Shown here piece after piece: positions 1 through 64,000 of a DNA stretch of 64,000 nt. Below the pieces are notes generated by a model, which did no database searches, was not told the origin of the DNA, and was given only the letters and a program-made list of their open reading frames with translations. The stretch comes from Akkermansiaceae bacterium (GTDB lineage Bacteria > Verrucomicrobiota > Verrucomicrobiia > Verrucomicrobiales > Akkermansiaceae), in contig CAIVKO010000114.1 of assembly GCA_903906515.1 (NCBI GenBank), positions 1 to 64,000 of the forward strand, in the 5' to 3' direction. The stretch's first letter is position 1. The number at the start of each line of letters is the position of its first letter. Both the position numbers and the translations under genes were made by a program.

Positions 1-27
1 AAACCTCCCCACGCGGGAGGTTTTTCG
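1..27. terminator. Bidirectional intrinsic terminator hairpin, copy 1
   Basis: A six-base-pair stem (CCTCCC at 4-9, GGGAGG at 15-20) with loop CACGC is followed by a T run at 21-25 and preceded by A residues, so it can terminate on either strand. It is probably the terminator of a gene lying just left of the window, and it is nearly identical to the hairpin at 158-187. Confidence 0.65.
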
Positions 28-187
28 TTGGCAGCGGGATGAGAACCCGCGAAGTGGGTTTGAACGCAGAGCGAGCTTTGCGAGCAGTCACAAAAACCGC
101 GAAGCGCACCCCGCTTGGACGGAGCATAGCGGAGTCAATCCCGCCGCCCCGACCATTGAAAAAACTCCCCACGCGGGAGGTTTTTTA
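28..187 (+). repeat. Repeat unit with a tRNA-Pro-like 3' tail and terminator copy
   Basis: The unit lies between two copies of the same terminator. It has a 5' part with hairpin GCGGG/CCCGC (about 35-51), then a core starting GAACGCAGAGCGAGC near 62 and running to AGCGGAGTCAATCC near 142. The unit then ends in CCCGCCGCCCCGACCA (139-154), which matches the T-stem/acceptor/CCA end of bacterial tRNA-Pro, followed by the terminator copy. There is no complete tRNA in the window: the matching 5' acceptor strand (CGGGGCG) is absent. The core resembles the repeat units next to rnpB at 20597-20847. The inference is that a tRNA-Pro gene lies immediately left of position 1 and that this unit is an element inserted at its 3' end, carrying a duplicate of the tRNA tail. 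Confidence 0.6.
158..187. terminator. Bidirectional intrinsic terminator hairpin, copy 2
   Basis: An A run, the stem CTCCC (165-169)/GGGAG (175-179) with loop CACGC, and a T run at 181-186. It sits 29 bp past the stop codon of the minus-strand kinase, so it can serve that gene as well as the left-hand transcription unit. It duplicates the hairpin at 1-27. Confidence 0.65.
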
Positions 188-215
188 TTGGCGGCGAGTA
201 TCCGCTGGCTGCAAG

Positions 216-2132
216 TCACGAACCGGCAGGGGTGAGTTTGGAGGGTGTTCCGAATGAGGTTTTACCGTCCCAGCCATTGCCATCGCGATTGTAGATGTAG
301 GGCTTCGGTTTGTCAGGCCACGTCACCACGAGAGTGCCATTATCCTGGATTTTCCAAGTTCCCTTCCATGGCTTCCCTTCGACTTCGAGCCCGCCATCCG
401 AATGTGCGATCCAGATGAGATCGGCTGAGCCACCGCCGGAGAGTTGCTTCCACTTGCCGGCGAAATTACCTGAACCGAAAACGATGACGCTTTTTTTCGA
501 AACTTTCTCGGTTTCGGGCGAAAGCTGCGCAACCCAGACGGTTAGATCCTTCGCACTCCCAGCCTGGGCAAGCAGCCGGCTCTTGAGTTCGTTTTGGGTG
601 GTTTCCGTGGCTGCCCCTTGGAGACGGGTGACGTAAGCGTCGCGGATACGGATGAGGGTGGCGCTGTATCCTTCCTGGATGGAAGCCTCCTTGGCGCGGG
701 CAGCCTCAAAGCTATTGGCCAGCCCATCGGGAAGGCCGCTGACGAGTGGAATCCGGTCATCAACGATGTCTTTCTTGAGTCGTTCTATGGAAGCGGACTC
801 CTCTTTCTTGGCGCTGCGGGCGCTTGAATCGAGCTTGGAAACCATCGAGCGGGCGTTATCGGCGAATTCCTTGTCGCGTTTCTTGCGGGCATCTATAATG
901 AGGCCGATGGCGCGGTTGCGCAGTTCAGGGTCACCGGGTGGCAGCTCCTTATCAGGTTTGGGCTCAGGCTCCTTATCGACGACCGGTGGAAGTTTTGGTT
1001 CTTTTTTCGTGCCCGTATTGGCGATTTTAGGCTCAGAAATTGGCTTATCTTTCACCTTTTTAGGCGGATTCGGGATGGGGGTGGGCACCGTATTCACATG
1101 GGTGGTGTCTACGGGATCGGAAGCTGCGGTTTTCTTGATGACGGCGATGCCTTGCTTGGGTTTCTCCTTATTATCCTGGAGGAACCGGTAGGTATACACT
1201 CCGGCGGAGAGAAGGATTCCGATGACGAGGAATTTCACGAAAACACCACCGCCACTGGATTTCACGGATTCCACTGGCTGTTTCTGGGGAGGACGCGCCA
1301 CTGGACCCGCGGAGATCGCAGGCTTCTGCTGCGCGTTCGCGGCGGAGGCCCATGTTTCGAGGTCGGAGGCGAGCGCATGAATGGACTTGTGGCGCTGGGC
1401 GGGCATGATGTGGGTCGCCTTGCGATAGATCGCATCGAGGCGGAGGCTGCCCGTGGGTTTGCTTGGAGGTTCAAATGATCCTGCCGGGTCGATACCAGTC
1501 AGCAATTGGTGGAGGATGACACCGACCGAGTAGATGTCGGCAAGCTGGCCGGCTTGGCTGGGATCATGGAAAACTTCCGGAGCGGTGTAGCCCGGCGTGC
1601 CCATCATCATGCCGGACTCAGCCGAGTCGGTGGCCTGAGCAAGCCCGAAGTCGGCGATCTTTGGCTCGGCCTTCCTAGTAAGCAGGATGTTTGAGGGTTT
1701 GATATCGCGGTGGACGATGCCGTTCTCATGGGCATGGGCCAATCCATCGCAGATGCCCTTTACGATGGCAACCGCAGTCTTGGGCTCGATCGCCTTGTCG
1801 AAGGCCGCCTCGTGAAGTGACCCCCCCTCCACATACTCCATCACGATGTAGGGCATCCCACTGACGTCCCCGTAATCAAAGACTCCAAGCAGGTTCGGGT
1901 GGTTGAGTCTGGCCATGGCCTTGGCCTCGGTGATGAAGGACTCTCGGAAATCGGCATCCCGCCCCAATTCCTTTGGCAGTATCTTGATGGCGACGTCGCG
2001 ATCCAACGAAAGTTGACGCCCCTTGTAAACGGCACCCATCCCCCCCTGTGCAATGAATGCCTCGATCCCATATTTGGGAAGAAGTTCGGCAAGGGATTCT
2101 ATGCTGGGTGCTTCGAAGGTTTCGTAGCTCAT
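216..2132 (-). CDS. Membrane-anchored serine/threonine protein kinase (PknB type)
   Basis: This is a 638-residue protein with an N-terminal Hanks-type kinase domain (about residues 20-260). The glycine-rich loop QGGMGAVYKG, the VAIKIL lysine, the catalytic loop HRDIKPSN, the DFG motif (ADFGLAQ) and the activation segment GTPGYTAPE are all present, so it should be active. A proline/alanine-rich linker leads to one membrane segment (VKFLVIGILLSAGVYTY, about 300-317), then a Pro/Lys-rich stretch and a charged, probably helical extracytoplasmic region. The C-terminal 80 residues look like a small beta-rich domain (GKWKQLSGGGSADLIWIAH). The layout resembles PknB receptors but lacks PASTA repeats. 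The ligand and substrates cannot be read from the sequence. It is a monocistronic gene ending just before a strong terminator. Confidence 0.9.
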   Translation of the reverse strand: MSYETFEAPSIESLAELLPKYGIEAFIAQGGMGAVYKGRQLSLDRDVAIKILPKELGRDADFRESFITEAKAMARLNHPNLLGVFDYGDVSGMPYIVMEYVEGGSLHEAAFDKAIEPKTAVAIVKGICDGLAHAHENGIVHRDIKPSNILLTRKAEPKIADFGLAQATDSAESGMMMGTPGYTAPEVFHDPSQAGQLADIYSVGVILHQLLTGIDPAGSFEPPSKPTGSLRLDAIYRKATHIMPAQRHKSIHALASDLETWASAANAQQKPAISAGPVARPPQKQPVESVKSSGGGVFVKFLVIGILLSAGVYTYRFLQDNKEKPKQGIAVIKKTAASDPVDTTHVNTVPTPIPNPPKKVKDKPISEPKIANTGTKKEPKLPPVVDKEPEPKPDKELPPGDPELRNRAIGLIIDARKKRDKEFADNARSMVSKLDSSARSAKKEESASIERLKKDIVDDRIPLVSGLPDGLANSFEAARAKEASIQEGYSATLIRIRDAYVTRLQGAATETTQNELKSRLLAQAGSAKDLTVWVAQLSPETEKVSKKSVIVFGSGNFAGKWKQLSGGGSADLIWIAHSDGGLEVEGKPWKGTWKIQDNGTLVVTWPDKPKPYIYNRDGNGWDGKTSFGTPSKLTPAGS

Positions 2133-2226
2133 TGGAAGTGGATCAGGTGCTGACTTTCTAACTAGAAATATTTTAACTACCCCATTACGAGAAAACCCGC
2201 AGTCATCTTACATACCCGAGAAGTGG

Positions 2227-2712
2227 CTACGGCGTGTGGAGCTTTGATTGTTGGCGGGAGGCTCCTGAAAGAGCCAAGAGGGCGGCCAGGAGGGCGGAAA
2301 AATGAGGATCTCGGGGAAAAAGAGAATGGAAGAGGTATTTCGGTGTGTCAGTGGGTGGTGTCTCGTTAAGCCCCCCACTCCGCGCCGGCAAACAGCTGAC
2401 TCGGGAGGATTCACGGCGGTTTTCATTTATCGAGAGCGTAGAGTGCCAGGCCGCTTTGCCAAGATTTCTTTCGGCGGCGGTGTTTTTTGAGATCGCCGGG
2501 CGTTGATCAAAACCGTCAGGGTAGTGGTTGGATGGATTCCGGGGACGATTGAACCAGTCAAGGTCCGGTTCGTCGTCGGGGATCCGCGTCGCGTGGCACT
2601 GGTCTCGCAAGGTCTGCATCGTGATGCCAAAGGTAAACTCAGGCCCGATCTTGCAAATGTTGTGATGCTGAGAAGGATGGGTAATTTCATCATAGTAGGG
2701 GTTATTAACATG
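2227..2712 (-). other. Gap region with a possible unrecognised gene remnant
   Basis: The 612 bp between the kinase and the next gene hold no convincing gene. One minus-strand frame opens directly after a stop codon near 2713 and gives a protein-like segment (PYYDEITHPSQHHNICKIG, then PDDEPDLDWFNRP) before becoming low quality toward 2227. It has no credible start and I do not recognise a family. It could be a 5'-truncated fragment, in keeping with the broken genes next to it. Confidence 0.2.
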
Positions 2713-2744
2713 TTACGGAAATACGTCGTTTACCGGTGGTTCAT

Positions 2745-4217
2745 TCAGTTTCCTTTACCGAAGTTTTTCGCTTCTTCGAACGTGAGCAGCTTCTTCGCCG
2801 CCACGGGATCTGCTTTTTCAATATCAGCGATGATCTTGTCCCATTGGTTTTTGAATTTACCGGGTTTGATCTCCTTCACTTTCGGTAGGATGTATTTGGC
2901 ATTTGCGCCATAGACGGGAAGCACACTCATCAGCATCCGGATTTTGAATCCACCTTTTCCCGTCTCTGAATCGAATGCGGCCAACGCGCCTTCAATACCG
3001 CCTTGGATGTTCAACCGGGCGTAAATGCCGACCGATTCAATCTTGGGGTCGAAATTGTGGTAACTGGTGTAGGTCAAATCCTGATCGTCCATGATGATCT
3101 TGATGCTGTCCGCAACCCGATAGAAATCCTCCAGCGGCACCTGTGATATCATTTTGACACCAACAGAACGGCCAAAGGCCCGCTTGTGGGCCATCAACTT
3201 GTTTGCCGCAGCGTAAAAAATTCCTTATCCTTCACCAATCCAGCGGCATACGGATCCTCGCACATGGAAACCAAGGCGCGACCCAATTTCATATCAATAT
3301 CACCGAGAGCATCCTGAGGTTTTTTCTCCAATACCAGCTTCAACAAATCCGGGTAATACGCATAAGCTCCTTCACCCAAACAAGCGATCGAACCTGCGAT
3401 ATTCGCCCGCACCGCCATCTCCTGCTTGCTGTCTTTCAGGAGCGCAGCCAATGATTCGACGGCCAAGCTAACTTGCTCAGGCGGGCACTTGTATCCAAAA
3501 TACTCGATGGCGCTCTTGCGCTGCAAGTCAGTCCCCTTTGTCAACATTTTGACGATAAGCCCAGGCGCTGCCTTCAGGCCCCAAGGTCAGCTCGACATCC
3601 GGCTTGGCCCAATCCATTCCGTGAATCGCGGATTTGACCACTTCGAGATGAGCTGGTTCCCCGGTCGCCATCAAACCCATCAATCCGAATCCGTATCGGC
3701 CGTAGTCCTTGTTCTTCACGATGTGCACAGCCGCATTCGCAATAATGGCATCGGACTTCTTGCAATCATACGGAGCGGTCGCGCTGTAGGCACCCAGCTT
3801 TTGGAGTGTTAGACTGACATCTTTGCCACCCTTGAGTTGGAGAACCAATGACCCATCGGCAGCGGCCTCGGCCGTGTTGATGGCGGCGGCAATCTGCTTG
3901 CGGATGTCCCCTTCCAGTTGTTTGCCTGCGGCGGACATGATCACATCTCCCACATTGATTTTACCATCCGCAGGAGAACCCTTGGTGACATAAGTCACCG
4001 TGATGTCTTTCTTACCAAGCTTGCCGTAGAATCCGGTCGGCCCCAGATGCCAACCGGTGGGAGGCGGTGGCTTCGCCGCAAATGTCACGGATGACATGAT
4101 GAATGCAAGCGTCAGCAATACGATGGCCGCACGCAGTGATGACCCGCATGCTTGGAGATATGGAAGAAGTTTTTTGTTTTTCATAAAGGAATGCGCGCGT
4201 TTCATGATGGTTTCCAT
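2745..4217 (-). pseudogene. Broken DUF6288-like secreted PDZ/HEAT protein
   Basis: Three overlapping minus-strand reading frames follow one another. The first (4217-3528) has a signal peptide (from MKNKKLLPYLQ) and a PDZ-like domain (PTGWHLGPTGFYG, then VTKGSPADGKINVGDVI), then the segment APYDCKKSDAIIANAA. It ends after EGSAWAYRQNV in a frame break. The second (3547-3194) is alpha-helical and HEAT-like. The third (to 2745) continues the same protein; a slip at a T6 tract near 3218-3223 separates it, and adding one T would restore continuity (KEFFYAAANKLMAHKR). The start resembles DUF6288 proteins of Planctomycetes and Verrucomicrobia, which are much longer, so a large central part seems deleted. 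The family assignment is from memory of the motif pattern; the frame breaks are directly visible. A sequencing error could explain the T-tract break but not the missing central region. Confidence 0.6.
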
Positions 4218-4221
4218 TTAT

Positions 4222-4505
4222 TTACCAAACTTTGATCGTCAGCGAGCCGGCGCTGGAATTCTCAAACGGACCGGGGAACGGGTTGTTGGAGTCGCGCTTC
4301 TTACCGAAGTAATCGGTGTCGATTTTCACCGGCGAGCCATCGGGGTTCTCAAACGGCAGATCGGGAATCACAGCTTTGCCGAGCAACTCGGATGTGACCA
4401 GCTTGCGCGGTTGTTCGGTCGACCATGCGGGATCGCGGGTGAGGGTGAGAAACCAGCCGTCCGCCTTTTGCGTCAGCTTGATGCCGGGGTCGAAGTTGGC
4501 CTTGA
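4222..4505 (-). pseudogene. C-terminal remnant of a secreted carbohydrate-type protein
   Basis: The minus-strand frame ending at 4222 encodes a credible C-terminus (FDPGIKLTQKADGWFLTLTR, then DTDYFGKKRDSNNPFPGPFE and a final LTIKVW). Its 5' continuation beyond about 4505 becomes unrelated sequence that is instead coding on the plus strand. It resembles the C-terminal end of large right-handed beta-helix or carbohydrate-active proteins of the PVC group, but this is a weak match from memory. It stops 4 bp before the start of the broken DUF6288-like gene. Confidence 0.45.
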
Positions 4506-4514
4506 GCAAGCAAG

Positions 4515-4947
4515 CCAATGGCACATGCAGATCGTGGAAGACATGACGCAGGCACCAAAGGACTGGAATAAACCAAGCTTCGATGACTCCGCCTGGGACC
4601 AGACCCAGTTGCCAGTTTCGTGGCGGATGTATCACACTGCCCTGCTGCGCACCAAGTTCACGGTGAAGGACAAAAACGCCTTCGATGGCCTGCGCTTCCG
4701 TGGTTGGTTATTCCGGCAACAGGCGATCGAAATTTATCTGAACGGACAACTGATCGGCAAGGTCAACAACCTGGAGGAAAAAACCGGCAATGTGGACGCA
4801 GAATTCAATGCGTCAGCCATGAAGCATCTGAAAACCGGTGAAAACACGCTCGCCATCACAACCCGCCACAACTGGCGTTGGGGCATGTTGTCGATGCACG
4901 TTTACAATGACGGCTTCGGCTTCCGCCTCGACGGTAGAAAAAAATAA
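4515..4947 (+). pseudogene. C-terminal galactose-binding-like domain remnant
   Basis: The plus-strand frame from about 4515 to the stop at 4947 reads like a jelly-roll domain: DWNKPSFDDSAWDQTQLP, then FRQQAIEIYLNGQLIGKV, and ENTLAITTRHNWRWGM near the end. Such domains commonly end secreted glycan-processing and DUF6288-type proteins. The upstream part of this frame is antisense to the neighbouring remnants and has no signal peptide or start, so only the domain end of a larger gene survives. It meets the minus-strand remnant head to head around 4505-4515. Confidence 0.5.
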
Positions 4948-5036
4948 TCTCTTCAGTTCGAGCGCGGGCTGCGCGGCACAGGGCAGGGCGATCAGGGGGC
5001 AATCAGCCGTGGGCGCATGAAAAAAGCGCTTCGGCT

Positions 5037-5753
5037 TCATTTGCCATCTTTGCTCTTCTCTTCGATGAACTTGCGGGATTCATCTGAGAGTTTATCCAGC
5101 GGGTAATCCACACTCTTTCCGGTTGCCATGAGGAATGTGACGTTTTTCTCATCCGCTTTCACAACAGCCGCTTGGATGGTTTTACCATCGGAGTTTGTCC
5201 AAGACCTTTGTTCAATCAGATTGGCATCCTTCTTCGTGGCAGGTGCGGTTGCCTTTTCCGGAGCAGGAGCCGATTCTTTCAACGCCTTTTTTACGGTGCT
5301 CTCGAAATCATCATCCGATGGTTTTCCTTCAAAAATCAGATTACCCGCACGGTTGAAAATGAGGATACGCGGAAGACGACCGGCTTGGGTCGGCCCGCCG
5401 CCGCCCTTGTTGATTGTGTATTCCACCGATGATTTTTTAAGAATGGGTTCGATTTGCTCCTTTGTGGAACCTTGTGATTCCGCACCAATGATCATCAGTC
5501 CTTCATCTCTGTATTTTTTATCCAACTTGGCCAAATGCGGGAGAGATGCCAAACAAAGAGGGCAACGCACACCCCAGTATTCGTAAACCACCACTTTGCC
5601 TTTCGTGTCCTCCATGACAACAGGGGCACCGGAGACATTTTCTCCGAATCTCCATTCTGAAATATGGTGCGCTGGATCTGCCGCTTTCACGGAATGCAAT
5701 CCAACTGACATGGCGGCGAGCGCCAGGCATAACATTTGGCATGGTTTGTTCAT
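5037..5753 (-). CDS. TlpA-like thioredoxin-fold protein with C-terminal SHD1 domain
   Basis: This is a 238-residue exported protein: signal peptide at residues 1-24 (cleavage near VKAAD), then a thioredoxin fold with redox motif C64-P-L-C67 (WGVRCPLCLASLPHL). The sheet/helix elements RDEGLMIIGAES and GRLPRILIFNRAG are typical of TlpA/ResA. An Ala/Pro-rich linker (about 163-180) leads to an SHD1-like domain (RSWTNSDGKTIQAAVV, YPLDKLSDESRKF), a small domain frequent in Planctomycetes and Verrucomicrobia. Its likely role is thiol reduction in the periplasm, for instance for cytochrome-type proteins encoded further upstream; the target is inference. It is the last gene of the minus-strand secreted cluster. 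Confidence 0.85.
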   Translation of the reverse strand: MNKPCQMLCLALAAMSVGLHSVKAADPAHHISEWRFGENVSGAPVVMEDTKGKVVVYEYWGVRCPLCLASLPHLAKLDKKYRDEGLMIIGAESQGSTKEQIEPILKKSSVEYTINKGGGGPTQAGRLPRILIFNRAGNLIFEGKPSDDDFESTVKKALKESAPAPEKATAPATKKDANLIEQRSWTNSDGKTIQAAVVKADEKNVTFLMATGKSVDYPLDKLSDESRKFIEEKSKDGK

Positions 5754-5766
5754 CAGGTTTTGGGAT

Positions 5767-5836
5767 TTAAGGTTTACCGAGCGGTGGCACTTTCATTTCC
5801 TGGATCCAGAGGCTGAAGTTGGCACGCTTGATGTTC
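5767..5836 (-). pseudogene. Possible C-terminal scrap of a lost gene
   Basis: Between the thioredoxin-like gene and the PQQ propeller, a short minus-strand frame reads IKRANFSLWIQEMKVPPLG before a stop. It resembles the last beta strand of DUF1080-type domains. It has no start and overlaps nothing else. This is a tentative remnant call based only on that similarity. Confidence 0.2.
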
Positions 5837-5845
5837 TTTAATCTC

Positions 5846-7153
5846 TCAAGGAAGTTTCTCAATCCGATAGAGATGGGTGCGCGAGCGGAGGATGAGTGAG
5901 TTTCCGTAAACCGCGGGTGAGGCCATGAAGCCATCGCCGAGGCGGTTGTCAGCGAGCAGTTTGTATGTGTCCGCGGCGGCCACCACGGGGACTTCGCCCT
6001 CTTCGCCGAAGAAGTAGATGTGTCCATCGGCAAACAATGGCGAGGCGGAGAAGGAGCCTTTGTAACGTTCTTGCCAGATGCTTTCTCCCGATTTCGCATC
6101 GACGCAGGAGATGACTCCCCGGTCACCGATCATGAACAAGCGCCCGCCGACCAGGATCTGCGAGGAGCGGGTCGGCACGGTTTTGGAAAATTTCCATGCC
6201 ACGTGGGTATCGGTCACATCGCCGTGACCGTCAGGCCTAACAGCGAAGAGCTGGTATCCGCCAGCCGCGCTGGTGGCGAAAACCAAACCGTGTCCGAAGA
6301 GTGGCAAGGCCGCGGCGTTCATGCCGCCGCTGCGCACCCGCCAGATTTCCTCGCCCGTTTTCGGCACGTAGGCGATCGTGGCCCCGGCGCTCGGACTGAC
6401 CAGTTGGGATTGACCGGCCACCGTGATGAGTGCCGGAGTTGAATAGGCTTTGTGATAATCAGTGTTGTCGGTGTCGTAAGTGATGTCACGGTTGCGTTTC
6501 CACACCGTCTTGCCGGTCTCCTTGTCCAGCGCCGCGAGGTATTGGACGTCAACTCCGTCGAACGTGAGCACGAGCAAGTTGTCCACCACGATCGGCGAGG
6601 AGGCCGGGCCGCGGAAATGGTCGCAGTTGAGATCTTGGCGTGTCCAGAGCTGTTTGGCGGTAGTGGTGTCAAGGCAGGCCGTGCCATGCGTGCCGAAATG
6701 AACATACACGCGGCCTTTTTCAATGACAGGCGTGGGCGTGCCGTAGCTGTTCATCGGGTGGCAGAACTGCGGCTTGGCAATCTTGAAGATCACCACATCA
6801 TGCAGGACCCGGCCCGACTCGGCATCGATGCAAACGGCTCCGAGTTCGTGCCCGTCCTCGGTGGCGGTGGTCATCCAGATTTGTTGTTCCCAGATCACGG
6901 GTGATGACCATGCTTTGCCATGCACCGGAGTTTTCCAGCGCACGTTTTGGGACTCTCCGAAGGTGGTTGGCAACCCTTGTGTTGTCGATTGACCGTCGGC
7001 ATGCGGACCACGAAATTGCGGCCAGTTTTCGGCGGCGCGCAGCGGCCCGGCGAGGCACGTGGCCAAGGCCATCGTGAGACACGCACGATGACCGATGGTA
7101 GGGATCCGACCTCCGGGCGGTCCGGAGAATGGAAAGAGAACGCGTGCGGTCAT
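5846..7153 (-). CDS. Exported PQQ-like beta-propeller protein
   Basis: The mature protein starts AENWPQFRGPHADGQS, the hallmark opening of PVC outer-membrane-assembly-like/PQQ-like WD propellers. Blade repeats follow (VCIDAESGRVLHD, ACLDTTTAKQLWTR, AALDKETGKTVWKRN, YVPKTGEEIWRV, SCVDAKSGESIWQ), giving about seven blades. These proteins are secreted and of unknown ligand; enzymatic alcohol dehydrogenase activity is not implied. The start is uncertain. The signal-peptide-like stretch RACLTMALATCLAGPLRA has lost its usual N-terminal Met-Lys, and a palindromic repeat (7099-7230) lies immediately upstream in frame, so translation would have to begin inside the repeat (ATG at 7153 or 7177) or at a poor internal ATG at 7072. 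Secretion may therefore be impaired. Confidence 0.8.
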   Translation of the reverse strand: MTARVLFPFSGPPGGRIPTIGHRACLTMALATCLAGPLRAAENWPQFRGPHADGQSTTQGLPTTFGESQNVRWKTPVHGKAWSSPVIWEQQIWMTTATEDGHELGAVCIDAESGRVLHDVVIFKIAKPQFCHPMNSYGTPTPVIEKGRVYVHFGTHGTACLDTTTAKQLWTRQDLNCDHFRGPASSPIVVDNLLVLTFDGVDVQYLAALDKETGKTVWKRNRDITYDTDNTDYHKAYSTPALITVAGQSQLVSPSAGATIAYVPKTGEEIWRVRSGGMNAAALPLFGHGLVFATSAAGGYQLFAVRPDGHGDVTDTHVAWKFSKTVPTRSSQILVGGRLFMIGDRGVISCVDAKSGESIWQERYKGSFSASPLFADGHIYFFGEEGEVPVVAAADTYKLLADNRLGDGFMASPAVYGNSLILRSRTHLYRIEKLP

Positions 7154-7230
7154 GGTAGTGCTTGATAATCGACTCATGGCTGATTGTTCACGCCTCATTC
7201 TCTCGGACCGCCCGGGGGTCGGTCCCTGCC
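7099..7230. repeat. GGACCG palindromic intergenic element, copy A
   Basis: The left end GGGATCCGACCTCCGGGCGG is matched by an inverted right end (CCGCCCGGGGGTCGGTCCC), with an about 80-bp middle. It lies between the NHL gene and the PQQ propeller gene. The middle is clearly similar to copy C (25690-25823), showing common descent of the whole element, not only of its arms. Confidence 0.85.
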
Positions 7231-7252
7231 TTCTGTAATGTAAGACAAGCAC

Positions 7253-8311
7253 TCAGGCGACTGGTGTGAGTTTGTATGGCTGGGTGCGCTTGGATGCCCA
7301 ATGGGCGACGTAGAGATTTCCTTCCTGATCGAGGCAGACGTCGTGGCAGTTGAGGAATGGCTTGGGCTCGATGTTCCGGTAGAGGCCCGTTTCGCCTTCG
7401 GCACCGGAAATGGGCGGCAGACCGCCGATCAGTGAAACAGGCTTGTTTTCCTTGTCCAACACCATAACAAAACCCCGGAAATCACTGCCCCATTTGAGGC
7501 GACCGGAATTGATGACAGCGAAGAAAACGTTTTCGCCATGGATCACCGGACGGCAGATCCATGCGCCGGGAAGATCGATGTGACCGAGGTTTTTCCCGTC
7601 GAGTGAGAGGGTGAAAAGTTTGTTAGCCGCGCGGGATGTCACCAACAACTTGGGGTTGGCGGCATCGCGGCCATCGATGGCCACGCCGTGGATGCAATCA
7701 AATCCCTCGTATCGGTAGCTATCCTTGATCTCGCCCTTGGCATTGTAGTGGGTGAGCCAGTTGCTGCCATAACCATCGGCCACATAAATGTCGCCATTGG
7801 CCGGGTTGATCGCCGTTTCGGTGGGGCAGAATTTTTTCTCCGAGTCGTATTTGCCGGACTCCTTGGGCCAACCGAGAGTCATGATTTCGCGACCTTTCAT
7901 GTCGAGTTTCACCACGATGCGGCGTTTCGTATCCGTGAGCCACAGGAACTCCTCGCCGTTTTCATTGGCAAGGGTCAGCCCGTGGATGCCGGGATAGGTG
8001 GTGCCGAAGGTGCGGATGACGCGTCCATCGGGCGCGAACTCGATAAGGTTGTTCGCGATGTGGGTGGTGCAGAGAATGAGGTTACCTGCCTTGGTGCGGA
8101 CGAACTCATGGCAATCGTCCACCTCCACAGGGCTGCTGTCGCGCTTGAACGACCAGTCCTTGACGGCACGAAAACGGAATTTCCCCTGCCCCAATACGGT
8201 GGGGTCGGGATCCGCAGCGGAGGCGATTCCGGCTCCGAGCGGGGAAACCACTGCGGCAGTGGCGAGGGAGTTACGGAGGAATTGGCGGCGGCTGATGGTG
8301 GAATCTTTCAT
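7253..8311 (-). CDS. Tat-exported NHL-type six-bladed beta-propeller protein
   Basis: The 352-residue protein starts at MKDSTISRRQFLRNS, a twin-arginine signal (SRRQFL) ending near GIASAADPD. An upstream in-frame ATG at 8329 is less likely because it would only add six residues before the Tat motif. The body carries NHL/SMP-30-like blades: DDCHEFVRTKAGNLILCT, EFAPDGRVIRTFG, INPANGDIYVADGYGSNWL and LDQEGNLYVAHW. Such proteins are secreted beta-propellers of unknown ligand, commonly clustered in PVC genomes with DUF1501 and DUF1549 genes, as here. It lies between two palindromic elements (copies A and B), so it may be transcribed separately from its neighbours. Confidence 0.85.
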   Translation of the reverse strand: MKDSTISRRQFLRNSLATAAVVSPLGAGIASAADPDPTVLGQGKFRFRAVKDWSFKRDSSPVEVDDCHEFVRTKAGNLILCTTHIANNLIEFAPDGRVIRTFGTTYPGIHGLTLANENGEEFLWLTDTKRRIVVKLDMKGREIMTLGWPKESGKYDSEKKFCPTETAINPANGDIYVADGYGSNWLTHYNAKGEIKDSYRYEGFDCIHGVAIDGRDAANPKLLVTSRAANKLFTLSLDGKNLGHIDLPGAWICRPVIHGENVFFAVINSGRLKWGSDFRGFVMVLDKENKPVSLIGGLPPISGAEGETGLYRNIEPKPFLNCHDVCLDQEGNLYVAHWASKRTQPYKLTPVA

Positions 8312-8392
8312 ACAATGGGAAACTCTCAAACGTGGGAAATGTCGTCAATGGGAAAGCAATCGAAGGTCAATCTATTGAGAGTGCGAAAAGTA

Positions 8393-8529
8393 GGCAGGGA
8401 CCGTATCTCCGAGCGGTCCGCGCGCATGTGGCGAGAACGATTCAGCGAATGCCTTGGCTTCGATGTTTTGTTCATTCTCTGATCATTCGTAATCCATGCT
8501 CTGGACCGCCCGGAGGTCGGGTCCCTGCC
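8393..8529. repeat. GGACCG palindromic intergenic element, copy B
   Basis: It begins GGCAGGGACCGTATCTCCGA and ends with the inverse (GGACCGCCCGGAGGTCGGGT, then CCCTGCC). It fills the gap between the DUF1501 stop and the NHL start. Its middle has diverged from the other copies. Confidence 0.85.
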
Positions 8530-8532
8530 CAT

Positions 8533-9999
8533 TCAAGCGAAGAGCTCCTTGATCACCTTGGCTGGTTCGACGCCGGTGAGGCGTTGATCGAGACCTTGGA
8601 ATTTGAAGCTGAGACGTTCGTGATCCAGTCCCAGCGAATGGAGGATGGTGGCGTGCAGATCGCGGATATGCACGGGGTCGCGGACGATGTTGTAGGACAT
8701 CTCATCGGTTTCGCCGTAAACTTGGCCGCCCTTGATGCCGCCGCCGGCCATCCAGATGGAGAAGCAGCGCGGGTGGTGGTCGCGGCCGTAATCGGTCTCC
8801 GAAAGTCCACCCTGGCAATAGACCGTGCGGCCGAATTCGCCGCCCCAAATGACGAGCGTGTCCTCAAGCATGCCGCGCTGTTTGAGGTCCTGGATCAGAC
8901 CGTAACATCCTTGGTCCACATCCTTGCATTGGGAGGCGAGATCGCGCGGGAGATTGCCGTGTTGATCCCAACCACGGTGGAAAATCTGAACGAAGCGCAC
9001 GCCACGTTCTAACAAACGCCTCGCCATCAGCGCGGAGCTGGCGAAAGTGCCGCGCTTCTTGCTGTCATCCCCGTAGAGTTGATAGGTGGACTCCGGCTCG
9101 TTTGACAGATCGGTGAGCTCCGGCACTGAGGCCTGCATCTTGAAGGCCATCTCGTATTGTTGCATGCGAAGCTCGATTTCCGGATCACCGATGGCGGAAA
9201 ACGAGCGGCGATTCAACGCATTTATCCCGTCTAACATCGTGCGGCGGGTTTCCCGCGAGATGCCGGGAGTATCCTGAAGGAACAGGACCGGATCACCGAG
9301 CGAGCGTAGCGCCACGCCGGAGAATTTTCCCGGCAGGTAGCCCGATCCCCAAAGGCGGGACGAAATGGCCTGGACGTTCGAATGGGGTGAGGAATGGGCG
9401 GCGTGCAGCACAACGAATGCGGGAAGTTCCTCATTCATCGAACCAAGCCCATACGAGAGCCATGAGCCGATCGATGCCTTGCCGGCCTGCATCGATCCGG
9501 TGCAGATCAATTGGTTTGCCGGCTCGTGGTTGATGGCGTCGGTGTGCATCGACCTGATGACACAGAGGTCATCGACCATTTTGGAATGCCACGGCAGCAA
9601 CTCGCTGACTTGAGTGCCGGATTTTCCATGGCGATCGAACTTGAAAATCGAAGGAGCAAGGGGAAATGCGGCCTGGCCGGAAGTCATGCCGGTGAGGCGC
9701 TCGCCCTGCTGCTTGAGCCAATCCTTAAGATCCTCCTTGAAGCGTTTCGATAGCTCCGGCTTGTAGTCGAAGAGGTCGATCTGTGAGGGCGCGCCGATGA
9801 GTGAGATGTAGATCGCACGTTTCGCTTTCGGTGCGATCTGCGGCAGCGGATTTCCGGCCGACGCCAAACGTTCCGCGGCGGATAGGGTGCGTTGCCCAAG
9901 CAGGGATCCAAGTGCGGCCATGCCAAGTCCCGCGCCGGACTTGCGGAAAAACTGGCGGCGGCTGTAGGCGGCGTTATGGAATTCGATCAATGGATTCAT
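8533..9999 (-). CDS. DUF1501 family Tat-exported protein
   Basis: The start is placed at ATG 9999 ([20 protein letters not shown]) because the Tat motif [20 protein letters not shown] follows directly; the upstream frame extension is not signal-like. The 488-residue product shows DUF1501 landmarks: [82 protein letters not shown] and [21 protein letters not shown]. The fold is alkaline-phosphatase/sulfatase-like; the activity is not established. It follows the DUF1549/1553 gene by 14 bp, the near-universal pairing of these two families, so they probably work together outside the cytoplasm. Confidence 0.92.
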
Positions 10000-10013
10000 C
10001 TGTGGGGGGGGCT

Positions 10014-13000
10014 TCAGCGGGTGATGGTTTCGTCGAGATTGAGGATCTGGCTGGCGACCATCGTCCATGCGGCGAGTTCCGGTGCCTCGATATCCTGTGG
10101 CGGCGGCTTGGCTCCGGTGGTGATCAGCTTGACGGCTTCTTCCGGTTTGGTGCGGAAGTTTTCCAACAACGAGGCAAGCGATCCGCTGAGCACCTTGCGT
10201 TCCTCATCTTCTAACAATCGAGCAAGGAGGCGACGGGTGATGAAATCGGTGCGCGCGGCGGTGTCGGTTGATGACTTGATGGCGTGGGCGGCGAGTTCGC
10301 GCGAGGCTTCGATGAACTGAGGATCGTTCAACAAGGCCAGCGACTGGAGCGGGGTGTTGGTGCGTTCGCGCCGGACGCAGAATTTCTCACGGGTCGGTGC
10401 ATTGAAAATCTCCATGATGGGCGGCGCAGCGCTGCGTTTCCACATCGTATAAAGCGAGCGACGATAGAGTGATTCTCCGGTGTCCTGCTTATAGTTTTTG
10501 GTGTTGGATTGCGGCATGGCCACGGCTTCCCAGATACCTTCCGGCTGATAGGGTTTCACCGGTGGTCCGCCGATTTTTTCTGACAACAATCCGGAGGCGG
10601 CGAGGGCTAGATCGCGGATCGGTTCGGCATCGAGGCGGATGCGCGGGCCACGGGCGAGCAGTCGGTTAGATGGATCCTTCTCTAACTTTTCAGGAGTGAC
10701 CCTGCCGGATTCACGATAGGTCGCGGATGTGACCATCAGTTTGACCATGTGGCGGTAATTCCACTTGGAATCGACGAACTCCGCCGCGAGCCAGTCTAGC
10801 AGCTTCGGGTGACTGGGGCGTGCGCCCATGATACCGAAATCATCATTGGACTCCACGAGGCCGGTGCCGAATAGATAATACCAGGTGCGGTTCATGATGA
10901 CGCGGGCGGGCAGAGGATTGGCGGGATCATTCAACCAGCGGGCGAGGCCGAGGCGGTTTTTCGGGGCATCCGCAGGCATTGGCGGCAGAATCGCCGGTGT
11001 GTTAGGGGTGACTTTTTCGCCCTTGTTGGCATAGACGCCACGAGTGAGCACATGGGCGAAGGGCTCGGTTTTTTTCTCCTCCATCACGAGTGAAACCGAG
11101 CCGCGCTCTTTGAGGACGCGCTGCTCGGATTTGAGCTTGTCGAGGGTGGTGCGGATTTCCCGCGAGAGCCCATCGATGTTAGAGACGAAATACCTCTGGA
11201 GACTGGCAAGTTGTTCCTTGGTCCGTTCTTTCGGCGGCAGACCGACAATGTGCTGAAGCAATCCACTGGTGGAGAGTTCGGCAATTTCCTTCGCATCGAG
11301 CAAGCGGCGGTAGAAGCGGAAATCCTGGAGTGCGACCTTGCCATTGAGTTTGGATTCACCGCCCTCACGTGCGCCCAGACGCAGCGGGACTTGAGTTTCG
11401 ATATTGCCACCGACCGTGTTAGGATCGGCCCCGGCATCCACGCGCTCGCCATCGAGATAGATCGCGCTGGCCTGGTGACCGGAAATCGTGCCGTCGAATG
11501 TGACCATGACATGATGCCAAATTCCCGGTTTGAGAGCCTTTGGTGCGATCACCTTGTTAGCAGACTTGTCCCAGGAGTCGATCACATGGCAACCGGGTTT
11601 GCCTTTATCCAAATATAGGTCCCATCCGCGGAGGGACTGCGCGGGATTCATGCGCGCGATGACAGCACCCGTCGGAGCACCCTCGACGCGGATGAAGCCG
11701 CCGTAGGTGACCCTGTCGCTGCGTGAAAATCCGGCGATGTCGCCGAGTTCCACCGGAGTGTCGCTGATGACGGAGGCTTTGCCGAATGGGCCATCGACAC
11801 GGGCAAGTTCAGCGGGCCACTCACGTGGCTGACCATCCACATAACCACGGATGGGTCCTTCGTTTGTGGACAGTGGAAGATGAAGAGCGAGCGTGGAATC
11901 GATGCTGCGGTCCGGAGCAACGGCTGCATTCACGAGCCAGGCGTCGAAGTCAGGTCCAGCGGCTTTTTCGCGGGCGGCGAGTTGTTTTTCGAGTTCTGTG
12001 ATTTCGGAAGCGATAGCAGTCCAGCGGTCGCGGTCGCCGGGCAGTGGCACAAACACGTTTGGCGGATGCTCCGCATTGTTACCGTCCAAAGCAGACATCG
12101 GCGTGTTGCGGAAAAAAGCCGTGAGCGAATAAAACTCCTTGGTGGAAATGGGGTCGAACTTGTGATCGTGGCAAGCCGCGCAACCGGTTGTTAGACCGAG
12201 CCAGACTGCGGAGACTGTCTCTACCCGATCCTTCGCATAGATTGCATCGTATTCCTCGGCGATCGCGCCACCCTCCCCTGTCGTCGCTAGGCAGCGACCG
12301 AAGCCGGTGGCGACGAGTTGGTCGAGCGAGCGGTCCGGCAACATATCACCAGCGATTTGTTCGGTGGTGAATTGATCCCACGGCATGTTTTCCTGGAAAG
12401 CGCGGATCACCCAGTCGCGGTAGGGCCAGATGGCGCGGTAGTTGTCGATGTGGATGCCATGGGTGTCTGCGTAGCGGGCGGCATCGAGCCATTGGCGAGC
12501 GAAATGTTCAGCGCTGACGCTGGTGACGAGCAAATCATCCGCCGCCTTTTCAATGGCGGGTTGAAGGCCGGAACCCGCGGCGACAACAAAGGCATCCACG
12601 CTTTCCGGAGCCGGAGGTAAGCCGGTGAGGTCCAGATGCATCCGTCGGTAAAATCGCCGGAGGTCCTCCGGTGGGTTTGGCTCCAGTCCGGAGCTTTCGA
12701 GTTTTTCCGCGATGAATCGATCGATCGGATTCGCGGCCCATGCCTCACCTGCTGCGGGCAATTCCGGTTTTTTGACAGGGGCGAAGGACCAGTGGATTTC
12801 GTATTTCGCGCCTTGTTCGATCCACCGTTTGATCAGGGCGATCTCCTCCGGTTTCATCGTTTTATGAGTTTTCGGTGGAGGCATCACCATGTCCGGATCG
12901 GCTGAGCTGATCAGCTGGAAGAGTTTGGATTCGGCGGGCTCTCCCTTGATGATGACAGGGTTGCCATCCAGGCGGAGCGCAAAGGCGTCCTCCACGCGAT

Positions 13001-13235
13001 CAAGACGCAAAGGATGGTCTTTCGGCAGGCGGGTGCCCGAGTCCGGTCCATGGCAATGGTAACAATATTCGGACAACACCGGCTGGATGTGCTCGTTGAA
13101 CGAAACGGTCTTGGGAAGAGCGCTTTCCACCGCTTCAGCCGACGGAGGCGGAGGATTACCGGACGGTTTCACCTTGGCATCGCATCCGATAAGGACGAGA
13201 GCCAATAAAGACAATATGCACAAACGAAACGACAT
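10014..13235 (-). CDS. PSCyt1/DUF1549-DUF1553 lipoprotein with LamG domain
   Basis: The protein has 1,073 residues. A lipoprotein signal (LALVLIGC, Cys18) is followed by a planctomycete-type cytochrome c domain with haem motif C58-Y-H-C61-H62 and the later motif [10 protein letters not shown]. Next comes DUF1549 (about 150-380: [36 protein letters not shown]). A LamG/concanavalin-like domain is inserted (about 450-640: [27 protein letters not shown]). DUF1553 forms the C-terminus ([73 protein letters not shown]). The function of this family is unproven; the haem and carbohydrate-binding-like domain suggest an extracytoplasmic redox role on glycans. It is the first gene of a minus-strand unit with the DUF1501 gene and is divergent from the cytochrome/LRR gene. 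Confidence 0.93.
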
Positions 13236-13287
13236 GAGGGGACGGTTACTGTTCCAAGCCGTGAAATCTTACGCATGTTGAGAAGTT

Positions 13288-13329
13288 GTCAAAGTGGAAT
13301 TTGGCATTTGATCGATTCCACATTTTGAC
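13288..13329. promoter_or_regulatory. Inverted repeat between divergent cytochrome genes
   Basis: GTCAAAGTGGAAT (13288-13300) and ATTCCACATTTTGAC (13315-13329) form arms that match with one extra base, separated by 14 bp. The repeat is the main structure in the 134-bp spacer between the divergent DUF1549/1553 and cytochrome/LRR genes. Its symmetry and position suggest an operator shared by both promoters; no T run follows, so it is unlikely to be a terminator. Confidence 0.4.
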
Positions 13330-13369
13330 CGAAAAGAACGCCTCCCTTCCCACGTAATCCATCACTCCC

Positions 13370-14896
13370 ATGACCGAATCCGACCCTCCCCGCCGATCAA
13401 TCATAGGTCCCATTTTCTTCAGCTTGTGCGGATTTCTCGTAATCGCCGCCTTGGCCGCCCTTCCATTTTGGGCAGGAAAACCCCAGGAAAACAACCTGCC
13501 GGAAGTGGCGAAATTCATCGGTCGCTTCCATCCGGTCGTCCTCCACCTGCCAATCGGCATGTTGGTGTGGGTGCTCATCATAGAGGCCGGAAACCTCATT
13601 TTCAGAAAATCCGCGCAGTCATCGAGCCGGTCGGCCATCTTCTTTACCGCGTTTTCAGCCGTGTTGGCGGCGTTGTTGGGATTCCTCCTGTATTTCAGCA
13701 TGCCGGACTACGACAAGGACTTGGTGGAGCGCCACCTGGTTGGCGGAATCATCCTCGCGTGCTGTGCGGTGGCCGCCTTTGTGGTGAAAACCTGGGTCGA
13801 TGCGCTCGAAGGACGCGGCACTAAACACTATCGCTACCTGCTTCTGTGCTGCGCCGGAGTGATGGCCTTCACCAGCCATGACGGCGCTTCACTCACCCAT
13901 GGCAAGGGCTATCTAACCGACCACGCCCCGGATCCACTGCGCAAAGCGCTCGGACTGCCCGCAAGAACCACGGAAAAACCGCTGAAAAAAACGGATGATC
14001 CGATCGTTTACACCGACGTAATCGTCCCGATCCTCGAACAGAAATGCTACTCCTGCCACAATGCGGAAAAACGGAAGGGCAAATACCAGATGGACAAATA
14101 CGACCTGCTGCTGGCAGGCGGAACAAAGGGCCATGGCATCATTCCAGGTAAATCCGCTGACAGCAACATGATGGTCCGCATCAATCTTCCCGAAGGCGAC
14201 GACGAACACATGCCGCCGGAGGGCAAGAAGGATCTTGAGGAACACGAGGTGGTTCTCATCAAGTGGTGGATCGATGGCGGAGCCTCCAAGGATGCTAAAC
14301 TGACAGATCTTCCGATGACGGATGCGGTGAAACAAGCGCTGTCGATGAGAGTTTCTCCGGAAAAACGCACTCAACAAAATGCCGCCGCCAGTCAGCCCGT
14401 AAAACAAACGGCCGGGCGTCGCGACTCACTCAAGGCGGATATCGCCCAACTGAGCGCCCAATTCCCATCAGCACTCAACTTCGAATCGCAGGATTCCAAC
14501 AATCTGGTCTTCACCGCCGTCGGTATTCGCAAAAAGTTCGGTGACGAGGATCTCGCAAAGCTCAAACCGGTGCTTCCGGCAATGACTGCGCTCGATCTTT
14601 CGTCCACCAAGGTCACCGACGAGGGCGCGAAAATCCTCGCGGATGCCACCGACCTGAAGTCCCTGCGCCTGCCCGAGACCGACGTGAGCGATCTCGCGCT
14701 GGATCACCTAACAAAGCTGTCTCATCTCGAATCACTCAACCTCTACGGCACCCGCGTGAGCAACGCAGGCATCCTCAAACTCGCCGGCATGAAGCAGTTG
14801 AAAAAACTATACCTTTGGCACACCGATGTAGATGCGGCAGGTGCGCGCGCACTCGGCGAAAAACTGCCGGATTGTGAAATCGTGATGGGCCAGTGA
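13370..14896 (+). CDS. Membrane cytochrome c-type protein with DUF2231-like and leucine-rich-repeat domains
   Basis: This 508-residue protein has about four membrane segments in the first 175 residues. The motif IGRFHPVVLHLPIGMLV (about 50-66) marks the DUF2231-like membrane domain. A planctomycete-type cytochrome domain follows with haem site C226-Y-S-C-H230 and MPPEGKKDL later, then a Gln/Ala linker. The C-terminus has leucine-rich repeats (LTALDLSSTKVTDEGAKIL, LKSLRLPETDVSDLALDHL, LESLNLYGTRVSNAGILKL). It probably acts as a membrane-bound electron-transfer or sensing component for the divergent DUF1549/1553 protein; that link is inferred from position and domain type. The start ATG follows ATCACTCCC with no Shine-Dalgarno sequence. 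Confidence 0.88.
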   Translation: MTESDPPRRSIIGPIFFSLCGFLVIAALAALPFWAGKPQENNLPEVAKFIGRFHPVVLHLPIGMLVWVLIIEAGNLIFRKSAQSSSRSAIFFTAFSAVLAALLGFLLYFSMPDYDKDLVERHLVGGIILACCAVAAFVVKTWVDALEGRGTKHYRYLLLCCAGVMAFTSHDGASLTHGKGYLTDHAPDPLRKALGLPARTTEKPLKKTDDPIVYTDVIVPILEQKCYSCHNAEKRKGKYQMDKYDLLLAGGTKGHGIIPGKSADSNMMVRINLPEGDDEHMPPEGKKDLEEHEVVLIKWWIDGGASKDAKLTDLPMTDAVKQALSMRVSPEKRTQQNAAASQPVKQTAGRRDSLKADIAQLSAQFPSALNFESQDSNNLVFTAVGIRKKFGDEDLAKLKPVLPAMTALDLSSTKVTDEGAKILADATDLKSLRLPETDVSDLALDHLTKLSHLESLNLYGTRVSNAGILKLAGMKQLKKLYLWHTDVDAAGARALGEKLPDCEIVMGQ

Positions 14897-14934
14897 GAAT
14901 GGCCTCCGCCATAATTAATTTCCTAGCAAAAAAT

Positions 14935-15121
14935 ATGATGAAATTGAAAATACGATGTGGCGTTGGATTCGTGACAGCATCGTTTTTCACGGCGCTTTCA
15001 TGCACTAGCCGTGCGATCGGCCATCCGCAATGTGGCGGGAGCCAATGGCGAGTGCGCTGTCTACCATGGAGGTGTTACCAATAAAATCGCCATAGCCAAA
15101 GGTGAATCCAGCGAGTTTTAA
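14935..15121 (+). pseudogene. Possible frameshifted small lipoprotein gene
   Basis: The 454-bp gap between the cytochrome gene and the Verru_Chthon-like gene holds one weak candidate. ATG at 14935/14938 opens a lipoprotein-like signal (FFTALSC); after about residue 28 the better frame is shifted by one base (NVAGANGECAVYHGGV), ending in TAA at 15119-15121. No single frame joins both parts. I see no recognisable feature in the rest of the gap. Confidence 0.25.
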
Positions 15122-15350
15122 CTCCTTCATGGATTCCAGCTACAGAGTCATAGAAAAAAATTCCAAGTGAGGAGCCCCTGAATTAATGGATCAAGGGCGA
15201 GAAGATCGAGATCAGGAAGTGATAATCACCCCCCACATATCCCTTCTCCCGGTCTAGTCCAACGACGATTTCAGCAACCTTCCGCCAAAAAAATCCGTGG
15301 TTTAATATCGGTTTTCGGGTTCATGTTTTTCTCGTGGCAAACGCCTGCGG

Positions 15351-17567
15351 ATGCACACCATCCGCGACTTCCTGCCCAGAGACTCGCCAGATTTATGTAA
15401 ACATAGTTTGCTTATGGTTAAACAAAATGATACTTATTTAACACTAGGGAATATCCAATACGTTGACGTCGCAGGCAACTGGGCCGCTGATGGGGTCGAT
15501 TCCGGTTTGCCGAGCAACCTAATAACAAAAAAATATCCAACGGGTTCTTACCTAGACCTCCGCGCTTTCGGGGCATCGCTCCCCCCAGGCAAGCTTACAT
15601 TCAAACCGGGAGAAACAAAAGTTTTCTCACCTAGATTACCAGGTCATATCAAATGGTCCGGAAGCATTAGACTGGGAGAAGGTTTCAACCAAAACAACAT
15701 ACTAGGTTTTGAGTTTGGAATCTCGAATAGTCGTCTCGCAGCAGAACGCTGGTGGTTCCTTATGAAAAATTACAGAGTGACAAAACCATACAAAGGGAGG
15801 AGTGCGGGTATGGGTTTTGACATGACATTCGGCAAGTCCAGCGGACCTTTTTATCAGGATCACCCTTCGCATGTGTGCGTGCAAGAACCATACCACTACC
15901 TGTCCATGCTGGCACCTGAAGATGCAGGCTCTGTATATTGGCCTCCTACCGGCGTCGATGAAGTGGGCTACTCGATAGGAGAACTCGCAAACGGTCCGTG
16001 GGTTCCTATTTTTTCAGTCAACATGGGCACCCGAACGACCATCGGCACCGGACCTGGCACGGATCAAAACCGGCCGACCAAAGGAGTTTTACAAAGCAAC
16101 CCACTTGCCTCCATGTCGATGGCTGATCCGGTAAGCGGCAATACAAAGGCTCACCCCGCAAATGGCACGTTTGACATTACTTATCACTCGATGAGTGCAA
16201 ACTCATCACTCACACCCAATTTAAGCACTGGCAAAGGCTTCATTGCCACAGGCTATCAGAGCGGTGACGGTCTCTCTCGACTCGTCATGGCGGATATCCC
16301 CCTGCGCCCGATGGCATCTCTGGTTGAGTTGCAAGGGTGGAATCCAAGAGGAAATAATCCCTATCCACCGTTTCAGCATAATCTGATCGGCAACAGCGAT
16401 GCCACACCCCTGATTCCTAGTGATAAAATTATCCCCACTGTTATAGATCCTCCCACGGTTTCAACCAACCTGATGCACGACGATGCCTACTGTGCAAACC
16501 ACCTTCTTTTTGATGATTGGTTTGTTTCCTCGATCGCCCCACAGCCAGTTTCATTCGGTGGCGACATTTCCAAAGACATTAATGCTTTCTATAAAGATTA
16601 TCTCATGGGAAATAGCCGGTTGGCAAACCGCGCATACCTCCCGATCCCGGCGGACGGCAACGTGGAAAGCACCGTGGCCGATACCCGCGTTGGAGAAATC
16701 ATCACCAGCAAGGATGGATGGTTGAAAGTGGCATCCCGCTTCAAAGTCGAGGGAATGTTCAATGTGAACTCGACTTCCGTAGAAGCATGGAAAGCACTGC
16801 TTGGCCATGCGAAAAACCTCGAAAAAATCGCGATGCACGGCGCGGACGAAATCGTATCTGCCGACGTATCGAAAGAGAATGTCGTGACGCGTGGAGCGAT
16901 CGCTCCCGACATCAAGGCCGGAACAGGTCCTGGCTTCGGCGGTCAATTTGCCAATGCTTCCGAGTATGCCGGATACAGAAGTCTCAGTGATGATCAAATC
17001 AAGGATCTCGCCGAGAAAGTTGTCGCACAAGTCCGCCTGCGCGGACCGTTTCTCTCACTGTCCGAATTCGTCAACCGCCAACTCAGCAACAACGAAGATC
17101 TTGCCTTGGCCGGTGCCATTCAAACCGCGATCAATCATCTTGCGGAGGATCCGATGAAAAAACTCCGCGATCCCGCGAATTCGCTCTCTGACAATACCAT
17201 GGCACCTGCCAACCCCAAACTTGCCGGGGCGGGTTATGCATTTGATAAAACCGCTGAAGGATCGAGTGCCTACGGCGTGCCAGGATGGATCCGTCAGGCT
17301 GACATTCTGCGGCCCATCGCACCCATCCTCAGCGTGAGGGATGATACATTCACGATCCGTGCCTACGGAGATTCCAAGGGTCCGACCGGCAAGGTCATCG
17401 CCAGAGTCTGGTGCGAGGCGGTGGTCAAGAGGACGCGCGATTTCTCCGATAAATCCTACCCTGCCGACTCCATCGACCCTCCTCCCGCGACAAATCTGAT
17501 CAATACGACATTCGGCAGACGCTATGAGATTATTTCCTTCAGATGGTTGAACCCAACTGAAGTCTGA
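15351..17567 (+). CDS. Verru_Chthon cassette protein A-like, apparently N-terminally truncated
   Basis: This 738-residue protein ends in a signature I associate with Verru_Chthon cassette protein A: ILSVRDDTFTIRAYGDSKG, ARVWCEAVVKRTRDFS and a terminal RRYEIISFRWLNPTEV. Earlier landmarks are NHLLFDDWFVSSIAP, GMFNVNSTSVEAWKALLG and RLRGPFLSLSEFVNRQLS. Family members are normally well over 1,000 residues with an N-terminal pilin-like membrane segment; neither is present, and a stop codon lies in frame at 15303. The pilin-like partner genes B, C and D are not in the window. The first 800 bp are more AT-rich than the surroundings. Its role is unknown; the cassette is thought to relate to type IV pilin-like secretion. 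The truncation could be real decay or a divergent short form. Confidence 0.65.
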   Translation: MHTIRDFLPRDSPDLCKHSLLMVKQNDTYLTLGNIQYVDVAGNWAADGVDSGLPSNLITKKYPTGSYLDLRAFGASLPPGKLTFKPGETKVFSPRLPGHIKWSGSIRLGEGFNQNNILGFEFGISNSRLAAERWWFLMKNYRVTKPYKGRSAGMGFDMTFGKSSGPFYQDHPSHVCVQEPYHYLSMLAPEDAGSVYWPPTGVDEVGYSIGELANGPWVPIFSVNMGTRTTIGTGPGTDQNRPTKGVLQSNPLASMSMADPVSGNTKAHPANGTFDITYHSMSANSSLTPNLSTGKGFIATGYQSGDGLSRLVMADIPLRPMASLVELQGWNPRGNNPYPPFQHNLIGNSDATPLIPSDKIIPTVIDPPTVSTNLMHDDAYCANHLLFDDWFVSSIAPQPVSFGGDISKDINAFYKDYLMGNSRLANRAYLPIPADGNVESTVADTRVGEIITSKDGWLKVASRFKVEGMFNVNSTSVEAWKALLGHAKNLEKIAMHGADEIVSADVSKENVVTRGAIAPDIKAGTGPGFGGQFANASEYAGYRSLSDDQIKDLAEKVVAQVRLRGPFLSLSEFVNRQLSNNEDLALAGAIQTAINHLAEDPMKKLRDPANSLSDNTMAPANPKLAGAGYAFDKTAEGSSAYGVPGWIRQADILRPIAPILSVRDDTFTIRAYGDSKGPTGKVIARVWCEAVVKRTRDFSDKSYPADSIDPPPATNLINTTFGRRYEIISFRWLNPTEV

Positions 17568-17600
17568 GACCCTAAACCTGATCCACAAACAGCCGAAGCC

Positions 17601-18317
17601 ATGAGTCTCCACCACACCACCGCCATCCTCGCCGCAGGAATTTGCATCCTGGCCAACCCACTTCAGGCCAAACCACGGTCGTGCCGCATCGTTTTTCCCG
17701 AGCGGCCGCAAAGCGCCCAGAAAACCGCCTTCGTCTTTGATGGTTCCAAGAGCCAGAGTGTCACTTTACCCAGCATGAATTTATCCGAGGTGATCAAGCT
17801 TCCACACGGCGAACTTACCATCGCCATGGTCCCGAATGAGATCAACGATCCCAAAGACCTGTCCCCAAACGCGCCGATTCTCAGAATCCCCGAAAAGGTG
17901 AACGAATTCTACATCATCCTCACTTCAGACCCCAAAAATCAGGATCTCCCCCTCAAGATGAACCTTGTCGAAACGGAAGAAGGCAAACTCAAACCAGGTG
18001 AGACCTTGTGGTTCAATACCACGGAGCACCGGATTCTCGCCAAGTTGGGTGACAATGAAATGTCCGTGGATCCCAAGGGACGGACGGTTTCCAAAGACCC
18101 CGTCCCGGCCACCGGATACTACATTGCGAAGTTCGCTTATCAAGCGGAGGGCAAAGGCCCGTATGCACCGATCACCGAACAAAGCTGGTGGCACGACACC
18201 GCAAGCAGGCATCTGGGATTCATTGTAAATTCAGGAGGAAAATTGCCGAAAATTTATTTTTATCGCGACTACCGTGATCCAGAGCCCACTGAAAAAGGGG
18301 TCGATCCAAAGGATTGA
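17601..18317 (+). CDS. Secreted protein of unknown function next to the Verru_Chthon-like gene
   Basis: The 238-residue product starts MSLHHTTAILAAGICILANP with a clear signal peptide ending near LQAKP. The mature part is predicted mostly beta (SCRIVFPERPQSAQKTAFVF, GELTIAMVPNEI, KPGETLWFNTTEHRILAKLG, LPKIYFYRDYRD). I do not recognise the family. It starts 34 bp after the Verru_Chthon-like gene, so co-transcription is likely. Small secreted partners of this sort are seen next to protein A genes in Verrucomicrobia, but that is recalled context rather than a match. Confidence 0.7.
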   Translation: MSLHHTTAILAAGICILANPLQAKPRSCRIVFPERPQSAQKTAFVFDGSKSQSVTLPSMNLSEVIKLPHGELTIAMVPNEINDPKDLSPNAPILRIPEKVNEFYIILTSDPKNQDLPLKMNLVETEEGKLKPGETLWFNTTEHRILAKLGDNEMSVDPKGRTVSKDPVPATGYYIAKFAYQAEGKGPYAPITEQSWWHDTASRHLGFIVNSGGKLPKIYFYRDYRDPEPTEKGVDPKD

Positions 18318-18445
18318 GGATTCCGCTGTTATGAAGGCGTTGCCAGGAAACTTGCCATAAGGAAATGGAATGGGTGAAAGTTGAGTGCGTTCGTTACCGT
18401 TTTGTATTGAGCTGCGGGCGCCGACCCCAAGCCAACCCGCGATTC

Positions 18446-19798
18446 ATGAAAAAAATCCTCACATTCCTCCTCGTTCTAACAGGTATGGTTCACGCCGCCG
18501 ACGCGGTGAAACCTCTCAACATCCTGGTCCTCTACGCGGACGACTGGCGTTTCGATACGCTCGGCTGCGCGGGCAATCCGGTGGTGAAAACGCCGAACCT
18601 CGACCGTTTAGCAAGCGACGGGTACCGCTTCACACAGAACTGCGTCACCACCTCGATTTGCGGAGTCAGCCGGGCAAGCCTGTTCACCGGCCAATGGATG
18701 TCACGACATGGAAATCTTGCGATGAAAGAGTTCAAGACACCGTGGGCGGAGACCTATCCGGGGCTGCTGCGTTCTAACGGCTACTTCGTCGGCCACGTCG
18801 GCAAGTGGCATAACGGCAAGTTTCCCGCGGATAAATTCGACTTCGGCCGCTCATATTACGGCAAGCACTGGATGAAGCAACCGGATGGCACACCGATCCA
18901 CGTCACCAAGAAGAACGAGAACGATGCGCTGGATTTCCTACGGGAACGTCCGGCGGACAAACCGTTCTGCCTCACGCTGGCCTTCATCGCCACCCACGCC
19001 GAGGATGGCAATCCCAAGCAGTTCCTGCCGCAACCGGAAAGCATGGCGCTCTATCAAAACGTGACCATCCCGGTACCGAAGACCGCCACCGAGGAGGCAT
19101 TCCGCAAATTGCCACCGTTCATCGCCAACGAGAAAAACGAGGGGCGGGTGCGCTGGCACTGGCGATTCGACACACCGGAGAAATTCCAGGAGATGATGAA
19201 GAATTACTACCGGCTCGCAACCGAGGTGGACACCACCTGCGGACGCCTGATCGAGGAGTTGAAAAAACAGGGTTTGTATGACAACACTCTCATCATCTTC
19301 GTCGGTGATAATGGATACTTTCACTCCGAACACGGCCTCGCCGACAAATGGTATCCGCATCAGGAAAGCATCCGGGTTCCACTTATCGTGCGTGACCCGC
19401 GCATGGCCCCATCAAAGCGCGGCGGCACGAATGACGACTTCACGCTCAACGTCGACCTCGCACCGAGCATCCTCGCCGCATCCGGCATCAAGGCACCCGC
19501 CACGATGCAGGGCCGCGACATCGCGCCGCTTTATCTATCAGCCGATAAACCCGCCTGGCGCGAGGAGTTTTTCTACGAGTTCGCCACCATCGACAACCAG
19601 GAAAGGCTTCCCGCCGCCGAGGCGCTAGTGCGCAAGGACTGGAAATATTTCTACTGGCCCAACTTCAAGCTGGAGCAACTCTTCCATGTGGAGGCCGATC
19701 CCTTTGAGGAAACCGACCTCGCGAAAGATCCGCAGCAGGCCTCGCGTTTGGCGGAAATGCGCAAACGTTTCAACGAGCTGAAGTCAGCCGCGAAATGA
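18446..19798 (+). CDS. Exported sulfatase (S1 family)
   Basis: The start is ATG 18446 ([20 protein letters not shown]), which gives a clean signal peptide; the upstream extension from 18365 does not. The 450-residue protein has the sulfatase metal site [17 protein letters not shown], the active-site loop [27 protein letters not shown], and the late metal motif [20 protein letters not shown]. It would hydrolyse sulfate esters on exogenous glycans in the periplasm. The catalytic Cys sits in C-G-V-S-R, with Val where the canonical motif has Pro; this variant recurs in some S1 subfamilies, so activity is still plausible. No sulfatase-maturing enzyme is encoded in the window. Confidence 0.9.
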
Positions 19799-19803
19799 CA
19801 TTC

Positions 19804-19853
19804 GTCAAATCCACATGCGCATCCCCATGGGCACCTTGCGCATTGTGGACTTG
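19804..19853. terminator. Long hairpin between convergent genes
   Basis: TCAAATCCACATGCGC and GCGCATTGTGGACTTGA form a long imperfect stem between the sulfatase stop (plus) and the small basic gene stop (minus). There is no strong T run, so termination on both strands is only suggested by position. Confidence 0.4.
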
Positions 19854-19884
19854 ATCCGGCAGTAATCCGATGAAGTCAGTGAGA

Positions 19885-20007
19885 CTACTTCTTGGGAGCA
19901 GCCTGTTTGGCAGCCTGTGATTGCTGCTTCGCTTGTGAGGCGCTGCTGGTTTTTGCCTGTTTCTGCGAGGACTTCTTTTGATTTGCTTTAGGGGATTTGT
20001 CGCCCAT
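19885..20007 (-). CDS. Small basic Lys/Gln/Ala-rich protein (MGDKSPK family)
   Basis: This is a 40-residue protein starting MGDKSPKANQKKSSQKQAK and ending KQAAPKK, with no hydrophobic segment. Very similar short proteins beginning MGDKSPKS-N/K-QK occur in many Proteobacteria and Verrucomicrobia as uncharacterised conserved small proteins; this is from recall. The start ATG at 20007 is chosen because the conserved MGDKSPK motif begins there; the longer upstream frame is not protein-like. High positive charge suggests nucleic-acid binding, but that is inference. It is monocistronic and convergent with the sulfatase. Confidence 0.75.
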   Translation of the reverse strand: MGDKSPKANQKKSSQKQAKTSSASQAKQQSQAAKQAAPKK

Positions 20008-20214
20008 GATTTTGGTAGGTTGGTAGTGAAATGCGTGGCCAAGACGGATTGCCTTTCCACCCAGCGTTCTAAACATCACTGATTCCTCAGTAATGTCAAG
20101 AACGCTCCTTGAACACCCATGACGGACTTCTTCGTCCTGAAACAACTTTTTTGTCCAGCGTGCCTAATTTCAGGAAAATTTGCGGTGCGGGAAAGCCATG
20201 TTACACTGGCGGTC

Positions 20215-20592
20215 ATGAGACCCCTCATCATCATCATTCTTGTAGTGGTAATCGTGATCGCTCTGCTCCTGCTTAAGAGAGCCGGGCAGACACCAGACGC
20301 GGAGGCGCAGGAGCAACTGAAACAAGGAGCGCTGGTCATTGATGTCCGGAGTCCGGATGAGTTCGCGTCCGACCACCTGAGAACCGCCATCAACATTCCG
20401 TTGGACGAGATCGAAACCGCCCTGCCAATTCAGGTGAAAGACAAGAACCAAGTGTTGTTGCTACATTGCCAGAGCGGTGTGCGCAGCGCCATCGCGGCGC
20501 ACAAAATACAGGGCATGGGCTACACACACGCCTCCAATCTCGGGTCGCTCTCGCGGGCAAAAAAGATCGTGAGCGATGCCGGCCTGCAATGA
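20215..20592 (+). CDS. Membrane-anchored rhodanese domain protein
   Basis: The start is ATG 20215 (MRPLIIIILVVVIVIALLLL), giving an N-terminal membrane anchor followed by a single rhodanese domain: GALVIDVRSPDEFASDHLRT, INIPLDEIE and the active-site loop LLLHCQSGVRSAIAA with the catalytic Cys. At 125 residues it is like PspE-type single-domain rhodaneses. It would transfer sulfane sulfur to thiophilic acceptors, probably on the periplasmic face; the acceptor is unknown. The stop codon is only 4 bp from the first rnpB-tailed repeat unit, which runs in the opposite sense. Confidence 0.88.
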   Translation: MRPLIIIILVVVIVIALLLLKRAGQTPDAEAQEQLKQGALVIDVRSPDEFASDHLRTAINIPLDEIETALPIQVKDKNQVLLLHCQSGVRSAIAAHKIQGMGYTHASNLGSLSRAKKIVSDAGLQ

Positions 20593-20596
20593 AGTA

Positions 20597-20718
20597 AGAA
20601 GGTGCCGCTCCCCTGTAAGCCGGATTGATCTCGCTCCGCTCGATCCACGCCAAATGCAGCCTCCTCCTCCGGAGGCCGGTTGAAAAAATGCTCGCGAACG
20701 CTCGCCCTGCGTTCTGTC
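20597..20718 (-). repeat. rnpB-tailed repeat unit 1 (distal)
   Basis: Read on the minus strand, the unit starts GACAGAACGCAGGGCGAGCG, contains a GC-rich hairpin (CCGGCCTCC/GGAGGAGGAGGC), then GAGCGAGATCAATCC, and ends in an exact 23-bp copy (20604-20626) of the rnpB 3' end. It is about 93% identical to unit 2. It has no protein-coding character. Confidence 0.85.
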
Positions 20719-20725
20719 CATATGA

Positions 20726-20847
20726 AGAAGGTGCCGCTCCCCTGTAAGCCGGATTGATCTCGCTCCGCTCGCTCCACGCGAAATGCGGCCTCCTCCTCCG
20801 GAGGCCGGTTTGTAGAATGCTCGCTAGCGCTCGCCCTGCGTTCTGTC
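20726..20847 (-). repeat. rnpB-tailed repeat unit 2 (proximal)
   Basis: It has the same organisation as unit 1 and begins 8 bp beyond the T-rich end of the native rnpB (minus-strand sense). Its terminal 23 bp (20733-20755) are identical to the native rnpB 3' end at 20860-20882. The copies of the 23-mer are spaced 127 and 129 bp apart. Confidence 0.85.
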
Positions 20848-20854
20848 AGGAGAA

Positions 20855-21255
20855 AAGGGGCCGCTCCCCTGTAAGCCGGATTCTGTCCGCTCCGGCATTC
20901 CGGAGCTGGACGGTCATTTCTCTCACCCCGCCGAGGCGGAGCGCCCCGCTTGCGCGGAGTGCGACTAATACCCGGAGATTTTTAGCGGACGGGCAGTCCT
21001 TCCCCTGTTCTGTCTTGCACCACGCGGGGTTTGCCGTGCCGCTCCGGTTACCCTCGGCGCGGTGGGCTCTTACCCCACCATTTCATCCTTACCTGTGCCC
21101 TTGCGGGCCATCGGCGGTATGTTTCCTGTTGCACTTTCCGTCCGGGTTCCTCGCGGTTCCCGTCCCCCATTTTCATGAGGCGCGTTGCCCTGTGGTGTCC
21201 GGACTTTCCTCAACCCCCGCTTGCGCGGAAATTGCGACCGTCCGGGGAGCGGCAA
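20855..21255 (-). ncRNA. rnpB: RNase P RNA, bacterial type A
   Basis: Catalytic RNA of RNase P, which removes tRNA 5' leaders. On the minus strand the P1 helix pairs GCCGCTCCCC (21253-21244) with GGGGAGCGGC (20869-20860). The conserved 5' P4 core GAGGAAAGTCCGGACACCAC lies near 21214-21195, and the conserved 3' core ACAGAATCCGGCTTA near 20889-20875. AAACCCCGCGTGGTGCAAG and the GGGTAAGAGCCCACC region also fit the type A specificity domain. The length of about 400 nt is typical. The exact ends are approximate. A T-rich stretch (CCCCTTTTCTCC) after P1 may be its processing or termination region. The 3' end is followed by two repeat units that carry copies of it. Confidence 0.93.
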
Positions 21256-21301
21256 AGGGAAGATGCTCTCTCCGGCGGATGATTCCAAGGAAAAGATTTC
21301 A

Positions 21302-21453
21302 GCGAAACGCAAAGATGCGGAGATCGCAGAGAAAAGCGCTGAGTTCATGGGAATCTGGAATTGGAACTGCATGAAAATCATTACATATTCGATGACAGGG
21401 ACTCCAATTTTTCTCCGCGAAATCCTCCGCGATCTCCGCATCTCTGCGTTTCG
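21302..21453. repeat. Palindromic intergenic element (MITE/REP-like)
   Basis: CGAAACGCAAAGATGCGGAG (from 21302) and the inverse copy ending near 21453 (CTCCGCATCTCTGCGTTTCG) form arms of about 30 bp with only a few mismatches, around a 70-90 bp centre. It lies upstream of the MFS gene and downstream of nothing coding. Sequences of this type (CGCAGAGATGCGGAG) are scattered in intergenic regions of many environmental bacteria. The element is non-coding and seems unrelated to the GGACCG family here. Confidence 0.7.
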
Positions 21454-21573
21454 ATCCTGTCATTCAAAGGAAATTTGACGCGTCGGCCCGGAGTGTGGGA
21501 GCAATTCACGCCTTGTCACAGGCGGGGGATTATCATGGGATGCGGGCACGCCTTTCAAAAACCACCTGTTACC

Positions 21574-22908
21574 ATGCCCACAACCCGCTCTTCGATCACG
21601 ACCCGCCTTTCGTTGATGATGTTTTTGCAGTTTTTCATCTGGGGGTCCTGGTTTGCGACCTTGTATTTGGTTTTGGGCGGCAACGGCCTCTCCGGAATCA
21701 TCGGCCGTTCATACGGCTGCGCACCGATCGCGGCGATGATTGCGCCATTGTTTCTCGGCTTGGTGGCAGACCGATTCTTTTCCTCCGAGCGGGTGATGGG
21801 CGCGCTGATGCTGCTGGGAGGCGCGCTAATGCTGCTGGTTCCGGGCGCCATCGCGGCTGGGCAGGGTGACAAGGTCGTTTGGTTGTTCACCGGCCACATG
21901 CTCTGCTACATGCCGACACTCGGCCTTGGAAACACCATCGCGTTCTCACATCTGCCAGCCAACGATTTCCCCCGCGTGCGGGTGTGGGGCACCATCGGAT
22001 GGATTGTGGCCGGACTGGTCGCGGGATTCCTCGGTTGGTCGGGCAGCACGAATCTCTTCTGGATGGCGGGAATCTGTTCGCTGCTGCTCGGGGCGTATTG
22101 TTTCACCCTACCGCACACCCCGCCTCCCGCCGCAGGCAAGCCACTCGAAATCCGTTCCGTCCTGATGTTGGATGCCTTCCAATTGCTGGCCAAACCAGCC
22201 TATCTGGTCTTCATCATCTGTTCGACACTCATCTGCATTCCACTCGCCTATTATTTCGCCAACACCTCCGGCTTCCTCGGTAACATGGGCTTCGAGCAAG
22301 CGGCTTCCGCGATGACGGTCGGTCAGATGTCGGAAATCGTCTTCATGCTGCTGGTGCCGTTCTTCTTCCGCCGGCTCGGAGTGAAGTGGATGATCCTGAT
22401 CGCCATGCTGGCCTGGGTGCTGCGCTATCTGCTGTTTTCCTTTGGCGCCCAGGACCAGGTGGTGTGGATGTTGTTCCTCGGCATCGCCCTGCACGGCATC
22501 TGTTATGACTTCTTCTTTGTCACCGGGTTCATGTACACCGACCGCAAGGCCCCTAACGAAATCCGCGGACAGGCCCAGAGCATGCTGGTGTTCTTCACCC
22601 AGGGAGTCGGCATGTTCACCGGCTTCATGGTGGCCGATAAACTGCTGGTACCGATGAAAAGCAGCGCGGATGCATTGGGCGCGGCGATCGGTGCCGCCCG
22701 CAGCGTGGAGACCCTTTCCTTCTCCCAACAACTCGCAAAAATGTTCTCGGTCAAACTTCCGCAAGGACTGGACTCCAAACTGCTAGAGTCTACTGCGAGC
22801 CTCTGGAAGGCGTATTGGCTGACGCCCGCCTGCATGGCCGGAGTGATCGCCGTTATCTTCTTCCTCGCCTTCCGCGACCACAGCGCGGACCAACCGGGCA
22901 ATGAGTGA
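21574..22908 (+). CDS. Nucleoside-permease-like MFS transporter
   Basis: The start is at ATG 21574 (MPTTRSSITTRLSLMMFLQF), the usual beginning of the NupG-like nucleoside:proton symporter family; 21535 is an alternative start. The 444-residue protein has about 12 membrane segments. Family-like landmarks are FIWGSWFATLYLVLG, IGRSYGCAPIAAMIAPLFLG, VADRFFSSERVMGALMLLG and the HGICYDFFFVTGFMYTDRKA loop in the C-half. It would import nucleosides or related small molecules through the inner membrane; the substrate is not determined by the sequence. It overlaps the next gene by 8 bp, so the two are probably co-translated. Confidence 0.82.
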   Translation: MPTTRSSITTRLSLMMFLQFFIWGSWFATLYLVLGGNGLSGIIGRSYGCAPIAAMIAPLFLGLVADRFFSSERVMGALMLLGGALMLLVPGAIAAGQGDKVVWLFTGHMLCYMPTLGLGNTIAFSHLPANDFPRVRVWGTIGWIVAGLVAGFLGWSGSTNLFWMAGICSLLLGAYCFTLPHTPPPAAGKPLEIRSVLMLDAFQLLAKPAYLVFIICSTLICIPLAYYFANTSGFLGNMGFEQAASAMTVGQMSEIVFMLLVPFFFRRLGVKWMILIAMLAWVLRYLLFSFGAQDQVVWMLFLGIALHGICYDFFFVTGFMYTDRKAPNEIRGQAQSMLVFFTQGVGMFTGFMVADKLLVPMKSSADALGAAIGAARSVETLSFSQQLAKMFSVKLPQGLDSKLLESTASLWKAYWLTPACMAGVIAVIFFLAFRDHSADQPGNE

Positions 22909-25651
22909 ATTAGATACAAAGCACGGCATGAAGCGCTACCCACATCCCATGAAGTCTGATAAGCCCGCGGTTATGCCTCAAATGGAAAGCATCATTCCAG
23001 GCAGCCACGAAGAGATCAGGCAGAAATGGAAGGGCAAACAGGGCATCACCCTGCATGCGATGATTTTCCTCTCCGGGTTTGCCTGCCTCGTTTACCAGAT
23101 CCTCTGGATGCGGCAGCTCGGGATTGTTTTTGGCAACACCTCGCATGCTGCGGCGCTCACCCTGGCGGTGTTTTTCGCGGGCCTAGCCATCGGCAGCTGG
23201 TTTTGGGGAAGGCGTTGTCAGCATTTATCCAATCCACTGCGTGCCTATGGCTGGTTGGAACTTGGAATCGCCACGGCCGGTGCCGCGATCCTGGCTGCTC
23301 CGGGGCTTTGCCAATCCCTCTATCCCATGCTTTACGGGCAGGATGGCACCGGTTTCGCCCTCATGGCATTCAAGCTCCTATGGACGCTCATCATGGTTTT
23401 TCCGGCGGCTTTCCTGATGGGTGGAACCATTCCCGTGCTGGGACAGCACCTGATCGGGCTTCAAAAGGAATTCGGTGCCACAACCGCGAGAATCTATGCG
23501 GTGAATACGATCGGCGCGGCATGCGGAGCCTTCGCAACGGCATTCGTGCTGATGTGGCGTCTGGGCTTTCAACTGACTTGTCTGGTGGCTGTCGGCATCT
23601 CCGTTGCGGCGGCCGCTCTGGCGTTCCTGCTCTCACGACATGCCATCGCCTGCGATCCTGACCTTGCAAAGGGTATCGCCAGCGAACCACCACAAGAAAG
23701 CAAGAAGCCCTCCTCCAAGAAACGCAACAAGTCCGCCGTCCCACCGCCCGCGCCCAACTTGTCCCACAGGCAGATCGCCTGCCTCGCCTTCGTTTCGGGT
23801 TTCAACATCCTCGCTCTGGAAGTGCTCTGGACGCGCATGTTCGCCCAAGTGCATGAGAACTCGGTTTACAGTTTCTCAACGGTTCTGATCATCGTGTTGG
23901 TTTGCCTCGCCCTGGGGGCCACACTCGCCTCCCGCCTGGCAGGCAGGTCATCCTCCGCGCCGCAGACGCTGGTCATTCTAACCGCCATGGGCGGCGCAAC
24001 TCTCAGCGTTTCGCCATTCGTCTTCATGTCGATCACCGGCAACCTCCGCATGTTGCCAACCGATGGCTCGTTCGCAGCCTACGTCGCCAGCCTCTTCACC
24101 ACGGGATTCGCCGCCATCGGAATCCCCTGCTTTCTGCTAGGCTCGGTCTTCCCATTTCTCATGAAAGGCGAAGAGCAATTCGCCAAACATCCGGGAAAAA
24201 GCATCGGCATGCTCGCTTCGGTCAATACACTCGGAGCGATCCTCGGGTCCTTGGCATGCGGGTTTCTCCTGCTTCATTGGCTCGGATTGTGGCGCTCGAT
24301 GCAACTGGTTTCTGCAAGTTATCTGGTCGTGGCCATACTGGTACCCGCCGCCAAAAACAACATCACCCGTGGAGCCAAGATTGGGGCGCTGGCCATGCTT
24401 GTGCTGGTTTTCACCGGACTGAACCCAACCCGGTTGCCAGCGACATGGACCAAGGACGCGAAGAGCGAAACTGAAACGGTCTTGGAAAAATGGGAAGCCA
24501 GCGATTGCTCGGTCACAGTGGTCAAAAACACCGATGACGACCTCTTGATCAAAATCAACTCGAGCTACACCCTTGGATCGACCGAGTCCTATGGTCCACA
24601 AATCTATCAAGCGCGCATTCCATTACTCGTCTATCCAGAAACCGACAGCGTGTTCTTTTTGGGCATGGGTACCGGCATCACGGCCGGTGAAGCACTCAAT
24701 AGCGATGACTTCAAAAACGTGAAAAACGTGGTGACCTGCGAATTATCACCCAGCGTGGTCGCGGCATCCAAAAAGTATTTCTCCGGCGGAAAAGACGGAC
24801 CCGACCTCACCAACGGACTTTACCGAGATCCGCGCTCCCGGGTTCTGATCGAAGACGGCCGCAACCACCTGATGGCCACCCGTGACAGCTACGCGATGAT
24901 CAACGCCGACCTATTCCTCCCATATCGCAGTGGTGCCGGAAGCCTCTACAGCCTGGAACATTTCCAGCAGGTCAAAAAACGCCTGAAACCCGGTGGGGTT
25001 TTCGTCCAATGGCTGCCACTCTATCAAGTTACCGAAAATGAATTCGGAATCATCAGCCACACCATGCTCACCGTTTTTCCGCAGGTGAGCCTGTGGCGTG
25101 GCAACTTCCAGCCCGGTGGCGAAATGGTGGCTTTGATCGGCCACCAGGACAACAGCCCGCTACCTGCTTGCTCACTTGATGCGGAAGAAGATAAGAAAAT
25201 GGCCGTGGCCGGCGCGACCTATCAGGACATACTTCAACTCAATATACCGATCAACCCGCAAACCATCCTGTTTTTTTACTGTGGAAACCTGACACTCGCA
25301 GGCGACCTATTCGCAAAATATCCACTCAACACCGACGACAAACCGATCATCGAATTCGGCACTCCACGCTCACTCCACAAAACCAAGGACGAGGGCAAAC
25401 CCCATTTCGTTGAAACCAGGTTTGCTGACATGGTGGATAAAATCCAAAGCCGCACTCCGCCCGCATCCGACCCACTGCTGGCCTCCCGCAGTCCGTCAAA
25501 CCGCGGACTGCCACTCGCAGGGGCCGCATTCCACCGCGCAAACATCGCCATCGCAAAAGAAGATGAGGTGCAATGGAAACAACAGTGGCAAAATTTTCTC
25601 AATCATTGGCTCAAGCCGGCTGCGATCGGTTCAGGTGTTCCACGGGAATGA
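22901..25651 (+). CDS. Fused membrane/spermidine-synthase-like protein
   Basis: The 916-residue protein has an MFS-like multi-pass membrane part (about residues 50-500, with FLSGFACLVYQILWMRQLGI, the usual opening of these fusions). A cytoplasmic linker (SSKKRNKS) splits the membrane part. A class I SAM-binding domain like SpeE follows: FFLGMGTGITAGEALNS, VVTCELSPSVVAASKKYFS, DGRNHLMATRDSYAMINADL and RLKPGGVFVQWLPLY. The Asp of the catalytic DxE-type aminopropyltransferase site is not obvious, and the C-terminal tail is extra, so true spermidine synthesis is uncertain. Such fusions are common in the PVC group; the function is unknown. Start ATG 22901 overlaps the previous gene; internal ATGs at 22928 and 22949 are alternatives. 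Confidence 0.82.
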   Translation: MSELDTKHGMKRYPHPMKSDKPAVMPQMESIIPGSHEEIRQKWKGKQGITLHAMIFLSGFACLVYQILWMRQLGIVFGNTSHAAALTLAVFFAGLAIGSWFWGRRCQHLSNPLRAYGWLELGIATAGAAILAAPGLCQSLYPMLYGQDGTGFALMAFKLLWTLIMVFPAAFLMGGTIPVLGQHLIGLQKEFGATTARIYAVNTIGAACGAFATAFVLMWRLGFQLTCLVAVGISVAAAALAFLLSRHAIACDPDLAKGIASEPPQESKKPSSKKRNKSAVPPPAPNLSHRQIACLAFVSGFNILALEVLWTRMFAQVHENSVYSFSTVLIIVLVCLALGATLASRLAGRSSSAPQTLVILTAMGGATLSVSPFVFMSITGNLRMLPTDGSFAAYVASLFTTGFAAIGIPCFLLGSVFPFLMKGEEQFAKHPGKSIGMLASVNTLGAILGSLACGFLLLHWLGLWRSMQLVSASYLVVAILVPAAKNNITRGAKIGALAMLVLVFTGLNPTRLPATWTKDAKSETETVLEKWEASDCSVTVVKNTDDDLLIKINSSYTLGSTESYGPQIYQARIPLLVYPETDSVFFLGMGTGITAGEALNSDDFKNVKNVVTCELSPSVVAASKKYFSGGKDGPDLTNGLYRDPRSRVLIEDGRNHLMATRDSYAMINADLFLPYRSGAGSLYSLEHFQQVKKRLKPGGVFVQWLPLYQVTENEFGIISHTMLTVFPQVSLWRGNFQPGGEMVALIGHQDNSPLPACSLDAEEDKKMAVAGATYQDILQLNIPINPQTILFFYCGNLTLAGDLFAKYPLNTDDKPIIEFGTPRSLHKTKDEGKPHFVETRFADMVDKIQSRTPPASDPLLASRSPSNRGLPLAGAAFHRANIAIAKEDEVQWKQQWQNFLNHWLKPAAIGSGVPRE

Positions 25652-25660
25652 TGCGGATGG

Positions 25661-25823
25661 TAGGGACCGACCTCCAGGCGGTTTCGTTAGGCAGGGACAG
25701 ACCTCCGGACGGTCCGGCGAATGGATAGAGAATGCTGGCGATCATGGAAATGCTTGAAAATCGAAACATGGCTGTTCGTTCATCCCTTATTCTCGCGGAC
25801 CGCCCGGAGGTCGGATCCCTGCC
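25661..25823. repeat. GGACCG palindromic element, copy C, with an adjacent half copy
   Basis: A half element (TAGGGACCGACCTCCAGGCG, 25661-25680) is followed by a complete one (25690-25823) with ends GGCAGGGACAGACCTCCGGA and the inverse GGACCGCCCGGAGGTCGGAT. It lies between convergent genes. The doubled left arm suggests recombination or two overlapping insertions. The middle shares the pattern ATGG-AGAGAA-GCTTGA-AATCGA with copy A. Confidence 0.85.
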
Positions 25824-25846
25824 TTCGTCAATATTCAGAATGACTC

Positions 25847-27205
25847 TCAGGTGAGTTTCGGTTCCCATCCGGCGCGATAGACCCGTTTGAGCATGGCTTT
25901 CACCTCGGGCATGCCGCGGGCCTCCATTTCCTTCATATTCCAATCGATTTTCTTGCCTAAGCGGACGGAGAGGTTTCCTGCGAGCACCATCTCGGTGAGC
26001 GGGCCTGAGTGATCGACGAAATTGGAAATCGGTTTCGGTCCCTCGCCACGGACGGCGCGGCAGAGTTCCTGAGTCGGCCCGCCGACGACTCGCGGATAGA
26101 CTTTTTCCACCTTGTCGGGTGTGACGCGCACGCCTTTGCGATAAAGCACCGGTGTGACGCCGCAATAGGCGTCGTTCACGAAGATCGTACCCTCGGTGCC
26201 CACGAACACCTGTCCGAATTCCTTGTTGAGTTGGAGATCGTCCGGAATTCCTGGCGGGCGGACGAAATCAGGGTCTTTGTTTGGCTCGTTGACGCCGTCC
26301 TGCCAGACCACTTTGACCGCCTTGCGTTTGCCCTTGGCAGGAAACTGATAGATGATAGTGGCTCGCTTGGGTGCGATGTTTTCATCGAACTCAGAAACCT
26401 TGCTGGACTCGACCACAAAGTCGCCCTTCAGATCGAGCGCCCAGAACGCGGAGTTCATGCTGTGGCAACCGATGTCGCCGAGAGCGCCGCAGCCGTAATC
26501 CCAAAACCCGCGCCACTTGAAGGGGTGGATCGCGGAGTTGTAGGGGCGATCGGTCGCGCAGGTACCCTGCCAGACATCCCAATTGATACCTTCCGGCACG
26601 GGTTGGGCGGGGAAATCGAGTCCTTTGCCCTGCGGCCAGATCGGGCGGTTGGTCCAGTAATAGACTTCGGTGACATCGCCGATCATGCCGGATTCGATCC
26701 ATTCGCGCAGGATGCGGGTGCCTTCCATGGTCGCTCCTTGGTTGCCCATGACGGTGAGCACGTTCTTTTCCTTGGCGTAATTGGCCAGCGCGCGGGCTTC
26801 CCAGAGAGTGTTGCAGAGGGGTTTCTGCACCATGACGGGCTTGCCATGCTTGATCGCCTCCACAGCGACCGGGAAGTGCATGTGGTCGGGAGTGGAGACG
26901 GTGACCACATCGATCTGATCGGCCACGGTGGCGAACATTTCGCGGTAGTCGGAAAAATACCGTGCATCCGGGAATTTCTTCATCATTGCCTCGGCGCGGC
27001 CTTTGTCGATGTCGCACATGAAGGCGATGCGGTTGCCTTTGGAGATTTCGGAGATGTCGCTCGCACCCTTGCCATTGCAACCGACTGCGGCGACGTTGAG
27101 TTGTTTGAGGGTCTTTTCCTTTCCTAACAAGATGTTGGGAGCGAATGCGGTGCCCGCGATTGCGGCGGCGGAACGGATGAAATGACGGCGGGATGTGGAG
27201 TGCAT
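25847..27205 (-). CDS. Tat-exported Gfo/Idh/MocA family oxidoreductase
   Basis: This 452-residue protein opens MHSTSRRHFIRSAAAIAGTA, a twin-arginine signal. An NAD(P)-binding Rossmann region follows (LNVAAVGCNGKGASDI, FMCDIDKGRAEAMM), then VSTPDHMHFPVAVEAIKHG and the catalytic-lysine motif VMVQKPLCN in place of EKP. The C-terminal substrate domain has GALGDIGCHSMNSAFWALDL. Such exported family members act on sugars or inositols in the periplasm, using tightly bound cofactor exported in the folded protein; the substrate here is unknown. It is convergent with the SpeE-like gene across palindromic element C, and probably monocistronic. Confidence 0.9.
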   Translation of the reverse strand: MHSTSRRHFIRSAAAIAGTAFAPNILLGKEKTLKQLNVAAVGCNGKGASDISEISKGNRIAFMCDIDKGRAEAMMKKFPDARYFSDYREMFATVADQIDVVTVSTPDHMHFPVAVEAIKHGKPVMVQKPLCNTLWEARALANYAKEKNVLTVMGNQGATMEGTRILREWIESGMIGDVTEVYYWTNRPIWPQGKGLDFPAQPVPEGINWDVWQGTCATDRPYNSAIHPFKWRGFWDYGCGALGDIGCHSMNSAFWALDLKGDFVVESSKVSEFDENIAPKRATIIYQFPAKGKRKAVKVVWQDGVNEPNKDPDFVRPPGIPDDLQLNKEFGQVFVGTEGTIFVNDAYCGVTPVLYRKGVRVTPDKVEKVYPRVVGGPTQELCRAVRGEGPKPISNFVDHSGPLTEMVLAGNLSVRLGKKIDWNMKEMEARGMPEVKAMLKRVYRAGWEPKLT

Positions 27206-27268
27206 GATGATGTTTTGGATGGGGTTTGGAATGGTGAGTTTAGCGGGTGATGGAGAGGATACGGAAGA

Positions 27269-27766
27269 TCAGCGTTTTTTCCGCAGGCGTTTGCCGGTCA
27301 GGCGTGAGGCGATCAGGTTCGGGCAGCGGCCGTTGTTGCGGAGTTGCTCGCAATTCGCCTCGATTTTAAGCGACTGCCGGACGGGTTTGAATCCGAGCCG
27401 CCGCGTCACGCAGTCATTGAGCAGATCGATGTGGGCGTCCTCGAACTCGACCACCCGCCCGCAATCGATGCAGACGAGGTGGTTGTGCGAAGGCTTGTCG
27501 AGAAAGTTGGGATCATAAGTCGTCTGATTGTCGCCCAGATCGATTTCGCGGAGCAGGTCGGCCTCCACCAGCAGGCTCAGCGTGCGGTAAACCGTGGCCC
27601 GTGAGATATGGGCATTGGTCTTGCGGACCCGGTCGAAAAGCTCCTCAGCGGTGAAATGCTCGTCTTTTGAAAACGCGGACTTGATGATGAATTCCCGCTG
27701 TTGGGTTCTGCGCAAGCCCTTGCGACGGACAAAATCATCGAGCCTTTCCTGAATTCCGGCAACCAT
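27269..27766 (-). CDS. Fur family metal-responsive transcriptional regulator
   Basis: The 165-residue protein has an N-terminal winged helix (LRRTQQREFIIKSAFSKDEH, ISRATVYRTLSLLVEADLLR) and the metal/dimerisation domain HNHLVCIDCGRVVEFEDAHI with a C-X2-C structural zinc site. The C-terminal pair of Cys (ANCEQLRNNGRC) is spaced more widely than a normal C-X2-C, and the tail is basic (KRLRKKR), about 20 residues longer than typical. It could be Fur, Zur or PerR; residues alone do not settle this. A Zn/Mn-type ABC operon at 43349-46329 is one possible target. It lies 63 bp upstream of the oxidoreductase in the same direction. Confidence 0.9.
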   Translation of the reverse strand: MVAGIQERLDDFVRRKGLRRTQQREFIIKSAFSKDEHFTAEELFDRVRKTNAHISRATVYRTLSLLVEADLLREIDLGDNQTTYDPNFLDKPSHNHLVCIDCGRVVEFEDAHIDLLNDCVTRRLGFKPVRQSLKIEANCEQLRNNGRCPNLIASRLTGKRLRKKR

Positions 27767-28060
27767 GGGGAGCAGATTATGTGGTTTTTCCGCTCACGGG
27801 AAGCTGAATTTTGGAGATGGAATTCGAAGTTCACTCTCGGCAAATACGGGGAAGGAAACCGCAGCGGTATTTAAAAAGTCCACCTGCAGGTTTGATTCGG
27901 TTTTCGGATTTAAACACCCTAATCACGCGGCATTTCCAATCTCCAATCTCCGGCTCGACATTCCGTTGGGATTCCATAGCGTGGCTCTTTCCGCAATCCT
28001 CCGCAGCCCCGTGATTTTCATAAGACTTCTGCTGCGGCGGATAGACCGTTCTTCCTCCCT
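27767..28060. other. Divergent intergenic region between fur-like gene and rlmN
   Basis: This 294-bp spacer holds the promoters of the two divergent genes. I see AT-rich patches (TATTTAAAAAG near 27868) and a short repeat of the form AATCTCCAATCTCC near 27940, but no clear hairpin, tRNA or open reading frame. Confidence 0.3.
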
Positions 28061-29137
28061 ATGCCACTGCCCGCCCTCACAGGACTCGATCCGGATGCTC
28101 TCGCCGAATGGCTGAAGGCCGAAAACGAACCCTCGTTCCGTGCAGCGCAAATCCTTGAATGGGTTTGGAAAAAAAAGGCCGCTTCCTTCGATGCGATGAG
28201 CAACCTACCCGCCGCGCTGCGCGGAAAATTGGCGGAATCGTTCCGCTTGTCGGCGTTGGAACACACATACACCCAGGGTTCTGCCGATACGACCCGCAAG
28301 TTCCTATTCCGCCTGCACGATGGTCGTTATGTGGAAAGTGTGTTGATCCCGGCCAACCCGGCGCTTTACGGCGAGAAATCCGACCGCCGCACGCTCTGTG
28401 TTTCCTCACAGGTCGGTTGCGCCTATGGCTGCAAATTCTGCGCGTCGGGACTCGACGGTTTCACCCGCAATCTCGACGCCTCGGAAATCGTCAGCCAGGT
28501 CATCGCCGCTGAGCAGATCTCCGGGGAACGGGTGGACAACCTCGTCTTCATGGGCATGGGAGAACCTCTCGCCAATCTCAACCATCTTCTCGCCGCCATC
28601 GCCCTCATCACCGGGGAAAAAACCCTGCAACTCGGAGCACGTCACCTGACGATCTCGACCTCCGGCCTGGTCCCGCAAATCCGCGAGCTCGCCACCCACC
28701 CGCAACAGATCCGCCTCGCCATCTCGCTGCACGGTGCCACCGACGAGGTCCGCCAACAAATCATGCCGGTCAATAAAAAGTGGCCGGTTGCAGAACTCTT
28801 CGACGCTCTCGATTTCTGGAACTCGAAAAAAGGCCAGAAACTCACGCTCGAATACATTTTGATCGATGGCGTCAACGATTCGCCGGAACAAGCCACCATC
28901 CTCGCCCGCCACGCCCGCCGCACCCAAGCGAAGGTGAACCTCATTCCCTACAACACCGTGGAGGGACTCGATTGGAAACGCCCGTCGGACGCCCGCTGCC
29001 GCGCCTTCCGCGAGATCCTGAAAACCGCGGGAGTCACCGCCAACCTCCGCCTCGAAAAAGGCGGCGACATCGATGCCGCCTGCGGCCAACTCCGCCTCAA
29101 GCAGGAAACGAAGGAAGGCATCATCGGCTCTCCGTAA
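28061..29137 (+). CDS. rlmN: 23S rRNA A2503 / tRNA A37 C2-methyltransferase
   Basis: RlmN is a radical-SAM enzyme that methylates C2 of A2503 in 23S rRNA and A37 in some tRNAs. The 358-residue protein has the 4Fe-4S motif C-AYG-C-KF-C (VGCAYGCKFCASGLDGFTRN), the GGEP-like loop VFMGMGEPLAN, SISLHG-type LAISLHGATDEVR, LEYILIDGVND and NLIPYNTVEG. The C-terminal essential Cys lies in IDAACGQLRLK, and an N-terminal HhH-like accessory domain (AAQILEWVWKKKAASFDAMS) is present. All key residues are intact. The start ATG follows TCTTCCTCCCT without a Shine-Dalgarno sequence. Confidence 0.96.
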   Translation: MPLPALTGLDPDALAEWLKAENEPSFRAAQILEWVWKKKAASFDAMSNLPAALRGKLAESFRLSALEHTYTQGSADTTRKFLFRLHDGRYVESVLIPANPALYGEKSDRRTLCVSSQVGCAYGCKFCASGLDGFTRNLDASEIVSQVIAAEQISGERVDNLVFMGMGEPLANLNHLLAAIALITGEKTLQLGARHLTISTSGLVPQIRELATHPQQIRLAISLHGATDEVRQQIMPVNKKWPVAELFDALDFWNSKKGQKLTLEYILIDGVNDSPEQATILARHARRTQAKVNLIPYNTVEGLDWKRPSDARCRAFREILKTAGVTANLRLEKGGDIDAACGQLRLKQETKEGIIGSP

Positions 29138-29243
29138 CCGGCGGTAGGCCCACCCCGCCGCAGGCATTTGATTTTCCTGCGGATTTCAGACGATCCGGGC
29201 TGGTCATGGGCCGCCCAAACCGCCATGCTTCGCGAGTCCGATC

Positions 29244-31802
29244 ATGTTCAAGCCGCATTTTCTGCTCATTTTGCTCGCCATGCAGTCCGCCCTGCCGGGG
29301 CAGGATGTGAACGATCTGATGCGCAAAGGTGACGATGCCCTCAACGCCGGATTGTGGGAAATGGCGGCTCTGCATTTCGATCAATGCCTGACCCGGAAAA
29401 ATACCATAGCCTCGCAAAAATCCGAGATCGCCATCCGTCTCGCGGAGGCATGGGTGCGCGATAAAAAACCGGCGGAAGCGCTTGCGCTGCTCGATCAATC
29501 ATTCGTTTCCAAGCATCCCGCAGCCCCGTTTTGGAAAGGGTTGGCCCTGCTAGAACTGGGTCGTCTCGCCGACGCGGCGGGTTGCCTGTCGCCATTATTG
29601 GAAAATCTGGAGAGTCCTTTCTTCGCCGAGGCCGGATTCACGATTGAAAGCATTCAGGTGGCGTTGGGAACCCCCGAGGCGGCGCTCGAAACACTTGCGA
29701 TTCTGGCTCGCAATCCCGACCCCGCCCTTGGCACCAAGGCCCGCCTACACCGAATGGAGATTTTATTGGATTGCGGTCGTCACAAGGAGGCGCGTGAGGC
29801 GATGCCTCAGGAAACGGCGCTCAAGCCGGCGGACCGTCCGATCACCGCGTTTCTGGAGGCCCAATTGCAGCTCGCGGAAGGCCACCCTGAAGAGGCTGCG
29901 GCAGGATTCCAAACATTGGTGGACCAACCTGAGGGGCAGTCTTCCCACCGCTATCATCTGGCGGCGCTCGGTTTGGCAGATGCCCTCCGTACTGCCAAAA
30001 AAACCGATGAAGCCGCATCGTTCCTGCTTTCCTTTATCCAAGCCCATCAGGAATCGGCGTATCTCGAACCCCTGTTCGGCAGGCTTCTGGAGTGCCTGCC
30101 CGCGACCCCATCCATCACGGACTCGGTTCTTGTTAGACTCGTCGAATGGATCACACCTTGCGAAACCCCGTTTGCCGGGGCCATCGCGAACGTCAATGCC
30201 AGCGCCGCCGCCGTTTTACCGGGCGTCCCTGCAGCCGATAGCGATCTGTTGGTTTATGCGATGTTCACCCGTGCCACCGGCCTGCTGCGCATCCACTCTC
30301 CGGAAGCCCGCGCGGAATCCATCCAACTCCTCACCCGACTCCGCTTGGAAAATCCCGTTCACCCGCTTGCGGACCGCGCGCTTTTCGAAACCGCTCGATT
30401 GTTTCTCAACGAAGGTCTAACCGAGCGGGCGCTCGGCATTCTGGATACATTGAGAGAAACCGCGAAACTCACTGGAATGCGAGGATCCGCCGCTTTTGTC
30501 CAAGCCAGCAACGCCTATGCGCGCGACGATAAAAAGGCCGCGCTGGAGTTGTTCGAAGAGGCCGCCCGCAACCTCTCTAAAAACGAATCCAAAACCGCAG
30601 GCCTCAACGCCGCCATCGTCGCATTGTCCGGTGCCGCAGGCTCCACCCCCGTGATCAACAAGGATCACCTCGAAGGTGGGGCCATCACCGCCGATCTCGA
30701 ATTGGAACGCGCGCTTTCGACCAGCGCGCCCGACGCCAGAAAAAGCGCGATCGAGGATTTCATCACCAAACACCCCGACCACCCGAGGCTCTCCGAAGCG
30801 CGCCTTGCGGCGGCGGAGGCCGCTCTAACTGGAATTCGCCCGGACCTTCCATTCGCACGCGCACAATTGGATACATTGGCCGCGAGCACTGAAAATGCCG
30901 GTGATCTCCCGACTTCCCGCATCGCGTGGCTCCGTCTCCGCATCGATGACATCTCGGATGATCCCTCCGCCGCCATCGGCAATGCCAGAGAGTTTCTCAA
31001 ACAATATCCCGCAGATTCCGCCGCCCCGGATGCGTCGTTCATTCTCGGCCGCAACCTTTTCCGCACGCAGAATTACAACGATGCCCGGCTGGTGTTGGAA
31101 AAACTCGCCGCTTCCGCACCCGATTCACCCCGCGCCCAGGCCGCCTGGCTGCTCGCCGCGCGCTCGGCCGCGCTCGTCCCCACCAGCCAATCCCAGCAAG
31201 AGGCTCTCACCCTCTTCGATAAAGTCGCCAAATCAAAAGCATCCGTGGCTCCCGTCGCGATGTTGGAGAAAGGTCGGCTGCTCATCGATATGAACCGCCT
31301 TGCGGAAGCCGCCGGATTCCTCCGGCCATGGTTCGACTCTCTCAAGCAAACCGATCCCCTCCATCTTCCGGTCGGACTTTTGTTAGGCGAGGCGATCTAC
31401 GCGCAGGGGAGCGCCAACCCGACCTCGCTGCCGGACGCTCTCGCGGTGTATGACAAACTGCTGGAACACGCTGACAAGGAGCCCGCCGTTTTCAATCGCA
31501 TCCAATATCTGCGGGGTCGCACGCTTGAGCAAATCCCTGATGAGAAGGACCCGTCCCGCAAACGCGAGAAGCAGGCATTCATCGCCTATTACTCGGTATT
31601 GGAAACCAACGGCCCGCCCGCGGAATGGCATTACTTCGAACTCTGCGGATTCCGCGCCCTCACCCTGCTCGAAAACGCGGGTCGTTGGCCCGCCGCCATC
31701 GCCTGCGCAAAAAAAATCGCCTCATTCAAAGGCCCGCGCGCTGCGGAAGCCAACACCCACGCCAGCCAACTCCAGCTCAAACACATGATCTGGGAAGATT
31801 GA
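29244..31802 (+). CDS. Exported tetratricopeptide-repeat protein
   Basis: The 852-residue protein starts MFKPHFLLILLAMQSALPGQ with a signal peptide. The rest is almost entirely helical TPR-like repeats, e.g. DALNAGLWEMAALHFDQCL, ALALLDQSFVSKHPAAPFWK, RTQNYNDARLVLEKLAASAP and EAAGFLRPWF. No enzymatic motif is visible. It resembles large YbgF/BamD-like or generic TPR scaffold proteins of the envelope; the partner is unknown. It is followed by dapB after 56 bp of an AT-rich direct-repeat spacer (AGACGCAAGA, CAAATCTCAAAT). Confidence 0.82.
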   Translation: MFKPHFLLILLAMQSALPGQDVNDLMRKGDDALNAGLWEMAALHFDQCLTRKNTIASQKSEIAIRLAEAWVRDKKPAEALALLDQSFVSKHPAAPFWKGLALLELGRLADAAGCLSPLLENLESPFFAEAGFTIESIQVALGTPEAALETLAILARNPDPALGTKARLHRMEILLDCGRHKEAREAMPQETALKPADRPITAFLEAQLQLAEGHPEEAAAGFQTLVDQPEGQSSHRYHLAALGLADALRTAKKTDEAASFLLSFIQAHQESAYLEPLFGRLLECLPATPSITDSVLVRLVEWITPCETPFAGAIANVNASAAAVLPGVPAADSDLLVYAMFTRATGLLRIHSPEARAESIQLLTRLRLENPVHPLADRALFETARLFLNEGLTERALGILDTLRETAKLTGMRGSAAFVQASNAYARDDKKAALELFEEAARNLSKNESKTAGLNAAIVALSGAAGSTPVINKDHLEGGAITADLELERALSTSAPDARKSAIEDFITKHPDHPRLSEARLAAAEAALTGIRPDLPFARAQLDTLAASTENAGDLPTSRIAWLRLRIDDISDDPSAAIGNAREFLKQYPADSAAPDASFILGRNLFRTQNYNDARLVLEKLAASAPDSPRAQAAWLLAARSAALVPTSQSQQEALTLFDKVAKSKASVAPVAMLEKGRLLIDMNRLAEAAGFLRPWFDSLKQTDPLHLPVGLLLGEAIYAQGSANPTSLPDALAVYDKLLEHADKEPAVFNRIQYLRGRTLEQIPDEKDPSRKREKQAFIAYYSVLETNGPPAEWHYFELCGFRALTLLENAGRWPAAIACAKKIASFKGPRAAEANTHASQLQLKHMIWED

Positions 31803-31858
31803 GACGCAAGACTTCAAGACACAAGACGCAAGATCAGATTTCAAATCTCAAATCACTT

Positions 31859-32596
31859 ATGCTCAACCTACTCATTACAGGAAAATCCGGCCGGATGGGC
31901 CACGCTTTGTTAGAATCAGCGGCGGCCAATCCGGATGTCACCGTCACCGCGACCCATGATCTTGGCGAGGATCTGGACGCCGCCGTGCAGAAGGCCTCGT
32001 GCATCATTGATTTCACCGTGCACTCGTTCACCACGCAGGTGGTGGAGGCCGCGTTGAAACACGGAATGCATTTGATCATCGGCACCACCGGCCACAGTGA
32101 TGATGAACGCGCCGTGATCCGCGAGGCGGCGAAAACCATACCTATCGTTTACGCCTCCAACTATTCGGTGGGAGTCAACACCCTGTTCTGGCTCACCCGC
32201 CAGGCCGCACGCATCCTCACCCAAGACCGCTTCGACATCGAGGTCACCGAGATGCACCACCGCCACAAGATAGATTCGCCCTCCGGGACCGCGCGCACGC
32301 TGTTGGAAATCCTCAACGAGGAAACCGGCACTTCCTATCAGAATGACGTCACCCACGGACGGTTCGGCAACATCGGCCCGCGCCCACCGAAGGAAATCGG
32401 CATGCACACACTGCGCGGTGGTGATGTGGTTGGGGATCACACGGTGATGTTCGCCGCGGATGGAGAACGTGTGGAACTCACCCACAAGGCATCCTCCCGC
32501 CTCACCTTCGCCGCAGGTGCGGTCCGCGCCGCCGTATGGCTACAGGACAAACCTCCGGGTCTCTACAACATGCAGGATGTGCTCGGCCTGAAATAA
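31859..32596 (+). CDS. dapB: 4-hydroxy-tetrahydrodipicolinate reductase
   Basis: DapB catalyses the NAD(P)H-dependent step of diaminopimelate/lysine synthesis. The start is ATG 31859 (MLNLLITGKSGRMGHALLES), where the dinucleotide-binding loop GKSGRMG begins at residue 8; the longer upstream frame overlaps the TPR gene. Other landmarks are IDFTVHSFTT, LIIGTTGHSDDE, YASNYSVGVN and the catalytic motif EMHHRHKIDSPSGTA. At 245 residues it is on the short side but complete. Confidence 0.94.
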   Translation: MLNLLITGKSGRMGHALLESAAANPDVTVTATHDLGEDLDAAVQKASCIIDFTVHSFTTQVVEAALKHGMHLIIGTTGHSDDERAVIREAAKTIPIVYASNYSVGVNTLFWLTRQAARILTQDRFDIEVTEMHHRHKIDSPSGTARTLLEILNEETGTSYQNDVTHGRFGNIGPRPPKEIGMHTLRGGDVVGDHTVMFAADGERVELTHKASSRLTFAAGAVRAAVWLQDKPPGLYNMQDVLGLK

Positions 32597-32657
32597 TCAG
32601 GATCTCACATCCCGAATTTCAAATCTCAAATCTCAAATTCCGAATCACCCGTCCTCC
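32597..32657. repeat. AT-rich AAATCTC direct-repeat spacer
   Basis: The short gap between dapB and the HtrA-like gene contains tandem AATTTCAAATCTCAAATCTC, ending CAAATTCC. The same type of string occurs before dapB (31837-31856) and, less regularly, near 27930. It may be a slippage-prone spacer; no function is visible. Confidence 0.5.
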
Positions 32658-34118
32658 ATGCGCCTGCTCATTCTTCCCTTGTTATGGGTTTCCGCCGTCT
32701 CGGCGGTGGCCGACGTCAAATCCTCAGTAGTTAGAATCAACTCCACCCAGCAGTCATGGAACCCGTGGCAGCCATGGGAAAAGAATGCTCCCAACCGCCG
32801 CCGGGCACTTGCCGCGATTGTCGGGCCGCAGCGCGTGCTCACCACATCCGAGTTGGTGGCGGATGCGACCTATTTGGAATTCGAGTCTGCGGATGGCACC
32901 CGCTTCGCGCCGGCCAAGGTGATCGCGGTCGATTACGAGGCCAATCTGGCGCTGCTGGGACCCGCTTCGGAAAAGGAAGGTGCGGGGTTTTTCAAGGGCA
33001 CGGTTCCATTCAAAATCACCACTCCATGCAAAATCGGCAACACCCTTCAGATCGTGCAGGTTGAGGAAAACGGCGCGGCTCTTCTAACACCCGGCACCCT
33101 GCAAAGCATTGATCTCAGCGGGGATTTTCTGCCAGGCCAGAGTTTCCTCACCTACATGGTCAAGGCCTCGATGCAGAGCGCGGCGGGCAGTTACTCGCTC
33201 CCGGTCACAGATGGCGGGAAGCTGGCGGGCGTCCTCATCAGTTACAATGCCAAGGACCAGATCTGCGATGTCACCGCCACTGACATCATCATCCGTTTCC
33301 TGAAAAATACCACCAATGGTGAATACAAGGGGTTTCCCAGCCTGGGAGTAACCATCGCTCGCACCGAGGACTCTGCCTTCCGCCAGTGGTTGAAACTCGG
33401 AGAAGACCAGGGCGGCGTCTTCATCCATAGCGTGCGCAAGGGCGGCGCGGCCGAAGCCGCCGGCGTGAATAAGAACGATGTCCTGCTGGCCGTGGATGGC
33501 CAAGCCATCGACCGCCGTGGGTATTACTCACATCCTACCTATGGCAGCCTGTCATGGGGACACCTCATCCGCGGCGAGAAATCCACCGGCGATACGGTCA
33601 ATCTCTCGCTCTGGCGCGATGGCAAACCCCTTGAAATCAAGGCCAAGCTCACCCACGAGGATAATGCATCGAGCCTCGTTCCTAACCAACTTTTCGACAA
33701 AGCACCGAACTATCTGGTCAAAGGCGGCCTCGTTTTCCAAGAGCTTTCCCTACCGATTCTCGAAGGTTTCGGCGAGGAATGGCAATCCCGCGCGCCGCTT
33801 GCACTGCTGGACGCCTATCAGAATCCCGACAAGTATGAGCAATCCATGGACCGCGTGGTTTTCCTCAGTGGAGTGGTCCCGACGCCCGCCACCGTCGGTT
33901 ATGAATCCCTCCGCAACCTGGTCATCCGCAAGGTCAACGGCAAGGAGATCCGCAACTTGAAATGCCTCATCGCCGCCTTCAAGGAAAACACCGGAAAATC
34001 CCACTCTATCGAGTTCGCCGATGAAAACCTGACCGTTCATCTCGACGAAGCCGTCTCCTCAGCGGTTGACGCCCAACTCGTCGAGCGGGGAATCACCCGG
34101 CTCTCCCATGCGGAATGA
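32658..34118 (+). CDS. HtrA-like PDZ protein with a degenerate protease site
   Basis: The 486-residue exported protein has a signal peptide (MRLLILPLLWVSAVSAVADV) and a trypsin-like fold resembling HtrA/DegP followed by a PDZ domain (SLGVTIARTEDSAFRQWLKL, GGVFIHSVRKGGAAEAAGV, KNDVLLAVDGQAID) and a second PDZ-like C-terminal region. The HtrA His motif TNAHVV is replaced by TTSELVAD, the Asp motif TDLALL by ANLALL, and the GNSGGP serine loop by AAGSYSLPV. The catalytic His and Asp therefore look lost, although a Ser may remain. Its role may be binding of unfolded or envelope proteins rather than proteolysis. A convergent palindromic element follows. Confidence 0.82.
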   Translation: MRLLILPLLWVSAVSAVADVKSSVVRINSTQQSWNPWQPWEKNAPNRRRALAAIVGPQRVLTTSELVADATYLEFESADGTRFAPAKVIAVDYEANLALLGPASEKEGAGFFKGTVPFKITTPCKIGNTLQIVQVEENGAALLTPGTLQSIDLSGDFLPGQSFLTYMVKASMQSAAGSYSLPVTDGGKLAGVLISYNAKDQICDVTATDIIIRFLKNTTNGEYKGFPSLGVTIARTEDSAFRQWLKLGEDQGGVFIHSVRKGGAAEAAGVNKNDVLLAVDGQAIDRRGYYSHPTYGSLSWGHLIRGEKSTGDTVNLSLWRDGKPLEIKAKLTHEDNASSLVPNQLFDKAPNYLVKGGLVFQELSLPILEGFGEEWQSRAPLALLDAYQNPDKYEQSMDRVVFLSGVVPTPATVGYESLRNLVIRKVNGKEIRNLKCLIAAFKENTGKSHSIEFADENLTVHLDEAVSSAVDAQLVERGITRLSHAE

Positions 34119-34159
34119 GGATTCATATTATTGTTAGATATTGACTGAATCCTGCAGAA

Positions 34160-34298
34160 GGCAGGGATCCGACCTCCGGTCGGTCCATGAGCATGAGACG
34201 TGAATACATGGAGAATGAGAGGATCGCGGAAGCTGAAAACATTCGCTCAGCCCATTCTCATCTCATGCTCATGGACCGCTCGGAGACCGGTCCCTGCC
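34160..34298. repeat. GGACCG palindromic intergenic element, copy D
   Basis: It has ends GGCAGGGATCCGACCTCCGG and the inverse GGACCGCTCGGAGACCGGTC, then CCTGCC. The inner arms here extend further (CCATGAGCATGAGA / TCTCATGCTCATGG), making a very long cruciform. It lies between convergent genes, where it could also act as a two-way terminator. Confidence 0.85.
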
Positions 34299-34316
34299 AT
34301 TTTCAAGGCAGTCTTC

Positions 34317-34991
34317 TCAAAGAAGCGGTGTGAGTTCCAGCTTGCGGAATTCGACTTCCACGCCTTCGGCTTGCAGTGCGATTTTTCCTTTACTGACGGT
34401 GCTGTTGAATCCGTTGTTCACCAGATCGCCGTTCACGTGGACCTTGATTTCGGCGCCTTTGCACTCGATTTCCATGGTGTTCCATTCGCCGAGGGGCTTC
34501 TCGGAGCTTTCAGTTAGATTGATAATACGTCGGGCATCGGTCTTCTCTCCGCCGAATTTCTGGGATGCATCCTTTCGAGGGCGGCGTTTTTCCATGTCCG
34601 GCACTTCGATGTTCTCACCGATGCACCAGAAATCACCCGCTTCTCCGGACTGCATTTGCACTTCGACGGATTTCGGAAACATGTTGTAAAGGTAGCGGGG
34701 CGTCGAGGCATGGACGAGCACGCCGCAATTGCCCGCTTCCTTGGCAAACCGGTATTCGACCACGAGCTTGTAGTTGGAGAATTCCTTTTCGGTGACGAGG
34801 TGGCCGCCCGGTTTGCCGAGGCTCACCAGTTTGCCATCGCGGACAATGAAGACGGGGGGCAGGTTCGGATCTTCGTCGGCTTTGGGCACGTCGCTTTTCC
34901 ATCCAGTCAGGGTTTTCCCGTCGAAAAGGGATGTGGGTTCGGCCGCGAGAAGCGGAAATGTGATGGATAAAAGACAAAGGAGTTGTTTCAT
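34317..34991 (-). CDS. 3-keto-disaccharide hydrolase family (DUF1080) protein
   Basis: The start is ATG 34991 (MKQLLCLLSITFPLLAAEP), giving a signal peptide; the frame upstream is not signal-like. The 224-residue mature protein is one DUF1080 jelly-roll domain: TSLFDGKTLTGWKSDVPKA, FIVRDGKLVSLGKPGGHLV, NYKLVVEYRFAKEAGNCGVL, QMQSGEAGDFWC, PLGEWNTMEIECKGAEIKVH, VNNGFN and IALQAEGVEVEFRKLEL. Related proteins cleave 3-keto-glycosides or bind carbohydrate in the periplasm. It follows the sulfatase gene by 46 bp in the same direction, so a joint role in breaking down a sulfated glycan is a reasonable inference. Confidence 0.9.
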   Translation of the reverse strand: MKQLLCLLSITFPLLAAEPTSLFDGKTLTGWKSDVPKADEDPNLPPVFIVRDGKLVSLGKPGGHLVTEKEFSNYKLVVEYRFAKEAGNCGVLVHASTPRYLYNMFPKSVEVQMQSGEAGDFWCIGENIEVPDMEKRRPRKDASQKFGGEKTDARRIINLTESSEKPLGEWNTMEIECKGAEIKVHVNGDLVNNGFNSTVSKGKIALQAEGVEVEFRKLELTPLL

Positions 34992-35037
34992 CATGGTCGG
35001 GCTCATACGTGGGGTGGATGGGATGTTGATCAAAAAA

Positions 35038-36600
35038 TCATCTCAGCGGCGCGCTGCGACCGGAGGATTTGCTCTTGTCCAGCAGGGCTTTGAGCTCCTT
35101 GGCGATCTCGGGATGTTTCTTGTAGAGGTTGCGGGTTTCGCCGGGATCCTCTGCCAGATTGTAGAGTTGTCCCGGGGCGTCCGGCGCGTCTTCCGGAAGG
35201 ATGTAGGGTTTGAGTTCGGCGCTCTTTTCGTAGTTGTTTCCACCGGAGTTCTTGTGGTCTAGGTATTTCCAATCGCCACGCCGAATCGCGAGATCAAATG
35301 TCCATGTTTCGTGGAGGGTGAATTCCCTGACTGATTTTCCATGGTCGTTTCCGGTGAGCACCGGCAGCATGTCAAAGCTGTCCTCGGCGGCATCCGCGGG
35401 GAGTTTCGTGCCGACGATCGCCGCGCATGTTGCCATCACATCGGTGCCGCACAGGGTTTGCGAGGTCCGTGATCCCGGCTGAATGGTGCCCGGCCAACGT
35501 GTGATGAAGGGCACGCGGTGACCGCCTTCCCATTGGTCGCGTTTCACTCCACGCCATGGTCGAGCGCCATCGTGCTGATAGTCCTTGCGCATGTTGACCA
35601 CGCTGGTGACCTCCGGCCCGTTGTCACTGGTGAGAATGACGAGTGTGTTGTCTGCAAGTCCGAGCGCGTCGAGCTTGGCCATCAAGGTGCCGACGATGTG
35701 GTCGAACTCGGCGATGAAGTCGCCGTGCGGACCGGCTTTGGTTTTTCCCTGGAAATCCTTTCCGGGCAGCGATGGCAGATGCACCGCCTGGGCGGAGTGG
35801 AACAGAAAGAACGGTTTCTGCGGCGATTTGGCGGCATGTTCTTCGAGGAAACGCAGACTCTTGTTGAGGAAGATCATGTCGATTTCATTCATGTCGAAAT
35901 CCGGCGCGATCATTCCCGTGCGGCAGTCCTCGGTGTAGGGATTCACCGGCAGTTTGCTTTTGTCGAGCATTCGCGTGGGAGGCACGGGGATGCGTTCGCC
36001 GTCGATGAAGGCGTAGAGCCAGTCGGTGTTCGGGCAGCAGGCGGTGCCGAAGAATTGATCGAAGCCACGGTGGATCGGTGAGTCGGGGATGGGACGGGTG
36101 AAATCGATGCGTTTGACCGCCTCCAGACCGCCCTTGAGGATGGGTTTCCCCTGGTCATCAAGAAATGTTAGACCGACATGCCACTTGCCGAACATCGCGG
36201 TGGCATAACCTTTTCCACGCAGCATTTCCGGCAGGGTCAGGCGGTCCGGTTCGATCATGTTAGGTCCGCCGGCACCCGTGAAGATGCTTTTGTTTCCCGT
36301 GCGGAACGCCATGCGGCCGGTGAGGATGCTGTAACGCGCGGGTGTGCAAACGGTGGCCGGACTGTGTGCGTCGGTGAATGTCATGCCCTGTGCGGCAAGC
36401 CGGTCGATGTGAGGAGTGGGAATTTTCGATTCCGGATTGTAACAGCCGACGTCACCGTAGCCGAGGTCGTCGGCAAGGATGAAAAGGATGTTCGGGGGTG
36501 TCTCCGCCGCCTGCAGGGTCATGCAGTTGCTTAGCGCGGCGAGCAGGATTGCGGTGGTCACAGGCGATAGGAGCTTTTCAATCCGGATGCGTGTTTTCAT
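35038..36600 (-). CDS. Exported sulfatase (S1 family, arylsulfatase-like)
   Basis: The start is ATG 36600 (MKTRIRIEKLLSPVTTAILL); the signal peptide ends near LQAAE. The 520-residue protein has the metal site PPNILFILADDLGYGDVGCY, the formylglycine motif C-T-P-A-R (HSPATVCTPARYSILTGR), GKWHVGLTF, and the second metal-binding motif LVILTSDNGPEV. The C-terminal subdomain is complete (GQLYNLAEDPGETRNLY). It would remove sulfate from extracellular glycans or aryl sulfates. It needs a formylglycine-generating enzyme not found in this window. It is the first gene of a unit with the DUF1080 gene. Confidence 0.93.
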   Translation of the reverse strand: MKTRIRIEKLLSPVTTAILLAALSNCMTLQAAETPPNILFILADDLGYGDVGCYNPESKIPTPHIDRLAAQGMTFTDAHSPATVCTPARYSILTGRMAFRTGNKSIFTGAGGPNMIEPDRLTLPEMLRGKGYATAMFGKWHVGLTFLDDQGKPILKGGLEAVKRIDFTRPIPDSPIHRGFDQFFGTACCPNTDWLYAFIDGERIPVPPTRMLDKSKLPVNPYTEDCRTGMIAPDFDMNEIDMIFLNKSLRFLEEHAAKSPQKPFFLFHSAQAVHLPSLPGKDFQGKTKAGPHGDFIAEFDHIVGTLMAKLDALGLADNTLVILTSDNGPEVTSVVNMRKDYQHDGARPWRGVKRDQWEGGHRVPFITRWPGTIQPGSRTSQTLCGTDVMATCAAIVGTKLPADAAEDSFDMLPVLTGNDHGKSVREFTLHETWTFDLAIRRGDWKYLDHKNSGGNNYEKSAELKPYILPEDAPDAPGQLYNLAEDPGETRNLYKKHPEIAKELKALLDKSKSSGRSAPLR

Positions 36601-36707
36601 CGTATTGGGGCGCTTCGTTGGGCTATTACAATACATGACGATACGGATGGCAATGACTCACGTATCAAGCAGGAAGCCGGATGAGAATCTGCGGTGCCCG
36701 CTTCGTC

Positions 36708-37964
36708 TCACTGACGGTTGAGGCCGTCTTTGACGGGTTGCGGCAGCGGGTTGTTTTGAATCCAAGTGTTCGCAGCGACCGGGTCGCGCTCGGTCCACGC
36801 ACGGAGCATCCGGCCATAGGTCCGGTTGCGTTCGTTTTCATCGGCAATGCGCGAGATTTGATTGACGGCCAGGGATGGATCGCTGCCGAAGGAATGCCAG
36901 ATGACATTTTGGACCACTCGGTCGTTCAGATCGTTTTGAAAACGGTCCATCAGGGAAACCGCGGCTTGCGGATTATTGGTAGCCATCGAATTCACCACGC
37001 CGCGCAGGGCGTTGGTCCGGTTTTCGCCGGCGGGCAGGGTTGAGAGTGATTGGACCGCCTCGGTTTGGTTGTTTTTCGCCCAGACGCGGTAAACATCATC
37101 CATGCGTCGCTGTGTGGCATCGCCGGGATTGGCAAGCAGCCATGCTGCAGTGCCGGAGGGATCGGTTGCGGCGAGTTGTTCCGCAGAGCGCATCATCGCT
37201 CCGTTGCGCAGCGAATCGTCGGTGAGGCTGGCAATCCAGGCCTTGGTGGCGTCCGCGCCTTGGGAGATCACATGGGGCAGCATGGCATCCAGCGCTTCAC
37301 CGCGTTCAACGCTTTTCGGCATGCCGGTGAGGAGTTGGGAAGCCCTTGTAGGGTCAGTGGCGGCGAGGCTGCGGATAATTCCTGCTAGATAGGGATTCGC
37401 ACCTTCGCCTTCATGATGGGTTTCCGCCCAACGGATCGCGGCTTCGGGATCGGTCCCGGCCCAGGTGGTGAGGATCGTGCTGGCGGCAAATTCGCTACGG
37501 GTGTTTTTTTCCGCGTAGGCGAGAGCGGCGAGCGGATCCACCTTGGCCCATGCGGAAAGCAGTTGGGCGTATTCTCCCATACGGCTCTCGGTGATGCCAA
37601 GGCTGCGGAACTGGGAGATCGCCGCCTCAAAATCGTTGGGGCCCAGTTTGTCGATGAAGGCGAGCAGTGCGCGTGCCCGGTCGAGCGGGTCTTCGGTGCG
37701 GACGATCGAGGCCAAGCGTGCCAGTTGTTCCGGTGATGACGGCGAACCTTCCTGTTCCGGGCGCGTGGTGCGTCGGGTGTTGCGCTCGTTGGCGGATTTG
37801 GAAGTTTCATTGGAATCATTCCCCATGGTCCGACGGCCACGCATTTCCGCGGATGGTTCCGGCGTGCTTTCAGAATGGTCTGCGGAGGTGATCCGGCCAG
37901 CGATGAACCCTCCGACTCCAATCAGGACAAGTGCGGCGATGGTGGTGATGGCGGTAGGTTTCAT
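36708..37964 (-). CDS. Membrane-anchored helical-repeat protein of unknown function
   Basis: The 418-residue protein has one N-terminal membrane segment (ITTIAALVLIGVGGFIAG), a charged low-complexity linker (about 28-75), and then regular helical repeats containing variants of WA-x2-DP-x-AA (SAWAKVDPLAALAYAEKN, TTWAGTDPEAAIRWAET, RSLAATDPTRASQLLTG, RVWAKNNQTEAVQSLSTL, RAWTERDPVAANTWIQNN). Such DPxxA repeat proteins are frequent in Verrucomicrobiae and lack a known role; they are similar in kind to Sel1/HEAT repeats. It ends 107 bp upstream of the sulfatase, in the same direction. Confidence 0.75.
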   Translation of the reverse strand: MKPTAITTIAALVLIGVGGFIAGRITSADHSESTPEPSAEMRGRRTMGNDSNETSKSANERNTRRTTRPEQEGSPSSPEQLARLASIVRTEDPLDRARALLAFIDKLGPNDFEAAISQFRSLGITESRMGEYAQLLSAWAKVDPLAALAYAEKNTRSEFAASTILTTWAGTDPEAAIRWAETHHEGEGANPYLAGIIRSLAATDPTRASQLLTGMPKSVERGEALDAMLPHVISQGADATKAWIASLTDDSLRNGAMMRSAEQLAATDPSGTAAWLLANPGDATQRRMDDVYRVWAKNNQTEAVQSLSTLPAGENRTNALRGVVNSMATNNPQAAVSLMDRFQNDLNDRVVQNVIWHSFGSDPSLAVNQISRIADENERNRTYGRMLRAWTERDPVAANTWIQNNPLPQPVKDGLNRQ

Positions 37965-38053
37965 GGTTCAATGAACTACGGCGAACCAAACCACTATATT
38001 TCTGTAATTCAAGTGAGTTCCCGCCAAAGCGCAGATCTCGGGCACCTGCCAAC

Positions 38054-39613
38054 TCACGGTTTTTGTGAGTTCTGCACCGGGAAACGGAGGGTGACAGCAA
38101 ATCCTCCGCTATCGGGAAGGGAGGCGGAGACTTCGCCACCACAGGTTTCGATGGCGGTCCGGACGATGGCGAGACCGAGGCCGCTTCCGCCGGTGTCCCT
38201 GCTGCGGGAACGATCCAACCTGTAAAAAGGTTCGAAAATCCGGGGGAGTTCGGCAACGGGCACACCGGGGCCATTGTCCGCAACCGTGATCGAGACCGCA
38301 TCCACAGTTTCCGCCGCACAGATCGAGACCTTTGCGTCGGGGCCGGCGTGGGTGGATGCGTTACGGATGAGATTGCCAAGGGCACGCTCTAACAATTTTT
38401 GATCCGCCAGCACCGTGAGCGAGGGAGGGACCGAGACAACCACATCCAGACCCGCCGCCTCGCGGGTGAGGACATCGCGAACCAATGGTTCAAGCACGAT
38501 GAGATTTCTTGTGGTGGAGCGATTGCCAGCCCGTGAGAAGGCGAGGATTTCATTGACGAGTCCGGCGAGCTCGACAGTGTCGGTTTCGATAGATGAAAGC
38601 GCGGCTGATTCTTGTCCGGCCAATTTCATTTCGAGGATACCAAGCCCCGTGCGGATGCGGGCCAGCGGCGCGCAAAGTTCGTGGGCGGCATCGCCAAGAA
38701 AGCGTTTCTGGCCGGTGACCAAATGATCCAGCCTGGCCGCCATGGATTCGATGGCGCGTCCGAGGTTTCCAAGTTCGTCGTTCCCACGGTGTGGCAGTGA
38801 AACCTGGAAACTGCCCGAGGCTATCTGATCCGCAGCCAGTGTCAGCCGACGGACATAGCGTGTGATGCCCCACACGAAGGGTGTCCAAAATGCCACGCTC
38901 AGAATCAACACAGCAATGCCACCCCAGAGCCAGGGTTTGAAATCAAAAAACATGCCGGATCCATCGAGACTGTCCGCACGGATAAGAAGCATGACTGGAC
39001 TTGGGGGCCTGTTTCCGACTTTAGGCACGTGAAGCAACACTCCCGCCCAGTATCCATCACCATGATCGCCGCGAATGAGAAAAACCGGACGACTTTTCGG
39101 CAGGGATTCCGTCGGTTTTTCATCAACCCGACGCCGGTTGTTCGCATCACGAGGCGGCGGCGGAAATGGTTCTCCATCTCCGAATTCAGGAGGACCATCC
39201 GGCCCCTGCAAACCGGGACGTTGGGGAGGCCCTGGAGCACGGGGAGGTGGCCTGGAGTTCTCCCGCTGGGGTGGTATCGCGGATTGTGCCTTTTCAAGAA
39301 CATTGGCTGGAAGCGGCAACGGGAAAGGCCCTGCTTCTGGTGGATTCAACACTGCTGCTCTAACGTTTTTCGCGTCCCCCAGCGACTTGATTTCCTCGTT
39401 CCACTGCCGCACGGGTAATTCGGCAATCCGGGCAGCAGCCGCATCGCCGAATGCGCCGAGTCTGTCACCGGCGGATCCGCTGAGCAGCGAATCCAACCCC
39501 AGCCCGAGTTGCCAACGGACGAAAATGAAAAATGCCAGCCCCAGGATGACAAGATGAAGCACGAGCCAGCTAAGCACCTTTGCTAACAGGGGAAATCGAG
39601 GGGAGCTCTTCAT
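38054..39613 (-). CDS. CpxA/EnvZ-like sensor histidine kinase
   Basis: The 519-residue protein has two membrane segments (about 15-33 and 230-250) around a periplasmic domain with a long Pro-rich stretch (about 110-165, PPPRAPGPPQRPG). A HAMP domain (RYVRRLTLAADQIASGSFQV), the phosphoacceptor H-box (RFLGDAAHELCAPLARIRTG, with CAP where HELRTPL is usual) and ATP-binding N/G1/G2 boxes (NLIRNASTHAG, ADNGPGVPV, GGSGLGLAIVRTAIE) follow. It is therefore a complete class I kinase. The ATG overlaps the regulator stop by 4 bp, so the pair is translationally coupled. The signal is unknown; the divergent EF-hand gene hints at calcium or envelope stress. Confidence 0.92.
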   Translation of the reverse strand: MKSSPRFPLLAKVLSWLVLHLVILGLAFFIFVRWQLGLGLDSLLSGSAGDRLGAFGDAAAARIAELPVRQWNEEIKSLGDAKNVRAAVLNPPEAGPFPLPLPANVLEKAQSAIPPQRENSRPPPRAPGPPQRPGLQGPDGPPEFGDGEPFPPPPRDANNRRRVDEKPTESLPKSRPVFLIRGDHGDGYWAGVLLHVPKVGNRPPSPVMLLIRADSLDGSGMFFDFKPWLWGGIAVLILSVAFWTPFVWGITRYVRRLTLAADQIASGSFQVSLPHRGNDELGNLGRAIESMAARLDHLVTGQKRFLGDAAHELCAPLARIRTGLGILEMKLAGQESAALSSIETDTVELAGLVNEILAFSRAGNRSTTRNLIVLEPLVRDVLTREAAGLDVVVSVPPSLTVLADQKLLERALGNLIRNASTHAGPDAKVSICAAETVDAVSITVADNGPGVPVAELPRIFEPFYRLDRSRSRDTGGSGLGLAIVRTAIETCGGEVSASLPDSGGFAVTLRFPVQNSQKP

Positions 39614-40329
39614 GGCAAGTCGGGCCTTTCCGGTTCATTGAGTGTGTAGCCGATTCCGCGGATCGTTCGGATGAAACGGGGACTCTTCGCGTCGTCACCG
39701 AGTTTTTTGCGGAGCGATGAAACATGGACGTCGATCGAGCGATCAAAGACATCGAAGCGGCGTTCTGAAACTTCCTCGATCAGTCGCTCGCGGCTTTTAA
39801 CACGACCCTTGGATTTGAGCAGTGCGGCGAGGATGGAAAACTCAAGCGTCGTGAGATCTAACGGCGAATCATCGAGAACCACGGTGTGAGTCTCTTCACA
39901 CAGGCGGAGCGGCCCGGCGACGAGCTCCTTGACAGCACCATCCTCCACACGGATGCGGTTCCGGCGCGTCACCGCGCGCAGGCGGGCCAGCAATTCACGG
40001 GAAGAAAACGTTTTCGGCAGGTAATCATCCGCTCCGATCTCAAGACCCACGATGCGATCCGCCTCATCACCGAGCGCCGTGAGCATGAGCACCGGCACAT
40101 CGGATTTTTTCCGGAGTTCCCGTAGCACCGCGAATCCATCCATGCCCGGCATCATCACATCCAGAATCACCGCCTCGTAAGGAAACGCGATGGCTTCAGC
40201 GAGACCGTCCGGACCATTGTGGCGGAGTTCGACCTCATAGCCCATCGGCGTCAGATAATCGCGGATGAGGCCCGCGAGCTTGCGGTCATCGTCCACCACC
40301 AACAGCCTGGATTTACTAGGAAGTTCCAT
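39610..40329 (-). CDS. OmpR/CpxR-family response regulator
   Basis: The start is ATG 40329 (MELPSKSRLLVVDDDRKLAG); the frame upstream is unlikely. The 239-residue protein has an intact receiver domain: the acidic pair VDDD, phospho-Asp in YEAVILDVMMPGMDG, the switch Thr in VLMLTALGDEAD, and the Lys in DDYLPKTFSSRELLARL (KT where KP is usual). The C-terminal winged-helix DNA-binding domain has LDLTTLEFSILAALLKSKGR, VSERRFDVFDRSIDVHVSSL and FIRTIRGIGYTL. It is first in a two-gene unit with the kinase. It probably controls its own operon and the divergent EF-hand gene. Confidence 0.93.
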   Translation of the reverse strand: MELPSKSRLLVVDDDRKLAGLIRDYLTPMGYEVELRHNGPDGLAEAIAFPYEAVILDVMMPGMDGFAVLRELRKKSDVPVLMLTALGDEADRIVGLEIGADDYLPKTFSSRELLARLRAVTRRNRIRVEDGAVKELVAGPLRLCEETHTVVLDDSPLDLTTLEFSILAALLKSKGRVKSRERLIEEVSERRFDVFDRSIDVHVSSLRKKLGDDAKSPRFIRTIRGIGYTLNEPERPDLP

Positions 40330-40374
40330 CGTTACAGCCGTTTTAGCCGTCTTACCGGGGAGAGGTCCACAGGA

Positions 40375-40390
40375 TTTACAAAAACTTAAC
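40375..40390. promoter_or_regulatory. Candidate OmpR-family direct-repeat box
   Basis: TTTAC (40375-40379) and TTAAC (40386-40390) repeat at an 11-bp interval (GTTAA-N6-GTAAA on the minus strand), the spacing typical of OmpR/PhoB regulators and close to the CpxR box (GTAAA-N5-GTAAA). It lies between the response regulator and EF-hand gene starts, so control of both is possible. Confidence 0.35.
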
Positions 40391-40495
40391 ATTTTTATGA
40401 GCCCTTCCACACACCTGCTTCACAATCGCATGGTTTCATAAGCCAGTGATTCCGAAAAACAAGGAACACCACGCAAAACCAAACCACACGAAATC

Positions 40496-41014
40496 ATGAA
40501 AACCAAAACGATTCACATGACACTCGCCCTGCTAGCCATCGCAAGTGCATCAGCCCAACCTTCCGGCACTGACGATGGACGACGTCCGCCGCCACCGCCG
40601 CCATTCGCATTCTTCGATGCCGATCACGACGGAGCTCTCTCCGCGGAGGAAATCCAAAACGCGGCCGCCGCCCTCGCCAAGCTCGATAAGAACAGCGACG
40701 GAACCATCACAAAGGATGAAATGCGCCTGCCGAAGCCAGGGTCCGGAGACACGCCCCCGCAGGGCGATGGTCCCCAAGGTCCGCCTCCCCAAGGCATGCG
40801 TCCGGTTCCCCCGCTCATCATCGCGCTCGATACCGACAAGGATGGCACCATATCCGCAGAAGAACTCAAAGCCGCTCCCGAGTCCCTCAAAACGCTCGAT
40901 AAAAATGGCGATGGCAAGCTGGATCGGGACGAGCTCCGTCCTCCACAAGGCCCGCCGCCACCACCCGATGGAGAACCAGACGGACTGCCACCTGAAGGTC
41001 CGCCGCCTGAATAG
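40496..41014 (+). CDS. Exported proline-rich EF-hand calcium-binding protein
   Basis: The 172-residue protein has a signal peptide (MKTKTIHMTLALLAIASASA) and four EF-hand loops in two pairs: DADHDGALSAEE and DKNSDGTITKDE, then DTDKDGTISAEE and DKNGDGKLDRDE. Each has the D-x-D/N-x-D-G pattern, so all should bind Ca2+. Proline/glycine-rich linkers separate and follow the pairs. It likely acts as a periplasmic or surface calcium sensor or buffer. It is divergent from the two-component system, whose sensor is also Pro-rich; regulation by that system is inferred from the arrangement and the box at 40375-40390. Confidence 0.9.
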   Translation: MKTKTIHMTLALLAIASASAQPSGTDDGRRPPPPPPFAFFDADHDGALSAEEIQNAAAALAKLDKNSDGTITKDEMRLPKPGSGDTPPQGDGPQGPPPQGMRPVPPLIIALDTDKDGTISAEELKAAPESLKTLDKNGDGKLDRDELRPPQGPPPPPDGEPDGLPPEGPPPE

Positions 41015-41122
41015 GATCACCTTTTTCACATCTTCCGGGTCTCACATCGGCTTGATCCGAGACCCTCTCTCAAAAGCAATTTTAAAAACTAACAGTTATT
41101 TGAATTCAACCAAAAAACTCCC

Positions 41123-43057
41123 ATGAAAAAACTCCTGAAAAACACCATCATCGCCGCAAGTCCGTTTGCATCTGTGATCGCCCATGCCGCACCCGAGGCA
41201 TCCATCGCCAATGTCAGCCCGCCGAACGGCAGCGTGGTCAGCAGCCCGCAAACCTTTGTGCGGGGAAAGGTGTCCCACGATATCTATCCAGTGTCGCGAA
41301 TCGCCGCCACCTTCAACGGCAGGCCGCTTCCATTGGATCCCAACGGCAACTTTTCGGTGCCTGTGACACTCAAGCCCGGGGATAACGATTTCGTGCTACG
41401 GGTCGGCATGCAAAATCCCCGCCAGCAAACCACGGTGATCTCCTCATATCTGGATGGCTCGATGATCTACGGCTCCGACTCCAAACGCGCCAACGCACTC
41501 CGCAGTTTCAAAGGCGGAGCGTTGAAAACCAGCAATGGCAACCTCCCACCGCTGAACACGGAAGGATTTGCGAACGCCACGGCCAACATTGTGCCCGATG
41601 AAGAACTGTTCCTCGCCGGTGATGTCCGCGCCAACGAGAATATCGAGCTTGCATCGATCCACACGCTTTTTGTTCGCGAGCACAATCGGATCGCCGCCGC
41701 CATTGCCGGCGCGGATCCCCGCCTCAATGACGAGCAGATCTATCAACAGGCGCGACGGATTGTCACCGCAGAGGTCCAGGTGGTCACCTATCGCGAGTTT
41801 CTGCCCGCGCTGCTCGGAGACAAGGCACTCAAGCCCTACCGCGGCTACAATCCGAACGTCAATGCAGGCATCGCCAACGAGTTCTCCACCGCCGCTTATC
41901 GGATAGGCCACTCGCTGATCAATGACGACGTGGAGTTTCTCGATAACGATGGTAATCCGATCCGCGACGGCCTACCGCTGGCCTTTGCCTTCTTCAATCC
42001 CACTCCGGTCAAGGAAACCGGAGCTGATCCGATCCTGAAATACCTCGCCACCGACAATGCCCAGGAAGTGGACACGCAATTGGTCGAAGGACTTCGCAAC
42101 TTCCTCTTCGGTCCTCCCGGAGCGGGCGGCCTCGATCTTGCGTCGCTTAACATCCAACGCGGCCGCGATCACGGCCTCGCCGATTACAACAGCGTGCGCA
42201 AAGCCTATGGGATGCCTCCCGTGACGAATGTTTCCCAGATCACACGGGATCCATCCATGCAGGCGAAGTTGCTGTCATTATACCCAAATCTGGATTCGCT
42301 CGACCTCTGGGTCGCCGGTCTCGCGGAGGATCATCTTCCCGGTTCCAGCGTAGGGCCGACCTTCCAACGCATCATTGCCGATCAGTTCGAGCGCACCCGC
42401 GACGGTGACAGCAACTGGTATGAGCGCAACTTCGGCGGCCGCCAGCTTGCCGCGCTGCAGGCAACCCGTCTATCAGACATCATCCGCCGCAACACCTCGA
42501 TTACCAAGATCCAGGACAACGTGTTCTTCTTCAACAAGGACACGCTCGCCGGACTTACTCCAAAAGCCGGAGTATTGCCGCCCGATCTCGTTCGCGGACC
42601 CGCACCTGGAACACCACCCGCCTCGCTCGATGGCACCGGAAACAATCCATTCCATTTCTCATGGGGTGCCTCCAACCAGTGCTTGCTTCGCTGGGCTCCC
42701 GCAGCTTATGCGGACACAGTTTCCTCGCCAGCCGGTCCGGAACGTCCGAGCGCGAGACTGGTGAGCAACACGGTTTCCACCCTGACCACGACCGCACCAA
42801 ACTCCCGCTCGATGTCGAGCTGGGTGTATGGCTGGGGCCAGTTCATCGATCATGATCTCGGACTAACTGAAACCGGGGATGAGCCGTTCGACATCGTCGT
42901 ACCCACCGGAGATCCATCCTTCGATCCCAACAGCACCGGCACCGTGACCATTCCCATGACCCGTGCCGACCATGATGCCGCGACGGGCACAGCAGCACCT
43001 GCCGTCACCCAGAAGACCCTGCGTATCACATTCAAGCCACGCCCGCCGCGTCCCTGA
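41123..43057 (+). CDS. Animal-type haem peroxidase with circularly permuted domain order
   Basis: The 644-residue exported protein starts with a signal peptide (to about residue 22) and an Ig-like domain (about 23-97). The peroxidase part begins at residue 98 (NPRQQTTVISSYLDGSMIYG), normally mid-domain. The distal Arg169 and haem-ester-type Glu172 lie in GDVRANENIEL, then REHNRIAA, the proximal His263 (TAAYRIGHSLIND) and NIQRGRDHGL (343-352). The segment that is normally N-terminal comes last: DGTGNN (503-508), LLRWAPAAYAD and WGQFIDHDLGLTE with Asp576/His577, the distal pair. All catalytic residues are therefore present but in rotated order. It would oxidise halides or phenols with H2O2. It may be a genuine circular permutation or a gene rearrangement; the reading frame is intact throughout. 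Confidence 0.88.
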   Translation: MKKLLKNTIIAASPFASVIAHAAPEASIANVSPPNGSVVSSPQTFVRGKVSHDIYPVSRIAATFNGRPLPLDPNGNFSVPVTLKPGDNDFVLRVGMQNPRQQTTVISSYLDGSMIYGSDSKRANALRSFKGGALKTSNGNLPPLNTEGFANATANIVPDEELFLAGDVRANENIELASIHTLFVREHNRIAAAIAGADPRLNDEQIYQQARRIVTAEVQVVTYREFLPALLGDKALKPYRGYNPNVNAGIANEFSTAAYRIGHSLINDDVEFLDNDGNPIRDGLPLAFAFFNPTPVKETGADPILKYLATDNAQEVDTQLVEGLRNFLFGPPGAGGLDLASLNIQRGRDHGLADYNSVRKAYGMPPVTNVSQITRDPSMQAKLLSLYPNLDSLDLWVAGLAEDHLPGSSVGPTFQRIIADQFERTRDGDSNWYERNFGGRQLAALQATRLSDIIRRNTSITKIQDNVFFFNKDTLAGLTPKAGVLPPDLVRGPAPGTPPASLDGTGNNPFHFSWGASNQCLLRWAPAAYADTVSSPAGPERPSARLVSNTVSTLTTTAPNSRSMSSWVYGWGQFIDHDLGLTETGDEPFDIVVPTGDPSFDPNSTGTVTIPMTRADHDAATGTAAPAVTQKTLRITFKPRPPRP

Positions 43058-43086
43058 GTCGGGCTTTCGAATGGTCCTCTCACTAG

Positions 43087-43200
43087 GGCAGGGACCGATC
43101 TCCGAGCGGTCCGCGTGAATGGACAGAGAATGAAAAAGCCGTTCCGACTTACCCATTCGCAATTCATGCGCGCGGACCGCTCGGAGAGACGGTCCCTGCC
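43087..43200. repeat. GGACCG palindromic intergenic element, copy E
   Basis: The shortest complete copy, 114 bp. The ends GGCAGGGACCGATCTCCGAG and the inverse CTCGGAGAGACGGTCCCTGC pair over about 28 bp with one or two mismatches. It fills most of the 291-bp gap between the peroxidase and the metal transporter operon; the remaining part (43201-43348) is AT-richer and probably carries the operon promoter. Confidence 0.88.
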
Positions 43201-43348
43201 TATCCTTTAGCTTCGAGCTTACTTATATGCGATTTTCAGCGCCAATTACGCTACCGCCATTGCCGCCATTGCGCCCTGACGGATTGAGCGAGGTTCTTTT
43301 AACGCAATTTTCTTGCATTTGCCCTAAAGCTGCCTCAGGCTCTCCGGC

Positions 43349-44248
43349 GTGTTGAAATCGTTGTGTGCATGGATGTTCTTCGAGTTGGCCGCCACGCTTG
43401 CGTGGGCTGCGCCCGTGGAGGTATCCGCGCTGCATCCGCTGATGGCGGATCTGGCACGCCAGGTGGGTGGAAACCACGTAGAGGTCCATGACCTGACGGG
43501 TGGAGGTGGCAATCTTCACCGCTTCGAACCACGTCCTGCGGACATGAAACAAATGCAGTCTTCCGTCATTGTTTTCGCCGCAGGCAAAAACATGGAAATT
43601 TATCTGGAGCGGTTGAAATCCAATCTCGGTGGAGTCACCGTGGTGGAGGTCGGGCGGACGATTCCTTCTCTAACCATCGGAAAGGATGCGGTTTACACCT
43701 GTTGTCCCGGTCATGGTGTCGGGGTGATCGACCCGCACTGGTGGAATGGGATCGATAACATGCGGCGTGCCGCACGGGTGGTGGCCCAGGCGCTCTCTGA
43801 GAAAGACCCGGATGCCAAGGCCTACTACACCGGCAATGCCATCGCCTACGGACAACGTCTGGATGTCCTGAAAAAATGGGCGAAATTGGAACTGGCCAAG
43901 GTACCATCGTCGCGCAGGAAATTGGTGACATCCCATAATGCGCTGGCGTATTTTGCCAAGGAGTTCGGATTCGAGGTGATCGCAGTGGCGGGCCTCACCA
44001 AGGAGCAGAATGTCACTCCCCAGGAACAGGCGAAGACCATCGAGTCGGTGAAAAATGCCGCGGTTCCCGCATTGTTTCCGGAAAAGAACACCAGCGGAAA
44101 ATCGTTGGACGCCATTGTCAAGGCCACCGGAACCCGTCTGGGCGATCCGCTCATCGCAGATGGCAATGGCACGGGCGACGACGCGGGTTTCGAGGCAATC
44201 ATCCGCCACAACGTGAACGCCATCACCAAAGGACTTGTCACTCCATGA
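43349..44248 (+). CDS. Zn/Mn-type ABC transporter substrate-binding protein
   Basis: The 299-residue protein belongs to the cluster A-I (ZnuA/PsaA/MntC) binding proteins. It likely starts at GTG 43349 with a signal peptide ending near TLAWAAP. Metal-site motifs are NLHRFEPRPADM (His in the normal HHFEPTP position), VIDPHWWNGIDN (DPHVW-like), TSHNALAYFAKEFGF and the late Asp in PLIADGNGTGDDA. An unusual TCCPGHGVGV loop precedes the second His. It captures Zn2+ or Mn2+ in the periplasm; which metal is unclear. It is first of a four-gene operon with overlapping start/stop codons. Confidence 0.88.
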   Translation: MLKSLCAWMFFELAATLAWAAPVEVSALHPLMADLARQVGGNHVEVHDLTGGGGNLHRFEPRPADMKQMQSSVIVFAAGKNMEIYLERLKSNLGGVTVVEVGRTIPSLTIGKDAVYTCCPGHGVGVIDPHWWNGIDNMRRAARVVAQALSEKDPDAKAYYTGNAIAYGQRLDVLKKWAKLELAKVPSSRRKLVTSHNALAYFAKEFGFEVIAVAGLTKEQNVTPQEQAKTIESVKNAAVPALFPEKNTSGKSLDAIVKATGTRLGDPLIADGNGTGDDAGFEAIIRHNVNAITKGLVTP

Positions 44249-44709
44249 AAATTTCCCGGCTCTTCGCGTCTCCGTTGGCTGGAACGGCTGCCGTAATGGC
44301 CGGTCTTGCGGTGCTCGCCGTGCCGCTCCATCGCCTGACCTCCGCCCCTCCCGTGGTCGCAACGCCTGCCGTGGAAATCACGGACGGCTGCGTCTCCACC
44401 ACCCACGCCGTGCTGCGCCTCAAGCTGCTCGCACCTGCGCGGAAGGTGACCGTCGGTCTACCCGGAGGCGTCCCGCTTCTTGATCTAACCAATATTCAGA
44501 CGGGTGTCTCCGAACACGATGTGGATCTGGTGCTCGACCACGGTGTCTGCGAATTGGAGTTGTCCGTCGACTTCGGCGATGCGGCGATGGAGACCGCTGT
44601 GTTTCTAACCACAATGCCCGATGACTTGGAGGAGAAAACCCTTTTTATCACCGGAACCGGCCGGGCGCGGGACATCCTCCACTTTGAATGGCCGCATCAT
44701 CACGACTGA
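44245..44709 (+). CDS. Small membrane-anchored protein of unknown function in the metal ABC operon
   Basis: The 154-residue protein has an N-terminal membrane segment or signal (GTAAVMAGLAVLAVPL) and a beta-rich extracytoplasmic domain (VLRLKLLAPARKVTVGLPGG, DLVLDHGVCELELSVDFG). It ends in WPHHHD. Its ATG overlaps the binding-protein stop (ATGA) and the ATPase starts 4 bp after its stop, so it belongs to the transporter. The terminal His cluster and two Cys suggest metal handling, such as a chaperone or extra binding subunit. I do not recognise a family. Confidence 0.75.
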   Translation: MKISRLFASPLAGTAAVMAGLAVLAVPLHRLTSAPPVVATPAVEITDGCVSTTHAVLRLKLLAPARKVTVGLPGGVPLLDLTNIQTGVSEHDVDLVLDHGVCELELSVDFGDAAMETAVFLTTMPDDLEEKTLFITGTGRARDILHFEWPHHHD

Positions 44710-44713
44710 TACC

Positions 44714-45484
44714 ATGTCCACTTTCCACGATTCCTGCGCCCACTGCGGCCACCATCACGAGTTGAGGGTGGAGGATCTCAGCGTCCACTACCGGCAAATC
44801 GAGGCGCTTCAGGGAGTTTCTATGTCCACTTCCTGTGGTGCCTGTGTGGCCCTCATTGGCCCAAACGGTGCGGGCAAAAGCACGCTGCTCAAGGCCATCG
44901 CCGGATTACTCCCGCTGGCCGGCGGCAGGATCTTCTGGCGCGGATCGAAGGTGGCCAAATGGAGTCGTGAAATCGCCTACCTCCCGCAGCGCGAGAATGT
45001 GGATTGGAATTTTCCCATCACCGTGCGCCGTGTGGTCACCATGGGCCGATACCCGCAAGCAGGATGGTGGCGGCCGTTTTCAAAAAGCGACGACGAGGCG
45101 ATCACGCGGGCGATCTCGGTGATGGGCCTGGATGATCTGGCGGACCGGCAGATCAGCGAACTGAGCGGTGGCCAACAGCAGCGGGTCTTTCTCGCACGCG
45201 CGTTGGCGCAGGAGGCACATGTGCTTTTATTGGATGAGCCATTCACCGGCCTTGACCGCAACTCGAAGTCCTCGCTGGCCGAAACCCTGCGAACTCTAAC
45301 GAAAGAAGGCAGGCTCGTCATCGCATCCCACCACGACATGGACACAGTGCGCGATATCTACGACGAGGTGCTGCTGCTCCGACGTAGGGCGGTGGCGTTC
45401 GGAACCGTGGACGAGGTGTTCACCGAGGCGCTTCTGGAGGAAACCTTCGGTGCGCTGAAGGGCGATGGAAAGGAGGTCGCATGA
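44714..45484 (+). CDS. Zn/Mn ABC transporter ATP-binding protein
   Basis: The start is ATG 44714 (MSTFHDSCAHCGHHHELRVE); the longer frame from 44621 overlaps the previous gene. The 256-residue protein has the Walker A motif GPNGAGKST, Q-loop LPQRENVDWNFPITVRRVV (typical of ZnuC/MntA-type ATPases), signature LSGGQQQRVFLARAL, Walker B VLLLDEPF and H-loop SHHDMD. The N-terminus carries an unusual C-A-H-C-G-H-H-H cluster before the ATPase core, which could bind metal and sense cytoplasmic levels. It powers uptake with the permease encoded next. Confidence 0.93.
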   Translation: MSTFHDSCAHCGHHHELRVEDLSVHYRQIEALQGVSMSTSCGACVALIGPNGAGKSTLLKAIAGLLPLAGGRIFWRGSKVAKWSREIAYLPQRENVDWNFPITVRRVVTMGRYPQAGWWRPFSKSDDEAITRAISVMGLDDLADRQISELSGGQQQRVFLARALAQEAHVLLLDEPFTGLDRNSKSSLAETLRTLTKEGRLVIASHHDMDTVRDIYDEVLLLRRRAVAFGTVDEVFTEALLEETFGALKGDGKEVA

Positions 45485-46329
45485 TCGATTGGCTTCTCGA
45501 ACCCCTGCAGCATCCATTCAACCAGCGTGCGATCCTGGCGGCGCTGTTGATCGGTTTCACCAATGGTTATGCCAGCGCGTTTGTGGTGTTGAAAAAATCC
45601 GCACTCAAGGTGGGCTCGCTTTCGCACGCCCTGCTTCCGGGTATCGCGGTGGCCATCCTGGTGGCTGGCTTGCACGAATGGAGCGCGTTTCTAGGCAGTC
45701 TCTTCGCCGCGTTGCTCATCGGTCTGGGATCGCTGGCCGTCTCGCGTGGTTCCCGTCTCGATCAGGACTCCGCGCTCGCTATCCTCTACACAGCGGCCTT
45801 CAGTGGCGGCATCATCTTGCTCCGCCGCATTGGAGTGAACCAGGAAATGGAGGAGTGGCTCTTCGGCAACATCATGGGCCTGCGAAACGGAGACCTCTGG
45901 ACGAACTTCTGGATCTCCTTCGGTGCACTGGGGACCCTAACAGCTTTGCACCGGCCACTTCTGATGACCTTGTTCGACGCGGAGGTGGCGGCCACGCTCG
46001 GTGTGCCGGTCCGCGCGCTCAACTACCTGTTGATGGCGGTGCTCATCGTGGTGCTCATCTCGTCCCTTCAGGCGGTCGGCTGCATGCTCGCGCTGGGGTT
46101 GCTCGTCACGCCCGCCGCCACGGTCTATCTGCTCACGGACTCGACCAACGCGATGTTCTGGGGTGGATCATTGTTGGGCGGTCTGGCCGCAGTCCTTGCC
46201 GTGCTGGCCGGTTGGTGGCTCAACATCGAACAAGGTCCGTTGATCGTGCTCGTGCTGGGCCTGATGTTCCTGATCGCCTTCCTCTTCGGCCCCAAATACG
46301 GCCTACTCGCCCGCTCGAAACGACATTGA
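45481..46329 (+). CDS. Zn/Mn ABC transporter permease (ABC-3 family)
   Basis: The 282-residue integral membrane protein has about eight segments. ABC-3 landmarks are FTNGYASAFVVLKKSALKVG, LSHALLPGIAVAIL and FDAEVAATLGVPVRALNYLL, then ALGLLVTPAATVYLLT. The ATG overlaps the ATPase stop by 4 bp. It forms the transport channel of the metal uptake system; together with the binding protein, the small membrane protein and the ATPase it makes a complete operon. No regulator gene is attached; the Fur-family gene at 27269-27766 is a distant candidate. Confidence 0.92.
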   Translation: MIDWLLEPLQHPFNQRAILAALLIGFTNGYASAFVVLKKSALKVGSLSHALLPGIAVAILVAGLHEWSAFLGSLFAALLIGLGSLAVSRGSRLDQDSALAILYTAAFSGGIILLRRIGVNQEMEEWLFGNIMGLRNGDLWTNFWISFGALGTLTALHRPLLMTLFDAEVAATLGVPVRALNYLLMAVLIVVLISSLQAVGCMLALGLLVTPAATVYLLTDSTNAMFWGGSLLGGLAAVLAVLAGWWLNIEQGPLIVLVLGLMFLIAFLFGPKYGLLARSKRH

Positions 46330-46368
46330 TTTCAGACGTGCTCCAAGTTTTGGTGACTCTTAATTGGG

Positions 46369-47277
46369 TCACTCCTGCATGGATCTGGTGGGTCCACCCT
46401 GCTTGCGGAATATTTCGGGTGAAATGCCTAACTGTCTCTGGAATACCTGCCGCATGTGTTCGCACGTGTTGAATCCCGAACGAGCCGCGCATTCCTTCAA
46501 TGGAATCATGGTATCCACAACCAAGCGTCTGGCGCGATCCATGCGGCATGTCTGGATTTCTTCGAGAAGACTTCGTCCGGTGCCATCCTTGAATCGTCGT
46601 TCCAACGACCGACGCCCGCAGTCCAAGTGATTCGCCACATCAGCTACGTTCACAAATTCCAGCAGATTTCCCCAAATGAAGGCCAATGCCCTGGACACCA
46701 GTTCATCCTCATGGAATTTGTGCGACTCTGTGCCGGATGATTCCTCTAGCAGGTTGGAAAGCAGTCCTATCAATTGACACGACAAAATGTAGGAATTCTC
46801 AGTAGGCGAGTCGTGGATGCTAGAGAGTAATCTCTCGAATTGCGCGAGGAACAGCGGAGGATTTTCAATCACAGCGACATTGTGCTGGAGGTGGAATGAA
46901 TTGCGACGCATCCAGTCACGTGCCAGATTACCATTGAAGGTGATCCATAAGTTCGTCCATCCGGTTTCCTGAAGCGGTCGATGGCGGTGCCATTCTCCGG
47001 GGCGGAGCAGAAACGCGCTGCCGGCGGAGATACACTGTTTTTTCCAGCGTGTTTCCAATTCTCCTTGTCCCTCACGGATGAAAATCAAACAGAATTCCGG
47101 CAGCGTCCGACCCTCGCTCCACTGATACCGGAAAAACGCTGGAGTCGCCGGGGGGGGGTTGTCATGCATCTTCCCGGCCTCAACCTGGACCCAGCCCGCA
47201 TAAGTCACATGGATCCACTCGGCCAACTCGTGATTGGCGGGGCGTAGAACATGGCGGAATGGGGCGGAGAGCGGCAT
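46369..47277 (-). CDS. AraC/XylS-family transcriptional regulator
   Basis: The start is ATG 47277 (MPLSAPFRHVLRPANHELAE); an upstream ATG at 47319 is possible. The 302-residue protein has an N-terminal cupin-like sensor domain (EFCLIFIREGQGELETRW, GSAFLLRPGEWHRHRP, GWTNLWITFNG). The C-terminal pair of helix-turn-helix motifs is present (NVADVANHLDCGRRSLERRF, AARSGFNTCEHMRQVFQRQL, GISPEIFRKQ). It is divergent from the mannose-use operon, so it is probably the local activator responding to mannose or a mannoside; the ligand is inferred. Confidence 0.9.
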   Translation of the reverse strand: MPLSAPFRHVLRPANHELAEWIHVTYAGWVQVEAGKMHDNPPPATPAFFRYQWSEGRTLPEFCLIFIREGQGELETRWKKQCISAGSAFLLRPGEWHRHRPLQETGWTNLWITFNGNLARDWMRRNSFHLQHNVAVIENPPLFLAQFERLLSSIHDSPTENSYILSCQLIGLLSNLLEESSGTESHKFHEDELVSRALAFIWGNLLEFVNVADVANHLDCGRRSLERRFKDGTGRSLLEEIQTCRMDRARRLVVDTMIPLKECAARSGFNTCEHMRQVFQRQLGISPEIFRKQGGPTRSMQE

Positions 47278-47341
47278 CTTGTCAAACGATGAGATGCAAT
47301 ACCGTGTTATGGAAATCACAACAAGAAAAAAAGGCGAAAAA

Positions 47342-47352
47342 TGACGTGAAAT
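47342..47352. promoter_or_regulatory. Direct repeat TGACGTGAAAT, copy 1
   Basis: An 11-bp string repeated exactly at 47406-47416, both between the AraC-type regulator and the mannosidase gene. The copies are 64 bp apart centre to centre, about six helical turns, as expected for AraC-type half-sites or a loop. The assignment as an operator is inference. Confidence 0.4.
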
Positions 47353-47405
47353 ATGGCATCAATAACAAGAAAATGCCAAACTTGAATAGATTTTGCTAAT
47401 CCACG

Positions 47406-47416
47406 TGACGTGAAAT
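47406..47416. promoter_or_regulatory. Direct repeat TGACGTGAAAT, copy 2
   Basis: Second exact copy. It ends 15 bp before a TTGACA -35 hexamer at 47432-47437, the classical position for an AraC-family activator site. Confidence 0.45.
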
Positions 47417-47431
47417 CTTGGTTTTGGCCAA

Positions 47432-47460
47432 TTGACAATTCCGCTCTCGGGATCATGCTT
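47432..47460 (+). promoter_or_regulatory. Possible sigma-70 promoter of the mannose operon
   Basis: A perfect -35 (TTGACA) is followed after 17 bp by a weak -10 (ATGCTT). A poor -10 together with an upstream activator repeat fits activator-dependent expression. The start of the first gene is about 107 bp downstream. Confidence 0.35.
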
Positions 47461-47566
47461 TTTTTTGCAGCCACATGCGCTCGCAAATCTATGCGCTCCA
47501 CTTTTCCCAAGTTTGCGGATGCCGTTCCTCGGGTTCTGACTCATCCCAACATAGTTATATCAAACC

Positions 47567-50500
47567 ATGATCAAGCATCTCGCCACACTCGCCACGCTTC
47601 TGGCTTCGGTTCAGGTCTTTGCCGTCCCTGTTTCTGGTCCCGGTGAAGTGAAGCTCGTTGCCACCAAGGATGTGGCAGAGACGGATTTACCATTCCCGAC
47701 GGGTATGGAATGCGCACCGCAAGCCGTTTACCGCCACCGCCCGGATGGCCAACCGGGTCGGGAAATCAAGATCAAGTTCGTCGGTGGTAAGCCCTACGGC
47801 CCTGCCGAAGTTGATATCGCTGTCGCTGGAATAGCGATAGAAACCGTTCATCTCGCCGTCCCCAAAGAAATCACAGAACAATCCATTCTGCTACCACCGG
47901 GCGTAGCCGTGGACCGCGAGGCCCAGGTCTCCATCACCGTCCGTTCCGGAAAACATGCCATCCGCAACACCATCATGGTCCAGCCGCAACGCCAATGGAC
48001 CGTCTATCTGCTGCCGCACTCGCATGTGGACATCGGCTACACCAACACTCATGAAAATGTCGAGTTCATACACAAGCGCAACATCATGGAGGCCATCAAG
48101 CTTGCCAAGGAAACCGCGCACTATCCGCCGGAAGCTCGTTTCCGCTGGGACACCGAAGTTTCCTGGCCCGCCGAACGCCTCCTCGCCACCGGCACCGAAG
48201 AGGAAAAAAAGGCCATGCTCGACGCCATCCGCGCGGGGATCATCAACGTCGGTGCCAGCTACATCAATGACAACACCTCGGTCTCCGCCGACGAGGAGTT
48301 TGCCGCGCTCTTCGCCCCCTCGGAGCAGATTGGAAAACTAACAGGAATAAAGTTCGACACCCTGATGCAGGTGGACATTCCCGGTATGTCCTGGGGCGTT
48401 ATTCCCGCCGCAGCGATGCACGGCATCCCCTATGTCCTCATTTTCAACAACGGTTCAGATCGCACCGGCCTCTCGATGGAAATCTCCCACCGGCCCTTCT
48501 GGTGGATCGGGCCCGACGGCACATCCAAAGTCCTCTGCATCCAGCCCGGATCCTATGTCCCCGGTGCCCAACTCAAGGGCCGCTTCTACTGGCCGGCCAT
48601 GATGGGGCAAACCGACCGCAGCAAGCTCCCTGCCGTGATCAAGTCGGACAATCCCCGCGCCAATTTCATCGACGGCTACTTATGGAAGACCCTCGCCAGC
48701 TTGGAAAAAGACCCTCTCTATCCCTACGATATCTTCCCCATGTCCTGGGCAATGGCCGATAACATGCCCATCGACGCGGATCTCCCCCACGCCGTGAAAA
48801 GCTGGAACGATGATTACGCATACCCCAAAATCGTCATCGCTTCCTCCCACGACATCATGGCCGCGTTTGATAAACAATACGGCAGCAAAATCCCGACGCG
48901 CACCGGCGAATTCACGGAGTATTGGTCAGACGGCCTCGGATCCGCCGCCAAGCAAACCTCGATGAACCGCAACGCGAAAGAACGCCTGATCCAAGCCGAC
49001 ACCCTCTGGTCCATGCTCCGCCCCGGCCAACCCGCACCCCGCGCCGACTTCGACGAAGCCTGGCGCAATGTTCTGATGGGCTCCGAGCACACCTGGTGTT
49101 ACGCCGATCCAAAACGCCAACCGCTCACCCATGACATCCTCAAGGTCAAGTTTGACTACTTCCAGTCCGCCCATGACCGTAGCGAAGCGCTTCTCGCCGA
49201 AGCGCTCAAACCGACCGCCGCACCCCAATCAAAAACCATCTCCGTTTTCAACACGCTCTCATGGCCGCGCACAGGTCTGGTGACACTGCCGAAAGACATC
49301 ACCTCCCTGAAGGGTATTTCCACCCAGACGCTCTCCACCGGCGAAACTGTATTCCTCGCAAAAGATGTGCCTGCTTTGGGGGTTAGAAGTTATACTATTG
49401 GTCCCATAGGACCTATAGAACGCATAGGACCTATATCCCCAACCACCCTCGACAACGGCATCGTCAAAGTCACACTCGACCCCACCACCGGCGACATCAT
49501 CAGTCTGGTCCGCGACGGTAAAGAATTTGTGGACCAAGCCGCGCCGGTCCGCCTCAATACCTACCGCTATGTGCTAGGTCACGGCAAACCCGCGCCCGCT
49601 GGCCCGCAATATGCCACACGAGCCATCGATGGAAAGCCGGACGCTCTGCCGCCGGTGACGCTCGGCACCGGCCCGAGCGAAGTCAAAATTTCCATCAAGG
49701 AAAACGGCCCCGTGCTCGCCTCGCTACTGGTCGAATCCCAGGCAGAGGGTTGCAAGTGGCTCCGGCGCGAAGTCCGCTTGCTCGCCGGTCAACCGCAGAT
49801 CGAGATCATCAACACTCTCGACAAAACCGCCACCACCACCAAGGAAGGCGTCCACTTCGGGTTCGCCTTCGATATCCCGCAACCCCGCACTCGCATGGAC
49901 ATCCCGTGGGGCGTCGCGGAGGTGGACGCGGATTTTTTCCCCGAAGCAAACCGCAACTGGATCTGCTTCCAACGCTGGCTCGATATTTCCAATGCCGAGC
50001 GCGGCGTCACCTGGACCTCCCTTGACGCCCCCACCTTTCAATCCGGCGCCATCACCGCTAACATCATCGGAGCCGCCATCAACTCTCCAGCCTGGATTCG
50101 CAAGCTCCAACCCAGCGGCACTATCTACTCATGGGCGCTCAACAACCACTGGCACACCAACTTCCCGCTCAGCCAGGAAGGCGTGCTCACCTTCCGTTAC
50201 GGCATCCTCCCGCATAACACCGGTTACAATGCCGCCGCCGCGAATCGCTTCGGTATCGAACAGGCCCGACCACTCATCTGCACCCCGACCCAAGGAGCAC
50301 GATCGATCACTCCACCGGTTACCATCGACAACCCCAGCGTCGTCATCTCCAGTGTGAAGTCGGAATCCACCGACCTGATCGTCACCCTCCGTTCGCTCTC
50401 GGATCGGCAGGAAACCGTTAGCGTCACGACCGCAGGCGGCGCTCAAAAATCATTGACTCTTCCGCCCAACGGCGTACGTGTGGATCGTATCGCGAGATAA
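47567..50500 (+). CDS. Exported GH38-like alpha-mannosidase
   Basis: The 977-residue protein has a signal peptide (MIKHLATLATLLASVQVFAV) and an N-terminal beta domain. The GH38 catalytic domain starts at VYLLPHSHVDIGYTNTHENV: His151, His153 and Asp155 are the zinc-site residues. The candidate nucleophile Asp270 lies in LMQVDIPGMSWG. Other landmarks are FRWDTEVSWPAERLL and the C-terminal beta-sandwich domains (ISVFNTLSWPRTGLVTLP, LDNGIVKVTLDPTTGDIISL). It would release mannose from alpha-mannosides outside the cytoplasm. It is the first gene of the operon with UroD-like, ROK, ManA-like and MFS genes. Confidence 0.88.
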   Translation: MIKHLATLATLLASVQVFAVPVSGPGEVKLVATKDVAETDLPFPTGMECAPQAVYRHRPDGQPGREIKIKFVGGKPYGPAEVDIAVAGIAIETVHLAVPKEITEQSILLPPGVAVDREAQVSITVRSGKHAIRNTIMVQPQRQWTVYLLPHSHVDIGYTNTHENVEFIHKRNIMEAIKLAKETAHYPPEARFRWDTEVSWPAERLLATGTEEEKKAMLDAIRAGIINVGASYINDNTSVSADEEFAALFAPSEQIGKLTGIKFDTLMQVDIPGMSWGVIPAAAMHGIPYVLIFNNGSDRTGLSMEISHRPFWWIGPDGTSKVLCIQPGSYVPGAQLKGRFYWPAMMGQTDRSKLPAVIKSDNPRANFIDGYLWKTLASLEKDPLYPYDIFPMSWAMADNMPIDADLPHAVKSWNDDYAYPKIVIASSHDIMAAFDKQYGSKIPTRTGEFTEYWSDGLGSAAKQTSMNRNAKERLIQADTLWSMLRPGQPAPRADFDEAWRNVLMGSEHTWCYADPKRQPLTHDILKVKFDYFQSAHDRSEALLAEALKPTAAPQSKTISVFNTLSWPRTGLVTLPKDITSLKGISTQTLSTGETVFLAKDVPALGVRSYTIGPIGPIERIGPISPTTLDNGIVKVTLDPTTGDIISLVRDGKEFVDQAAPVRLNTYRYVLGHGKPAPAGPQYATRAIDGKPDALPPVTLGTGPSEVKISIKENGPVLASLLVESQAEGCKWLRREVRLLAGQPQIEIINTLDKTATTTKEGVHFGFAFDIPQPRTRMDIPWGVAEVDADFFPEANRNWICFQRWLDISNAERGVTWTSLDAPTFQSGAITANIIGAAINSPAWIRKLQPSGTIYSWALNNHWHTNFPLSQEGVLTFRYGILPHNTGYNAAAANRFGIEQARPLICTPTQGARSITPPVTIDNPSVVISSVKSESTDLIVTLRSLSDRQETVSVTTAGGAQKSLTLPPNGVRVDRIAR

Positions 50501-50552
50501 TGCGGAAGCATGAGGTAAAACCACTCATTCCACAGTCACCTATATAATAATC

Positions 50553-51605
50553 ATGACACCCAAAGAAAGAGCTATCGCCGCATTGAGCGGCAAGATACCT
50601 GATCGTGTTCCATGTGTTCCGCTCGTGGATACCTCCTACGCTGCCGCCTGCGCGAAACTGCCTGTCTCGGAGTGTTTTATCAATCCTGAAGCCTACGCCG
50701 CCGCTCTCGTCGCCACCCTGGACCGACATCCCGACATTGACGGAGTTTCCATCAATATAGGATTGTCAGACGACATCATCCTGGAACATTCCCGCGACAA
50801 TGGAGCGCATCGAGTCAAGACGGTCGGCGGCTTGACGTGGATTGTGCCCGAAAATGACATCGGGTCGATTGAGTTGTGCGACATCACCAGTTTTGACGAC
50901 CCGCGCATTGCCACGGATGAATATCTGATGATGGCCTGCCTCCGGACGCTCCGGGCAATCCCGCAAAAATACCGTGAGAAATATCTTATTAATACCACTG
51001 TGACCGGGCCGTTTTCTCAGGTGGCATTTCTGGTCGGCGTCAACAATATCATGATCGGCACGATCGACGATGAAGATGCCCTGTTGCGGGCGATTGGACA
51101 ACGCGTGCCATTCGCGCTTAAATGGGTGGATGCATTGAAAGATCTGGACCCTGGCTGCATTTGGATTGGCGAAGGTTTTGCCTCGAACAGCTTGATGGGA
51201 CGTGAAAGTTACCGGAAATTTGTGATGCCTTTCGAGAAGCAGGTTGTGGATCGCATTCACGAAATTGGCAAGACGTCCATCCTGCACATTTGTGGCAAGC
51301 TGGATCAAAGCCTCGAAAGCCTGCTGGAAACCGGCACTGATGGAGCGGAGATTGACTGGCAGGTCGACATCGAGCAGGCAAAGCTCCGCCTTGGAGGTCG
51401 CATGACCCTCAAAGGAAATCTCAATACAAGCACACTGGTGAAATCAAAGCCGGACGAAGTCTATGCATTGGCCAGGGAAGCCATCCTCCGGGGCAAGCCG
51501 GACGGACGCTTCATCCTCAGCAGCGGTTGCTGTCTCGGTCGCGACACGCCTCCTGAAAACGTGGACGCGATAATTCGCGCTTGCGAAGACTTCGGCGCCT
51601 ACTGA
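50553..51605 (+). CDS. UroD-superfamily protein of MtaA/CmuA methyltransferase type
   Basis: The 350-residue protein has the UroD/MtaA fold (MTPKERAIAALSGKIPDRVP at the N-terminus). It has the zinc signature of methylcobamide methyltransferases, His-x-Cys and a distant Cys (SILHICGKLD; FILSSGCCLGRDTP), as well as GEGFASNSLMGRESYRKFVM and TLKGNLNTSTLV. It lacks the uroporphyrinogen decarboxylase N-terminal signature, so haem synthesis is unlikely. MtaA-type enzymes move methyl groups between a corrinoid protein and a thiol; no corrinoid protein is encoded here. Its place between the mannosidase and the sugar kinase suggests a role with methylated sugars or regulation, but this is speculative. 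Confidence 0.8.
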   Translation: MTPKERAIAALSGKIPDRVPCVPLVDTSYAAACAKLPVSECFINPEAYAAALVATLDRHPDIDGVSINIGLSDDIILEHSRDNGAHRVKTVGGLTWIVPENDIGSIELCDITSFDDPRIATDEYLMMACLRTLRAIPQKYREKYLINTTVTGPFSQVAFLVGVNNIMIGTIDDEDALLRAIGQRVPFALKWVDALKDLDPGCIWIGEGFASNSLMGRESYRKFVMPFEKQVVDRIHEIGKTSILHICGKLDQSLESLLETGTDGAEIDWQVDIEQAKLRLGGRMTLKGNLNTSTLVKSKPDEVYALAREAILRGKPDGRFILSSGCCLGRDTPPENVDAIIRACEDFGAY

Positions 51606-51728
51606 AAACATGCTTATGACAAACCCAAATGACCTATCCAATTACCGCCGAGATACCCAAAGCCTGGCCGCTCTAACTTCGAATCAAACCATGAGTGATA
51701 TGAACCTTACGATTTTCACAATCCTGCC

Positions 51729-52676
51729 ATGAACGTATTAACTTGTGACATCGGCGGAACGCGCACCAAGCTTGGAATCGTCAGTGGCGGACGGGTTCTG
51801 GAGCAAAGCATCTTGCCATCGAATTCAAAGCAGGGACTCGCTCGGCTTCTGCCAGTAATCAAAGCCGAGTGGCTTCGCCAGCTGGAAACGCACGGACTGA
51901 GGTTGAATGACTGCAAGGGCGTGGGCATCTCGTTTCCAAGTCTCATTGATTATAAATCCGGTCGTATTCTCGATTCGTATGGCAAATTCGATGATGCCAT
52001 GGACATCGATCTGCGTGCATGGTCACGCGCGGAACTCCGCCTGCCGCTAGTCATCGAAAACGACGCCCGCATGGCCTGCATCGGCGAGTGGCAGTATGGC
52101 GTGGGTAGAGGATCGGAAAATCTGGTGATGGTGACGCTCGGCACCGGATTGGGGGCTGCTGTCATTATGGAAGGCCGCGTGTTGCGCGGGGTCCACGGAC
52201 AGGCCGGTGTGTTAGGCGGCCACATGACAGTGCGCTACGGTGGGCGGGCCTGCACCTGCGGCAACGTCGGCTGCGCCGAAGCCGAGGCTTCATCATTTTC
52301 ATTGCTGGATCTGGCCACCGCGCATCCCGGTTTTTTGAATAGTCCGTTATCTAACGAATCTCAGATCGACTTCGCGTCGGTCTTCCGACACGCGGTTGCC
52401 GGCGACCCCTGCGCCATGGCGCTGCGCGATCACAACCTGCTGGTTTGGTCCTCACTCGCCGTCAGCCTCATTCATGCGTATGACCCGGAGTTGTTGATTT
52501 TCGGCGGTGGTATCATGGCATCCGCTGATGTGATACTTCCAGCAATCCGTGAATATGTCGGACGGCACGCCCACACTCCATGGGGGCAGGTCAGGATAGA
52601 GGCATCCGCTCTTGGGGATCTATCCGCCCTCGTCGCCGCCGAGTGGCTTTTAGATGAACAATCCATTCACTTATAA
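51729..52676 (+). CDS. ROK-family sugar kinase (probable mannokinase)
   Basis: The 315-residue ROK protein has an ATP-binding start (NVLTCDIGGTRTKLGIVSGG), the sugar-binding/catalytic Asp region (LPLVIENDARMACIGEWQYG), the GLGAAVIMEGRVLRGVHGQA segment and the zinc motif C-T-C-G-N-V-G-C-A-E. There is no N-terminal helix-turn-helix, so it is a kinase rather than a repressor. With a ManA-like isomerase directly after it (stop codon 3 bp before that start), phosphorylation of mannose to mannose-6-phosphate is the most economical reading; fructose or glucose are alternatives. Confidence 0.87.
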   Translation: MNVLTCDIGGTRTKLGIVSGGRVLEQSILPSNSKQGLARLLPVIKAEWLRQLETHGLRLNDCKGVGISFPSLIDYKSGRILDSYGKFDDAMDIDLRAWSRAELRLPLVIENDARMACIGEWQYGVGRGSENLVMVTLGTGLGAAVIMEGRVLRGVHGQAGVLGGHMTVRYGGRACTCGNVGCAEAEASSFSLLDLATAHPGFLNSPLSNESQIDFASVFRHAVAGDPCAMALRDHNLLVWSSLAVSLIHAYDPELLIFGGGIMASADVILPAIREYVGRHAHTPWGQVRIEASALGDLSALVAAEWLLDEQSIHL

Positions 52677-52679
52677 TTG

Positions 52680-54437
52680 ATGAGAAAAACGAATTACGAC
52701 AAGTTTCCATGCATCACGGTTCCTGCGTCCGACGGCACGTGTGTCGCCAGTTGGCCTGTGATCGGCCAACGTTTGCGGGATACAATCAAATCACGCGGAG
52801 CAGGTAGGGCCATCCTCGCCGTGGAATGTTATCCCGGTGTGGATGAGGCCGCGTTGATTGAATTGCTGACCCATGAAATCAAGCCATCACTGGCCGTTCG
52901 AAGTTCGGGTTTGATGCTTCCGGACGCTGATATCAATTGCCTATGCGATCCGTTTCTCGGCGGTGATGATCCTGTGTTCGGCTATCTCAGCGGATTGAAT
53001 CTGCCTCAATTCTTCGATCCCAGGCTCATTTCCGAATGCCGGAGTGCAATTGAAAATGCGGATACAGGCGTCGTTCTTGTGTTAGGTGTTGGCGCCACTC
53101 TGTTATGTGATCCGGACATTCTTGTGTATGCCGATCTAGCGCGCTGGGAAATCCAATTGCGCCAGCGTCGCAAGGAGATTTCCAACCTCGGAGTCAGCAA
53201 TTCAGAACTTGCCCAAAACCTCAAATACAAGCGCGCGTTTTTCATCGACTGGCGGGTGGCCGATCGTTGGAAAAAACCGTTATTGCGCAAGGCGGACTAT
53301 TTCCTCGATACCCATCAAAGCACCGAGCCTAAACTGGCGGATGGAGATGCCGTTCGTCGCGGCCTGGCCCTTGCGGTGACCCGTCCCTTCCGTGTGGTGC
53401 CATTCTTCGATCCGGGCGTTTGGGGCGGCCAGTGGATGAAGGAAGTCTGCGACCTCGACCGCTCGGCGGTGAACTACGCGTGGGGCTTCGATTGTGTGCC
53501 GGAGGAAAACTCGTTGTTGTTGGTGTTGGGTGGCCTGCGCATCGAAATGCCATCGATCAATCTGGTATTCGATCAACCTGTAGATTTATTAGGGGATCGC
53601 GTCCACGCCCGTTTCGGCACCGAGTTTCCCATCCGCTTCGACTTTCTCGACACCATGGGCGGCGGTAATCTGTCATTCCAGGTGCATCCGTTCACCGAAC
53701 ACATCCAGGAGAAGTTCGGCATGCACTACACGCAGGACGAGAGTTATTACATTCTGGACGCCGGGCCCGAAGCGGAAGTCTATCTTGGTCTCAAGGAAGG
53801 AGTGGATTCCTCAGCCATGATGCGCGATCTGGCAACCGCGCAATCCGGCCAATTCCCCTTCCCTGACGAGCTTTACGTCAATCGATTCCCTGCGAAAAAA
53901 CACGATCACTTTCTCATTCCGGCCGGCACCGTTCATTGTTCCGGCGCAGAGTCCATGGTCCTCGAAATCAGCGCCACTCCCTATATCTTCACATTCAAAA
54001 TGTGGGATTGGGGACGTCTGGGACTGGATGGAAAACCACGTCCCATCCACCTCGATCACGGCGCGCAAAACATCGATTGGTCCCGCACCACCGCCTGGAC
54101 CCGCGAGCACTTGGTCAACCGCATCGATGCGCTCGGAGCTGGCGACGGTTGGCGCGAGGAGCGCACCGGACTGCATGAACGCGAGTTCATAGAAACCCGC
54201 CGCCATTGGTTCACGAAAACCGTGCCACATCATACCTGTGGTGGTGTGAATGTCATAAACCTGGTCGAGGGCGAAGAAGCCATCGTCGAAAGTCCTGAAG
54301 GAGCATTCGAGCCATTCGTGGTTCACTATGCGGAAACCTTCATCGTACCGGCAGCCGTTGGTCCCTATACGATCCGACCGCACGGCGCGGGAATCGGCCG
54401 GGAATGTGCCACTCTCAAGGCCTACGTTCGGGCATAA
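52680..54437 (+). CDS. Class I mannose-6-phosphate isomerase-like protein with N-terminal degenerate P-loop domain
   Basis: The start is ATG 52680, 3 bp after the ROK stop (TTG 52677 is an alternative). The C-terminal two thirds form the ManA cupin domain: VVPFFDPGVWGGQWMKEVCD, GGNLSFQVHPFTEHIQEKFG with metal residues Gln/His, EAEVYLGLKEGV and DHFLIPAGTVHCSGAESMVL. It would convert mannose-6-phosphate to fructose-6-phosphate. The first 200 residues resemble an uridine-kinase-like P-loop domain (ILAVECYPGVDEAALIELL, then YADLARWEIQLRQRRKEI), but GxxGxGKS is degraded to a form without the Lys-Ser, so ATP use is doubtful. This two-domain architecture occurs in other Verrucomicrobia and Bacteroidetes. 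Confidence 0.85.
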   Translation: MRKTNYDKFPCITVPASDGTCVASWPVIGQRLRDTIKSRGAGRAILAVECYPGVDEAALIELLTHEIKPSLAVRSSGLMLPDADINCLCDPFLGGDDPVFGYLSGLNLPQFFDPRLISECRSAIENADTGVVLVLGVGATLLCDPDILVYADLARWEIQLRQRRKEISNLGVSNSELAQNLKYKRAFFIDWRVADRWKKPLLRKADYFLDTHQSTEPKLADGDAVRRGLALAVTRPFRVVPFFDPGVWGGQWMKEVCDLDRSAVNYAWGFDCVPEENSLLLVLGGLRIEMPSINLVFDQPVDLLGDRVHARFGTEFPIRFDFLDTMGGGNLSFQVHPFTEHIQEKFGMHYTQDESYYILDAGPEAEVYLGLKEGVDSSAMMRDLATAQSGQFPFPDELYVNRFPAKKHDHFLIPAGTVHCSGAESMVLEISATPYIFTFKMWDWGRLGLDGKPRPIHLDHGAQNIDWSRTTAWTREHLVNRIDALGAGDGWREERTGLHEREFIETRRHWFTKTVPHHTCGGVNVINLVEGEEAIVESPEGAFEPFVVHYAETFIVPAAVGPYTIRPHGAGIGRECATLKAYVRA

Positions 54438-54460
54438 TCCCATCATCCATCCAATCCATC

Positions 54461-56116
54461 ATGAATTCAAAAATTTATACGATCATTCTGGTTTCCATCG
54501 CATCACTCGGCGGCCTGCTCTATGGCTACGATCTGGGCATCATTTCATCGGCGTTGCTCTATCTGGACAAGTGCGTCAAGCTAAGCGAGGCAGAGGTCGG
54601 CATGCTGGCATCGGCCATCATGATCGGAGCACTGGCATCATCGGTGATAGGCGGAGGATTATCCGATTTGTTAGGACGCAAGAAAACGCTGATTCTTTCG
54701 GCATTTCTGTTTGTCGTGAGCGTGGCGATCATCGTGACTTCCAAAGGGTTTTGGCCGCTGTTCTTCGGCCGCACACTTCAAGGGCTTTCAGCGGGCATGA
54801 TCGCGGTGGTGGTTCCGGTTTTCATGACGGAGTGCGTGCCTGCGAGAATCCGGGGGTTGAGCTCCACCATGTTTCAACTCTGCATCACGCTTGGCATCGC
54901 GATCTCGATGATCGCAGGAGCTTTGTATCAATCAGGCGTGGACGATGCAGTGAAGGTTGCCGCAGGTGATGCTGTCAAAATTCTCGCCGCCCAGGATCAT
55001 GCCTGGCGTCAGATGTTTCTCTCATCCGCCTGGCCTGCGATCGCATTCATGTGGGTCGCATTTGTCGTGTCCGAGTCGCCACGCTGGTTGTTCCGCAATG
55101 GCCGCAAGGACAAGGCGCTGGCGGTTCTCCTGAAGGGCAGGGATCGGTCACAAGCCGAGTTGGAAATGCGTGAGATGGAGGAGCTTGCGACATCCGCACA
55201 TGCTTCCAAGGCGAATGGCGCGGACAGCCTCTTCCAGAAGCGCTACCTTTGGCCGCTTGCCTTGGCAATCACGCTCATGGCGATCAATCAGGCCACTGGC
55301 ATTTGTGCGGTATTTACTTTTCCGGTTGTCATGTTGAACCAAGCGGGTTTGAGCGAGGGTGATGCCGCCCATACCGGCGTGTGGTTGGCGGTGGCGAATT
55401 TCACCACCACGATTTTCGGAGTTTTGTTAGTTGATCGCCTTGGCCGCAAGTGGCTGCTTAAGATCGGCACGGCCATCATCCTGGTGGCTCTGTCAACCGG
55501 AGTTTTCACCTACTGGAAGGTGGAAGCCGGGCGCACGGATGTGACAACCCGTCTATCATCACTGGTACATGACAATGCCCTGAAAATTCCAGTGAATGAA
55601 ATCGCCGGAAAAATCGGAGTCGCGTCACAGGTTAGCGTGCAATACTCCATCAATGGCAAGGAACAAGCGCCCATGCTCGTTCGTAGTGACTCGCCAGATC
55701 CGGTTCTATCCATCGCAGCGCCGATAGGAACGAATGGAAATCAAGAGTTGAAAATCCTACGAGCCAAATTCAGTGACGCGCCGTCAGAGGCCACGGGGCA
55801 CACCATTTTCGCCTGCCTGATTCTATATATCATCGGTTTTGCATTCGGCCCCGGCGTGTGTCTGTGGTTGGTCTCGGCCGAACTTCTGCCCACACGCGTG
55901 CGCTCGATCGGCATGGGTATCGGCGTATTGGCCAATGCGGGTGTGACCATTGCCACCACATCCCTCTTCCTGCCAATCATCGGCAACTACGGTTACGCCG
56001 CGATGTGGGCGATCTGGTTTATCTGCACGCTCGGCTATTTCCTTTTTTCCGCATTCATTCTGCCTGAAACCAAAGGCCGGACGCTTGAGGAAATTGAAGC
56101 GGACTTCGCCAAATAG
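54461..56116 (+). CDS. MFS sugar porter with a large extracytoplasmic insertion
   Basis: The start is ATG 54461 (MNSKIYTIILVSIASLGGLL); the upstream frame overlaps the isomerase gene. The 551-residue protein has 12 predicted membrane segments with sugar-porter signatures: GGLLYGYDLGIISSALLYL, GGGLSDLLGRKKTLI, SESPRWLFRNGRK, DRLGRKWLLK and LPETKGRTLEEIE. About 100 hydrophilic residues (roughly 355-455: EAGRTDVTTRLSSLVHDNA, VQYSINGKEQAPMLVR) are inserted between segments 9 and 10, where homologues have a short periplasmic loop. It would import mannose released by the mannosidase. Confidence 0.88.
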   Translation: MNSKIYTIILVSIASLGGLLYGYDLGIISSALLYLDKCVKLSEAEVGMLASAIMIGALASSVIGGGLSDLLGRKKTLILSAFLFVVSVAIIVTSKGFWPLFFGRTLQGLSAGMIAVVVPVFMTECVPARIRGLSSTMFQLCITLGIAISMIAGALYQSGVDDAVKVAAGDAVKILAAQDHAWRQMFLSSAWPAIAFMWVAFVVSESPRWLFRNGRKDKALAVLLKGRDRSQAELEMREMEELATSAHASKANGADSLFQKRYLWPLALAITLMAINQATGICAVFTFPVVMLNQAGLSEGDAAHTGVWLAVANFTTTIFGVLLVDRLGRKWLLKIGTAIILVALSTGVFTYWKVEAGRTDVTTRLSSLVHDNALKIPVNEIAGKIGVASQVSVQYSINGKEQAPMLVRSDSPDPVLSIAAPIGTNGNQELKILRAKFSDAPSEATGHTIFACLILYIIGFAFGPGVCLWLVSAELLPTRVRSIGMGIGVLANAGVTIATTSLFLPIIGNYGYAAMWAIWFICTLGYFLFSAFILPETKGRTLEEIEADFAK

Positions 56117-56148
56117 CCCACATCAAGCTATGGACAACTAACACCCTC

Positions 56149-56298
56149 ATGATGCTCGATAAGAAGGAGGCTTTGCAAATGACCATCAAGGCGATCAATG
56201 GCAAAGAGTATCTCTTCCTCGAATGCGGCGACTTCAATCCCACCCATCCAAAAGGCTGGCAAACGCCGCTGATGGTGGTGGAAAAAACCAGCAAATGA
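56149..56298 (+). pseudogene. 49-codon fragment, probably the end of a lost gene
   Basis: ATG 56149 to TGA 56298 encodes MMLDKKEALQMTIKAINGKE, then YLFLECGDFN, PKGWQTPLMVVEKTSK. It looks like the last two strands of a lipocalin- or GyrI-like domain rather than a whole protein, and the frame is protein-like for a few codons before the ATG. It lies 33 bp after the sugar porter. I regard it as a remnant; a genuine small protein cannot be excluded. Confidence 0.35.
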
Positions 56299-56517
56299 AT
56301 CGGCGGTGCATTTCAAGCTGATTGGGGCAACTGAGCGTCAAAAAGCCGCAAGCGGCATCTCATTGAAACGCCGTTAAGACCTTGTGGATTCAAGGACTCG
56401 GAACTTGTCATGCCCAACCCGTAGGACGGCAGTAACCTTTTTTGCCAAAATTTTCCCAATGAAACTTCTTGGCAAAGCGTGGCGGATAGCTATTGTTGTG
56501 TTTGAAGGATTTTTGCG

Positions 56518-57912
56518 ATGACCTCGGCACCAAATCACTGTCCCTTGCACCAATTCCCCATTTGGAGACTTGCGGTTGACACGGCACACAGGCTTTTCCG
56601 GTCGCTTTCCTTCCTTGAATCCTCACATGGATTTTCTCAACGGCCCACACCACAAAAGCCAACTCCCAACAGTGGCAGTCTGGACGATGCCTTGAGGGTT
56701 GTCGGTGAACTGGAGATGCGGAAAGCAGATCTGATCAAGGAGTTGGAGATTCTCAGGAGCGATAACGAGCAAATTCAGAAGGAGCGCGAAAACGCGCGCA
56801 TGTTCATGTCGGCGATCGACCAATCCTCGGAATCGATTTTCTTCACCGACATCAAAGGACACATCCTCTACGTCAACCAAACTTTCGAAAAGAACAGCGG
56901 ATACACGCGTGATGAACTGATAGGCAAGACCCCCCGCATCCTCAAAAGTGGTGTTCACCCGCCGGGGTTTTACAAGGAAATGTGGGCCACCCTTCTGCGC
57001 GGTGAGGTCTGGCGCTCCCATTTGACCAACAAACGCAAGGATGGCAGTCTCTATCATGAGGATGCCAACATCGCGCCGGTCCGCAATGAGCAAGGCAAGA
57101 TCACGAGCTTTGTTTCCGTTAAAACCGACATCACGGAGTTGCTGGAAAGCCAGAACTACCTTAGGGAGATGAATGCGGAATTGTCCCGATCCAATGCCGA
57201 GCTTGAACAATTCGCTTACGTTGCATCCCACGACCTTCAGGAACCACTGCGCTCCGTCAGCAGTTGCATGCAGTTGCTCGAAAAACGCTACTTGGGTAAA
57301 TTGGACGAACGGGCGGACGAGTTCATCAGGCATGCCGTGGAGGCATGCCACCGTATGCGCAATCTGATCGACGGCCTGCTCTCTCTCTCCAGGGTACAGG
57401 CGACAGCTACCAATCTTGTACCGACGGACACCGAGGACATTCTCAATCAAGTGTATGCCAATCTGGCCCATTCCATTAAGGCGACCGAGGCCACTGTTAG
57501 TCATGAATCACTGCCTGTGGTTTTTGCCAATTCCCAAATGCTGATCCATTTGTTTCAAAACCTGATCAGCAACGCCCTCAAGTTCAGCGGTGGTCAACCA
57601 CCCGTTGTGCGTGTACGGGCAGAACGAAAAAAAGACCATTGGTTGTTCTCGGTCAGCGATCAGGGGATCGGTATCGAAAAATCCTATTTTGATCGAATTT
57701 TCCACCTGTTCCAGCGGCTACACACTCGGGAAGAATACTCAGGCACCGGTTTGGGTCTGGCGATCTGCCTGAAAGTCGTCGAGCGACACGGTGGTAATAT
57801 CTGGGTCGAATCGACTCTTGGCAAGGGTTCGACGTTTTTCTTCACCCTGCCAGCGGTTAGCTTGTGGTCCCACCCATCTTCTGATATAGCGAAACCTAGC
57901 ACTCTTCCCTAA
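56518..57912 (+). CDS. PAS-domain sensor histidine kinase
   Basis: The 464-residue soluble kinase has a coiled coil (about 60-90), one PAS domain (MSAIDQSSESIFFTDIKGHI, YVNQTFEKNSGYTRDELIGK) with PAC-type end (ITSFVSVKTDITE), and a second helix. The H-box is FAYVASHDLQEPLRSVSSCM and the ATP-binding boxes are LFQNLISNALKFSG, VSDQGIGIEKSYFDRIF and YSGTGLGLAICLKVVERHGG. This is the phytochrome/HWE-like HDLQEPL subgroup. The first 40 residues are poorly conserved, so the start could be later. A stand-alone receiver follows after 5 bp, its probable partner. Confidence 0.85.
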   Translation: MTSAPNHCPLHQFPIWRLAVDTAHRLFRSLSFLESSHGFSQRPTPQKPTPNSGSLDDALRVVGELEMRKADLIKELEILRSDNEQIQKERENARMFMSAIDQSSESIFFTDIKGHILYVNQTFEKNSGYTRDELIGKTPRILKSGVHPPGFYKEMWATLLRGEVWRSHLTNKRKDGSLYHEDANIAPVRNEQGKITSFVSVKTDITELLESQNYLREMNAELSRSNAELEQFAYVASHDLQEPLRSVSSCMQLLEKRYLGKLDERADEFIRHAVEACHRMRNLIDGLLSLSRVQATATNLVPTDTEDILNQVYANLAHSIKATEATVSHESLPVVFANSQMLIHLFQNLISNALKFSGGQPPVVRVRAERKKDHWLFSVSDQGIGIEKSYFDRIFHLFQRLHTREEYSGTGLGLAICLKVVERHGGNIWVESTLGKGSTFFFTLPAVSLWSHPSSDIAKPSTLP

Positions 57913-57917
57913 ACACC

Positions 57918-58364
57918 ATGAAAACAGAACCTGTCCACATTCTAATCGTCGATGATAACACCACGGACCTGGTGATCATGCGCGAGGCATTCGCAGATAC
58001 CCAGATTGACGCCGTATTGGACGTCGCAGTCAACGGTGAGGAGGCAATGAAATTTCTGCGTCGTGGCGGCGAATTTGCCAAGGCACCACGACCGGACCTG
58101 ATTATACTCGACCTCAACATGCCACGGAAAAACGGCCATGAGGTGCTTTACGAGATCAAGAACGACCCGCTGCTGTTGCGCATTCCAGTGATCATACTCA
58201 CGACCTCGCAAGCTGAGGAGGATGTTTCCCGTGCCTATGCCGCCCATGCGAATTGCTATATCCGCAAGCCGGTGGATTTCGTGGAATTCGAGAAGGTGAT
58301 GGCCACCATCGAGAAGTTCTGGTTTGAGGTCGTGATCCTGCCGATGGCTAAACCCTATGCCTAA
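57918..58364 (+). CDS. Single-domain response regulator (Rcp1-like)
   Basis: The 148-residue protein is one receiver domain without output: the acidic pair in VHILIVDDNTTDLVIMREAF, the phospho-Asp in PDLIILDLNMPRKNGHEVLY, switch Thr in VIILTTSQAEEDV, and Lys in ANCYIRKPVDFVEFEKVM. The N-E-E-A and FLRRGG features match the Rcp1/CheY-like partners of phytochrome-type kinases. It is in an operon with the upstream PAS kinase and convergent with the large multi-PAS kinase, so it may also take phosphate from the latter. Confidence 0.92.
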   Translation: MKTEPVHILIVDDNTTDLVIMREAFADTQIDAVLDVAVNGEEAMKFLRRGGEFAKAPRPDLIILDLNMPRKNGHEVLYEIKNDPLLLRIPVIILTTSQAEEDVSRAYAAHANCYIRKPVDFVEFEKVMATIEKFWFEVVILPMAKPYA

Positions 58365-58445
58365 TGACTTGCGGGGCCGGTGGTTTTTGAAAGCCGACCT
58401 GCCGTTGTGATGCGGTTTTCGGGTTGAATTTTCACAGTGGCGCGT

Positions 58446-61400
58446 TCATTCCGGCTGATTTGGCAGCGTGAAGTAGAACGTGGCACCGTGATTGATTTCC
58501 GCTTCCGCCCAAACGCGTCCGCCGTGGCGAGTGATGATGCGCTGGACGAGCGCCAAACCCACGCCGGTGCCTGAAAACTCCTCCTGGCTGTGCAAGCGCT
58601 GGAAGACTCCGAACAGCTTGTCGGCATAGTGCATGTCGAATCCCGCGCCGTTGTCTTTGATATAATAGACGGGTCCGTCATCGTCGCTGACCCGCGTGCC
58701 GATCTCGATCTGTCCGTCTTCGCGGATGTTGGTGAACTTGATGGCGTTGCCGATGATATTGACCCACACCTGCCGGATGAGCGACTCCGACCCGCGAGCG
58801 GGCGGGAGTTTTTGCAGATTGAGCCATAGTTTACGTTCCGGCTTTTGGGCGATCAGTTCGTCGAAGACTTCCCGGGCCATGGCTTCCATGTCGATCAGCA
58901 TGGGCTCGATCGGTTGTCGAACGAGGCGGGAAAAGGCGAGCAAGTCGTCGATAAGCCGTCCCATCCGCTGGGCCTCGCTACGGATCACGCCGAGTTTTCG
59001 CCGCCCCTCATCGTCGAGTTTGTCTCCGTAGTGCTTGATCACCATGTGCGAGAAACCATCCACCGCCCGCAGAGGTGTGCGCAGGTCGTGGGAGACGGAA
59101 TAGGTGAAGGACTCCAATTCCCGGTTGGTCGTTTCCAGCGCGACTGCACGGCTTTCCAGCGCGGCATTGAGCTTACCAATCCGCTCCTCGGCCTGCTTGC
59201 GCTTGCTGATGTCAGTGCGGATCGCGATAAACTGCGTCGGCTTGCCACCTTCACCGAGGAAAGGCACGACGGTGTTACTCGACCAATAGAAGGAGCCGTC
59301 CTTGGCGCGGTTTTTGATCTCTCCCTTCCAGATCCGGCCGCTGAGGATAGTATCCCAGAAGTCGCGGAAAAACTCTTTGGAATGATATCCCGATTTGACG
59401 ATGTTGTGATTTTGGCCGATCAGTTCTTCTCGCGAATACTGGGAGATAAAGCAGAACTTGTCGTTAGCATAAGTGATCGCGCCGTCCGCGTCGGTGATGG
59501 AAACCATGGCGTGCTCGTCGAGAGCCGCCTTGAAATCCGTGAGCGAGGCGTTGGCGGTCTGTAACTCGGCAGTGCGCTCTTCCACCCGTCGTTCAAGTTC
59601 CGCGTTGAGTTGGAGAATTTTGACCTGCGCTTTTTGACGCTCGATGGCGATGCTAATCACGTGCACCGCCCTCTCGATGACTTCCAATTCAGCAGCAGTA
59701 GGGTAATGCGGTTCGCGATGGTAAATGGCCAGCGTTCCCAAGATTTTCCCTTGGCTGCAGTGGATTGGTGTGGACCAACAGGCGTGCAAGTCGTGACCGA
59801 GGGCAAACTCGCGGTAGTCGGCCCATAACGGATCGCTGTCAATGTCCGACGTAATGACCTCTCGCTTTTCATACACCGCCGTGCCGCACGAACCTACTGC
59901 CGTGCCGATGGCGATGCCGTCAACCGCACGATTGTAGTCCTCCGGCAGGCTGGGTGCCGCGCCGCGCCTCAGATGAATGCCATCAGGATCGAGAAGGAGC
60001 ACCGAACAAAGCGCTCCCGGGAGCTCTGTTTCCAAGCCGTGCATCAATCGGTCCAACACCTGGCCGGGTGACGCCACGCCGATGATGGATTCCAAAGCAT
60101 TTTTTTCCCACGCCAACAAGCGCTGGGCATGCTTGCGTTCGCTGATGTCCGTGTGCGCGACAATGGCTCCGCCGTCTTTCCCCGCCATGGGGATGACTTC
60201 CAACTTGAACCAGCGACTGCCTTCGGGCGTGTCGCGCGGATATTCCAGGGTAAAGCGCGGCAGCGTTCCTAACAATACGGCCTCCACGCCGTCGATGGCT
60301 GCCTTGGCGTAAACATCCGCATCACAGTTGGCCGCACGGCAGACGTCCAGATAGTTGGTGCCCACACCGATGTTTCCGACGTCGGGGTTGCCGTTTTCGC
60401 GGGCGAAGCGAAGCCAGGGCTCATTCACAGTCAGGATCGCTCCCGCCCTGCTCAAGACCGCAATGTTTGCCGACAGTGAATTCAGGATATCCCGCTGAAA
60501 CATCTCGCTCGCCCGCAGTTCTCCTTCCATCTGAATGCGCCGGGTGATGTCAAATCCGACCCCCACCAAACCGGTGATTTCCCCGCTGCTGTCCTGAAGC
60601 GGCACCTTGCTGACCAGGAGAACCTGCATATCGCCGTTTTTCAATTCGCGCCTTTGCTCACGATCTAACAATGACTTACCCCTCAGAACCTCCACCTCGT
60701 CGTTGCGGAACTTGATGACGGCTTCGGGTGGGTGGTAGTCGGCGTTGGTCTTGCCGATCAAACTCTCCGGAGAATCCACTTCCATGGAGCGCGCGCAGGC
60801 GGCGTTGGCTAACAGGAACCGGCTTTCACGGTCCTTCACAAAGACCGCGGTGGGCAACAAGTCCACGAGCGTGCGCAGCAGCTTGTGTTCCGCGTCCAAT
60901 GCCTCGTTGGTCCACTTGCGCTCGGTGATGTCGCTCAGTGCCAGACGGAGTTCTGGAGCGCCAGCGGCATCCCGGGCGGTGGTGAGCGTCATATGCACCC
61001 AGACCAGCGTTCCGTCCTCCCGCGTCATCCGCAGCTCGCATGTCTGCATGTCGCCGGTCTCAAGGAGTTTCTTGCGAGCCAGATAGAAGATATCCTGGTC
61101 CTCACGGAAAATGATGCGGGCGATTGACCGGTGGATTGCGGCCCTGTTTCGGACGCCACCCAGCAGGGTGGCGGCACTGAGGTTGATTTGCTGGATCAGG
61201 CCCGCCTCGTTGACGGTCACATAGCCCACCGGGGCAAACTCATAGAGATCAAAAAAGCGTGCTTGTGAGGCTGCCAGTTCTTCTTGGATCTGCTGCAGTT
61301 CCTCGTTCTGCATCTCCAGTTGGATTTGATGGACGCGCAGTTCGTGGAGCATCGAACTGGTGACCTCTGGTGCCTGTGGCTTCAGTATTTCCGGCGAGGC

Positions 61401-61616
61401 CAGGGCAATTTTCTGGAAGAGTTCTTCCGCTTGCCGGCGCAGATCCGCCGCTTGGGAATAGGGCTGCGGATTGTCCATCGGGGTAACCGGAGTGTTCGGA
61501 CCATCCGCTGCTTCCGCCTTCAAAGGTGGTGCTGGATCGACCGTCGTTTCCCGCTTGGGGATACCGTGTTGTTTCCGGGGCATGGCGCTTCCCGCGTTTA
61601 ACGGGCTCCGTTCCAT
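58446..61616 (-). CDS. Multi-PAS/GAF sensor histidine kinase
   Basis: The 1,056-residue soluble protein has a coiled coil with the repeat LEMQNEELQQIQEELAASQA, then PAS domains beginning near RFFDLYEFAPVGYVTVNEAG, LRTLVDLLPTAVFVKDRESR and SLSANIAVLSRAGAILTVNE. A GAF domain follows (LESIIGVASPGQVLDRLMHG, GSCGTAVYEKREVITSDID, GTLAIYHREP), and then a last PAS (ALDEHAMVSITDADGAITYA). The H-box is FTYSVSHDLRTPLRAVDGFS with complete ATP-binding boxes (NIIGNAIKFTN, DNGAGFDM, SGTGVGLALVQRII). It probably detects a cytoplasmic small molecule or redox state; the signal is unknown. It has no receiver domain, so the neighbouring Rcp1-like protein is a likely target. An internal ATG at 61583 is an alternative start. 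Confidence 0.9.
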   Translation of the reverse strand: MERSPLNAGSAMPRKQHGIPKRETTVDPAPPLKAEAADGPNTPVTPMDNPQPYSQAADLRRQAEELFQKIALASPEILKPQAPEVTSSMLHELRVHQIQLEMQNEELQQIQEELAASQARFFDLYEFAPVGYVTVNEAGLIQQINLSAATLLGGVRNRAAIHRSIARIIFREDQDIFYLARKKLLETGDMQTCELRMTREDGTLVWVHMTLTTARDAAGAPELRLALSDITERKWTNEALDAEHKLLRTLVDLLPTAVFVKDRESRFLLANAACARSMEVDSPESLIGKTNADYHPPEAVIKFRNDEVEVLRGKSLLDREQRRELKNGDMQVLLVSKVPLQDSSGEITGLVGVGFDITRRIQMEGELRASEMFQRDILNSLSANIAVLSRAGAILTVNEPWLRFARENGNPDVGNIGVGTNYLDVCRAANCDADVYAKAAIDGVEAVLLGTLPRFTLEYPRDTPEGSRWFKLEVIPMAGKDGGAIVAHTDISERKHAQRLLAWEKNALESIIGVASPGQVLDRLMHGLETELPGALCSVLLLDPDGIHLRRGAAPSLPEDYNRAVDGIAIGTAVGSCGTAVYEKREVITSDIDSDPLWADYREFALGHDLHACWSTPIHCSQGKILGTLAIYHREPHYPTAAELEVIERAVHVISIAIERQKAQVKILQLNAELERRVEERTAELQTANASLTDFKAALDEHAMVSITDADGAITYANDKFCFISQYSREELIGQNHNIVKSGYHSKEFFRDFWDTILSGRIWKGEIKNRAKDGSFYWSSNTVVPFLGEGGKPTQFIAIRTDISKRKQAEERIGKLNAALESRAVALETTNRELESFTYSVSHDLRTPLRAVDGFSHMVIKHYGDKLDDEGRRKLGVIRSEAQRMGRLIDDLLAFSRLVRQPIEPMLIDMEAMAREVFDELIAQKPERKLWLNLQKLPPARGSESLIRQVWVNIIGNAIKFTNIREDGQIEIGTRVSDDDGPVYYIKDNGAGFDMHYADKLFGVFQRLHSQEEFSGTGVGLALVQRIITRHGGRVWAEAEINHGATFYFTLPNQPE

Positions 61617-61787
61617 GTCAAAATAGGGATTTTTTGGAATTTTAAAAGAATTAAAACGTTATTTTTTGAGGCAGATGCCAACATTAAAAAGAGAAGTTGT
61701 TCGAGGTCGTGGTTTCCCTGATGTAGGGTCTCAATTTTTCGATAGGGATTCTCAGGCTGATATCATCAACGAAAGCCGCTTGTTTCC
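61617..61787. other. AT-rich spacer upstream of the multi-PAS kinase
   Basis: The gap contains AT-rich tracts (TTTTGGAATTTTAAAAG, ATTAAAACGTTATTTTTTG near 61631-61668) that suit a promoter for the minus-strand kinase. I see no gene or strong hairpin in it. Confidence 0.35.
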
Positions 61788-64000
61788 TCAAGGCTTTTCC
61801 GGTTCGTTGGGAATGGCATCTCCGGTCTGCTGGCCGGTCTGGCGGAGATAAAACGCAAGATCCGCTTTGGCTTGCGCGAGGTCTGGATGTGATGCCTCGC
61901 GGAAGATTTTCTCCCGGAAACCCAGAATGCTCTCGTCCCAAGGAGGGGTTTTTCCCCAGGCTTCGGCCGCACGCACTTTGTATTCCAGTGGCAGATCGGT
62001 GGAAAGCAGCATCATTAATTGAAGCTGCGTATCGGAAACCGCCGAATAGGCGTGGGGCGTGGCCGCGATTTCAAAGTAGCGGGTCAGCAAATCGGTGGAC
62101 TTGGGTAAGGATTTAGCGACAAGATTTTTCAGTTTTTTCCAAGCTGGATGGACAAATATAGGACGCACCAAAGAATGGGTTTGGGCCATTTTCATGGCCT
62201 TGAAATAGAGGTCGATGGCGGCCGCTGTGTCACCGGCTGTCTCTTTTTGCAAAGCCAGGAAGATCACGGACTCCACGGGCCAAGACTCCTGAAGAAGTGC
62301 GATTTCCTTCGATAATTCGGGATGGTTAGAGGCGGCCATCTGGTAGGCTCGGTAGAGTCGGGAAGCCTCGGTTTGCACCGGCATGGGCCATAGTTTCATT
62401 TTATCGGCTGGAGTACGGCCCGGTTCGGCATCAAGGAACGCGAATTGGAGCATCACAGTTTCCGGCCATACTTTTTGACCGGGCGGGGGGGCAGGTAGAA
62501 GATGCTGCGTCCGGAACACGACGCTCTTCCATAGGAATTCCGATGCCCACTGATTGATATCGAACGGAGTGTTCCGCGATGTGAACTGTGGGATCAGCTC
62601 GGCACTTTCGTTTGCACGTCGGGCCAGTTCCGAAATAACCGGTGTCTGATTGCCGCCAAGGCGGCGGCCAAACGAGAATTCGAGGTAGTTCATATCGTCG
62701 GTGTTAATGCCAGGTGCTTCTGTAGCGAGGCGGTTCGAAAAGTCGGCATTTCCGACGGCACGAGCAAAAAATCCCTCGATAGTGGTGGTGCCCCACAGAT
62801 TGCGGGTTGCGGTTTTGAAGGGCTCGGTGCGCAGGCGCGGTGCCACCAGATCGATGTCCCAGGGTTTGGGATCCAAGGAGCAAACCAGCAGAAGGTCGCT
62901 GCCAAGAGTTTGCCAAAGTTCGACTTTTGGAAACACGGAGCGCAGCGTGGAGACAACTAGCTGGATGGACCCGATGTCGGTTTCATAGGATTGCACCCAT
63001 TGGCAGAACACCGCATCTGGATTCATCCGTGCAGCCACCGAAGTGTAAAATTCGCGGGTGTAAAGGTTGGCCACCCCGGCACGATGAATGTTAGAAGGTT
63101 CGGAGACGATCAAGTCATAGGTCTTGGGCCGGGTGACCAATACCTCACGAGCGTCGCCTTCGACGATGTGGGTCTTGGGCGCGGCAAGGGCGTCGAAATT
63201 CACACCCTTGAAATATTTGGCCAGATCGATTACCGCCTGCTCGAGTTCGATGACATCCACCTGCTTGACGGATTCGATTTGATTGAGCCAACCGACGGTG
63301 ATTCCCGTACCGAGGCCCACAACGCATACATCTCGCACTTCGCCATGATGAAGAGCCGCACCGACCAACCCGAGCATAGCGACGGTGGGACCGTCGCCCA
63401 ATGCCGAGCCGTCGCTTTTACCATTGGAAAGCATTCCATATTCGTCGGCGCAGTTCACAGCGACGCTGGTTTCGCGACCATCTTTGGCTTCGACGATGGA
63501 ACGGTTGACCATCCTTACGTAGTTGGTCCACTCAAGCTGGCTGCGGCCAAAGAGAGGATTTGCCCGGCCATAGCCGATGGGATGGTGAAGCCAATATGCG
63601 GACGGCCCGGCGGCGGTCAGCGCGGCTTGCAACACTAAAAGGCAGGTGGTGGCAGCTAGCGCCGCAGAACATAGGCCGCCGCGGGTGGCGCGATCCCGGT
63701 TGCTGAACCGCAGGATCAAAGAGCTGATAGATAGCAGGATGGCGGCCAGCGCGGCGAGCCGCCAGGCCCCGGTGATGGAGAGTTTCGGGATGAGCACAAA
63801 ACCACCCAGCAACGCCCCGGAGACCGCGCCGAACGTATTCCACGCATACGTGCGCCCCACTTGCAGGCCGATGTCATCACCGCCACGGCCGAGCAGTGAA
63901 ATCATGAACGGGAATTGGATCCCGGAGAAGAACGCGGGCAGGAAAACCAGAATAAAGCAAACCAGAGACCAGCCGAAAACCAAGCCCTCGAACGAACGCG
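61788..64000 (-). CDS. Membrane/spermidine-synthase-like fusion protein, 5' end beyond the window
   Basis: The frame is open to the right edge (63984-64000 codes on without a start), so the N-terminus is missing here. The visible part has several membrane segments (WSLVCFILVFLPAFFSGIQF, TYAWNTFGAVSGALLGGFVL, AALAAILLSISSLIL). A SpeE-like SAM-binding domain follows (VCVVGLGTGITVGWLNQIES, VDVIELEQAVIDLAKYFKG, THIVEGDAREVLVTRPKTYD, IVSEPSNIHRAG), then a C-terminal helical/TPR-like tail of about 250 residues (AAIDLYFKAMKMAQTHSLVR, DLAQAKADLAFYLRQTG). It is like the plus-strand gene at 22901-25651 but not a close copy. Function is unknown; polyamine synthesis is not established. Confidence 0.82.
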   Translation of the reverse strand, partial: RSFEGLVFGWSLVCFILVFLPAFFSGIQFPFMISLLGRGGDDIGLQVGRTYAWNTFGAVSGALLGGFVLIPKLSITGAWRLAALAAILLSISSLILRFSNRDRATRGGLCSAALAATTCLLVLQAALTAAGPSAYWLHHPIGYGRANPLFGRSQLEWTNYVRMVNRSIVEAKDGRETSVAVNCADEYGMLSNGKSDGSALGDGPTVAMLGLVGAALHHGEVRDVCVVGLGTGITVGWLNQIESVKQVDVIELEQAVIDLAKYFKGVNFDALAAPKTHIVEGDAREVLVTRPKTYDLIVSEPSNIHRAGVANLYTREFYTSVAARMNPDAVFCQWVQSYETDIGSIQLVVSTLRSVFPKVELWQTLGSDLLLVCSLDPKPWDIDLVAPRLRTEPFKTATRNLWGTTTIEGFFARAVGNADFSNRLATEAPGINTDDMNYLEFSFGRRLGGNQTPVISELARRANESAELIPQFTSRNTPFDINQWASEFLWKSVVFRTQHLLPAPPPGQKVWPETVMLQFAFLDAEPGRTPADKMKLWPMPVQTEASRLYRAYQMAASNHPELSKEIALLQESWPVESVIFLALQKETAGDTAAAIDLYFKAMKMAQTHSLVRPIFVHPAWKKLKNLVAKSLPKSTDLLTRYFEIAATPHAYSAVSDTQLQLMMLLSTDLPLEYKVRAAEAWGKTPPWDESILGFREKIFREASHPDLAQAKADLAFYLRQTGQQTGDAIPNEPEKP

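Follow-up and report, generated by a model that had tools for sequence, protein, structure and literature searches.

To our knowledge, tandem repeats built on the 3' ends of tRNA genes or of rnpB are so far an unexplained curiosity of E. coli. In strain K-12, three repeats are present behind rnpB and the RtT repeats are found at tyrT/tyrV. The rnpB repeats, reportedly three units of 113 bp according to the older literature, follow the intact gene in tandem; each of them closes with the greater part of the P4 3' strand plus the P1 3' strand, and the change in each copy occurs at the same place, around ACAGAA/CCCGG. The 178-bp repeats of tyrT/tyrV (RtT/RttR, RF00391) have the same layout and the same cut as the units described below. 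At tyrT, the gene end GGTTCG|AATCC..CCA is followed by a spacer with GGATGAGAA, by GGTTCG|, by a core with CGAGCGCCAGCGAG and GCGAAGCG, and by GAGT|AATCC..CCA. Two further kinds of systems have to be considered. The integrative elements and islands with att sites at tRNA or tmRNA 3' ends (tyrosine recombinases) share with our units the direct repeat of the gene 3' end, the restored gene and a boundary inside the RNA gene. REP/REPIN sequences (RAYT/Y1 transposases) and MITEs are, like our element, small, dispersed, hairpin-rich and non-coding, without long target duplication at array sites.

The window, i.e. the whole stretch of 64,000 nucleotides analysed here, belongs to a freshwater-type Akkermansiaceae bacterium and contains an rnpB gene which covers positions 1-367 of the 367 of the RF00010 model, a complete class A match. 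As the gene is on the minus strand, the segment 20597-20855 lies beyond its 3' end. In this segment, direct repeats of 123 nt (93% identity, start spacing 129) were detected, followed by a third tail copy at a spacing of 127; Tandem Repeats Finder described an array of period 129 with 2.3 copies and a score of 468, and two other short arrays in the 64 kb. The features are collected in Table 1. The three 23-bp tails are identical to one another, so that the two tandem units with exact copies of the rnpB 3' end announced in a preliminary description of this DNA were found as described. From the RF00010 alignment and the standard RNase P numbering, the tail, AATCCGGCTTACAGGGGAGCGGC, is the P4 3' strand followed by the P1 3' strand. 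The make-up given for the unit, a core followed by a tail, holds as a layout but is incomplete: the unit also includes a duplicate of the 6 nt that precede the tail in rnpB (GGACAG, or TGACAG in unit 1), and, judging from these motifs, the core seems to have been set into a second, truncated copy of the rnpB end, between GGACAG and AATCCGG. By analogy with the relatives G061 and G001 compared below, the most distal tail would be the displaced original end of rnpB. No gene was found within the 128-bp unit, and no terminator-like or promoter-like signal in the units of the window.

Table 1. Features of the rnpB locus and of the contig start (positions in the window).
Feature	Position	Strand	Evidence or remarks
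rnpB, class A RNase P RNA	20856..21253	-	Rfam RF00010, 199.7 bits; intact, 3' end at 20856-20860
Proximal tail inside intact rnpB	20860..20882	-	AATCCGGCTTACAGGGGAGCGGC, P4 3' strand + P1 3' strand
Spacer and partial left-arm copy (TGACAG) ahead of core 1	20843..20859	-	sequence
Core E, copy 1 (AACGC...GATC)	20756..20842	-	model R1 match 20756-20848, 106 bits; training sequence, score expected
Parts of core E, copy 1			hairpin 1 GCGAGC..GCGAGC; hairpin 2 with GGAGGA loop; 3' module
Exact copy of rnpB 3' end, closes unit 1	20733..20755	-	direct repeat
Spacer (ACCTTCTTCATAT, overlaps edge of tail) and left-arm copy GGACAG ahead of core 2	20714..20732	-	similar spacer in G001/G013
Core E, copy 2	20627..20713	-	model R1 match 20627-20719, 101 bits; training sequence, score expected
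Exact copy of rnpB 3' end, closes unit 2	20604..20626	-	direct repeat
Member of the E family at contig start	57..155	+	left arm GGTTTG 57-62, core E 63-136, tail AATCCCGCCGCCCCGACCA 137-155

The window comes from a fragmented metagenome assembly of 265 contigs, and an array could be produced by misassembly, an objection already raised with the first description. This is exceedingly improbable, since the two cores differ from each other at several positions, homologous units with other flanks occur in three other, independent assemblies, and copies of the family are also carried by the single-contig genomes G004 and G077.

The rnpB 3' flanks that could be read in the genus (n=61) were compared. 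Fifty-seven had no unit, one unit was present in each of G001, G013 and G014, and the genome of the window (G000) was alone in having two; the series of empty, one-unit and multi-unit alleles that had been proposed as a check was therefore obtained. The same four carriers were returned by a pattern scan of all 73 genus genomes, which presupposes this exact P1 sequence. In the rnpB tree the carriers do not form one group, and its well-supported branches require no fewer than three changes. The 3' flanks of G061 and G001 are 91% identical over 1325 bp downstream, the unit being missing in G061. By this alignment G061 is the empty version of the G001/G013 site, but a gain in G001/G013 cannot be distinguished from a precise loss in G061. 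In G001, the native flank (ACTCCCTTTTT) comes directly behind the distal tail. Behind the proximal tail stands ACCTTCCCTCATGGACAG, similar to ACCTTCTTCATATGGACAG of the window, even though the flanks themselves are unrelated between these two genomes. The unit thus brought its own rnpB end, and a local duplication of the flank is no explanation. When G001 and G013 were compared for selection on the unit, the flanking spacer was as conserved as the unit itself.

These data bear on the simplest alternative, in which the rnpB 3' region was duplicated in tandem by slippage or unequal crossing-over and then diverged, without any mobile element. The tails are indeed direct repeats, the unit starts with a GGACAG copy next to the tail, and duplicated rnpB sequence (GATGAATGACTGTCCAC) is clearly present in the rnpB repeats of E. 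coli. Nevertheless, this explanation is already disfavoured and we hold it to be very unlikely: the spacer behind the proximal tail in G001/G013 is not local flank and is similar to that of another lineage, homologous cores exist at tRNAs, at secA and elsewhere, and the copied part begins at one and the same target nucleotide in every case.

Some other tail matches in the genus were discarded. The second exact match in G009 is a chance occurrence inside an amylase-like gene, that in G002 belongs to a second, partial rnpB at a contig end, and in G008 a weak tail match, 1 kb downstream of rnpB, falls in what reads as coding sequence. The rnpB tail was not found in any viral contig.

A covariance model, R1, was built from five cores and used to search for copies away from rnpB. 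Such copies were detected in many of the 73 genus genomes, with E values down to 1e-12; the best match away from the training loci was in G018 (1.8e-12), and 36 copies were counted in G015 and 20 in G094 (E values up to 0.5). A pattern of the 3' module alone gave 59 matches in 13 genomes and none with the reversed control, and a scan of 388 genomes of the phylum added two genomes of another genus of the same family, with two copies each. The core, of 75-110 bp, is located behind tRNA-Ser, tRNA-Pro and tRNA-Lys, at secA, and at gene-free sites which are often inside simple repeats. Behind the tRNA-Lys of G193 it forms two tandem units. At the secA 3' end it is present in G015 and G017 and absent in eight other relatives read there. 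At these two secA loci (L279/L280), a copy of the last codons (AATGCTGCGGAAAGTGA) was noticed after the element, and G017 seems to hold a second, partial copy. No Rfam family matched core E in the window, in the G193 array (L267) or in the eight loci examined.

The window itself harbors a further member at positions 57-155, with an R1 score of 39.9 bits and a match to the 3' module pattern with 1 mismatch (0 expected). Its tail is identical to a tRNA-Pro-type tail in G077. As there is no tRNA in the window, the tRNA gene of this member would lie off the contig, which suggests that the assembly broke at this repeat. Two other arrangements were observed in passing: three successive copies behind tRNA-Pro in the single-contig genome G004 (L252, C1, 8673-9090), and head-to-tail bare cores with a period of 75, the joint GTC|AAAGC and no gene tail in G015 (L206, C79).

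The tails are copies of tRNA-Ser, tRNA-Pro or rnpB 3' ends. In the tRNA cases with a clear match they start exactly after TTCG (T-loop TTCG|AAT), and at rnpB exactly after ACAG (ACAG|AAT). A tail copy scoring at least 12 was found upstream of 17 of the 66 copies checked; many of those without such a tail are short G015 forms at gene-free sites, and a few of the tail matches are themselves in simple repeats. Where copies lie inside simple arrays (L205, L211, L225), these arrays run on across the element without duplication, as site-specific recombination predicts. The arrangement typical of RtT, a unit between tRNA 3'-end copies that start in the T-loop after GGTTCG, is met by the tRNA-Ser and tRNA-Pro units and by tRNA-Lys of G193; the rnpB units of the window use the rnpB end instead of a tRNA end. 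Some of the features expected of an integrative element at tRNA or rnpB ends are also present: direct repeats of a gene 3' end flank the element, the gene is intact, and a relative has the empty site (G061 versus G001/G013).

The core had been described as structured. Covariation among relatives is in agreement with this, whereas the folding energy of the two single cores of the window is not unusual (z -0.5 and 0.1 versus shuffles), so that the term rests on the former and not on the latter. In hairpin 2, standard pairs make up 207 of 216; in 2000 shuffles of the 3' strands among copies they averaged 137 and never exceeded 164. Related sequences can inflate such a strand-shuffle test; still, single positions show as many as four different pair types, which favours a real stem. 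Its loop is GGAGGA or closely similar in 27/27 long forms, the search for long forms having itself used this loop. Hairpin 1 has a clear 6-bp stem in several tRNA copies, and in the rnpB copies it reads GCGAGC..GCGAGC, for which we infer that tandem G.A pairs are needed. Covariation is also seen in the final base pairs of the 3' module, where GGAC..GTC is matched by GGCC..GGC in other copies. The folded form may be either RNA or single-stranded DNA.

The conserved GGAGGA loop and the strong covariation of hairpin 2 could also be those of a selected functional RNA or cis signal (processing, termination or regulation), the tail competing for P1/P4 pairing or serving as a decoy in RNase P RNA maturation, and one tyrT repeat is annotated in E. 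coli as a small RNA, RttR/RtT. We regard this as quite unlikely. The unit is absent in most relatives, E is present at unrelated genes and in simple repeats, and a mobile element may need conserved hairpins as well; besides the lack of terminator-like or promoter-like signals in the units, the single site that resembles a terminator lies across P1 of the rnpB gene and is not above chance. Alternative rnpB 3' ends or competing P1 strands, put forward as consequences of the array, remain possible, and there is no evidence on any effect on the RNase P RNA. By inference, a ribozyme using the distal tails directly would probably be impaired, since they lack the adjoining ACAGAA of J2/4.

Taken together, the allele series, the dispersed core and the gene end carried by the unit support the earlier proposal of a small element that inserts at, and regenerates, the 3' end of the RNA gene; it appears largely right, although movement was not shown. 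We consider it probable that the unit is a miniature, non-coding, non-autonomous, gene-restoring, site-specific integrative element of about 128 bp, for which no recombinase was found. It would consist of core E, with three hairpins, and a copy of the 3' end of the target gene. A short site, G|AA(T)CC, located in the T-loop of tRNAs and, in rnpB, between J2/4 and P4, would be where it enters through site-specific recombination. Because the element would bring a replacement 3' end, the gene would stay intact and its old end would be displaced downstream; arrays would result from a second insertion or from unequal exchange. A circular or single-stranded intermediate and a recombinase supplied in trans, most likely of the tyrosine type, are inferred. 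The constant left boundary, the restored gene ends, the empty allele and the absence of duplication in arrays fit such recombination, as far as sequence comparison goes. A DDE transposase or target-primed reverse transcription fits less well, since both would leave target duplications at the array sites, and the 15-25 bp tails at genes would then reflect a piece carried by the element rather than a staggered cut. A simple circle model does not account for the left-arm copy within the unit.

The search for the enzyme gave no candidate tied to E. Tyrosine recombinases (PF00589) were present in 14/14 genomes tested and Y1 transposases in 25/25, regardless of E copy number; both are present everywhere, and neither could be clearly linked to the copies as their mover. 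A tyrosine recombinase near E was seen only in G018 (1 and 2.7 kb) and perhaps at one of the many G015 copies, an adjacency that chance could give, and among the matches listed a Y1 gene lay within 2.5 kb of an E copy only in G077. Neither a circle nor an excision product was observed, nor were there identical recent copies at different genes.

In G018, the integrase genes adjoin two units whose tRNA is not nearby, and in G179 two units at tRNA-Ser, separated by 4.65 kb, enclose three genes as if bracketing cargo (L266, C22, 5145-9900). Larger, cargo-bearing forms may thus exist. From the same two cases it could be argued that E and its tail are the remnant ends of larger islands, i.e. the scar or att region left by an integrative element of tRNA and rnpB ends after loss of its cargo. 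This is unlikely, as most copies have neither cargo nor integrase and intact cores of similar length are found at non-gene sites. If the unit is a miniature integrative element in its own right, it departs from the islands by its size (about 100 bp versus kilobases), by the absence of an integrase and by the fact that a single family fits several target genes, each with its own tail. It differs from REP/REPIN and MITEs by the gene-end copies and by the lack of any link found to Y1 genes.

The tyrT tails of E. coli start at the same T-loop position as the tRNA tails of E. When R1 was run on E. coli, its best full-length matches fell on three of the four RtT units; they kept the register but were weak (E values 0.03, 0.15 and 0.7). 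Conversely, RF00391, which scores 133-138 bits in E. coli itself, gave no match in the window segment 20560-20900 (E<=5), in the G193 array (E<=10) or in the eight loci (gathering threshold). As RF00391 has no match to E and R1 matches RtT only weakly, E is not filed as RtT, although, by its layout, it would work like the RtT and rnpB repeats. Unlike RtT, E belongs to another phylum and is dispersed, also at rnpB, secA and non-gene sites; unlike the units of the window, the E. coli rnpB units contain more upstream rnpB and a strong terminator, and their short core does not resemble E.

In a global scan for rnpB tail repeats, a Clostridia genome, Lelliottia, two Nevskia and Geothrix (L077, L080, L082, L085, L086) stood out by long identity of the tails, with a second tail copy about 107-135 bp after the rnpB 3' end and unrelated cores. 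The tail repeat at rnpB thus recurs across phyla. Several further candidates, for example L078, L079, L081, L084 and L088, share only the pattern and look like chance. It is conceivable, though doubtful, that the verrucomicrobial E, the E. coli RtT and rnpB repeats and those of Nevskia, Geothrix, Lelliottia and Clostridia form one widespread class of minimal, structure-based mobile elements, which would recognise a T-loop-like G|AAYCC site, carry a replacement for the gene end and perhaps move as folded single strands. Nothing relevant on rnpB repeats, RtT or interspersed repeats was found in the open-access literature, the only place where novelty was checked. Compared with the E. coli loci read here, what is new is the same layout in another phylum together with an empty allele, hairpins that covary and copies dispersed to unrelated genes. 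The idea of a mobile element of about 100 bp that restores its target gene thereby becomes directly testable, and the findings suggest how such an element could land in essential RNA genes without harming them.

Just upstream of rnpB, an inverted repeat was noticed at 21303-21453. It has no other copy in the window, and with its 41-nt arms, 83% complementary, it looks like an intergenic palindromic repeat.
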